Shown here piece after piece: positions 1-31,955 of a stretch of DNA of 31,955 nt (within the stretch, counting starts at the first letter, position 1; each line of letters begins with the position of its first letter). Source of the stretch: a virus. The notes beneath the pieces are model-generated. The model was not told the DNA's origin. It ran no database searches and saw only the letters and a list, made by a program, of their open reading frames with translations. The stretch is from positions 1 to 31,955 of IMG/VR virus record IMGVR_UViG_3300035188_000380; one strand, given 5' to 3'. A program made the translations under genes and the position numbers.

Positions 1-126
1 CGCTCAATCCCGAGAAGCTAAAGGCGGTCGCCGCGGCCTCTACGGCCAAGAGATGAAGGCAGCAGCCTCGGCCCTGATGCGGAAAGCTATTGGATCCGTC
101 GGATACCTGCGCTCCGGTGTGGTGAA
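1..126. repeat. Left copy of 126-bp terminal direct repeat
   Basis: These bases are identical to 31830-31955. The repeat lies inside one reading frame that continues without a break from the right end into the left end, so it is best read as circular closure of the assembly rather than as physical phage termini. Removing one copy gives a 31,829-bp circle. Confidence 0.95.
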
Positions 127-517
127 GATCATCCGGATCTACAACCGAGGTTTTACCCAGTTCCAAAGCCCAAAATGGAAACCCCTGTCAAAGCCCGCAG
201 GCTACAAGGCGCCCAAGAAGACCAACGCGGCCCTTGTCGCATTGGCCAACCAGTACGGCCTGCCTGAGGAGAATGTGGCCGTGCATAAAGGCACCAAGGC
301 CAGAGGCATTCAGGCTGTGCCGGGATTCAACCCGACAGCCTCAGTGGTAATGACTGCCGGTGTGGCCGATAACCAATACAACCGGGTGGCGCAAATCTAC
401 AACCAAGCAATGCAAAAAGCCTTCGACGATGAAACAACGGAAATGGTCAACCACATGACCGAGGCCATGCTTGCAAACGGCAAGGTTTTGGTGGATAACG
501 GCATCGACATCAAATGA
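2..517 (+). CDS. Tail completion / head-tail connector protein, C-terminal part (split by contig end)
   Basis: This is the 3' part of a gene that starts at 31549 and crosses the circular junction; the joined protein is 265 residues. The frame is open from base 2, and the ATG at 53 is an internal methionine, not the start. The protein is basic, with Lys/Arg-rich stretches in its first half and a helical C-terminal third. It lies between a head-tail joining candidate (31175-31552) and a tail terminator candidate (514-1065), the slot used by tail completion proteins of the HK97 gp10 / lambda Z type. The role is inferred from that order; no diagnostic motif is visible. The stop overlaps the next start (ATGA at 514), so the two genes are probably translationally coupled. 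Confidence 0.7.
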   Translation, partial: AQSREAKGGRRGLYGQEMKAAASALMRKAIGSVGYLRSGVVKIIRIYNRGFTQFQSPKWKPLSKPAGYKAPKKTNAALVALANQYGLPEENVAVHKGTKARGIQAVPGFNPTASVVMTAGVADNQYNRVAQIYNQAMQKAFDDETTEMVNHMTEAMLANGKVLVDNGIDIK

Positions 518-1065
518 ACGGCGTTTCCCTCAGAGCTGAACAGGCGCTTGCGGATTATTTCGCAGCAGCCTCGTGGCCTGACGACTCCGTGCTGTTGCTT
601 GAATCCGGCAGCCAGCTACTACTTCAAGACGGCTTTTCGATCATCTATTCCCAAGGCTTGGGCGTACCAGACGCGTTGCCTTCGTTCTCCCGAGGCGAAT
701 ACGAGGACGAGGACACTCAAGACACGATGCCAGCATTCCCGCGCATCATTGTGTCGGCTCAGTCAGCGGCGCCGGTTCAGACGACCGACCTCACTTGCGA
801 GGTGCAACTGCAAGTCGAGCTTCAGGTTTCCGCCGATGATTCCACCCGGGTCCAGATCCGAGAGACTGTAGGACGCCTTGACGGCTTGATCCTGCCCTTG
901 TTTGACGACAATGGATCGGCAGTCTTAAATGCTGGCGTGGAATCCGAATGGGGGCCTTTCAATTCCCAGTTTGCGGTACCGGGAGACTTTGGAGGTTCCT
1001 CTATCGCAAACCGTTCAAGGACCTATCAACGCACCTTTTCAATTTACTGTTCCGCAACCATCTAA
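514..1065 (+). CDS. Putative tail terminator protein
   Basis: 183 residues. It starts at an ATG overlapping the previous stop by four bases. By position (after tail completion, before the tail tube) it should be the tail terminator (lambda gpU-like) that caps the growing tail; this is inferred from synteny only. Residues about 27-40 hold a leucine-rich repeat-like stretch, VLLLESGSQLLLQDG, similar in style to the LQED repeats of the protein at 24411-24641. The rest is a mixed alpha/beta pattern with an acidic segment (GEYEDEDTQD) near residue 60. It is followed by a 12-base A/C-rich leader with no Shine-Dalgarno site. Confidence 0.6.
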   Translation: MNGVSLRAEQALADYFAAASWPDDSVLLLESGSQLLLQDGFSIIYSQGLGVPDALPSFSRGEYEDEDTQDTMPAFPRIIVSAQSAAPVQTTDLTCEVQLQVELQVSADDSTRVQIRETVGRLDGLILPLFDDNGSAVLNAGVESEWGPFNSQFAVPGDFGGSSIANRSRTYQRTFSIYCSATI

Positions 1066-1077
1066 CACAAAACACAC
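1066..1077 (+). promoter_or_regulatory. A/C-rich non-Shine-Dalgarno leader before the tail tube gene
   Basis: The 12 bases before the ATG at 1078 read cacaaaacacac. They contain no G and no Shine-Dalgarno-like sequence. The same kind of leader precedes 4064, 4436, 9295, 13022 and 24151, which suggests initiation through an unstructured A/C-rich leader in late genes. Confidence 0.5.
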
Positions 1078-1557
1078 ATGGCTAATTCACTTGGACGGGT
1101 TTATCGTTTTGGGTCGCCGGCAACGCTCGAGTTTTACAACAGCGCCGGCACCCTTGTTGTCACCGCTTACACTTCGCCGGACATGGAGTCCTACGATCTC
1201 CAGCATGAATCCGACACCGATGAGGTCCGGAACAGTTCGGGCGAGGTTGTCGGCCACATTGCCTACAACAACCGGATCACCCTGACCGTTAATTTCATTC
1301 CTGCCGGATCCAGTTCTTCTGATGCATTGAAGGCAATGTCTGCCCCAGACGCAAACGGCACCTGCATTCTCTCAGGCGCCGCTGTTATCCAGTTTGGCGG
1401 ATATGCCGATGCGATCAATGCGCCGACCGGCAATCGCTGGATCTATTCTGGTGGAGCCTCGTTGAAATTCACTCAGAGCGGCAAGGTGACCGGAACCGTT
1501 ACCCTTAAACGGTACTCTGGCCTTACGGTCACCGGCGCCGCCCTCACATTGAGCTGA
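1078..1557 (+). CDS. Putative major tail tube protein
   Basis: 159 residues, rich in Ser, Thr, Gly and alternating hydrophobics, as expected for a beta-sandwich tail tube subunit. The C-terminal third (GKVTGTVTLKRYSGLTVTG) is a clear run of beta strands. It sits between a tail terminator candidate and the chaperone/tape-measure pair, where siphophages encode the tube protein. A sheath gene, which would point to a contractile tail, is not visible nearby. The last base overlaps the ATG at 1557. The assignment rests on length, composition and synteny, not on a family motif I can name. Confidence 0.6.
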   Translation: MANSLGRVYRFGSPATLEFYNSAGTLVVTAYTSPDMESYDLQHESDTDEVRNSSGEVVGHIAYNNRITLTVNFIPAGSSSSDALKAMSAPDANGTCILSGAAVIQFGGYADAINAPTGNRWIYSGGASLKFTQSGKVTGTVTLKRYSGLTVTGAALTLS

Positions 1558-2120
1558 TGACCCAATTGGCCGACATCCTAAACGCTACAGCCCAGCCTTG
1601 TCCCGTCGTGATGGGGCTGCGGCTGGTGCCGTATTCTGTCGGCCATTCTTTGGTGCTGCATCGGATGGGCTCACCTTTGGTTATTGGAGGCGCAGTAGAC
1701 CGAGCCAACCTCATGGAGGCTGTCCTAGTGTGCTCTCAACCTGTTCAGGAATCACTTAAAGCCATGAGATCACCAATTCGAGGTTTGGTCATCTGGCTGT
1801 GGGCAAAAAGAATCAAGCGTCTTTCATTTGATGCAGAATTTGAGAAATGGAACGACTGGATGGCTAAGCAGTCGACGGCGCCGGAGATCCTGAGCAAGCC
1901 AGGGAAAGGGCGCCCGCTGGCTATGCCGTGGCCTGAAAGAATGCTAGCCTGCTGCATGGACATCGGCCTGCGAGAGGATACCGTCTTGGCTATGCCAATT
2001 GGTGACGCTGAGAGGCTTGTTCTGGCTCGCGCAGAGACGCATGGAGACATTGAGCTATGGAGCCCAAAGGACGAAGAGCTTTGGCGCTGGATCAAACAAC
2101 GGGAAGCAACCAACAACTGA
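1557..2120 (+). CDS. Putative tail assembly chaperone
   Basis: 187 residues, mainly helical, with a central segment rich in Trp, Lys and Arg (GLVIWLWAKRIKR). It lies directly upstream of the tape measure gene with a 4-base gap, the place of the lambda G/GT chaperone. There is no room for a separate downstream T frame, and no slippery site joins it to another ORF, so the usual programmed frameshift seems absent. The ATG overlaps the preceding TGA. Function is inferred from position only. Confidence 0.5.
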   Translation: MTQLADILNATAQPCPVVMGLRLVPYSVGHSLVLHRMGSPLVIGGAVDRANLMEAVLVCSQPVQESLKAMRSPIRGLVIWLWAKRIKRLSFDAEFEKWNDWMAKQSTAPEILSKPGKGRPLAMPWPERMLACCMDIGLREDTVLAMPIGDAERLVLARAETHGDIELWSPKDEELWRWIKQREATNN

Positions 2121-2124
2121 AACC

Positions 2125-3219
2125 ATGGCCATCTTTTCTCTACTCGCCAAACTCGGCCTTGATGGCACCAACTTTGAGACCAATCTAAAAAAGTCTCAAT
2201 CTCTCGCCAAAGGTGTTGGCCGTGAAATTTCTGGTACTTTGGCTGGAATTTTCGCAGTCGATAGACTAGCTGCTTTTGGTGTTCAAGCCATTGAAACTGC
2301 GGGAAAGTTAAATGACCTTTCAACTGAATTAGGAGTTTCTGCGGAGTTTTTGCAGGAAATGAAATTTGCCGCCGACCTTGGTGGATCAAGCCTTGAAGAT
2401 GTGGCTTCGGCGCTTGAAAAAATCACTCTTGCTCGAGGTAAGGCTCTTGGAGGAGATCAAGGATTAATTGATGCATTTGCTCGTTTTGGAGTTACTGCCG
2501 AAGAGATTAAATCAGCAAAAATTGAAGACATCTTTCTAAAAATTGGAAAAGCTTTTGAAGGCGACGTAAATCCCCAAAACCTTTTGACACCATTTCGAGA
2601 ACTCGCAGGCCGTAACGCTGGGGCATTAATCCCAGCAATGGCTTCAAGCCTTTTAGATGCTGGAAATCAAGCTAGGCGACTTGGCTTAATAATGTCCAAC
2701 GAAGTCATTGCCGCAATGGACGACGCTAACGACCGACTTGATATATTGAAGGCAAAGGCTGTATCCGGAATGGGTGTCGTCATCGGATCACTTGTTGATC
2801 CGGTTTTGAAAGGTATTGAGCACGTTTACGCAGCGGTTGAGGCGTTCTTTTTGGCATCATCTACACCCGAAGGAGGCAGAGATTTGCCCGGGCCACAGAT
2901 GATCAAGCACATGCTTTCACAAGCCAGGGAGGCATTTAGGACATCAATGGACGAATCCGATGCCGAGCAGCAATCAAAAATTGAAGCTGCAGCAAAAAGA
3001 GCAGAAGCAAGACGGGCCAGCCAGATTGAGCCAGAAAGCGAAAAACTTAAAATGGTTGCCGTTTCCGCAGCCTCCGGCGATCAACTGGCCCGCACCGGTG
3101 GCTTCACCGCATTCCAGTCTAACATGGACCGCTATTTTGGCGCCGTGAAGACGCAGGCCCAGGATATTCGGGACATTTCCCGTAACACCCAACGAACGGC
3201 TGAAGCTGTCTCAGAATAA
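2125..3219 (+). CDS. Tape measure protein (short)
   Basis: 364 residues. The N-terminus (MAIFSLLAKLGLDGTNFETNL) has the typical phage tape measure opening in which a short hydrophobic strand is followed by LGLDG and then an alpha-helical region. The body is almost wholly helical; a hydrophobic segment lies near residues 210-250 and a charged coiled-coil-like stretch near 275-310. The ATG at 2125 was chosen over the longer open frame because it gives this N-terminus and falls just after the previous stop. At about 1.5 angstroms per residue, 364 residues predict a tail near 55 nm. The gene is clearly more A+T-rich than its neighbours: 2461-2520 has 22 of 60 G+C, against 40 of 60 at 4321-4380. 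Confidence 0.75.
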   Translation: MAIFSLLAKLGLDGTNFETNLKKSQSLAKGVGREISGTLAGIFAVDRLAAFGVQAIETAGKLNDLSTELGVSAEFLQEMKFAADLGGSSLEDVASALEKITLARGKALGGDQGLIDAFARFGVTAEEIKSAKIEDIFLKIGKAFEGDVNPQNLLTPFRELAGRNAGALIPAMASSLLDAGNQARRLGLIMSNEVIAAMDDANDRLDILKAKAVSGMGVVIGSLVDPVLKGIEHVYAAVEAFFLASSTPEGGRDLPGPQMIKHMLSQAREAFRTSMDESDAEQQSKIEAAAKRAEARRASQIEPESEKLKMVAVSAASGDQLARTGGFTAFQSNMDRYFGAVKTQAQDIRDISRNTQRTAEAVSE

Positions 3220-3220
3220 C

Positions 3221-4045
3221 ATGGCAACGATTCAAGGCACACCAAACCCAGCGGCCGGCGAATACATCGAAGTCAGCCGTGCTTACGACAACAGCGGCAA
3301 TGGGCGGGTGGTCCAACTGGTTTTTCGAGGTGACAAGAATACCCTCCGGATCGCCTCGGCCCAATGGGTGGCACTGGGCGCCAAGTACAGCATCCGAGAG
3401 GACGGCCCCTATTCTGAGGCAATCGTCACCATCGGCGGCAATTCATTTGACCCGGGCCTACCCATTGAGGACCAGACAGCGCCGCAGGTGGGTGAGTTGG
3501 CCGATATTCGCTATGAGTTCCGCACTGATTATGTCGACATTAGTGTGTTTGCGCTGCCTGCCGTAGCGAAGGAGGCTGAAGCCACTGGAGACCCAGCCTT
3601 TTACAAAAAAACAATTGAAGATGTGGTCAGGAATGGTCAAAAGCTCGTAGATGTTTCGCCCCTGGGAAACCTGCCAATTGCTCGCCGCATTTGGGCAAAG
3701 CTGGCCCGAGGCGAGGAATCCTTTCCAGTGGCTCGAGTAAGCTTGACGCGTATTGCTACCTTTTCAGGAAACCTTGGTTTGCCACAAGTTCCTCAAGGCA
3801 TTCCCCCTGTTTACACGCCAATATCTTTTGGCGTTGTTTGGAACCTGCCATTCTCTGTGCGAAATATGCTTCCCCCGATTCCGGTCGATCCAAACACCGG
3901 ACAAATCCAAGCGCCATCTGGCACCGCTTGGGGCTGGAAGTTAACAAACAACTCAACAAGCCTTGTCACAAAGACAAACCAAGTTGAGCAGGTTGTATCA
4001 TGGACTTTTGCCCCATACGATCTCGACATTTACCCCTTCATCTAA
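3221..4045 (+). CDS. Putative distal tail / tail-associated structural protein
   Basis: 274 residues; I do not recognise the family. The N-terminal 100 residues are beta-rich (repeated V-x-V type strands), a helical segment follows (near PAFYKKTIEDVV), and the C-terminus returns to beta structure with a Pro-rich loop (NMLPPIPVDPNTGQ). It starts one base after the tape measure stop, so it should belong to the tail operon and is a fair candidate for a distal tail or baseplate-hub component. It is followed by a leader, caacccacacccacctct, that lacks a Shine-Dalgarno site. Confidence 0.55.
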   Translation: MATIQGTPNPAAGEYIEVSRAYDNSGNGRVVQLVFRGDKNTLRIASAQWVALGAKYSIREDGPYSEAIVTIGGNSFDPGLPIEDQTAPQVGELADIRYEFRTDYVDISVFALPAVAKEAEATGDPAFYKKTIEDVVRNGQKLVDVSPLGNLPIARRIWAKLARGEESFPVARVSLTRIATFSGNLGLPQVPQGIPPVYTPISFGVVWNLPFSVRNMLPPIPVDPNTGQIQAPSGTAWGWKLTNNSTSLVTKTNQVEQVVSWTFAPYDLDIYPFI

Positions 4046-4063
4046 CAACCCACACCCACCTCT

Positions 4064-4423
4064 ATGGCAGACGAAATTCAAATGACCGCCCGGCTGTACG
4101 CTTCCAAAAACGGAGCCTACCTGCCCTCAGTAACCTACACCAAGAGCGCCACCATGGTCGGCACCGACATGGGCTCTCAAACCCAAGTGATCGGCCTGAC
4201 CGTCGAGGCTCTCGACGTGCCGGTCGACGTAAGCAGCCCGTACAAGCTACTGATCAGCAACCTGGACAGCACCAACTACGTCGAAATGGGTTTTGTGTCC
4301 GGCACCTACACCATGCGCATCCCGGCCGGCGAGACCATGCTGATCCCCTACGTCAACGCCACCCTCTACCTGCTGGCCAACACCTCCGCGGTGACCGTCC
4401 AGGCCACCTTCTGCGAGATTTAA
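4064..4423 (+). CDS. Small structural protein, first of a tandem paralogous pair
   Basis: 119 residues, closely related to the next gene (4436-4792). Shared landmarks are the opening MA-[DN]-E then M-x-ARLYASK, a central GTDMG-x-QTQV, a P-Y-[KR]-LL motif, IPAG-x-x-x-LIP and the ending FCE[IL]. The protein is beta-rich with few charges, which suggests a virion surface or tail-tip subunit. Function is unknown. The leader before the ATG is A/C-rich without a Shine-Dalgarno site. Confidence 0.7.
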   Translation: MADEIQMTARLYASKNGAYLPSVTYTKSATMVGTDMGSQTQVIGLTVEALDVPVDVSSPYKLLISNLDSTNYVEMGFVSGTYTMRIPAGETMLIPYVNATLYLLANTSAVTVQATFCEI

Positions 4424-4435
4424 CGCACCAACCCT

Positions 4436-4792
4436 ATGGCAAACGAAGTCGAGATGAGCGCCCGGCTGTACGCCAGCAAGGGCGGCGCCGTGATCAATTC
4501 ACTGTCCTACAGCGCAGTGGCAAACATGACCGGCACCGACATGGGTCAACAGACTCAGGTGGTCGGCACCACCGACGAGACGCTGGATCTGACCGCCGAC
4601 CTGTCGACACCCTACCGCCTTCTGGTGGTCAACCTTGATCTGGTCAACCCGGTCTCCATCGGACCTTCCTCGCCCTACTCGTTTCAGATCCCGGCCGGTC
4701 AGTTTATTTTGATCCCTTGGGTGGATGCGACGATGTACGTCAAAGCCTCCAACAGCCCCGTCAAGATCTTCGCCCAGTTCTGCGAGCTGTAA
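4436..4792 (+). CDS. Small structural protein, second of a tandem paralogous pair
   Basis: 118 residues and collinear with the 4064-4423 protein over its whole length; by eye a little under half of the positions are identical. The start is fixed by alignment of both N-termini. The pair probably arose by tandem duplication and may form a heteromeric ring or fibre with alternating subunits, but that is inference. Codon choice differs enough between copies that the duplication is not very recent. Confidence 0.7.
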   Translation: MANEVEMSARLYASKGGAVINSLSYSAVANMTGTDMGQQTQVVGTTDETLDLTADLSTPYRLLVVNLDLVNPVSIGPSSPYSFQIPAGQFILIPWVDATMYVKASNSPVKIFAQFCEL

Positions 4793-4795
4793 ACC

Positions 4796-5005
4796 ATGCC
4801 TTTACAACTGCCATCCAAGCTCTCCGAGCGCGGCCTGAAGGCAGACCATGCCCGGGCCATCAACCAATTGATTGAGGCCGTGCGCCGGGTCCAGCTTGTT
4901 GCCGGGCCCGGCCAACGTGTCGAGCAGAATGCCAATGGTACGACGCTTAAGACAGCGGTAGGCTCGACCACGGTGCAGACATCGGAAGAGTCTTGGTTCT
5001 ATTGA
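4796..5005 (+). CDS. Small conserved phage protein of unknown function
   Basis: 69 residues. It has a helical N-terminal half (LSERGLKADHARAINQLIEAV) followed by a Gly/Thr-rich beta-like C-terminus (GQRVEQNANGTTLKTAVG). Small proteins of this pattern, with a G-L-x-A-x-H-x-x-x-[IL]-N motif, occur in tail-tip regions of other phages to my recollection. It starts three bases after the preceding stop and ends two bases before the large 5007 gene. No function can be assigned. Confidence 0.6.
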   Translation: MPLQLPSKLSERGLKADHARAINQLIEAVRRVQLVAGPGQRVEQNANGTTLKTAVGSTTVQTSEESWFY

Positions 5006-5006
5006 T

Positions 5007-7679
5007 ATGCCACTGGCAATTGATAGAAAGGATGCGATGTGGAACGCTCGCAACCTAAACGATCTCTATGCAAGGTTTGACAACAAGTGCGCAAGGACAC
5101 TCGACGGCAAAACGCCGTTTGTTATTGGACTGAGCTCGAAGATACCTTTTGGAGTTCAATACGATTATTGCACTGATCCTGCTACAAGCTTTTATGTGAC
5201 AGGAAGCACGCCAACGCAGACCCAGATTGACGTGGAGCTTTCAAAGCTCGAAAGCAAATATCTGGACGTTGTTGGTGGTCAGGTTTATGTAGACCACTAC
5301 GTTACATCATTCAACTCTAGCTATTGCAATGTTGAATCAATTCAAAAGTCTTTTGAGTTACACAAGCGCAACATCAATGGCATCGACTACGACGTTCATC
5401 TAGGTTTTGATGATTGGGACTCTGGGCTGAGTTCATACGTCAGGGCTTACTTTTCCTCGGTTAGCTCGACCCCTTCACTGCCACCCGGAAGGATCCACAA
5501 ACACAAAATCGCAGTTGCGGACATTAAGATTGAAGGGCCAACCGAGTTCCGGATCCTCAACACTTTTCAACGGTTTGATTGCTGGCGAGTCCATAATTGT
5601 GGACAAAATGGAGTCACGGTATTTCTTCAACTGCCAGACGGGAGCGCAGACCGCCATACGGTGCCGCCACGAGGTTGCAGGTCCTTTAGGAGACGGCCCG
5701 ACGGGACTTGGGCCACAACGTGGCAAGGAGGCACTCCATGCACCTATTTCTTCCCGTACTTCCAAGGTGATGTTCCGTATTTTGCTGGTGGGCCTCCAAT
5801 GTATGGACAACCTGATTCTTTAGCGGTCTGCATGGAAAGGTCGGCTAAAGCCAACAACATTGCCAACCCATTCATTGCTCTCCAATGGATGCGAGCAATG
5901 GGGGCATGGGTCGATGCTCGATACATGTACGACATCCGTGCAATGTTCCCAGAATACGAAGACCCCACCAATGCAAATACCGCAATTGGGGATGCAATAT
6001 TTACGTGGGGACGGGCAAGGGTTCAGATTTACAGCAGTCTTTCCGGTGTTGTCTTTGAAGATTACATTACAACCTTTACCGGAGTCACCGACTTCATGCC
6101 AAAGCTGGAGCGCATAGGGGTCAACGTCGAGGTTGACGGCGATGTCTTGGAAATGAGCAGCAAGAGACCGGATGCAATCGTTAGGATCTACCCAATCGAC
6201 TGCAACGTGTTCTTTGGGTCATCTGATCCATATTGGGAAATCAACCCAACGACCACATTCATCTCAATTGCTTACCCGTCTTACTACTACACGCAAAACG
6301 TAGCAACGCCGAATGCAGCCACACAATGGCAAGCTGGAAACGTTCCGACGTGGATGGAAACAATGCGAACACTTCGCAGGCGAATTGCTGTCGAGGAAGG
6401 TTTTATTAACGCCTTTGACGACGTTGTAGATATTTCCGAAGAAAAAGTCGGAATCGTTCGATTAACTCCAATCGGATTGCAAGTGACTGTTTCAACTGCT
6501 GTTGGGATAGATCAATTCGATGCAAATGCTTTTAGCGATTTACCCAGCTATGAGCGCACGGCAAATGTCATGGAGCTTAGAACAGACTGGAGGCCGGCCG
6601 GGTTTGGTTCAGGGTCATACAGTAATAGCCCTTACATATCGGCCAAAAAAACATACATCGTTGCACAGCCAAGCAATTACGGTGGAATGTATGGACACGT
6701 ATTTCCCCAGATAGGAACCGCAATTGGCGGCGGAGCATCGTATCCTGCGGTAAATTGCGCCTACATTGCATCTGGTGGCCCGTGGGGATTTTCCAGCAGT
6801 GTCTACGATTACAACCTTCAGCGAGTTTTCACGACAAACCCTGTAAGCCCAGCCACAACCAATGTTTTCGGATCCGATTTCTGGATCAACAAATGGGGCG
6901 GTAAAGGTGGCGTTGATGCGTCTGTCAGAGTTCTTGGAAGACCAGACAGAACGGTTCAAAGCACTGGCGTTGCCGATGATGTATTCAAAGATCAAAACAA
7001 TGCCGCAATGGCTTGTTTGGCTCCATGGTACACGCAGGTCTCTGTGACTTCGACTGAACAGGCTTACATTGCTGACATCAGATGGACCGCATCGACCTAT
7101 TTTAATCTGCCGTATTCCAGCACTGCAAACGTTTTGGATTACGACGGGATTGGCCAGTTTTATCACAAGATCCCAAAGTCAGCATTTCTTTGGAATCTGC
7201 TAGAAGCTCACGTTTCTGGATGGAACCGCGCTGTCCCGTTGGCTCACGGTGAGGTTTGGTGCCCAATTTACGCATTTGATGCAGTTGGGGTGCTTTCCCC
7301 ATCAAAGCTGGGAGACTTTATCCCAAAAGACACAACGCCCACCGGCGCCGAAGGCATTTACCTCAGTCTTGACCAGTACGATGCTTGCCTTGCTAACGGA
7401 ATCGGCGCGCAAACGGGAACCGATCCGGCAACCGGAGATCCGTATTACTACGTGTCGCAAACCGAAATTTCCAGCTATTGCGGCAGCAAAGGCTTTCGGT
7501 CCTACAATTTTGACGTGACCAATGCGCGGCCATACGAATCGACCCCAATTGCTGCCACCGCGTGGATCCCAAAACGGGCCTACGGCTTTGGTGAGACCGT
7601 TGTCGGAGCCAGTTACGTTGACGCAACCAACGGCGATCTGTACCGGACAATCAGGCTAGTCGATCTGGATGTGGCTTGA
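5007..7679 (+). CDS. Large putative tail-tip or host-contact protein
   Basis: 890 residues, the largest product of the genome, and not recognised. It is rich in Tyr, Phe, Trp, Ser and Asn, holds more than ten scattered cysteines, and has no signal peptide or obvious membrane segment. It closes the tail operon, where lambda-like phages encode the central tip protein J, so a tip or receptor-binding role is plausible but unproven. An Arg-rich patch (GCRSFRRRPDG) lies near residue 230. A Gly/Tyr/Ser-rich stretch near residue 540 (GFGSGSYSNSPY) looks like a flexible loop. Its codon use is more A+T-rich than that of 4064-5005. The stop is one base from the stop of the opposite-strand gene at 7681. 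Confidence 0.6.
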   Translation: MPLAIDRKDAMWNARNLNDLYARFDNKCARTLDGKTPFVIGLSSKIPFGVQYDYCTDPATSFYVTGSTPTQTQIDVELSKLESKYLDVVGGQVYVDHYVTSFNSSYCNVESIQKSFELHKRNINGIDYDVHLGFDDWDSGLSSYVRAYFSSVSSTPSLPPGRIHKHKIAVADIKIEGPTEFRILNTFQRFDCWRVHNCGQNGVTVFLQLPDGSADRHTVPPRGCRSFRRRPDGTWATTWQGGTPCTYFFPYFQGDVPYFAGGPPMYGQPDSLAVCMERSAKANNIANPFIALQWMRAMGAWVDARYMYDIRAMFPEYEDPTNANTAIGDAIFTWGRARVQIYSSLSGVVFEDYITTFTGVTDFMPKLERIGVNVEVDGDVLEMSSKRPDAIVRIYPIDCNVFFGSSDPYWEINPTTTFISIAYPSYYYTQNVATPNAATQWQAGNVPTWMETMRTLRRRIAVEEGFINAFDDVVDISEEKVGIVRLTPIGLQVTVSTAVGIDQFDANAFSDLPSYERTANVMELRTDWRPAGFGSGSYSNSPYISAKKTYIVAQPSNYGGMYGHVFPQIGTAIGGGASYPAVNCAYIASGGPWGFSSSVYDYNLQRVFTTNPVSPATTNVFGSDFWINKWGGKGGVDASVRVLGRPDRTVQSTGVADDVFKDQNNAAMACLAPWYTQVSVTSTEQAYIADIRWTASTYFNLPYSSTANVLDYDGIGQFYHKIPKSAFLWNLLEAHVSGWNRAVPLAHGEVWCPIYAFDAVGVLSPSKLGDFIPKDTTPTGAEGIYLSLDQYDACLANGIGAQTGTDPATGDPYYYVSQTEISSYCGSKGFRSYNFDVTNARPYESTPIAATAWIPKRAYGFGETVVGASYVDATNGDLYRTIRLVDLDVA

Positions 7680-7680
7680 T

Positions 7681-7929
7681 CTAACTCTTGACCCTCCGAT
7701 AGCCCTGCCGCCACAGGATCTTCCCAAGCCATTCGCCATGGCGCTCCACCTCCTCCTCGACCCACTCCGGATGCATGTGGTGCAGCAGCTCATGAACTAG
7801 CACCTCGAGCCTGTAACGCTCAGTCATTCGCGGGTCCAGCTCAACCAGCCCGCCACCCACCCAAGCTAAGCCGTCTGCCTTGTGTCGGTGCAGCTTGCGT
7901 TCTGTAATCTTAACCCGAGGCGTTGCCAT
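7681..7929 (-). CDS. Small HExxH zincin-like putative metallopeptidase
   Basis: 82 residues from the ATG at 7929 (minus strand). The motif VHELLHHMHPEW (HELLH at residues 46-50) is a gluzincin-type zinc-binding helix: two His ligands and the catalytic Glu. A downstream acidic helix (EEEVERHGEWLGKILWRQGYRRV) could supply the third ligand; H64 or a Glu of that helix are candidates. Small phage proteins with this layout, sometimes likened to SprT-type proteases, are known as uncharacterised conserved proteins. It is the only gene on the minus strand and is divergent from the phosphoesterase gene. The minus-strand leader (caactcaaactcaagcact) is A/C-rich like other leaders here. A longer start 16 codons upstream would overlap the divergent gene and is less likely. 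Confidence 0.7.
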   Translation of the reverse strand: MATPRVKITERKLHRHKADGLAWVGGGLVELDPRMTERYRLEVLVHELLHHMHPEWVEEEVERHGEWLGKILWRQGYRRVKS

Positions 7930-7969
7930 AGTGCTTGAGTTTGAGTTGAAATAATGCTTGAGGTCAGAT
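7930..7969. promoter_or_regulatory. Divergent intergenic region, presumed site of two promoters
   Basis: This 40-base gap separates the only minus-strand gene from the rightward phosphoesterase gene, so both must be transcribed from in or near it. It is A+T-rich and contains the direct repeat ttgagt-ttgagt followed by tgaaataatg. I see no convincing sigma-70 pair, so the promoter call rests on gene orientation alone. A GAGGT sequence six to ten bases before the GTG at 7970 is a plausible ribosome binding site. Confidence 0.3.
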
Positions 7970-8719
7970 GTGACCATTGTCCAAGGCTGGAAACGTGTGA
8001 TGGCTGTCGGGTGCAGTCACGGCAACAGGGCCAACAAGGATGCATTGGCTGCTGCCCTGCTTTTTCGGGAGCAATTTAGACCCGATGAGGTGATCCACCT
8101 GGGGGACGCTTACGACCTTGCCAGCCTTCGCGCAGGCTCTTTGGCCAACCCTGACGACTCGGATCATGCGGACGACTATCTGGACGACATCGAGTGTGGT
8201 CGAGACTTTCTAAATGCCTTGAGGCCGACGGTGTTCATCCTGGGCAACCACGATCAAAGAGCTTTGAAGTACCTGCATCACCACAACACCGTGGTGCGTG
8301 GTTTTGCTGAAGCCATCTGGGATAAGATGTGTGAGCCAATCAAACGGCATGCCCGGGTGTTCATCAAACACCACGACGTCCTTCCTCGAAGCTGGTACGC
8401 GCTGGGAGGCTACAAGTGGGGCCATGGTCTACTTTACTCGGAAAACTTCCTGCGCGACACCGCAGAGACATGGGGCAACACCGTGGTGGCCCATGCGCAT
8501 CGCGCAGGCATGGCTACAGGGCGCCGCAGCGACAATCCGGTGTGTCTGTCGCCCGGGACACTGGCGGACGCGCCTTGCATGGACTACGCCCTAAAGCGAA
8601 GGGGCACGCTGGCTTGGTCGCATGGCATTGTTTTCGGCGAATACACCGACACCACCGCCCAACTCTACGTTCATCAATGGCCCCAAGGAGAAAAGCTATG
8701 GAATCTGCCGAGCTTTTAA
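7970..8719 (+). CDS. Calcineurin-like metallophosphoesterase
   Basis: 249 residues from a GTG at 7970 that has a GAGGT sequence upstream; a TTG at 7958 or an ATG at 8000 are alternatives, but the ATG would cut the first beta strand. Metallophosphoesterase motifs appear in order: GCSHGN (residues 14-19), LGDAYDL (44-50), LGNHDQR (91-97), a GH pair (KWGHG) and AHAH near residue 180. The first motif, normally D-x-H, reads C-S-H, so one metal ligand is replaced. Phage members of this family often carry Cys or Ser there, to my recollection. It is predicted to be a cytoplasmic phosphodiesterase or phosphatase acting on nucleic acid or a nucleotide; the substrate is unknown. The 3' end overlaps the next gene by 22 bases. 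Confidence 0.8.
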   Translation: MTIVQGWKRVMAVGCSHGNRANKDALAAALLFREQFRPDEVIHLGDAYDLASLRAGSLANPDDSDHADDYLDDIECGRDFLNALRPTVFILGNHDQRALKYLHHHNTVVRGFAEAIWDKMCEPIKRHARVFIKHHDVLPRSWYALGGYKWGHGLLYSENFLRDTAETWGNTVVAHAHRAGMATGRRSDNPVCLSPGTLADAPCMDYALKRRGTLAWSHGIVFGEYTDTTAQLYVHQWPQGEKLWNLPSF

Positions 8720-8955
8720 GGCGCATCCGGGACGAGATCCAGCGCAAGGTTGAGGTCCCGGCCCCCGAATGGAAAACCGCGCTCCAGTGGGGCAAGGAAT
8801 GGGGACTTGCGAGGGCTCAGACCAATCAAATGCTAACCTCGGCGGTCAAGAACGGCATCATGGAGTTCAAGACATTTCGGATTCCGATGCCAACCCGCGC
8901 ATCTTACCCAGTACCACACTACCGATGCGTTTCTTCAACAAATTCAAGCCGTTGA
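8698..8955 (+). CDS. Small helical protein, possible winged-helix DNA-binding protein
   Basis: 85 residues. The ATG at 8698 follows an AAGGAGAAA stretch at 8684-8692 that serves as a ribosome binding site inside the end of the phosphoesterase gene. The middle (TALQWGKEWGLARAQTNQML then SAVKNGIMEFKTFRI) has the spacing of a helix-turn-helix followed by a short wing. That resemblance is all that supports a DNA-binding role. The end overlaps the next ATG (8925) by 31 bases in another frame. Confidence 0.5.
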   Translation: MESAELLRRIRDEIQRKVEVPAPEWKTALQWGKEWGLARAQTNQMLTSAVKNGIMEFKTFRIPMPTRASYPVPHYRCVSSTNSSR

Positions 8956-9107
8956 TCGAGGTCGAGGTGGTCACGCTCGACGCCAAGCTGCGGGTCGGTG
9001 AGACCAAGTGGGATGCCGTGGTCTACCGCAGGATCGACGACGGCCAGATCCATTGCCGTCCCAAGGCTGAGTTCTTCGCCAAATTCGTGCTGATCGCAAA
9101 GAAGTGA
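8925..9107 (+). CDS. Small hypothetical protein
   Basis: 60 residues, basic, with a short beta-rich pattern (IEVEVVTLDAKLRVGETKWD). No motif is recognised. It overlaps the preceding gene by 31 bases and is followed by a 187-base non-coding stretch, so it probably ends the phosphoesterase transcription unit. The reading frame is supported mainly by codon use and tight packing; it could be spurious. Confidence 0.4.
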   Translation: MRFFNKFKPLIEVEVVTLDAKLRVGETKWDAVVYRRIDDGQIHCRPKAEFFAKFVLIAKK

Positions 9108-9294
9108 GCCCTGTTTGACCCCTGCAAACATTGGGTTTGCTCTCAAATCTACAGAAAAACAGTTTTTTGTGTAGACGGGAGACATGGTCTCGTTCATCTT
9201 GATCACGTCGAAGGCAACAACACTTTAGGCCCGGGTGGGGCCAATACCACCCAACCAGGGGCGCGACTGGCCAACGCGCACAACTTTCCAAACC
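9108..9294. other. Non-coding spacer with a hairpin, before the endolysin
   Basis: No convincing gene is seen in these 187 bases; a 14-codon ATG frame at 9184 is too short to support. A hairpin occupies 9148-9175. A palindrome gagac-atg-gtctc lies at 9180-9192. The 3' end is an A/C-rich leader running into the endolysin ATG. The spacer probably holds a terminator for the upstream unit, a promoter for the downstream unit, or both. Confidence 0.4.
9148..9175 (+). terminator. Hairpin, possible transcription terminator
   Basis: The bases tctaca and tgtaga pair over six positions. After a G-G mismatch, aaaaa pairs with ttttt, leaving a short loop around cagt. The arm contains the T-run rather than being followed by one, so intrinsic termination is uncertain. 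An RNA-processing or stability role is equally possible. Confidence 0.3.
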
Positions 9295-9630
9295 ATGACC
9301 ACTCTTTCCAACCTAATCACCGCCCTGATCATCGTAGAAAGCAGCGGCAACGATCAGGCCATCGGCGACAACGGACGCGCCCTCGGGCCCCTGCAGATCC
9401 ACCGCGCGGTGGTTCTGGATGTGAACCGGATCACCGGGTCGAATTACCGCTGGGAGTCTATGACCAACAGGGCGCAGGCCCGTGCGGTCTGTGAGGCCTA
9501 CCTGAAGCACTGGGGCAAGGGCAAGACGACCGAGGAGCAGGCCCGGATATGGAATGCGGGACCTCAGGGACACAAGAAGAAGACGGCAACTCAAGCCTAC
9601 TGGCTCAAAGTTCAACGCAATCTGAAATGA
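9295..9630 (+). CDS. Endolysin, lysozyme-like transglycosylase
   Basis: 111 residues. The N-terminal half has the goose-lysozyme/SLT pattern: a catalytic Glu in IIVESSGND (E15), then IGDNGRALGPLQI, in which G-x-L/P-x-Q-I forms the substrate loop, and a later A-R-x-W-N-A-G-P (residues near 84-91) matching the N-A-G motif of lytic transglycosylases. It should cleave the glycan backbone of peptidoglycan at lysis. There is no signal peptide, so release to the wall would need the holin-like proteins encoded at 26179-26531. The ATG at 9295 was chosen because the A/C-rich leader ends there and the fold starts a few residues later. Confidence 0.8.
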   Translation: MTTLSNLITALIIVESSGNDQAIGDNGRALGPLQIHRAVVLDVNRITGSNYRWESMTNRAQARAVCEAYLKHWGKGKTTEEQARIWNAGPQGHKKKTATQAYWLKVQRNLK

Positions 9631-9764
9631 CCAAACCCAAAACCATCAACGTGACACCCACCACCCACAAGGCCCTGCGAGACTACTGCCTCGCTTACGG
9701 CCTGAAAATGCAGGCAGTAGCCGACAAGGCTATCATGACATGGCTGAGAAAGGCGGCAAAGTGA
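9627..9764 (+). CDS. Small ribbon-helix-helix-like protein
   Basis: 45 residues. A beta-strand-like start (KTINVTPTTHKAL) is followed by two helices (DYCLAYGLKMQAVADKAI and MTWLRKAAK), the layout of ribbon-helix-helix repressors. It is coupled by ATGA overlap to the endolysin and by overlap to the resolvase gene. A transcription regulator of the early genes is possible but not shown. Confidence 0.5.
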   Translation: MTKPKTINVTPTTHKALRDYCLAYGLKMQAVADKAIMTWLRKAAK

Positions 9765-10216
9765 AGCGCATCCTTGCAATCGACCCGGGCCTATCGGGCG
9801 GCCTGGCTTTCTACGGCCGCAGCGGCGTGACGCTGGACGCCATGCCTGTCACCGACGCCGATGTGCGCGACCTAGTGCTCGACAGGCTGGGTGTGTCAGA
9901 CGTGGTCTACATCGAGAAGGTGGGCGGCTATGTGGGCGGCAAGGGCGCTCCCGGGTCGGCCATGTTCAACTTCGGGCGCAACGTGGGCTTCCTGCACGGC
10001 CTTATCGCAAGCACCAAGACCCGTGTGATTGAGGTGCCACCACAACGCTGGCAGAAGACGATTGGGGCCGGCACCTCAAAGACGCACGGGAATGGCTGGA
10101 AGGCCCACCTGAAGGGCTTGGCGCAGCAGAGGCAGCCCAATCTGCACATCACGCTCAAGACTGCGGACGCCGTGCTGATCCTTGAGCACGCCATGATTGC
10201 GGAGGGACTCAAATGA
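9761..10216 (+). CDS. RuvC-like Holliday junction resolvase
   Basis: 151 residues from the GTG at 9761, which overlaps the previous TGA and follows an AGGCGG sequence; an ATG at 9740 would add seven residues. The RNase H-fold acidic residues are visible: D8 in IDPGLSGG, E52 in VVYIEKV and D136 in LKTADAVLI. A KTHGNGWKAH segment near residues 107-116 contributes basic residues. The family cleaves four-way or branched DNA, which phages need to resolve recombination and replication intermediates before packaging. It starts a chain of 4-base-overlap genes running to 12998. Confidence 0.8.
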   Translation: MKRILAIDPGLSGGLAFYGRSGVTLDAMPVTDADVRDLVLDRLGVSDVVYIEKVGGYVGGKGAPGSAMFNFGRNVGFLHGLIASTKTRVIEVPPQRWQKTIGAGTSKTHGNGWKAHLKGLAQQRQPNLHITLKTADAVLILEHAMIAEGLK

Positions 10217-10416
10217 GCAAAAAACAAACTAAAGCCGAAGAAACAATCCGCCTCACACTCAAAGGGCTTCTGTCTATCTATCTACAAGAGGAAAAACTAA
10301 GTGAGGTGTACAACGCAATCGAGCTGTATTGCCGTCGCAACAACCGAGGAATAGCAATCAACGAAGATAACACATTGGACTTTGTGGAAATGCAACAAGT
10401 GGAGGAATCGAAATGA
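10213..10416 (+). CDS. Small hypothetical early protein
   Basis: 67 residues, highly charged and helical (KAEETIRLTLKGLLSIYLQEEK), with no recognised motif. The ATG overlaps the resolvase stop, and GCGGAGGGA lies just upstream as a Shine-Dalgarno site within the resolvase coding end. It belongs to the tightly overlapped early gene run. Confidence 0.6.
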   Translation: MSKKQTKAEETIRLTLKGLLSIYLQEEKLSEVYNAIELYCRRNNRGIAINEDNTLDFVEMQQVEESK

Positions 10417-10763
10417 CTAAAGAACAAACAATCGAAGCCATCCGCATCATGCAGGCATTTGTGGATGGGAAGGAAGTGCGGTATAAAGCGCCTAACAATG
10501 AATGGCTTCCAACGAATAATCCGGCTTGGAATTGGTTTGATTGCGAATACCGCATCAAACCCACCCCTGTCCTCCGCCCGTGGACTGCGGATGAAGTTCC
10601 GCTGGGGGCGTGGATGAGGAGGGAGACAGATCCGAAATTCCGCTGGTTGATACTTAATGTGGGAAATGATGATATGAGGATGGATTTCTATTTAAAGAAC
10701 GAACACTCCACCGACGGCGGCAAAACATGGCACCCGTGCGGGGTGATGGAGGAGGGGGAATGA
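10413..10763 (+). CDS. Conserved small phage protein of unknown function
   Basis: 116 residues. An N-terminal helix (IEAIRIMQAFVDGKEVRYK) is followed by a Trp-rich region (NEWLPTNNPAWNWFDCEYRIKP) and then LRPWTADEVPLGAWM. To my knowledge this I-x-x-G-x-x-V-x-Y-R ... YRIKP ... PW-x-x-x-EVP layout is common among uncharacterised phage proteins. The start overlaps the previous TGA, with GGAGG seven bases upstream. Confidence 0.65.
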   Translation: MTKEQTIEAIRIMQAFVDGKEVRYKAPNNEWLPTNNPAWNWFDCEYRIKPTPVLRPWTADEVPLGAWMRRETDPKFRWLILNVGNDDMRMDFYLKNEHSTDGGKTWHPCGVMEEGE

Positions 10764-11092
10764 GCAACCAACCAAACCCAAACGTGTTTTTCCAAGGCGA
10801 GGACATGGGAATCGGAAACTTTCCAATCAAAGGAGGAAAAATCAACGACGGAGGACCGGCGTTTCCAGAAGTCCGCGTTCGTGATGGCGACAACTACAAC
10901 GCTCCAACAAAGGTCTATTATCAAGGCATGACCCTTCGCCAGTACGCAGCCATCAAGTTGTGCGTACCTGACAGCGGGTTGCCGTGGCTGGACGATATGA
11001 TTGCGAAGTCGAGAAACTGCAACGTAGTCGATGGGACACTCGTAATGTTTAGGTCAACAGACGCATTGCTCAAAGCGAGGGAGGCGAAATGA
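10760..11092 (+). CDS. Small hypothetical early protein with KAREAK C-terminus
   Basis: 110 residues from the ATG at 10760, preceded by the strong Shine-Dalgarno GGAGGGGG. The protein contains GMTLRQYAAIKLCVPDSG, a helix seen in several small phage early proteins as GMTLRDYFAA-like. It ends in LLKAREAK; the bases coding this end supply the AGGGAGG site of the next gene. No biochemical role can be assigned. Confidence 0.65.
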   Translation: MSNQPNPNVFFQGEDMGIGNFPIKGGKINDGGPAFPEVRVRDGDNYNAPTKVYYQGMTLRQYAAIKLCVPDSGLPWLDDMIAKSRNCNVVDGTLVMFRSTDALLKAREAK

Positions 11093-11478
11093 ACGATCAT
11101 ATTCCTGACCTCACGAAAATGATCGGCGACACCCCAATATCAGACTCAACACCGCACAACGTGGCCGATCTGGGAATGCTGTGCAGGAGGTTGGAACGCG
11201 AACTCAACGCGGCCAATGAGCGCATTGAGCGGCTTCAAGCAGTCACCAATGACCCTCACGCGCTCTGGGCCAACTGGTTGCGTGGGAGCGTTGCTCTGCC
11301 GGTGGGCATCGGTGACGTAAGGGAGTATCAAGAGCGCATCAAGCGGTTGGAGGAGGCTTTAGAGTCCATTCGAGAATACTGGAACCGAGACAACAACAAT
11401 CGAGCATTGATAGACGCTTGCTGGTACGCAATCGACAAAGCGTCGGAGGCACTCGAAGCCAAGGAAGCAAAGCCGTGA
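11089..11478 (+). CDS. Coiled-coil early protein, paralogue A
   Basis: 129 residues. Residues about 13-47 (DTPISDSTPHNVADLGMLC then RRLERELNAANERIERLQ) are nearly repeated in the next gene, including an identical 42-base DNA run (11143-11184 against 11496-11537). A second heptad segment, ERIKRLEEALESI, recurs in paralogue C. It therefore looks like a two-module coiled-coil protein. It ends in LEAKEAKP, whose bases hold the Shine-Dalgarno site for the next GTG. Function is unknown; similar modular proteins are frequent in the accessory early regions of phages. Confidence 0.65.
   Translation: MNDHIPDLTKMIGDTPISDSTPHNVADLGMLCRRLERELNAANERIERLQAVTNDPHALWANWLRGSVALPVGIGDVREYQERIKRLEEALESIREYWNRDNNNRALIDACWYAIDKASEALEAKEAKP
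11142..11184 (+). repeat. Duplicated segment, copy 1 (with 11496-11537)
   Basis: Bases 11143-11184 are identical to 11496-11537 over 42 positions and code the same residues (DSTPHNVADLGMLC). Synonymous positions are unchanged, so the duplication or gene conversion is recent. Confidence 0.9.
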
Positions 11479-11687
11479 GCGACACCCCTATCTCCGACTC
11501 AACACCGCACAACGTGGCCGATCTGGGAATGCTGTGCCGCCAGCTCGAACGCAAACTTAACGCGGCTAATGACCGCATCAAGCGGCTGGAGGACGCTCTC
11601 CATCGCATTGCAAACACCGACTACCGCGGCAACCGCTCGACAGAATCACAAATCGCTTTTCAGGCGTTAACGGAGGCCAAGCCGTGA
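11475..11687 (+). CDS. Coiled-coil early protein, paralogue B
   Basis: 70 residues from a GTG at 11475 that overlaps the previous TGA. The start is fixed by alignment with paralogue A (both continue DTPISDSTPHNV) and by the AAGGAAG site upstream. It holds the shared N-terminal module plus DRIKRLEDALHRI and then a short unrelated tail ending in TEAKP. It looks like a shortened copy of the 11089 gene in which the segment between the two coiled-coil modules has been lost. Confidence 0.65.
   Translation: MSDTPISDSTPHNVADLGMLCRQLERKLNAANDRIKRLEDALHRIANTDYRGNRSTESQIAFQALTEAKP
11496..11537 (+). repeat. Duplicated segment, copy 2 (with 11143-11184)
   Basis: Second copy of the 42-base identical segment, about 353 bases downstream of the first. 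It lies at the N-terminus of paralogue B. Confidence 0.9.
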
Positions 11688-11896
11688 AGTATCGACCACC
11701 ACAACAGGGTCATTCCGCTGAGACTGCCGCAACGATAACTCGACTCAAGTACCGGATCAAGCGGTTGGAGGAGGCTCTGGGATGTGTAGTAGAGAGCTGC
11801 GATTATCTGCACCACCGAAAGAAGCATCAGCACGGATCGGGTGAACCGTGTCCAGTTGAGGAGTTAATCCGCAAAGCCAAGGAGGCCAAGCTGTGA
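11684..11896 (+). CDS. Coiled-coil early protein, paralogue C
   Basis: 70 residues from a GTG at 11684 overlapping the previous TGA, with CGGAGG upstream. It lacks the DTPISDSTPHNV module but has KYRIKRLEEALGCVV, whose DNA matches paralogue A over 21 bases (11756-11776 against 11338-11358). A Cys/His-rich part follows (CVVESCDYLHHRKKHQH then GEPCPVEE), which could bind a metal. It ends in KAKEAKL. Function is unknown. Confidence 0.6.
   Translation: MKYRPPQQGHSAETAATITRLKYRIKRLEEALGCVVESCDYLHHRKKHQHGSGEPCPVEELIRKAKEAKL
11876..11896 (+). promoter_or_regulatory. Repeated Shine-Dalgarno/stop/start junction
   Basis: The 21 bases code the end of one protein (AKEAKL), contain AAGGAGG, and finish in GTGA, where the GTG start of the next gene overlaps the TGA stop. 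An identical junction lies at 12300-12320, with four further identical bases upstream (11872-11875 and 12296-12299). Variants lie at 11458-11478, 11667-11687 and 12070-12090. Confidence 0.8.
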
Positions 11897-12090
11897 CTAT
11901 CACAATTAAGTCGTGGATTGTGCCAACACTCATCACCGTAATCCTGCTGTGCGTCATGTTCAGGCCATACCGTTCCAGTGGGCAGTATGACTTTGGAATG
12001 GTCTTTCGGCTGTTTTGGCTGATACCTATTGGAGCCGTTTGGATGGTTTACATGGGTGTACTTCTAATCATCAAGGAGGACAAGCTGTGA
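11893..12090 (+). CDS. Small two-helix membrane protein
   Basis: 65 residues from a GTG with AAGGAGG upstream. Two hydrophobic segments are visible, about residues 7-23 (WIVPTLITVILLCVMF) and 40-60 (LFWLIPIGAVWMVYMGVLLII), linked by a polar loop (RPYRSSGQYDFG). It is probably an inner-membrane protein. A holin is conceivable, but the position in the early gene run argues instead for a host-interaction role such as superinfection exclusion. It ends in KEDKL. Confidence 0.6.
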   Translation: MTITIKSWIVPTLITVILLCVMFRPYRSSGQYDFGMVFRLFWLIPIGAVWMVYMGVLLIIKEDKL

Positions 12091-12320
12091 GTGCAATGAA
12101 TTGCATTGGAACGATACTCAAACGGTTTCTTGGAATTGCGTGTTCTCATTATTGGCAACCGCTAAACGACAGTTTCCATGGCTCACATTCTCACTGGGAC
12201 GTCGCATTCAATGTTAAACGAAAATGGAAATGCATCCATTGCGGTAAGCAGACGCTTTCAGCAAATCCAATTAGCTTCATCAATCAAAATAGAAACAAAG
12301 CCAAGGAGGCCAAGCTGTGA
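12087..12320 (+). CDS. Small zinc-ribbon-like protein
   Basis: 77 residues from the GTG at 12087 (SD AAGGAGG). Candidate zinc ligands are CSH near residues 19-21, several His (HGSHSH) and a C-x-x-C knuckle, WKCIHCGKQT. The N-terminus is hydrophobic and basic (CIGTILKRFLGIAC). The C-terminus KAKEAKL is identical to that of paralogue C because the junction DNA is the same. A nucleic-acid or protein-binding role is plausible but unproven. Confidence 0.6.
   Translation: MSAMNCIGTILKRFLGIACSHYWQPLNDSFHGSHSHWDVAFNVKRKWKCIHCGKQTLSANPISFINQNRNKAKEAKL
12300..12320 (+). promoter_or_regulatory. Repeated Shine-Dalgarno/stop/start junction (second identical copy)
   Basis: Identical to 11876-11896, including AAGGAGG and the GTGA overlap. 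The genes on either side are unrelated to those at the first copy. Confidence 0.8.
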
Positions 12321-12655
12321 GCATTATCAAGATAAGCCAGTTTATCAACGAGCCGTGGCGAGACGTTGGATTGGACGCAGAGAAACGAGGGGTTGAAATC
12401 TGCCAGCGCAACGGGATTGAGAAACCGGAGGCCAACATGGTGATGATTATTGGATTGTGCGATATTGTAACCAAGCTAGAGCAGGAGAACGGCGCTTTCC
12501 GCGCCGGCAAGGAACTGGAAGAGGCCCGAGCCAAGATCGTACACCTGGAGGACCGCATCAACCGAGCCGCAACAGCGTTCTTCCGAGACGGCTCAGATGG
12601 TAAGGTTGCATCTGGAATGCTGACGATATTAGAGGAGGGGAGAAACAAACCATGA
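12317..12655 (+). CDS. Hypothetical helical early protein
   Basis: 112 residues from a GTG in the shared junction. A helical C-terminal half (KELEEARAKIVHLEDRINRAATAF) is coiled-coil-like and distantly resembles the RIKRLEEAL modules of the neighbours. No motif for catalysis is seen. The stop overlaps the next ATG, which has GAGGAGGGG upstream. Confidence 0.6.
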   Translation: MSIIKISQFINEPWRDVGLDAEKRGVEICQRNGIEKPEANMVMIIGLCDIVTKLEQENGAFRAGKELEEARAKIVHLEDRINRAATAFFRDGSDGKVASGMLTILEEGRNKP

Positions 12656-12810
12656 CATTCTCCAATGACATTCAGCGGATAATGAAAGAGGGCACTGGCC
12701 TTCGGGTATTATCTAAACAAGAGATCGGGCAAACACAACGGGCGATAAAAGAAAAGAAGGTTGAGTTTACCAGCTTTTGGAATCGCAAGCGCGGAAAGGC
12801 AACAAAATGA
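12652..12810 (+). CDS. Small basic hypothetical protein
   Basis: 52 residues from the ATG at 12652, strongly basic at the C-terminus (FWNRKRGKATK). Both ends overlap neighbours by four bases (ATGA) and a strong Shine-Dalgarno site precedes it. The tight packing is the main support. It may bind nucleic acid, but nothing specific shows this. Confidence 0.5.
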   Translation: MTFSNDIQRIMKEGTGLRVLSKQEIGQTQRAIKEKKVEFTSFWNRKRGKATK

Positions 12811-12998
12811 ACGACAAGCAGACAATCAATACGATGATGGAATACGGCGGGTCATTTGTTCGTAAACTTGGCGCTGCCGCCTATGTGGCAGACGAGGAGA
12901 ACCTTGCCAAGATCAAAGCGACATGGCCCGACTACTGGGCGAAATACAGCCGTATGGCAAAACAACTTTCAGAGGTTGAAAAACAAGCCTCTAGGTAA
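12807..12998 (+). CDS. Small hypothetical protein
   Basis: 63 residues from the ATG at 12807. It is helical and contains a pattern (ADEENLAKIKATWPDYWAKYSRMA) often seen in small phage early proteins, with a predicted amphipathic helix ending in KQLSEVEKQ. It ends the run of 4-base-overlap genes. A 23-base A/C-rich leader with no Shine-Dalgarno site separates it from the replication genes. Confidence 0.6.
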   Translation: MNDKQTINTMMEYGGSFVRKLGAAAYVADEENLAKIKATWPDYWAKYSRMAKQLSEVEKQASR

Positions 12999-13021
12999 AC
13001 AACAACACAACAAAGAACAAC

Positions 13022-13762
13022 ATGGGAATCACAGTATCAAAAAAACAAGGCGGCGGGAATTTTACACCCTGCCCGGAATACACAGGCCGAGCGGTCTGCA
13101 TCGACATTACTCCGCTAAAAACCTACGAGACCGAGCATGGCACCAAGCAAAAATTCAAGATCGCCTTCGAGATCGACATTCTGGACAAATCACGCAACCC
13201 GGTGCAGCCCTGGGTGATTATGACGGCACCGATGACGGCCAGCCTGCATGAGAAAGGAATCCTGACCAAGTTCCTCAAGGACTGGTATGGCCGGGCCCTA
13301 ACGGCCGAGGAGACAGTCAGCCTCGACTTGGATACATTGATCGGCCGACCAGCCACCTTGGTCATTGCCCACGAGTTGAGCGAGGACGGTTCCAGGACCT
13401 ACAGCAACATCAAGCTCATCATGCCCCACAAGAGCGGTGAGCCCCTTAAACCCTCGGGCCTGTGGGTCCGTATGCAAGACCGGCCGCCGAAGGATGACGA
13501 TAAGGCGAAGACCGTGACGCCGGCAACTGCGGCGCCGGTCAAGATCGGTGACATTAAGGTGCATGTCGGTAAGTTCCGAGGCATTGCCCTGTCGGAGCTG
13601 ACCCACGAAGCCGTGCGGGGCCTTGCCGAGCATTGGCTGCCTAAGGCCAAGGTCAATTCGGGCAAGAGCCCTGAGGACATCCTGCTGATCGGTGCTGTGA
13701 CTCAGCGCATGGAGGAGATCAGCGCACAGGAAGATCCCACCGATTCAGACGTTCCATTCTGA
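13022..13762 (+). CDS. Single-stranded DNA-binding-like replication protein
   Basis: 246 residues. The N-terminal 140 residues are beta-rich with a conserved layout (CPEYTGRAVCIDITPLK, then FEIDILDK, then IGRPATLVI) like phage ssDNA-binding proteins with an OB-type fold. A Lys/Pro-rich linker follows (PPKDDDKAKTVTPATAAP). A small C-terminal domain (HVGKFRGIALSELTHEAVRGL) resembles the FGK-x-x-G-x-x-L domain seen in RNase T-related proteins. The last nine residues, DPTDSDVPF, match the acidic D-D-x-[IV]-P-F tip by which bacterial SSB recruits partner proteins. It precedes the exonuclease, initiator and helicase genes. The leader is A/C-rich. Confidence 0.65.
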   Translation: MGITVSKKQGGGNFTPCPEYTGRAVCIDITPLKTYETEHGTKQKFKIAFEIDILDKSRNPVQPWVIMTAPMTASLHEKGILTKFLKDWYGRALTAEETVSLDLDTLIGRPATLVIAHELSEDGSRTYSNIKLIMPHKSGEPLKPSGLWVRMQDRPPKDDDKAKTVTPATAAPVKIGDIKVHVGKFRGIALSELTHEAVRGLAEHWLPKAKVNSGKSPEDILLIGAVTQRMEEISAQEDPTDSDVPF

Positions 13763-13846
13763 TCCTTTGACTGACTCGTAGGAAGCCGGGGGCGCGTATC
13801 GGCCGACAAACGCGCATCAACTACTAACCCAAAGCAATTTAGCAAT
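13763..13846 (+). promoter_or_regulatory. Leader with hairpin before the exonuclease gene
   Basis: In this 84-base gap GCGCGT (13792-13797) pairs with ACGCGC (13810-13815). The 12-base loop contains the self-complementary tcggccga, which could allow loop-loop pairing between two transcripts. There is no T-run after it. The last 25 bases are an A/C-rich leader up to the ATG. Confidence 0.4.
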
Positions 13847-14512
13847 ATGCCAGCCAATTCAAAAATCATCTTCGACATCGAGACCGGGCCCCTGCCGGTC
13901 GACCAGCTCAACATCCCGCCCTTCAACCCGGCCGACGTGAAGCTGGGCAACCTCAAGGATCCCGACAAGATCGCCGACAAGCTCCAGGCCGCCGAGGCCA
14001 ACCATGCGAACGACTATATCCGAAATGCTGCCCTGGACGCCTTATCGGGCCAAGTGCTGTGCATCGGCTACTGGATGCCCGGCGGTAAAGGCTCAAACAT
14101 CCTGTGCGCTGATGCCGATGGTGAGGCTGCTATGCTTAAGCAATGGTGGGCGCTGCTGAATCAGCACGAGCGCAACCCCATGCTGATCGGCTTCAACATC
14201 AAGGCATTTGACCTACCCTTCCTGATCAAGAGAAGCTGGAAACATCGGCTCGAGGTGCCCTACTGGCTCCGGAGCGGTCGCTACTGGGCCGAGACCGTGA
14301 TCGACTTGCGCGAGGTGTGGCAGCTTGGAGACAGCCGGGCGCACGGAAGCCTTGGTGCAATCAGCAGGCACTTGGGCCTAGGTGACAAGGGTGGCAGCGG
14401 CGCCGAGTTCAATCTGCTGTGGAATACCGACCGTCAGGCAGCCATCGACTACTGCCTGCTGGATGTGGAGCTAACCAAACGCGTGGCCGATGTGCTGATT
14501 CCGGCGTACTAA
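13847..14512 (+). CDS. DEDDy-type 3'-5' exonuclease
   Basis: 221 residues. Exonuclease motifs are present in order: FDIET (D10, E12), GFNIKAFDLPFL (D122) and YCLLDVELT (Y202, D206), so the active site is of the DEDDy class. It resembles the predicted PolB-like 3'-5' exonuclease family rather than a full polymerase, because no polymerase domain follows. It should remove nucleotides from DNA 3' ends during replication, recombination or repair and may supply proofreading. It lies between the SSB-like gene and the initiator. The stop is followed by a 182-base spacer. Confidence 0.8.
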   Translation: MPANSKIIFDIETGPLPVDQLNIPPFNPADVKLGNLKDPDKIADKLQAAEANHANDYIRNAALDALSGQVLCIGYWMPGGKGSNILCADADGEAAMLKQWWALLNQHERNPMLIGFNIKAFDLPFLIKRSWKHRLEVPYWLRSGRYWAETVIDLREVWQLGDSRAHGSLGAISRHLGLGDKGGSGAEFNLLWNTDRQAAIDYCLLDVELTKRVADVLIPAY

Positions 14513-14694
14513 GGTCTGGACAACAACCAGATCAGCAGATAGGGAGCAGCCCGTCGACGTGAGCTGTGAGAGGTAAGCGTTGAACCTTCAGAGAAAACAT
14601 GATCAATCAATTTTTCCCCGTCCGTATCGTGAACGTCGCGTTGTTTCTCCGCGATTCCTCACCGCGATGCGTGACGGGGCTTTCCGTTTGATAC
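14513..14694 (+). other. Non-coding spacer with structured element, upstream of the replication operon
   Basis: No supportable gene lies in these 182 bases. A TTG-initiated frame from 14580 runs into the initiator but codes a low-complexity, shadow-like peptide over the 14695 gene, so I rejected it. The spacer contains the structured element at 14616-14679 and the T-run ttttt at 14611-14615. It is the natural place for a promoter, attenuator or terminator controlling the replication genes. Confidence 0.45.
14616..14679 (+). ncRNA. Candidate structured RNA or terminator-like element
   Basis: CCCCGTC (14616-14622) pairs perfectly with GACGGGG (14673-14679). Inside, TCGCG (14636-14640) can pair with either of two CGCGA copies (14650-14654 or 14663-14667); the second choice is extended by ACG/CGT. 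The two mutually exclusive inner stems suggest a switchable fold. It is followed by gctttccgttt, not a clean T-run, so a simple intrinsic terminator is less likely. Confidence 0.35.
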
Positions 14695-14925
14695 ATGAAA
14701 CACGAACTCCCAAAACAAGAACACACTCAGATCATAGCATTTGCCACAGGTCACGTTTGGATCACTCAAACAATCAATGGGCAGGAGGTCTTCATTGTGA
14801 TTCCAGTTCAAAATGTGGACATTTTTTGCCAAATGATTCAGGAAGCAAAACGCGATGCAGAGGAGAAAAGAGACCGAGCCGTAGAAATCAGGGCTTATTT
14901 AGCTCGAAAAGGATCCAAAGCATGA
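14695..14925 (+). CDS. Small hypothetical protein upstream of the initiator
   Basis: 76 residues. A beta-strand-rich first half (QIIAFATGHVWITQTINGQEVFIV) is followed by one long charged helix (MIQEAKRDAEEKRDRAVEIRAYLARK). The ATGA at 14922 couples it to the initiator gene. No family is recognised. Its position at the head of the replication operon suggests a helper or regulator of initiation. Confidence 0.55.
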   Translation: MKHELPKQEHTQIIAFATGHVWITQTINGQEVFIVIPVQNVDIFCQMIQEAKRDAEEKRDRAVEIRAYLARKGSKA

Positions 14926-15692
14926 GAATCCGGACGATCAAACCAGAGTTCTTCCACCACGAGGGACTGTTTGAGGCCGAGGCAGAAACCAAGCTGCCGC
15001 TCCGTGTGGCCTTTGCTGGCCTCTGGTGCATTGCTGACCGGGAAGGCCGTTTTAAGTGGGAGCCCAGGCGCATCGGTGTGCAGGTACTACCCTACGATGG
15101 CGTCGACTTTTCACGCGTGCTCGACGCGTTGGCCACGCGTGCTTTCGTTCTCAAGTATCGCGTGGGTGACGCGTGCTTTGGATGGATTCCAAGCTTCCTA
15201 AAGCACCAGGTGATCAACAACCGAGAATCGCAGTCTATTCTGCCGGATCCAGAAGGAAACATTGAGCAAACGCCAATAAACACCAAGGAAATTGACGCGT
15301 GCCCCACGCGTGCCCCACGCGACGACCACGCGGGTCAAGGGGAAGGGAAGGGAAGGGAAGGGAAGGGAAAGGAAGGAGTTTCGCAGAAAGCCTTGAGTCC
15401 TGACCTCGAAGCCTTTCGCCTACGAGTTGGTGCTTTGATCAAGCGTCGACCAACAACCCAGTGGAGCACCAAGGAAATCAAAGCCTTGAAAGAGATCTTC
15501 GAATTTAACACCTCGGAGGAAGACTTGGTTGCCTTGGAAGCACGCTACCAGTCAGACGACAAATACCTTCGCCGTGAGCTGATGACCCTGTTGAACAATT
15601 GGAACGGGGAGATCGACAAGTCTCGAAGCATCTTTCCTTCTGGGAACAACGGCACCGGCGCGTACAACACCGACATCACTAACTGGCAATGA
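14922..15692 (+). CDS. Replication initiator protein (lambda O / DnaT-like)
   Basis: 256 residues from the ATG at 14922. The first 100 residues carry a well-known phage initiator pattern: RIRTIKPEFFHHEGLFEAE, then LPLRVAFAGLWCIADREGRF, an LPYD motif and IPSFLKHQVINNRES. Next comes a low-complexity linker (about residues 117-155, Pro/Arg/Asp then Gly/Glu/Lys). The C-terminal domain (near 165-245) resembles DnaT/primosomal helicase-loading domains and ends at NNWNGEIDK. The linker is coded by iterons and a purine tract, so the gene probably contains its own origin. The initiator would bind the iterons and recruit the helicase encoded next, which overlaps it by four bases. Confidence 0.8.
   Translation: MRIRTIKPEFFHHEGLFEAEAETKLPLRVAFAGLWCIADREGRFKWEPRRIGVQVLPYDGVDFSRVLDALATRAFVLKYRVGDACFGWIPSFLKHQVINNRESQSILPDPEGNIEQTPINTKEIDACPTRAPRDDHAGQGEGKGREGKGKEGVSQKALSPDLEAFRLRVGALIKRRPTTQWSTKEIKALKEIFEFNTSEEDLVALEARYQSDDKYLRRELMTLLNNWNGEIDKSRSIFPSGNNGTGAYNTDITNWQ
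15112..15175 (+). repeat. Iteron array 1 (11-bp phased ACGCGTG repeats)
   Basis: Copies of [CG]ACGCGTG or close variants begin at 15112, 15123, 15134, 15157 and 15168. Spacings are 11, 11, 23 and 11 bases, so most copies face the same side of the DNA helix. They lie inside the initiator gene (residues about 64-85). The core is self-complementary (CACGCGTG), which suits a dimeric binding protein. Confidence 0.65.
15294..15337 (+). repeat. Iteron array 2 (four 11-bp tandem repeats), candidate replication origin
   Basis: Four direct 11-base units start at 15294, 15305, 15316 and 15327. The first two read gacgcgtgccc and cacgcgtgccc; the third and fourth keep CACGCG. The array codes the linker of the initiator and is followed at once by a purine-only tract. 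Lambda has the same order: iterons within gene O, then a purine-biased segment that melts. Confidence 0.7.
15339..15377 (+). repeat. Purine-only (GGGAA)n tract, possible G-quadruplex and origin element
   Basis: Thirty-nine consecutive purines with six G-triplets separated by AA, starting at 15340 and spaced five bases apart, then aaaggaagga. Four or more G-triplets with 2-base loops satisfy the G-quadruplex pattern on this strand. The tract codes a Gly/Lys/Glu/Arg linker. The repeat is also prone to slippage in steps of five bases, which would shift the frame. Confidence 0.75.
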
Positions 15693-16984
15693 GCGACCCC
15701 TACTTTGCCCAAGGCGACGAGTTTGGCCTGATCGGAGCCTGTCTCTCCGGTGGTACCGATGTCTGCCACGAGGTGTTCTCCAAGATTCCAACCGACGCCA
15801 TCCAGAACGACAGCCTGAGGCAGATCTACGAGGTGACCAAGGGCCTCGTTGCCAAGAGCGATCCGGTCAACCTGCAGACCGTGGTTAAGGAGTGGAAACG
15901 CTCCATGAGCCAAACTCCGGTACCTTTCGAGGCTCTGAACAAGTGCGACGAGCTATGTCCCAGCCCAGCCAATCATCCGGAGTTTACCAGAGCGGTCCTC
16001 GAGGCCCATCACCGCCGGCAGTTAAAATTCGCCGGAGACCGTCTAATACGTGAATCCGCTGTCTCCACCCTCTCCGTCGATCAAATCGTCTCTAATGCCG
16101 AAGCAGGGCTCACCGTTGAGGCATCCAAGGAGGAAGTCCAATCATCCAAGTCGGTTGTCAGTCGGTTCATTGACTCGACTCAAGAACGATTTTCAAGGCA
16201 AGGCCAACTGTCAGGGATTACTTCAGGGTTCAATCGGCTGGACAAAATGACCGACGGTTTCCAGTTGGGTGAGCTGGCCATCATTGCTGCCCGTCCAAGC
16301 ATCGGTAAGACAGCCATTGCCATTGCCATCGCCAAGGCAGCCTGCATTGACTCAAGGGTCCCCACCTTGTTTATCAGCCTTGAGATGTCCGATGAATCCA
16401 TCGTGCGCCGGATGGTATCAACCGTGGGCACAATCCCCATGCAGGACATTAAGACCGGCCAGTTAGACCAAGGAGGCATGAAGGCTATGTCGACAGCATC
16501 GGCCAAGATCGCAGGCAGCCCGATTCATTTTGTATCAGGATCCGGGGCGTCTAACATTGCCACCATCACCGCGGTAATACGTCGGGCCGTTCGCAAGTGG
16601 GGTGTAAAACTGGTGCTGGTGGATTACCTTCAGAAGATCCACGGCAGCAGGGTAGCAGAGAAAAAGACCTACGAGATTGCCGAGGTATCTGGCAGACTCA
16701 AAGGCGTGGCCTCCGATACCAAGACAGCCGTGGTCGCCCTGGCTCAGCTCAATCGAGAGAACGAGAAGGACAAAGGCCGAGTGCCTCGACTGACTGACCT
16801 AGCGGACTCTGGGCAGATCGAGCGCGACGCAGACCTTGTTCTATTGCTCAACAGGGAGCGCAACCAACCCCAAGGCGAGGCTGTCATTGCAATAGCCAAA
16901 CAACGCGACGGTGAGTGCGGCCTCGTGCCTCTCTGGTACGAAGGCCAATACTGCCGCTTTTCCGATCCATCCCCAACCTTCTGA
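15689..16984 (+). CDS. DnaB-like replicative DNA helicase
   Basis: 431 residues. An N-terminal helical domain (about 1-150) is followed by a RecA-type ATPase core: Walker A ARPSIGKT (201-208), the helicase motif FISLEMS (228-234), Walker B LVLVDYLQ (308-315), and a later ALAQLNRE then DLADSGQIERDADLVLLL, both typical of DnaB (sensor and arginine-finger region). The ring helicase unwinds the phage origin in the 5'-3' direction. ATGA overlap with the initiator gene suggests coupled, roughly balanced synthesis of loader and helicase. Length is close to that of standard DnaB. Confidence 0.92.
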   Translation: MSDPYFAQGDEFGLIGACLSGGTDVCHEVFSKIPTDAIQNDSLRQIYEVTKGLVAKSDPVNLQTVVKEWKRSMSQTPVPFEALNKCDELCPSPANHPEFTRAVLEAHHRRQLKFAGDRLIRESAVSTLSVDQIVSNAEAGLTVEASKEEVQSSKSVVSRFIDSTQERFSRQGQLSGITSGFNRLDKMTDGFQLGELAIIAARPSIGKTAIAIAIAKAACIDSRVPTLFISLEMSDESIVRRMVSTVGTIPMQDIKTGQLDQGGMKAMSTASAKIAGSPIHFVSGSGASNIATITAVIRRAVRKWGVKLVLVDYLQKIHGSRVAEKKTYEIAEVSGRLKGVASDTKTAVVALAQLNRENEKDKGRVPRLTDLADSGQIERDADLVLLLNRERNQPQGEAVIAIAKQRDGECGLVPLWYEGQYCRFSDPSPTF

Positions 16985-16992
16985 TTTTTTCC

Positions 16993-17340
16993 ATGACAAC
17001 TAAATACAACATCATTCACAACTACGTCCTCCAAGAAGCCAAACAACTGGTGCGCTTTGCCATCAAGAGGGGCTGGATGTCCTACCCTCCCGGCACCCGG
17101 CTCGACATCGAAGGCGACCCAATCCCCAACCTAGACACCGAGGGGAAGACAAGCAGCCCGATCACGCCAGAGCTTTGCAACAAAGCATTCGTTTTGCGCG
17201 AAAGAGGAATGAAGCTAGACGATATTGCTTTAGCTTGTAGTGTTCCGCGTGGTTCTATTGCTTACATCATATCACAAGGGCATGAGGCTTACCTATTAAG
17301 GCTTAGAATAGATCCCAATAGCACTAAGGAGTCTCCTTAA
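16993..17340 (+). CDS. Small protein with C-terminal helix-turn-helix
   Basis: 115 residues from the ATG at 16993. Residues about 66-95 (CNKAFVLRERGMKLDDIALACSVPRGSIAYII) have helix-turn-helix spacing of the GMKLDDIA-x-x-x-x-VP-x-GS kind found in sigma-factor-like and MerR-like recognition helices. The N-terminal part has a basic helix (QLVRFAIKRGW) and a Pro-rich turn (SYPPGTRLD). A transcription regulator of late genes is a reasonable guess, as it sits just upstream of the packaging genes. The stop codon is inside a hairpin (17321-17348). Confidence 0.55.
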   Translation: MTTKYNIIHNYVLQEAKQLVRFAIKRGWMSYPPGTRLDIEGDPIPNLDTEGKTSSPITPELCNKAFVLRERGMKLDDIALACSVPRGSIAYIISQGHEAYLLRLRIDPNSTKESP

Positions 17341-17348
17341 GATAGTGC
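17321..17348 (+). terminator. Hairpin over the stop codon of the HTH gene
   Basis: GCACT (17321-17325) pairs with AGTGC (17344-17348), and AAGGA (17326-17330) with TCCTT (17334-17338), leaving a gtc loop and a 5-base 3' bulge. The TAA at 17338-17340 lies within the structure. No T-run follows, so it may act as an RNA stability or Rho-dependent element rather than an intrinsic terminator. Confidence 0.35.
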
Positions 17349-17409
17349 TAGAACAGGTGAACGCGAGACCCCTATCAATCTGTGTGATCAAGCACAAAAA
17401 ACAATACCT

Positions 17410-17637
17410 ATGCAAAACAATCACATCCAGTTTCTTGTGGATCAATACGGATTAGCAAACGTGGCTTGGTTTATCCGGTTAATGAAACGCGGAACTCCGC
17501 CCGAGCAATTGGCCGGCTATTGCGTTCCAAACCCACAGGACAGCAGGCGCGACGGTGTTTTCCGGGCTCTGCAGTACGCCGGCACTGTGCCCGACTCGAT
17601 GCTGCCTCCTGACATCCAAAAGGCTTTGAAGCCATGA
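17410..17637 (+). CDS. Small hypothetical protein upstream of the terminase
   Basis: 75 residues from the ATG at 17410, mainly helical (QFLVDQYGLANVAWFIRLMKRG then LAGYCVPNPQDSRRDGVFRALQYAG). No family is recognised. ATGA overlap couples it to the small terminase gene. A packaging accessory role is possible from position alone. Confidence 0.55.
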   Translation: MQNNHIQFLVDQYGLANVAWFIRLMKRGTPPEQLAGYCVPNPQDSRRDGVFRALQYAGTVPDSMLPPDIQKALKP

Positions 17638-18266
17638 CACAACGAGAATACGCCAAGCATGCCGGTGTTTCGCATGGCTACGTCACCCAACTGGCTGCGA
17701 AGGGGATGCCGATGCATAGTCCTGAGGCCGCCGATGCCTGGCGAAAGAAAAACATCCGGGCCAAGTCGACGACTCAACACATACAATCGCCACCAATACC
17801 AGAAGCCCCCACAATCGAACAAGAAGGCCCCTACAGGCCGGCCGAGGCATCAAACCATATCAACACAGCAACAGCCTCTTGCGATTCCCCAGAAGGCGCC
17901 TACGAACGACAACGGCAAATAGAGCTCGAAGCCTACAAGCTGGTTGTCGTGGCCCTGAAAGAAGGCCGGGCCGACACCGCCCGTCTTGTCTCAATCCATG
18001 CTGCCGCGGCAAAGAACCTCACAGCCGCCCGGGACGAGGTGATCGCCCAGGCCGAGAAGGAACGGCGCCTTGTATCCGGAGACTGGGTGCGTAAGGTGAT
18101 GCAGGAGCATGACGGCGCCGTGGCCTCACTGATCAAAGCCATGCCCAAGCAGCTCTCCGGCCGGATAGCACCGCATGACCCGGAACACGCAGAGCGAGAG
18201 CTGACTCGGTGGGTGCAGGAGGTCTGCCTCAAGACGTTACACAATACCGACCCATGGAAAACCTGA
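17634..18266 (+). CDS. Terminase small subunit (putative)
   Basis: 210 residues. The N-terminal 30 residues (QREYAKHAGVSHGYVTQLAAKGMPM) form a winged-helix or HTH motif like that of lambda Nu1, followed by a Pro/Ser/Thr-rich linker (about 45-85). The helical C-terminal half (LEAYKLVVVALKEGRADTA, KNLTAARDEVIAQAEKE) resembles the oligomerisation region of Nu1-type small terminases. It should recognise the phage DNA and assemble with the large subunit. The reading frame overlaps the large subunit start (18254) by 13 bases. Confidence 0.75.
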   Translation: MTQREYAKHAGVSHGYVTQLAAKGMPMHSPEAADAWRKKNIRAKSTTQHIQSPPIPEAPTIEQEGPYRPAEASNHINTATASCDSPEGAYERQRQIELEAYKLVVVALKEGRADTARLVSIHAAAAKNLTAARDEVIAQAEKERRLVSGDWVRKVMQEHDGAVASLIKAMPKQLSGRIAPHDPEHAERELTRWVQEVCLKTLHNTDPWKT

Positions 18267-20101
18267 CCGACCTCCAGCGCAACCTGCTCGACTACAGGCG
18301 CAACCTTTACAAGCCGACCCCGCAGCAGACCGTGGTCGAATGGTCCGAGGCCAACCTCCGGCTTACACAACGGCAGACCGAGCACCCGGGGCCGTTTTCC
18401 ACGTCGGTCAGACCATACACCCGGGAGCCGATGGAAGACTGGAAGAACCCTAGCGTATCCGAGGTGACACTGTGCTGGGGATCTCAGACATCCAAAACCA
18501 CCACCCTCATGGCCGGCCTAGCGTGGCTGATCGCCAACGAGCCAAGCCCAGCCCTTTGGCTGATGCCTTCCGAGAATCTAGCCCGATCGTTCAGCAAATC
18601 CCGCTGGCTTCCAATGCTCGAAGACAGCCCGACCATGCTGGAGTGTTTCCCGGCCGAGGCCGACAAGATCACCAACCTCGAGCAGAACTTTACACGGTCG
18701 ACCCTGACTTTTGTCGGATCCAACAGCCCGGCAAACCTTGCCTCTCGCCCGGTACGGGTGCTGATCGCCGACGAAGTGGACAAGTTCGCCGAGGCAACCA
18801 GCAAGGAAGCCGATGCCCTCGACCTGGCCGAGCAGCGCCTTAAGAGCTTCAGCAGTTCCAAGGCATTCATGACCTCGACACCCACCGTGGTCGAAGGCCG
18901 GATCTGGCAACGGTTTCTTCGTGGCGACCAGCGCCGCTATTACCTGCCCTGCCCCCACTGCCGGGAACTGATCAAACTCGAATGGCGCCAAGTGACATGG
19001 GACGACGCCAAGACCGATGGCGGCAAACACGACCTAGCCAAAGTCCGGGCCTCGGCCCACTACGTCTGCCAGCTTTGCCTCGGTAAGATTACCGACGCCC
19101 ACAAGGTGGCAGCCCTCCGACATGGCCAATGGCGCCCAGAAAATCCCAACGCCATGCCCGGCGTGCGATCCTACCACCTAAGCAGCCTCTACAGCCCTGA
19201 TCGCAAGTGCACCTGGGGCCACCTCGCCGTGGCCTTTCTCGAAGCTAAATCCTCGATGGCCGGCCTTCAGGGTTTCATCAATGGCAACTTAGCCGAGCCT
19301 TGGGAGCAGCAAGACGTGCAACAGGAGCGCCCCGAGGCATCGGCCGCTGTGTCCATTACCGGAGGCCGTCGCTATCTGACTGCCGACGTCCAAGCTGTGG
19401 CGCCGTTTCTGTGGTGGGTCTGTCGCGAATGGAAGGATGGCAACTCGACATTGATTGCTGCCGGCCATGCCGATGACTTTGCCGCCTTGCGCCGGGTGCA
19501 GGTGGCTCTGGAGGTCCATGACATGGATGTCGGCATTGATTCTGGATTCAACACTCAGACAGTGTACGATGCATGCGGCAGTTATTCCTCGATCACATCC
19601 AACTCTGTCAGCTATCCGTGCGGCCTGCGGTTTCCACCGGAAGGCGGGCTCCGAAAGCCTGCCTTGATCGGATGGCTTCCGCTCAAAGGACGGGAAACCG
19701 GAGCCCGTTTTACCACCCAGAGCGGCGCCGTCCATCCGTTCGGCCTGTCGACATCCTCCTCGATGCGCACCGACGTCGTGCAGCCCCTCCTAGTGTTCGA
19801 CACCGAGCACTTGCGCGATATGCTTTCCAGGCTAAGAAAGGGCGACATCGACCGAGAATGGGGCGTCCACCAGCAACCGCCAAACGTCCAGGCCGAAGGT
19901 GCTTACGTGGCGGATCCTGACCTTTACTGGCGGCACCTCGACTCACACGTCCTTCGCCCACAGGCAAATCGTGCCGGCCGGATCAAACACGTCTGGGTAA
20001 AACGCAACCAGAAGTGGCCGGATCATTTGCACGACTGTGAAATCATGCAACTTGCCATGGTTATGCTTTGGAATGACCTCGTTTCAACGGCGGCAGAGTA
20101 G
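18254..20101 (+). CDS. Terminase large subunit, lambda GpA family
   Basis: 615 residues from the ATG at 18254. The ATPase part has the GpA-type Walker A variant CWGSQTSKTT (74-83) and Walker B VLIADEVD (169-176). A CxxC pair (233-236) with a second pair CQLC (272-275) gives a zinc-finger-like insertion. The nuclease part begins at LTADVQ (D378) with further acidic residues in VGIDSGFN and HDCEIM. It cuts concatemeric DNA and pumps it into the prohead through the portal. GpA terminases usually make cohesive ends, so a cos site is expected, but I could not locate one. Length is close to that of lambda GpA (641). Confidence 0.92.
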   Translation: MENLTDLQRNLLDYRRNLYKPTPQQTVVEWSEANLRLTQRQTEHPGPFSTSVRPYTREPMEDWKNPSVSEVTLCWGSQTSKTTTLMAGLAWLIANEPSPALWLMPSENLARSFSKSRWLPMLEDSPTMLECFPAEADKITNLEQNFTRSTLTFVGSNSPANLASRPVRVLIADEVDKFAEATSKEADALDLAEQRLKSFSSSKAFMTSTPTVVEGRIWQRFLRGDQRRYYLPCPHCRELIKLEWRQVTWDDAKTDGGKHDLAKVRASAHYVCQLCLGKITDAHKVAALRHGQWRPENPNAMPGVRSYHLSSLYSPDRKCTWGHLAVAFLEAKSSMAGLQGFINGNLAEPWEQQDVQQERPEASAAVSITGGRRYLTADVQAVAPFLWWVCREWKDGNSTLIAAGHADDFAALRRVQVALEVHDMDVGIDSGFNTQTVYDACGSYSSITSNSVSYPCGLRFPPEGGLRKPALIGWLPLKGRETGARFTTQSGAVHPFGLSTSSSMRTDVVQPLLVFDTEHLRDMLSRLRKGDIDREWGVHQQPPNVQAEGAYVADPDLYWRHLDSHVLRPQANRAGRIKHVWVKRNQKWPDHLHDCEIMQLAMVMLWNDLVSTAAE

Positions 20102-20151
20102 TTTTGCGACCCTATTGACATCATTCAGCACTATGGGAATCTCAATGCGGA

Positions 20152-20559
20152 GTGATTACTTTCACGGTCGCAATCAAGCGAGCCTATTTGCGGAGTGTTT
20201 ACAGTACCCTAGGCGGTACGACACTCTTGGCTGCTTTGACGGCTAAGGTAATTGCCGCGGCTACCACCATTGAATCCGGTCAAGTTGTCCGGTCGACCTC
20301 ATCCTCTGACGTTTCCGTTGAGTTTGCCGAGCCCGGAAAGGGCGCTCCCACACCGTCTGAGATGGTGGAAATGTGGGAATTGCTGATTTCGGACTACGAG
20401 TTCGCCGTCGAACTGTTGAACACTTCCGGCATTGCAAGCCCGACAGATGCCCAGATTTTTGACAAGATGATGGGCGTGGTGCTTGTTGCGGTGACCAGTT
20501 ACAACGGGGACTTCTCGCAATTGCGCCGGGAGCCCTACATCGGGAACCAGATGACGTAA
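20152..20559 (+). CDS. Small head-tail or portal-associated protein (unknown)
   Basis: 135 residues from a GTG at 20152; there is no in-frame ATG between the upstream stop at 20116 and this GTG. An Ala/Thr-rich N-terminal part (GGTTLLAALTAKVIAAATT) is followed by an acidic, helical C-terminus (VEMWELLISDYEFAVELL). It occupies the position of the lambda W gene, between terminase and portal, but is twice as long as W and shares no motif I can see. The start is therefore moderately secure and the role unassigned. Confidence 0.55.
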   Translation: MITFTVAIKRAYLRSVYSTLGGTTLLAALTAKVIAAATTIESGQVVRSTSSSDVSVEFAEPGKGAPTPSEMVEMWELLISDYEFAVELLNTSGIASPTDAQIFDKMMGVVLVAVTSYNGDFSQLRREPYIGNQMT

Positions 20560-22076
20560 TGGGACTCTTTGATTCCATCTTGTCTCGGTTCCGGTCGGCC
20601 CCTGTTGATAAATACGAGGGAGCAGGGAACAGTCTTCGCCGTTCCTACCTAGACACGTCCTACACATCGGTTCGCTTCGACGTGTCTTCATGGACCCGGC
20701 AGGCTATTGTCAGAAAAAGCCGATATTTTGAACAGAACAACGCGGTAATGAACCGCCTTGGGGATCTGTTCGAGTCTTACACGGTCGGCAGCAACTTCTC
20801 GGTGCAGCCGGCTTCCTCTGATCCGGAATGGAATCTGCGTGCTAAGAAATGGTGGGACACCTGGAGCCGATACCCTGACATTGGATCCCGGCAGTCCTTT
20901 GGCACCCTCATGGGCTTGGCTGCCCGTGGATGGTTCTACGACGGTGAGAGCTTCCTGCTGCTGACCCGCGGCGACTCCGGCCGGCCGAGGCTGCAATTGA
21001 TTGAGCCGCAGCAAGTATCCACGCCTACCGGCCAGGAGAACACGCCCGACATCTTCGACGGCGTGCGGTTTGACACGAAAACCGGCCGGGCCCTGACGTT
21101 CTACGTCGGCCAAGAGCGCAAGCAAGGCGAGCTGACCGACATCCGCCCCATTGCCGCGGATTCCATCGTCCACATTTACGAGCCCCAACGGGCAAACCAA
21201 CTCCGCGGACTGCCTTTTGTCGCGTGCGTCATCAATGACCTGCACGACCTGGACGACCTCCAAAAGCTGGAGATGGAATCGTGCAAGCTGGCTTCCAGCG
21301 TTGCCCAAGTCATCAAAACCAGCTCCGGGGAGGTCCAAGCCAGCAGCCTGCGCTCTGGTCTGGGCGCCACTCAGGGCACTGCCCAGAGCTATTACGAAAC
21401 CGTGTTCGGGGCCTCGGTCAAGGTCATGAAGACCGGGGACGAGTTCGAGCAGTTTGTCTCAGACCGCCCTTCAGTCAACATGCGCGACTACTGGCGCCAA
21501 CTGACTGAAAAGGTGTGCGCCGGAGTCGGCATCCCTTACGTCTTGGTGTTCCCGGAATCCATGCAGGGCACCGTCTACCGCGGCGCATTGGATATGTCGG
21601 CCGTGTGGTTTCGCTCTCGCCACATGGTCATGGCCTCGGCCGCCCGCCGCATCTGGGAGTATGTGATGGAACACGCCATCCGCACCGAGCCCAGTCTGCG
21701 TGATTCTCCAGACGACTGGTACGAGGTGGCCATCCAGGCGCCCCGGGCCCCCAACGTCGACGTGGGCCGCAACTCTGCTGCCCAGCTTGCGGAACTCGAG
21801 GCCGGCGTCACGACATACGATGAGATCTATGGGGCCCGGGGCATTGATTGGCGTTCAGCCCTAGAGGCCAAAGCCCAACAGGCCAAGTTCATTCATGAGC
21901 TTGCCGAGAAGTACGACATCGACGTTTCCGAGATTAGCAGGGCGCAAAAGCTCCCAATTGCACCGGAGCAAGCTGAAATCGAGGAACTCGAAATTAAGGA
22001 TCCTGAGGAAGTGATTCCTCCCGTGCCTGCGGTGACCCCAACCGCATCGGCCAAACGTAAAGGAAAAACGAAATGA
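20559..22076 (+). CDS. Portal protein, lambda family
   Basis: 505 residues. Landmarks of lambda-type portals appear in order: an N-terminal helix with KSRYFEQNNAVMNRLGDLFESYTVG (residues about 45-75), NLRAKKWWDTW, then RGWFYDGESFLLLTRG, the LQLIEPQQVSTP region and HIYEPQRANQLRGLPFVACV. A long C-terminal helix is rich in Glu and Lys (ELAEKYDIDVSEISRAQ). A Pro/Glu-rich tail ends at KRKGKTK. Twelve copies form the DNA entry ring. The start overlaps the preceding gene's last base, and the stop overlaps the protease-capsid start (ATGA at 22073). Confidence 0.92.
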   Translation: MGLFDSILSRFRSAPVDKYEGAGNSLRRSYLDTSYTSVRFDVSSWTRQAIVRKSRYFEQNNAVMNRLGDLFESYTVGSNFSVQPASSDPEWNLRAKKWWDTWSRYPDIGSRQSFGTLMGLAARGWFYDGESFLLLTRGDSGRPRLQLIEPQQVSTPTGQENTPDIFDGVRFDTKTGRALTFYVGQERKQGELTDIRPIAADSIVHIYEPQRANQLRGLPFVACVINDLHDLDDLQKLEMESCKLASSVAQVIKTSSGEVQASSLRSGLGATQGTAQSYYETVFGASVKVMKTGDEFEQFVSDRPSVNMRDYWRQLTEKVCAGVGIPYVLVFPESMQGTVYRGALDMSAVWFRSRHMVMASAARRIWEYVMEHAIRTEPSLRDSPDDWYEVAIQAPRAPNVDVGRNSAAQLAELEAGVTTYDEIYGARGIDWRSALEAKAQQAKFIHELAEKYDIDVSEISRAQKLPIAPEQAEIEELEIKDPEEVIPPVPAVTPTASAKRKGKTK

Positions 22077-23905
22077 CCAAGGTTAACAACTGGCTGTCAT
22101 ACAGCCCGCGAGCCGCTGCCAACGAGGCTGCGACCATTCAAATCTTCGATCAGATTGGCGAGGACTGGTTTTCCAATTCCGGCATCACGGCCAAGTCGTT
22201 TGCCGAAACCTTGCAAGCCGTCGGACCGGGCCCGCTGAATGTCGAGATCAACAGCCCTGGCGGCAACGTCTGGGACGGCCTTGCCATCTATAACATGCTG
22301 CGCGGCCGGCAGGCTCAAGTGACCACCCGCGTGGTCGGTGTTGCTGCCTCCATTGCTTCGATCATCGCCCTGGCTGGCGACACTGTAGAAATCGCGGACG
22401 CGGCCCTGATGATGATTCACGACCCGTCCGGCCTTGCCGCTGGCACGTCCGACGATATGCGGAAGATGGCTGACGCCCTCGACCAGCACGCCGCGATTTT
22501 GTCCGGCGTCTACGAGAAAAAGACCGGCAAAACTGCATCGGCAATCCGCGCCGCAATGAAGGCTGAAACGTGGTTCACGTCTTCCGAGGCTATGGACTTT
22601 GGCCTAGCCGACAAACTTTCCGAGGAGAAGCCAGCTATGGAAGCCAACGCCGCCCGTGCTTGGTTCCGTGCGTCTCTCCCCAAACTTTCGACCGGCAGCA
22701 TTTCCGCTGTCGCCGATGGCGCGAACACCGCGCCGACATCACAAACACCACACAACATGACTGAATCAAATCCCGTGGTGCCGGCCGCTCCCCCTGCGCC
22801 GGCTCCCGCCGCCCCGACCGCCATCGACATTGAGGCCATCGTCGCCAAAGCTGTCGCCGCTGCTATCAGCGCCAAGGCCCCCACCGCCGCCCCTGCTCCG
22901 GAGCCCATCGTTCCGCGCATTGAGAACCTCGGCAACCCGTTGCTGGAAAAGCACAAGGGTTTCAAGGCTGGTTCTGATCGCCGCAAGTTCCTGATTGAGA
23001 ACCACAGCGAGCTGATCCGCCAGAACCAGATCCACGCTCCTCAGAACACCAACACCTTCACCAGCACCTTGGTGGTGGATTATCTGGCCGACGCCATCAT
23101 CACCATTGCCGCCACCCGTTTGGCGCTGTTGGACGGTTTCACCCGCAACGTCGGCTTGGACAACCTGCGCCCCCGCGCCACGGTTCGCGTGAAGCGTTAC
23201 ACCACTGGATCTGCCGCGCAGACCAATGCGACCAACTTCGAGACCAACGACGACAGCACTCTGGCCGCCACCAACGTGACGGTGAACCAGATCTCCAAGA
23301 TCTTCAGCATCCAGAACGCTGAGTTGAATCAGGGCTTCCAGCTCGCCGACCTCGCCCAGGGGTCTGCCGACCTGTTTGCCTACGGCATTTCGGATGTCGT
23401 GACCGGCCTGATGGTCTCGGCCAACTACGACAGCCCGACCACCATCGGCACCGCTGCCAACTTCGACACGTCTGATCTCCCGGCGATCTTGGCCTTGGCC
23501 AAGAACTACCGGAGCAAGAACCTTGTGCTGGACGGTGGTCACATTGCCCGGCTGATGTTCTCCTCGGCTTCCAACACGTTCCCCGACGGCCGCCTTGCCG
23601 CTCTGGCCAACGGCCGCTTCGGCTTCGATCTGATCGCCGAAAACAACCGCTGGACCGGTGGCATCGCCAACTTGGCCGGCTTTGTCTGCGGCCCGGATGC
23701 CATCGCCATCGCCGCCGGCCTCCCGGTTGGCATGATTGCTGGCGAGTTCCTCGAGCAGCGCACGGTGACCACGGCCAACGGCCTTTCCTGCTTGCTGTCG
23801 GTGTGGTACAGCCGCTCCAGCCGCTCGCATTTCGCCTCCTACGACATCATGTTTGGCGCCGGCGTGGGTGACGCTACCCAGGGCGAGCTGCTCATCACCG
23901 CCTAA
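22073..23905 (+). CDS. ClpP-type prohead protease fused to major capsid protein
   Basis: 610 residues with two parts. Residues about 20-185 are a ClpP/S14 peptidase: SPGG (61-64), catalytic Ser93 in GVAASIAS, His116 in MIHDPSG and Asp180 (or D175) in MDFGLAD. Residues about 230-282 are an Ala/Pro-rich linker, and 283-610 are an HK97-like capsid protein: the opening LGNPLLEKHKGFKAG, a beta-rich body, and the ending HFASYDIMFGAGVG. The linker can serve as a scaffold or delta domain. An in-frame ATG at 22757 (Met229), preceded by an A/C-rich leader-like stretch, may give a second product that is the 382-residue capsid protein alone. The protease would then release the linker. Confidence 0.88.
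   Translation: MTKVNNWLSYSPRAAANEAATIQIFDQIGEDWFSNSGITAKSFAETLQAVGPGPLNVEINSPGGNVWDGLAIYNMLRGRQAQVTTRVVGVAASIASIIALAGDTVEIADAALMMIHDPSGLAAGTSDDMRKMADALDQHAAILSGVYEKKTGKTASAIRAAMKAETWFTSSEAMDFGLADKLSEEKPAMEANAARAWFRASLPKLSTGSISAVADGANTAPTSQTPHNMTESNPVVPAAPPAPAPAAPTAIDIEAIVAKAVAAAISAKAPTAAPAPEPIVPRIENLGNPLLEKHKGFKAGSDRRKFLIENHSELIRQNQIHAPQNTNTFTSTLVVDYLADAIITIAATRLALLDGFTRNVGLDNLRPRATVRVKRYTTGSAAQTNATNFETNDDSTLAATNVTVNQISKIFSIQNAELNQGFQLADLAQGSADLFAYGISDVVTGLMVSANYDSPTTIGTAANFDTSDLPAILALAKNYRSKNLVLDGGHIARLMFSSASNTFPDGRLAALANGRFGFDLIAENNRWTGGIANLAGFVCGPDAIAIAAGLPVGMIAGEFLEQRTVTTANGLSCLLSVWYSRSSRSHFASYDIMFGAGVGDATQGELLITA
22741..22759 (+). promoter_or_regulatory. Internal translation start for free capsid protein (predicted)
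   Basis: acaaacaccacacaac runs directly into an in-frame ATG (22757). It has the same A/C-rich character as the leaders of free-standing genes such as 1078, 4064 and 13022, and it lies exactly between the protease domain and the capsid linker. In the fused frame it codes TSQTPHN, a meaningless stretch, as expected for a leader that became coding. Confidence 0.45.
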
Positions 23906-23916
23906 TTGGCTGACCC

Positions 23917-24093
23917 ATGAGAATCGCAACTACCATCTCGGTGGACAAGAACGGCAAAACCAAGCTTGTTTCTGGTCCCGAAGTCGATGCGACGCTCCAG
24001 CGCGACGGCTTCAACACCGCGACCGTTCCCGAAGGAGGCAAGCTCATCCTGTGGATACAGGGAGCCCTGGCACCAAAAGTTCGCAAAGGATAA
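23917..24093 (+). CDS. Small conserved-type protein downstream of the capsid gene
   Basis: 58 residues from the ATG at 23917. A short mixed pattern (RIATTISVDKNGKTKLVSGPEVDA then FNTATVPEGGKLILWIQG) suggests two beta hairpins. It is too short for a domain assignment. Its place after the capsid gene suggests a capsid decoration or adaptor protein. A 57-base gap, whose last third is A-rich, precedes 24151. Confidence 0.5.
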   Translation: MRIATTISVDKNGKTKLVSGPEVDATLQRDGFNTATVPEGGKLILWIQGALAPKVRKG

Positions 24094-24150
24094 CAGACAA
24101 CCCGGGGGCCTCGGTAATACGGCCGGGGCCCCCTCTACTAATCAAACAAA

Positions 24151-24411
24151 ATGGCCGTTCAAGCAGACATCTCGACCGAGTACAGCATGGGCCGCGAAGG
24201 CTTTGCGCTGATCACCAGCACCGCCGCCCAGACCGGAAATTACTCGGCATTGATTCCGACGGAGCCGACGGTGTTTACGTCGATCACCGGCTTCCAGATC
24301 ACCGGCACTTGGACCTCCAAGACGATTCCGGCCGGCTTCCCGCTGGTTGGCAACATCACCGGCTTTCAGATCTCCAGCGGCTCTGTGGTGGCGTTTAACG
24401 CTCGCGCCTAA
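24151..24411 (+). CDS. Small beta-rich structural protein
   Basis: 86 residues, nearly all Thr, Ile, Gly and Ser in alternating patterns (FALITSTAAQTGNYSALIPTEP, then GFQITGTWTSKTIPAGFPL). It contains the near-repeat ITGFQI, seen twice (about 45-50 and 69-74). The composition fits a virion decoration protein. The leader is A-rich with no Shine-Dalgarno site. The last base overlaps the next ATG. Confidence 0.6.
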   Translation: MAVQADISTEYSMGREGFALITSTAAQTGNYSALIPTEPTVFTSITGFQITGTWTSKTIPAGFPLVGNITGFQISSGSVVAFNARA

Positions 24412-24641
24412 TGATTTCACTCGGCACAGCACTCAATCGGTTGTTTCCCGGCCAAGCCGGTGGCACTGACGCACCGGTGCTGCGCCGTGATGTTCTGCAA
24501 GAGGACAACTTCTTTGTGCTGCAAGAAGACGGCAGCGGAAAACTCGTCATCACGCTCGGAACTGCCGACCATCTTGACTTGGAGAACAACGATTTTGTTC
24601 TCCAGGAGGACAACTTCAAACTTCAAATCCAATCCAACTGA
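24411..24641 (+). CDS. Small protein with VLQED repeats
   Basis: 76 residues. Three copies of VLQED occur: VLQEDNF and VLQEDGS in tandem near residues 28-41, and VLQEDNF near 64-70. They alternate with short beta-like segments (LVITLG). This resembles the L-L-[EQ]-[DS]-G-S strings in other phage structural proteins, and the terminator candidate at 514 has a related one (LLLESGS). A beta-solenoid or adhesive role is plausible. It starts one base before the previous stop ends. Confidence 0.6.
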   Translation: MISLGTALNRLFPGQAGGTDAPVLRRDVLQEDNFFVLQEDGSGKLVITLGTADHLDLENNDFVLQEDNFKLQIQSN

Positions 24642-24644
24642 CCC

Positions 24645-25628
24645 ATGCCAGACACTAAGATTACAGCCCTTACGGCCCTTACGACGGCCGATCCCGCAAA
24701 CGACATGATGCCGATTGTCGATGTCTCTGACACGACCATGGCAGCATCCGGTACGACCAAGCGCATTTCGATCAACAACATCCTCGCTTGTTCACCATCC
24801 GCCACCCTCGCCTCCGCCACCATCACCGGCGATCTGACGGTTGACACGAACACGCTGAAGGTTGATTCGACGAACAATCGGGTGGGTGTTCTTAATACTC
24901 CGACTGTTCCGTTTGAGGTTACTGGTTTGATCGCTGCGTCCGGTAGTGGATTTCAAGCTGGCGCTGCAAACGGTATTTTTGCTGGTCTGAACAACGACGG
25001 AACCAATCCCGGTCTTGATCTTCGTCGCTGGACCGGAACAGCAAACAATCATGGAACAGCTTACATCGCTACCAGCAGCTCTGGAGATGCGTTGTTCTAC
25101 ACCGATGCACAAGCATCGAATACGCGAGCGACGACACTCCGAATGACCCTAAACTCCACGGGGCTGGGCGTGGGGGTTACGCCGGCCGGTACTGGCGGTT
25201 GCTTGCAACTCAAGAGTGGCATCACTTTCCCAGCCACTCAAGTCGCTTCGTCCGATGCGAACACGCTGGACGATTACGAGGAGGGGAGTTGGGTTCCCAC
25301 GCTTAACTCTGGCACGTTTTCGTCCGCAAGCTGCCGATACACGAAGATTGGAAACATGGTGACTATCTTCTTCGATGTCACCGTTGGAACTGGTGGCGGA
25401 AATCAAATTACCAATCTTCCGTTTACTGCTGCTGCGACTTCAACTGTTGCAAATGGTATTTACACAAATAACCAAGACTATGCGGCTGGAACCACTGCTC
25501 CAGTTGTTGTTGTTGGTGGATCTTCAGCTACTCTGTTTTTTAGGACTGTTGGCGATAACGTAGCGTTTTCCGCAATGACTCTGACAGCCGCCGCTAACCT
25601 CACTGGCTCAATCTCTTACTTCGTTTAA
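24645..25628 (+). CDS. Tail fibre-like structural protein
   Basis: 327 residues. The N-terminus (MPDTKITALTALTTADPAND) has the anchor pattern found in many phage fibre proteins. A Thr/Ser/Ala-rich shaft follows. Near residues 205-250 there is LDDYEEGSWVPTLNSGTFS and YTKIGNMVTIFFDVTV, a module that recurs at the C-terminal end of fibre and baseplate-associated proteins of unrelated phages. It probably mediates host contact. It begins three bases after the preceding stop, and its stop is followed by a short leader to 25633. Confidence 0.75.
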   Translation: MPDTKITALTALTTADPANDMMPIVDVSDTTMAASGTTKRISINNILACSPSATLASATITGDLTVDTNTLKVDSTNNRVGVLNTPTVPFEVTGLIAASGSGFQAGAANGIFAGLNNDGTNPGLDLRRWTGTANNHGTAYIATSSSGDALFYTDAQASNTRATTLRMTLNSTGLGVGVTPAGTGGCLQLKSGITFPATQVASSDANTLDDYEEGSWVPTLNSGTFSSASCRYTKIGNMVTIFFDVTVGTGGGNQITNLPFTAAATSTVANGIYTNNQDYAAGTTAPVVVVGGSSATLFFRTVGDNVAFSAMTLTAAANLTGSISYFV

Positions 25629-25632
25629 TTCT

Positions 25633-26028
25633 ATGATTACCCTCTCTTGGATCATCGAACGCCTTCTCGTCCGCAAAGTCGAAGGCACTCTCACAGATGT
25701 CGTCATCACCGCCGACTGGCGTTGCAACGGCATTGAAACCATCGGCACCGGCGACGACGCAAAGACCTACAGCGGCACCTGCTACGGCAGCGCGTCGTTC
25801 GCTGCGCCCAGCGGTGACTTCACGCCGTATCCTGACTTGACGCCTGAGCAAGTCCTCGGCTGGTGCTTCACCAATGGCGTCAACAAGGCCGCCATCGAAG
25901 CGAACGTGACGCAGCAGATCAACGACCAGATCAACCCTCCGATCATCGCTCCGCCGCTGCCGTGGGCGCCGAAGGTTTCGGCTTTGGTTGCGGAGAAAGC
26001 CGCCAGCGTCAAAGTTCCCAACGCATGA
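25633..26028 (+). CDS. Fibre-associated protein (possible assembly chaperone)
   Basis: 131 residues. It has a strand-rich first part (LTDVVITADWRCNGI), the segment FTPYPDLTPEQVLGW, and a helix followed by a Pro-rich end (IEANVTQQINDQINPP then PPLPWAP). This layout matches a small family found next to fibre genes in marine and freshwater phages, to my knowledge of uncharacterised function. A fibre chaperone is a fair guess. The stop overlaps the ATG at 26025. Confidence 0.6.
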   Translation: MITLSWIIERLLVRKVEGTLTDVVITADWRCNGIETIGTGDDAKTYSGTCYGSASFAAPSGDFTPYPDLTPEQVLGWCFTNGVNKAAIEANVTQQINDQINPPIIAPPLPWAPKVSALVAEKAASVKVPNA

Positions 26029-26174
26029 TTCAAATCGAACTCACTCCCCAGCAATTCAACCAGCTCTACGAACTGCTGGTCATTGGCATGAAGGCCGGCA
26101 ACGTCCAAAACATGAAGGTCGGACTGCCGCTCGTTGAAATCCTTGAGACCGCAGCAGCCAAACACAAGCCCTAG
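26025..26174 (+). CDS. Small helical protein
   Basis: 49 residues from the ATG at 26025, ATGA-coupled to the preceding gene. The pattern IELTPQQFNQLYELLVIGMKAG is one amphipathic helix, and the C-terminus ILETAAAKHKP is polar. No family is recognised. It is supported mainly by tight coupling and its place before the lysis genes. Confidence 0.5.
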   Translation: MIQIELTPQQFNQLYELLVIGMKAGNVQNMKVGLPLVEILETAAAKHKP

Positions 26175-26178
26175 TAAC

Positions 26179-26355
26179 ATGGATGCAACCAACCACAGCG
26201 GAACGAATGGACTCGCAGCCTCACTGGTAACAGCGGCAGCAGCCACCGGAGCCTCTATGCTCCCGCAACTCACCGATGGAATCAGATTCCTTTCCGCCGT
26301 GGTCGGCCTTGCCGCCGCTTGTGTCGCGCTGTATAAAGCCATCAAACGCAAATGA
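26179..26355 (+). CDS. Holin-like small membrane protein
   Basis: 58 residues from the ATG at 26179. Two hydrophobic stretches are visible (LAASLVTAAAATGASML and FLSAVVGLAAACVALY), followed by a basic end (KAIKRK), as in small holins. It is ATGA-coupled to another two-helix membrane protein (26352). Together they probably form the holin or holin/antiholin pair that allows the endolysin (9295) to reach the wall. Confidence 0.55.
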   Translation: MDATNHSGTNGLAASLVTAAAATGASMLPQLTDGIRFLSAVVGLAAACVALYKAIKRK

Positions 26356-26531
26356 AAAACACCAAAACCACATTCGCCGGCCTCGGCGCCATCCTCGTTG
26401 CAATCGGCGGAGCTCTCAATGCCCTGTTTGACAACGATCCTACGACCTCGTTCGACGCTACCGTCACCATCGCCGCCGTGACCGCTGGCATCGGCCTCAT
26501 CATGGCCAAGGACGCCGAGAAGAAGGAATGA
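26352..26531 (+). CDS. Holin-like membrane protein
   Basis: 59 residues. TM1 is about 9-25 (AGLGAILVAIGGALNAL), a short loop follows (FDNDPTTSFDA), and TM2 is about 37-51 (VTIAAVTAGIGLIMA); the C-terminus is charged (KDAEKKE). Small phage proteins with this exact layout (GAILVA-x-GGAL ... ITAG-x-GLI) are common in lysis regions. It is joined by ATGA overlap to both neighbours. Confidence 0.6.
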   Translation: MKNTKTTFAGLGAILVAIGGALNALFDNDPTTSFDATVTIAAVTAGIGLIMAKDAEKKE

Positions 26532-26671
26532 ACGTCATCGAGCAGATCGTGACGGCCATTCTGAAATGGCTGACCGGCCTGGCTAACACTCAACCCACCG
26601 CAGAAGATGCCAAACCCGACCCCGAGCTTAAGCAAAAGCTGCTGGATCGTATTGATAAGTCTGGCGTCTAG
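26528..26671 (+). CDS. Small membrane-anchored protein, possible inner-membrane spanin subunit
   Basis: 47 residues from the ATG at 26528 that overlaps the holin-like gene stop. A hydrophobic helix (IEQIVTAILKWLTGLA) is followed by a charged, soluble C-terminus (ELKQKLLDRIDKSGV). The lipoprotein-like gene at 26607 starts inside it in another frame, as Rz1 does within Rz. It is short for an i-spanin, so the role is tentative. Confidence 0.45.
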   Translation: MNVIEQIVTAILKWLTGLANTQPTAEDAKPDPELKQKLLDRIDKSGV

Positions 26672-26834
26672 CTGCGGATGTCAGACTCGAGTGGTCTATG
26701 TGCCCCACGGCGAGCCTGTGCGCCTCGCTGAGAGCGTCAAAGCTCGCGTCTGGGTCAAAGGTGCGGACGGGGCTGCTGTGCGCTCCAGCAACCGAATCAC
26801 ACTGCCGGAAGGCTGGTACTCGCTCCCCAAATGA
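26607..26834 (+). CDS. Lipoprotein-like protein, possible outer-membrane spanin subunit
   Basis: 75 residues, overlapping the previous gene by 65 bases in a different frame. A hydrophobic core (CWIVLISLASS) ends at Cys23, with a second Cys at 25. The box is imperfect (Ala, not Leu/Val/Ile, at -3), so lipidation is uncertain. The mature part (TRVVYVPHGEPVRLAESV, then a W-V-K-G motif and LPEGWY) matches a small phage protein pattern I know from lysis regions. It may bridge to the peptidoglycan or the outer membrane. Confidence 0.55.
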   Translation: MPNPTPSLSKSCWIVLISLASSCGCQTRVVYVPHGEPVRLAESVKARVWVKGADGAAVRSSNRITLPEGWYSLPK

Positions 26835-27181
26835 CCAACATCACCCAAGAGATTCCACGCGGCGACCGCTGGATTGTGCCTGTCTCGGTCACCATCACGG
26901 ACGATCCCGCTTACGACTGGACCGGTGTTTTGGCTAAGTGCGAGGTGCGGGATGCGGTCGATAACTCGATTTTCGCAACACTCACACCAACCGCCAATCT
27001 CGACATCGCTGGCAAGGCAATCTTCACGCTTGAACTAACCGGCGCCCAAACCATTACCCGTGACATCGGCGACAAGCTGGTGGCCGACTTGGTGATCTAC
27101 CGGGTAAGCCCAACGTTTGGCCCGCATACTCTTGTCGTTTTCCAGCTCAACATTGTCCGCCGAATCACCACGACGACATGA
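26831..27181 (+). CDS. Small structural protein, possible fibre-anchor or baseplate protein
   Basis: 116 residues, beta-rich (WIVPVSVTITDD, CEVRDAVDNSIFATLTPT, VADLVIYRVSP). This pattern of an N-terminal RGD-like loop (IPRGDRW) with an immunoglobulin-like arrangement is often found before fibre proteins. It is ATGA-coupled to the large fibre gene at 27178, so a fibre adaptor role is plausible. It is not confirmed by a family motif. Confidence 0.55.
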   Translation: MTNITQEIPRGDRWIVPVSVTITDDPAYDWTGVLAKCEVRDAVDNSIFATLTPTANLDIAGKAIFTLELTGAQTITRDIGDKLVADLVIYRVSPTFGPHTLVVFQLNIVRRITTTT

Positions 27182-28581
27182 GCGAAATCGCCATTGAGAT
27201 CAAAGAGCAGGTCTACGAGATCCAGTTCCCTCGGTTTGTGGCGGGAACAACCGGTGGTGGGGCTGTTGCTTGGAACGATGTCACCGGCAAGCCGGCCACC
27301 TTTCCGCCTTCTGCCCATACCCATCCGATTTCCGAGGTGGTCGGCCTCCAGACACTCCTGGACGACGCCAACGGCACCAAGCTGAATCAGGCCACAGTCA
27401 AACTGGTGCGCAAGGCCAGCGCCGGCACGATCACCAAGGGGCAGGTTGTCTACATCGTTGGATCCCAGGGCACCCACCTGACTGTCGAGCTTGCCGATGC
27501 AGATTCCGAGGCCACGGCAGCAACGACCATCGGTGTTGCCATGGGCAACATCACAAACACGGTCGAGGGCTACATCATTGTTCAGGGCTTCATCGACGGC
27601 CTGAGCAACCTGCCGACCGCCACCTTTACCGACGGTCAGGCGCTCTGGCTCTCGTCCACGGCCGGAGGATGGACCACTACCCGCCCGACCCAGCCGGCTC
27701 ATGGCGTTTTCCTTGGGTGGGTGGTATCGGCCAGTAATGGGGCCTCCGGCCGCGCCTACATCAAAGTCATTAACGGCCAAGAGCTGAATGAACTGCATGA
27801 CGTACTCATTACCGGCCCGACCAACGACCAGGTTCTTGCTTACGAGACATCCAGCGGGCTCTGGAAGAACAAGACACTAACTGCCGGGACTGTTACTAGC
27901 GTCAATGTAAGCGGTGGTACGACCGGACTAACCACCTCTGGCGGCCCAATCACAGGAGCCGGAACGGTTACGCTAGCCGGAACGCTTGCGGTCGCAAATG
28001 GCGGCACAGGTGCCACTGATGGCTCTGGAGCGTTGTCAAACCTTGGGGCCTACCCAGCGTCAAACCCAAGCAACTTCACATCCAACACCGGTACGGTCAC
28101 CAGTGTGGACGCTTCTGGTGGTACGACTGGACTGAGCTTCAGCGGCGGGCCTATCAACGGAGCCGGAACCGTGACATTGGGCGGCACATTGGCCGTGGCA
28201 TCGGGTGGCACCGGAGCAACGACGTTGACGGGCATCGTCAAAGGAAACGGCACCGGCGCATTTAGTGCAGCAACTGCTGGCACAGACTTCCTTGCCCCAT
28301 TCGGATCACAGACTCAATCGCATGTCTACGCTGCACCCTCTGGATCTGCTGGCTCGCCATCATTCCGAGCTTTGGTTGCTTCGGACATTCCGACCCTCAA
28401 CCAGAACACGACTGGGACCGCATCAAATGTCACAGGGACGGTGGCGGTGGCCAATGGCGGCACCGGAGCAACCGATGCTGCGACCGCTAGGTCAAACCTG
28501 ACCGCACAAAAAACAATCACGTCGGGCACCGCCGCACCGAGCGGAGGAAGCGACGGAGACATCTACCTTCAACACACATGA
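27178..28581 (+). CDS. Tail fibre protein with internal repeats
   Basis: 467 residues. An anchor-like start is followed by VTGKPATFPPSAHTHPISEV (about 35-54), a motif shared by many phage fibres, and a globular part to about 220. Two repeats of about 44 residues run from GTVTSV to GGTGAT at 237-280 and 305-348, with a shorter copy near 417-431. The C-terminus is SGGSDGDIYLQ. Such GGTGAT repeats are typical of trimeric beta-helical fibres. It should be a receptor-binding fibre. Confidence 0.8.
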   Translation: MSEIAIEIKEQVYEIQFPRFVAGTTGGGAVAWNDVTGKPATFPPSAHTHPISEVVGLQTLLDDANGTKLNQATVKLVRKASAGTITKGQVVYIVGSQGTHLTVELADADSEATAATTIGVAMGNITNTVEGYIIVQGFIDGLSNLPTATFTDGQALWLSSTAGGWTTTRPTQPAHGVFLGWVVSASNGASGRAYIKVINGQELNELHDVLITGPTNDQVLAYETSSGLWKNKTLTAGTVTSVNVSGGTTGLTTSGGPITGAGTVTLAGTLAVANGGTGATDGSGALSNLGAYPASNPSNFTSNTGTVTSVDASGGTTGLSFSGGPINGAGTVTLGGTLAVASGGTGATTLTGIVKGNGTGAFSAATAGTDFLAPFGSQTQSHVYAAPSGSAGSPSFRALVASDIPTLNQNTTGTASNVTGTVAVANGGTGATDAATARSNLTAQKTITSGTAAPSGGSDGDIYLQHT

Positions 28582-28757
28582 TCCCAATCGAACCAGAGCA
28601 GGAGGTTGCGGAGAACCCGCAATTCAAGACTTCGGTCGGCGGGGCGTTTGACCCTTTGGACTTTGTGCCGTGTCAGCAGAAGGTCGAGGAGACAAAAGGC
28701 ACCTGTGCATTTCTCGCGGAATCGGTAACCGGACAAACACATGAAAGCGGCATTTGA
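28578..28757 (+). CDS. Small hypothetical protein
   Basis: 59 residues from an ATG overlapping the fibre stop. It is acidic and has three Cys (PCQQKVEETKGTC region and one more), which could form a disulphide or bind metal. It overlaps the 28741 gene by 17 bases. It may be a small fibre-associated factor; it is supported by ATGA coupling and packing. Confidence 0.45.
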   Translation: MIPIEPEQEVAENPQFKTSVGGAFDPLDFVPCQQKVEETKGTCAFLAESVTGQTHESGI

Positions 28758-30879
28758 GCAAATCTTCAACGGGTCCTTGGCTCAGGTAGCCGTGGGCGGG
28801 GCCTACGACGCCACAAAGATCACCCGTGGCAAGCACACCGGGCAGTACAACCTGGGCGCAGGGGAAACCGACAAGTTTGTCGGGCCCTGTCCCGCTGGAG
28901 TCGCCAACCTGGCGGAATCCTCGCTGGCCATTCCGTCGCAGTTCGTGCATCCGGTGAAGATCGCCGACGACCTGTTCTGGATCTTCGGCTCTGACGTGGC
29001 AACCGCAGCGGCCACTCGCCGTGTCCAGCTTTGGACTTGGGTCCCGTCCACCAACACCTACACCTTTGTTGGTGCGATCACCTGCACGTTTCCCACCGCC
29101 ACGAACCACACTGTCCGCGGGTTCCGTGCAATCTTGGAGAACTACACGACCGGAACCGTTGGGGTCTCAGGAACTGCGGTCACTGGATCGGGCACGGCCT
29201 GGACCACCGGACTGTCGGTCGGATCGCGCATCGGATTCGGCAGCACCGACCCAAACGCCATCACCACCTGGTATCAAATCAGCGCAATCGGATCGAACAC
29301 TTCCATCACGCTGACAGGAAGCGCCGGCACAATTACGGCCGGAACTCCATACGTCATCCAGGATTTGATGATCGTCCAGGCGACGACGAATGCCACAGTC
29401 ACCAACGGAGGATTGTTCGTCACCAAGGGCCTTCAATACGCCGATTTCCAGAACCCTGCCGCCGCCATCCCTGCGGCAACCACGGTGGACAAGATCAAGG
29501 CGACCTACTGGCTCAAGGACGCTGCGACCATCACCAACGACGTGATCGGTGGTTGTGCGCTCGGAGACCGCGATTCGTGGACGCAGCAGTACGTCTACAG
29601 CACCGAGGGTGCGGCTACTTCGCTGAATCTCTACCGCTACAACATCCGCACCCCACTGACCCTCACGGCGGGCGCACACACCCTCACGGGCACCGACATC
29701 GTCATCACGGGTGCCCAAACGGTCACTGGCAACATTTCCCAAGCAAACAACGGCCGCGTTGCCACCTTGCAGCACGGCCCTGGTTCCGGTGTTTCGTCGC
29801 TGTACCTGTTCACAGCCACCCGCATTTTGCGCGTGCCGCTGGCCAACATCACCAGCGGCAACACGACCTTTGTCGCCGACCAGATGTCCGAGGTTCCGCC
29901 TGGCGGCACGAACACCAGCGTTGCCACGGGCGGCTTCACTTCGATGGACGTGGCCGGATCCCTGGACAAACTAATCATCACGGGCGCAGCAAGCACTGGC
30001 ACCATCTATGTCACCGACTATTACACCGGGGGCCAGCAGCTTGACCGACGCGCCGGGTGCCTGACGCCGCAACTGCCGTCTGCATTGCGTGACACCGACA
30101 GTCCGATCTTCCCGCATAACATCGCTGCAAACGTGCCCTTTGTCTGGGTGGAGGATGGCTGGTTGTTCTGGGTTTATTCCCAGGCCGCAACCACCAACCT
30201 AAACTCCCTGACGGTCTACCCGCTGGCGGCAGACTTGGAGTTTCAGGCCGAAACTGACAACCGCATCATTTGCCCCAAGATCAGCCTAGGCGAGACACCG
30301 GCCAAGTTCTATCGGGCAATGGTAAACTGTGCCGAAAATCTTGGAGATATCACGATGGGCGTCACGCCCGATATGTACCAAGTGCAGTACCGCACAGCTG
30401 GCATCGACGACAATTCCGGAGCGTGGACTACGGTGCCACAGACGGGGGATATGTCGGGCGTCTCTGCGGCGGCCGAGATTCAGTTCGCTTTCCGCTTCCG
30501 CACTGCCGGCGTCATTTTGCTGCCTGCCCGCGTCCTGTCGTTGGCCTTGATCTACGAAACGGCCGACGCCCTGCCCTCGCAATACCGCTGGAACTTCGGC
30601 GACTTCAACACGTCGAACGGGACATTTGCGTGGGTGCAGTCCGCGCTATTCGGCGGAACTCCAGGCACTCACACCATCAACATCTACCGCGCCGACACCA
30701 ACGCGCTGGTGCTGACACAGGCGAGCACCGGAACGACCAACGGCACGTTTGAATACTGGAACGGGTCGGCTTGGGACTCCGGCATCGGATCGGACACCGT
30801 TGGTCGTCGCAGGCGATTCGTGCCCACCGGATCGCTTCCTGGAGGGGTTGACCTCTACGCCACCATCACCGTTGCATGA
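28741..30879 (+). CDS. Large virion structural protein, likely fibre or tip protein
   Basis: 712 residues, rich in Thr, Ser, Ala and Gly. The module from about residue 140 to 210 (GTVGVSGTAVTGSGTAW, IGFGSTDPNAITTWYQIS, then an LTGSAGTI end) is a known beta-sandwich-like repeat of phage structural proteins. The middle has many short strands (ITSGNTTFVADQ), and the C-terminal 150 residues (YRWNFGDFNTSNGTF ... YWNGSAWDSG) look like a carbohydrate-binding-like domain. No catalytic motif is seen. It is probably a host-contact protein. Confidence 0.65.
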   Translation: MKAAFEQIFNGSLAQVAVGGAYDATKITRGKHTGQYNLGAGETDKFVGPCPAGVANLAESSLAIPSQFVHPVKIADDLFWIFGSDVATAAATRRVQLWTWVPSTNTYTFVGAITCTFPTATNHTVRGFRAILENYTTGTVGVSGTAVTGSGTAWTTGLSVGSRIGFGSTDPNAITTWYQISAIGSNTSITLTGSAGTITAGTPYVIQDLMIVQATTNATVTNGGLFVTKGLQYADFQNPAAAIPAATTVDKIKATYWLKDAATITNDVIGGCALGDRDSWTQQYVYSTEGAATSLNLYRYNIRTPLTLTAGAHTLTGTDIVITGAQTVTGNISQANNGRVATLQHGPGSGVSSLYLFTATRILRVPLANITSGNTTFVADQMSEVPPGGTNTSVATGGFTSMDVAGSLDKLIITGAASTGTIYVTDYYTGGQQLDRRAGCLTPQLPSALRDTDSPIFPHNIAANVPFVWVEDGWLFWVYSQAATTNLNSLTVYPLAADLEFQAETDNRIICPKISLGETPAKFYRAMVNCAENLGDITMGVTPDMYQVQYRTAGIDDNSGAWTTVPQTGDMSGVSAAAEIQFAFRFRTAGVILLPARVLSLALIYETADALPSQYRWNFGDFNTSNGTFAWVQSALFGGTPGTHTINIYRADTNALVLTQASTGTTNGTFEYWNGSAWDSGIGSDTVGRRRRFVPTGSLPGGVDLYATITVA

Positions 30880-31178
30880 GCCTAAACGCCGGCGGAGGCC
30901 CCGCCCAACTTGTCCGAAACGTTGGATCGCCAAACAGCGTCCAGGGATTTCGAGCGACCGGACCCATCTCCGGCCCCCGCCTGGCGTCGGCACTTTCTGC
31001 CGTTGTCAAAATGCTCGGGGCGGACGGTGCCGCTCAGATTTCTGCCGCTGCAGCCGCCGCGGTGACCGTATGGCTCAAGGTTGGAGGCCTTTGGAAGCAA
31101 ACCACGCCGTTCATCAAGGTGTCCGGCACATGGAAGCAGGCAACGCCAAGCATTAAAGTCGGAGGCATTTGGAAATGA
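30876..31178 (+). CDS. Small structural protein with Trp-Lys repeats
   Basis: 100 residues. The N-terminal 65 residues are helical and low in charge. The C-terminal third carries three tandem copies of a K-V-x-G-x-WK unit, separated by Q-x-TP-x-I (VGGLWKQTTPFI, VSGTWKQATPSI, VGGIWK). Comparable VGG-x-W repeats are common in phage tail proteins. The stop overlaps the ATG at 31175. Function is unknown. Confidence 0.6.
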   Translation: MSLNAGGGPAQLVRNVGSPNSVQGFRATGPISGPRLASALSAVVKMLGADGAAQISAAAAAAVTVWLKVGGLWKQTTPFIKVSGTWKQATPSIKVGGIWK

Positions 31179-31552
31179 CCATCATCGGAACCAGCTTACA
31201 GCAAGGAATGGATGCGTTGTCCCGCATGATGGGCGGGCCCACATTCATCTGGCGGGGCACGACGGTTTCCTGCATTCCTGCCACGATCTCAGACGCCAAC
31301 TCGGTGATGCCGGGTGGGTTTTCTCCTGACGTTACTGCGCGCATTCTGGTCAAAGTCCAAGACTGGACGACTGCCGATTCCTCCATTGTGCTGGTTGAAG
31401 ACACGGCTTTTGCCGTCGATGCTTCAGAGACCCCTAGGCCCATCATCGGTCGCACGCTGACCTATCAAGGCAAGCTGTACCGCATCGTGTCGATCAAAGT
31501 CGACCCCACCGGGGCGTTTTATCGTGTCGATCTAGCCAGCCCAAGGAAATGA
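31175..31552 (+). CDS. Putative head-tail joining protein
   Basis: 125 residues from the ATG at 31175 overlapping the previous TGA. The fold pattern is strand-rich with a clear core (GRTLTYQGKLYRIVSIKVDP, then FYRVDLASP), close to the beta-barrel of lambda FII-type joining proteins. It lies one gene before the tail completion gene (31549), the order seen in lambda-like head-tail regions. Identity is inferred from the pattern and order; I have no decisive motif. Confidence 0.6.
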   Translation: MTIIGTSLQQGMDALSRMMGGPTFIWRGTTVSCIPATISDANSVMPGGFSPDVTARILVKVQDWTTADSSIVLVEDTAFAVDASETPRPIIGRTLTYQGKLYRIVSIKVDPTGAFYRVDLASPRK

Positions 31553-31955
31553 GGCCAGTCGTCAACATGACGGTCGATTCCAGCCGCTTTGATGCTGCCA
31601 TGAAGCAGTATCTATTGAGCACGTCCCGAGACTTGCACAAGGCGATCAACAGCCGGTTCTTTTACCTGATGGTTCGACTGTTCGTTTTGGTGCCACCCAA
31701 GAGCCCAGGCCAGGAGCGGCGCCGCATTGCCGACTATCTTGGGACGCCGCTGGGGGACATTAACCGGCAAAGCAAAAAGACCGGCAAACGCATTGGCAAG
31801 TCCCGCCTACTTCGCCGCGTGCATCTGATCGCTCAATCCCGAGAAGCTAAAGGCGGTCGCCGCGGCCTCTACGGCCAAGAGATGAAGGCAGCAGCCTCGG
31901 CCCTGATGCGGAAAGCTATTGGATCCGTCGGATACCTGCGCTCCGGTGTGGTGAA
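31549..31955 (+). CDS. Tail completion / head-tail connector protein, N-terminal part (split by contig end)
   Basis: The ATG at 31549 overlaps the stop of the previous gene (ATGA). The frame is open to the window end and continues at base 2 of the left end to a stop at 515-517, giving 265 residues in total. The N-terminus (MTVDSSRFDAAMKQYLL) fits a minor tail or connector protein. A hydrophobic stretch (YLMVRLFVLVPP) leads into a basic segment (RQSKKTGKRIGK). See the left part for the rest. Confidence 0.7.
   Translation, partial: MRPVVNMTVDSSRFDAAMKQYLLSTSRDLHKAINSRFFYLMVRLFVLVPPKSPGQERRRIADYLGTPLGDINRQSKKTGKRIGKSRLLRRVHLIAQSREAKGGRRGLYGQEMKAAASALMRKAIGSVGYLRSGVV
31830..31955. repeat. Right copy of 126-bp terminal direct repeat
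   Basis: Identical to 1-126 and in the same reading frame. It indicates that the contig is circular or circularly permuted; one copy should be removed before counting genome length. Confidence 0.95.

Follow-up and report, generated by a model that had tools for sequence, protein, structure and literature searches.

Two recurring short sequences, between and within the genes of a phage small-gene array, as probable recombination seams

The locus described here raises the question of why small phage genes, several of them unrelated in sequence, should be joined one after another by nearly the same few bases. It lies in a virus record of 31,955 bases, the whole of which was analysed and is called the window below. 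The genes of the window include a terminase, a portal, a head protease, tail proteins, a DnaB-like helicase, a DnaQ-like exonuclease and a RuvC-like Holliday junction resolvase; a metallophosphoesterase-like gene (phrog_221) is also present at 7958-8719. The terminase has matches at only about 30-36% in phage records, with no close isolate found, and neither the DNA from 9.5 to 14.5 kb nor the protein of the gene starting at 11475 has a match among 50,697 phage records. The small genes, apparently accessory, form an operon-like array at 10213-12998, in which each overlaps the next by 4 bases, on the plus strand as are all features of the window given below; its neighbours are the resolvase, a conserved gene without an assigned role and the DnaQ-like exonuclease. 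The RuvC-like gene (9761-10216; phrog_1770, E 7e-21) is kept in relatives and serves as the upstream anchor of the array; its start is probably the GTG at 9761, judging by a GTGA overlap with the small gene before it (9627-9764), with which the chain of overlaps begins ahead of the array proper. The downstream anchor (13022-13762) encodes a highly conserved protein, for which no match was found in Pfam, PHROG or PDB and whose structural model is poor (mean pLDDT 46.5). Distant relatives of this protein (37-44%) sit in five metagenome-assembled genomes, labelled Opitutales, Opitutia, Verrucomicrobia and Planctomycetota (one each) and, in one case, a bacterium without a name; Verrucomicrobiota are therefore the likely hosts of this phage family.

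Six consecutive gene boundaries in the array had been singled out in the original prediction, and all of them were recovered with their four-base overlaps at the positions claimed. The first (11072-11092) belongs to the ATGA class, with the overlap at 11089-11092 and only a weak seam (GCGAGGGAGGCGAAATGA). The other five overlap by GTGA, beginning at 11475, 11684, 11893, 12087 and 12317, and are built on a sequence termed S1, GCCAAGGAGGCCAAGCYGTGA, a module of 21-26 bases that comprises the last codons of one gene, a strong ribosome site and the stop and start of the next. S1 departs from its consensus by 2 bases at 11458-11478, 4 at 11667-11687, 0 at 11872-11896, 3 at 12070-12090 and 0 at 12296-12320, and no other copy occurs in the window, on either strand, at up to five mismatches. 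The two perfect copies are part of one identical stretch of 25 bases, as had been noticed, and the proteins ending at the six boundaries do terminate in AREAK, AKEAKP, TEAKP, AKEAKL, KEDKL and AKEAKL. The run of junctions is longer than the six, however, as the overlap chain spans 9627 through 12807, with the junctions outside the GTGA class being more variable. When codons were shuffled within genes (500 trials), any two gene ends agreed at no more than 14 of 21 bases, while the best observed matches are 21, 17, 17, 16 and 16 of 21; the likeness of the junctions is real and not due to chance. Third codon positions vary hardly more than first and second ones, and for this reason conservation of the C-terminus or of a coil at the protein level was rejected as the sole cause. 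The view that the DNA is conserved rather than the protein is borne out. Searches of the array genes against PHROGs and Pfam gave no match with a convincing E-value to any family of named function.

The genes between the junctions are related to one another in part. Those flanking the two identical 25-mers are indeed unrelated except for seven residues encoded by the seam itself, but the coil-family genes at 11089-11478 and 11475-11687 have a 109-nt block in common at 86% identity, and both, together with a third coil-family gene at 11684-11896, contain a second repeat that the original prediction overlooked. This repeat, S2, is CGCATCAAGCGGYTGGAGGAGGC, a 23-base module encoding the coiled-coil hinge RIKRLEEA, and it is exact at 11335-11357 and has one mismatch at each of 11574-11596 and 11753-11775. 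Across the array genes, S2 joins different N- and C-terminal modules in frame. The gene at 11089-11478 has its N module in common with the next gene, while its middle and C modules have other partners in relatives; in L124 and L078, the C module of 11475-11687 follows a different N module. The array continues with a gene for a small hydrophobic protein (11893-12090), a small gene at 12087-12320 and conserved tail genes of families 3 and 2 (12652-12998), whose junction is seamless and served as a control.

Relatives of the array were collected through its two anchors, giving 104 loci with both, of which 78 are non-redundant; many of these sequences are related, and counts made on them are not counts of independent events. 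The anchors lie 406 to 4642 nt apart, and the 78 arrays display 71 different arrangements. The same array size and the same anchor identities recur in contigs of different metagenomes (e.g. L145, L146 and L147), which argues against assembly error. In total, 706 small array genes were called, falling into 69 families, 38 of which are confined to one genome; coil-family genes are the dominant kind (229 of 706). Purifying selection acts on the array genes, the families having pN/pS values of 0.03-0.49. Families 8 and 11, present in relatives such as L163, resemble ribbon-helix-helix and helix-turn-helix proteins below Pfam cut-offs, and are possible regulators among the cargo.

The 78 arrays contain 665 four-base overlaps, with 614 unique contexts (340 ATGA and 272 GTGA), and the consensus of the GTGA class is AAAGCCAAGGAGGCCAAGCYGTGAGC. 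S1 is close to being specific to the arrays: at up to three mismatches it has 141 copies in 168 kb of arrays against one in 810 kb outside. With one representative taken from each of 37 unrelated upstream contexts, the 17 bases before GTGA have a mean identity of 0.66-0.69, while flank identity is 0.29-0.30 upstream and 0.31-0.32 downstream, so sharp are the edges of the seam. Four-base overlaps elsewhere in the same contigs, being mechanical ORF pairs of which some are perhaps not genes, reach 0.27, and GGAGG is present in 2% of them against 81% of the GTGA array class. Exact 21-mers exceed the expectation for independent positions (4 against 0.18 and 3 against 0.35); these are small numbers, and the excess suggests that the sequence has been copied. 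As had been expected of related genomes, the same junction borders different genes in different genomes, and homology halts there.

A seam repeated at neighbouring genes could be explained by tandem duplication, in which a neighbour was copied along with its 3' end and the bodies then diverged while the ends stayed alike. The 86% block in 11089-11478 and 11475-11687 fits this explanation, as does the dominance of the coil family. For most genes that have the seam in common, however, similarity halts at the seam, and complete divergence of the bodies is incompatible with seam sites left unchanged at synonymous positions. In addition, seam copies taken from a single genome resemble one another no more closely than those of separate genomes do, and no module was found twice in one array at the clustering used. 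Duplication of whole genes, which the original prediction had named among the outcomes that would overturn it, is therefore very unlikely to be the main cause and was rejected as such, the likeness of most genes being limited to the seam; it may hold for 11089-11478 and 11475-11687, with their common N module.

The main rival to recombination is that S1 is kept for translation, the same strong ribosome site and spacing serving coupled re-initiation at a weak GTG, perhaps also as the target of a regulator that binds where the array genes start, with breaks appearing at gene borders as gene-internal recombinants are lost. This would explain S1 in part. AAGGAGG lies within S1 at good spacing ahead of GTG, and the ATGA class is less conserved. 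In the window, a ribosome-site core precedes 10 of 10 array genes from 10213 to 12652 and is nearly limited to them, as few of about 30 other gene starts have one. Conservation beyond rRNA pairing is likewise found in the start-associated sequences of cluster K mycobacteriophages, and breaks also fall at junctions without S1. On the other side, the 11 positions of S1 outside the Shine-Dalgarno core are still conserved at 0.62 identity, and the seam RNA has no consistent fold beyond that of shuffled sequences, a result on which a structured RNA at the seam was also rejected. Translation also leaves S2 unexplained, with its breaks inside genes and its shared synonymous bases, as well as the near-identical cassettes that extend from seam to seam between diverged phages. 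As the principal reason for S1, translation or regulation is thus rather unlikely.

The positions at which homology ends bear more directly on a recombinational origin of the arrays. In pairwise array alignments, 267 of 816 right homology ends fall at 0 to +5 of the stop, against 14.2 expected (18.8-fold), while left ends exceed expectation 2-6 fold over the interval from -30 to 0. Breaks occur in 81% of comparisons at junctions with up to two mismatches to S1, 76% at 3-5, 34% at 6-9 and 54% at 10 or more, while the seamless tail junctions (families 4-3-2) break in 1%. S1 is thus preferred and not required, and the dependence on mismatch is not strictly graded. Of 39 distinct pairs of empty and filled sites, 7 share S1 or S2 under a strict criterion, 10 share other sequence of at least 8 bases and 22 share fewer than 8 bases.

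Several pairs give clean cases. A segment of 1949 nt (8 genes) distinguishes L132 from L134 at a common 26-nt S1, AAGCCAAGGAGGCCAAGCTGTGAGCG, with flanks that are 97 and 100% identical. The backbones of the window and L134 are 75-80% identical, whereas the gene at 12087-12320 matches L134 at 97.6% from seam to seam. The neighbouring gene at 11893-12090, a seam-to-seam cassette common to L134 and L124, is 89% identical to its L134 counterpart, and the two genes, which adjoin in the window, are six genes apart in L134. L012 and L192 likewise have cassettes in common at 92-94%. The terminase of L012 is unrelated to the window's, the two aligning at 25% over no more than 60 residues (E 0.084). Beyond the anchored loci, 120 stretches with an exact S1 were fetched, and 42 of them lack any tested gene of the window, although those without flanking genes are perhaps mere fragments.

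S2 is likewise specific to the arrays, with 138 copies inside array genes at up to four mismatches and none outside arrays, and 136 of the 138 are in the same frame. Its codons are far more uniform than codon usage would give (e.g. CGG 0.95 against 0.20). Homology ends are heaped at both of its edges, with 51 on the left against 9.9 expected and 124 on the right against 14. When genes are split at the hinge, 44 N modules and 48 C modules occur in 77 combinations; 282 gene pairs have the same N module but C modules that are unrelated, and the reverse holds for 77 pairs. These modules were defined by strict star clustering, as single-linkage clustering of gene halves had chained almost everything. 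A chimera of the window's own parts is present in L124, where the gene at 2386-2761 of its segment carries a middle module of 11089-11478 and the C module of 11475-11687, joined at a 27-base S2. S2 breaks lie within genes and so escape the usual explanation by survival, in which recombinants broken anywhere but at a gene border are lost. Tolerance of coils to being joined covers the breaks at S2, but not its shared synonymous bases.

Genes come and go between arrays or are exchanged, but their order hardly changes. Order was kept in 1000 of 1000 gene-subfamily observations (0.67 in shuffles) and in 2109 of 2118 module observations, and when families are grouped more loosely, 12 of 1015 observations are discordant, so that each genome seems to hold a selection from one master list with the listed order retained. 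Permutation is so rare that genes are evidently not inserted freely at whatever ectopic seam is present. This bears on a further explanation, in which S1 (and S2) would be the target of a site-specific recombinase that moves cassettes in the manner of an integron. A recurring short sequence at cassette borders with variable content between is what such an enzyme would leave. Yet no integrase match was found among the window proteins scanned, in agreement with the original prediction, the order is conserved and the seam is unstructured; two unrelated seam sequences moreover act alike. On these grounds a dedicated site-specific enzyme is extremely unlikely.

The observations to be accommodated are the reuse of both seams, their array specificity and sharp edges, breaks at both, near-identical cassettes in diverged or unrelated phages, and chimeric genes. 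From these we infer that S1 and S2 probably act in this array as substrates for short homologous recombination. As near-identical direct repeats reused across the phage population, they would allow pairing between co-infecting phages, with prophages or between copies within one genome. A crossover at S1 would swap, delete or add whole genes while leaving the stop, the ribosome site and the start in working order, and a crossover at S2 would place the front half of one gene before the back half of another, in frame. In colinear arrays such crossovers would mostly delete or exchange, and products with duplicated or reversed order would be lost. The enzyme could be an annealing-type or host recombinase, and the advantage would be a fast turnover of accessory functions. 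Several findings count against short homologous recombination at the seams: the break rate of 54% at junctions with 10 or more mismatches, the 22 of 39 site pairs with fewer than 8 shared bases, the nearly constant gene order, and the failure of seam copies within a genome to be closer than those of different genomes. To these are added the lack of independence of the counts and the negative search of the window for an annealing recombinase, although other phages with the same seam have RecT/ExoVIII-like genes. That S1 and S2 have been kept by selection as a dedicated two-level recombination grammar, because they allow whole genes and gene halves to recombine in frame with translation signals intact and so generate combinatorial diversity from genes common to unrelated phage lineages, is conceivable but doubtful. 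The earlier reading of the locus as a recombination-seam cassette array without an integrase is partly supported, in that breaks do fall at the junction; the arrays are colinear, a second seam lies inside genes, and junctions without S1 break too.

A search for an annealing recombinase in the window and in the anchored array loci found none. Several of the 42 S1-exact stretches mentioned above have RecT/ExoVIII-like genes. Three contigs of other phage lineages with the same seam, L044, L074 and L104, encode RecT-like annealing proteins, in two cases adjoining an ExoVIII-like exonuclease.

A long-standing debate on phage mosaicism sets random illegitimate joining, with selection weeding the products, against guidance by short homology at the borders of genes. 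In the array, natural exchanges are plentiful, the seam is defined and recurs, and the tail genes of families 4, 3 and 2 in the same region provide a seamless control. Breakpoints at the intragenic seam are not explicable by selection for breaks at gene borders, and the array also points to one way in which very small phage proteins may be newly built from parts.

Several known systems resemble the array in one respect or another. Integron cassette arrays are tandem small genes with a recurring short sequence between them and variable content, and in all of these respects the array is similar. It differs from them in having neither an integrase match among the window proteins scanned nor a structured attC-like site, in its conserved order, and in a recurring sequence that encodes protein and translation signals. 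The nin region of lambdoid phages is closer in layout; it is described (Kroger and Hobom 1982, as cited in PMC8022706 and PMC10695390) as small, largely dispensable early genes with ATGA overlaps, differing between relatives and holding a Holliday junction resolvase (rusA in phage L). Small, tightly packed genes with four-base overlaps of the ATGA type are found here as well. The array does not, however, consist of homologous nin genes between replication genes and a late antiterminator, its overlap sits in the longer, array-specific S1, and S2 lies inside its genes; the comparison with nin is one of layout.

In temperate phages with Rad52-like recombinases, mosaicism is homology-driven, and about 30% of recent mosaics show traces of homology (PMC3945230). 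Common sequence at the borders of exchanged segments is found in the array too, though not universally; there the bordering homology is ordinary related sequence, whereas in the array a short module, of which there are two types, is used again and again. The exchange of array modules likewise recalls domain mosaicism, in which parts of phage proteins are reshuffled, with the stress on receptor-binding, lysis and replication proteins (PMC10684548, as far as its available text extends); a reused DNA hinge in tiny accessory genes, as in the array, is not described in that text.

The closest analogue at the level of sequence is the start-associated sequence (SAS, with ESAS) of cluster K mycobacteriophages, a 13 bp repeat with a ribosome-site-like core before the starts of genes of varied families (PMC3203893). 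In the portion of that paper available, SAS is conserved also where pairing with 16S rRNA is impossible, and its authors raised recombination as a possibility; neither a pile-up of breakpoints nor an intragenic counterpart is described there, unlike what is found in the array. The SAS consensus, GGGATAGGAGCCC, is different from that of the array, and S1 is set apart by its position, as it takes up the 3' end of the gene before it, stop/start overlap included. No published description of this array was found in the open-access literature, and the occurrence of seams both between and within the genes of one array, with the amount of break evidence at both, appears to be new.
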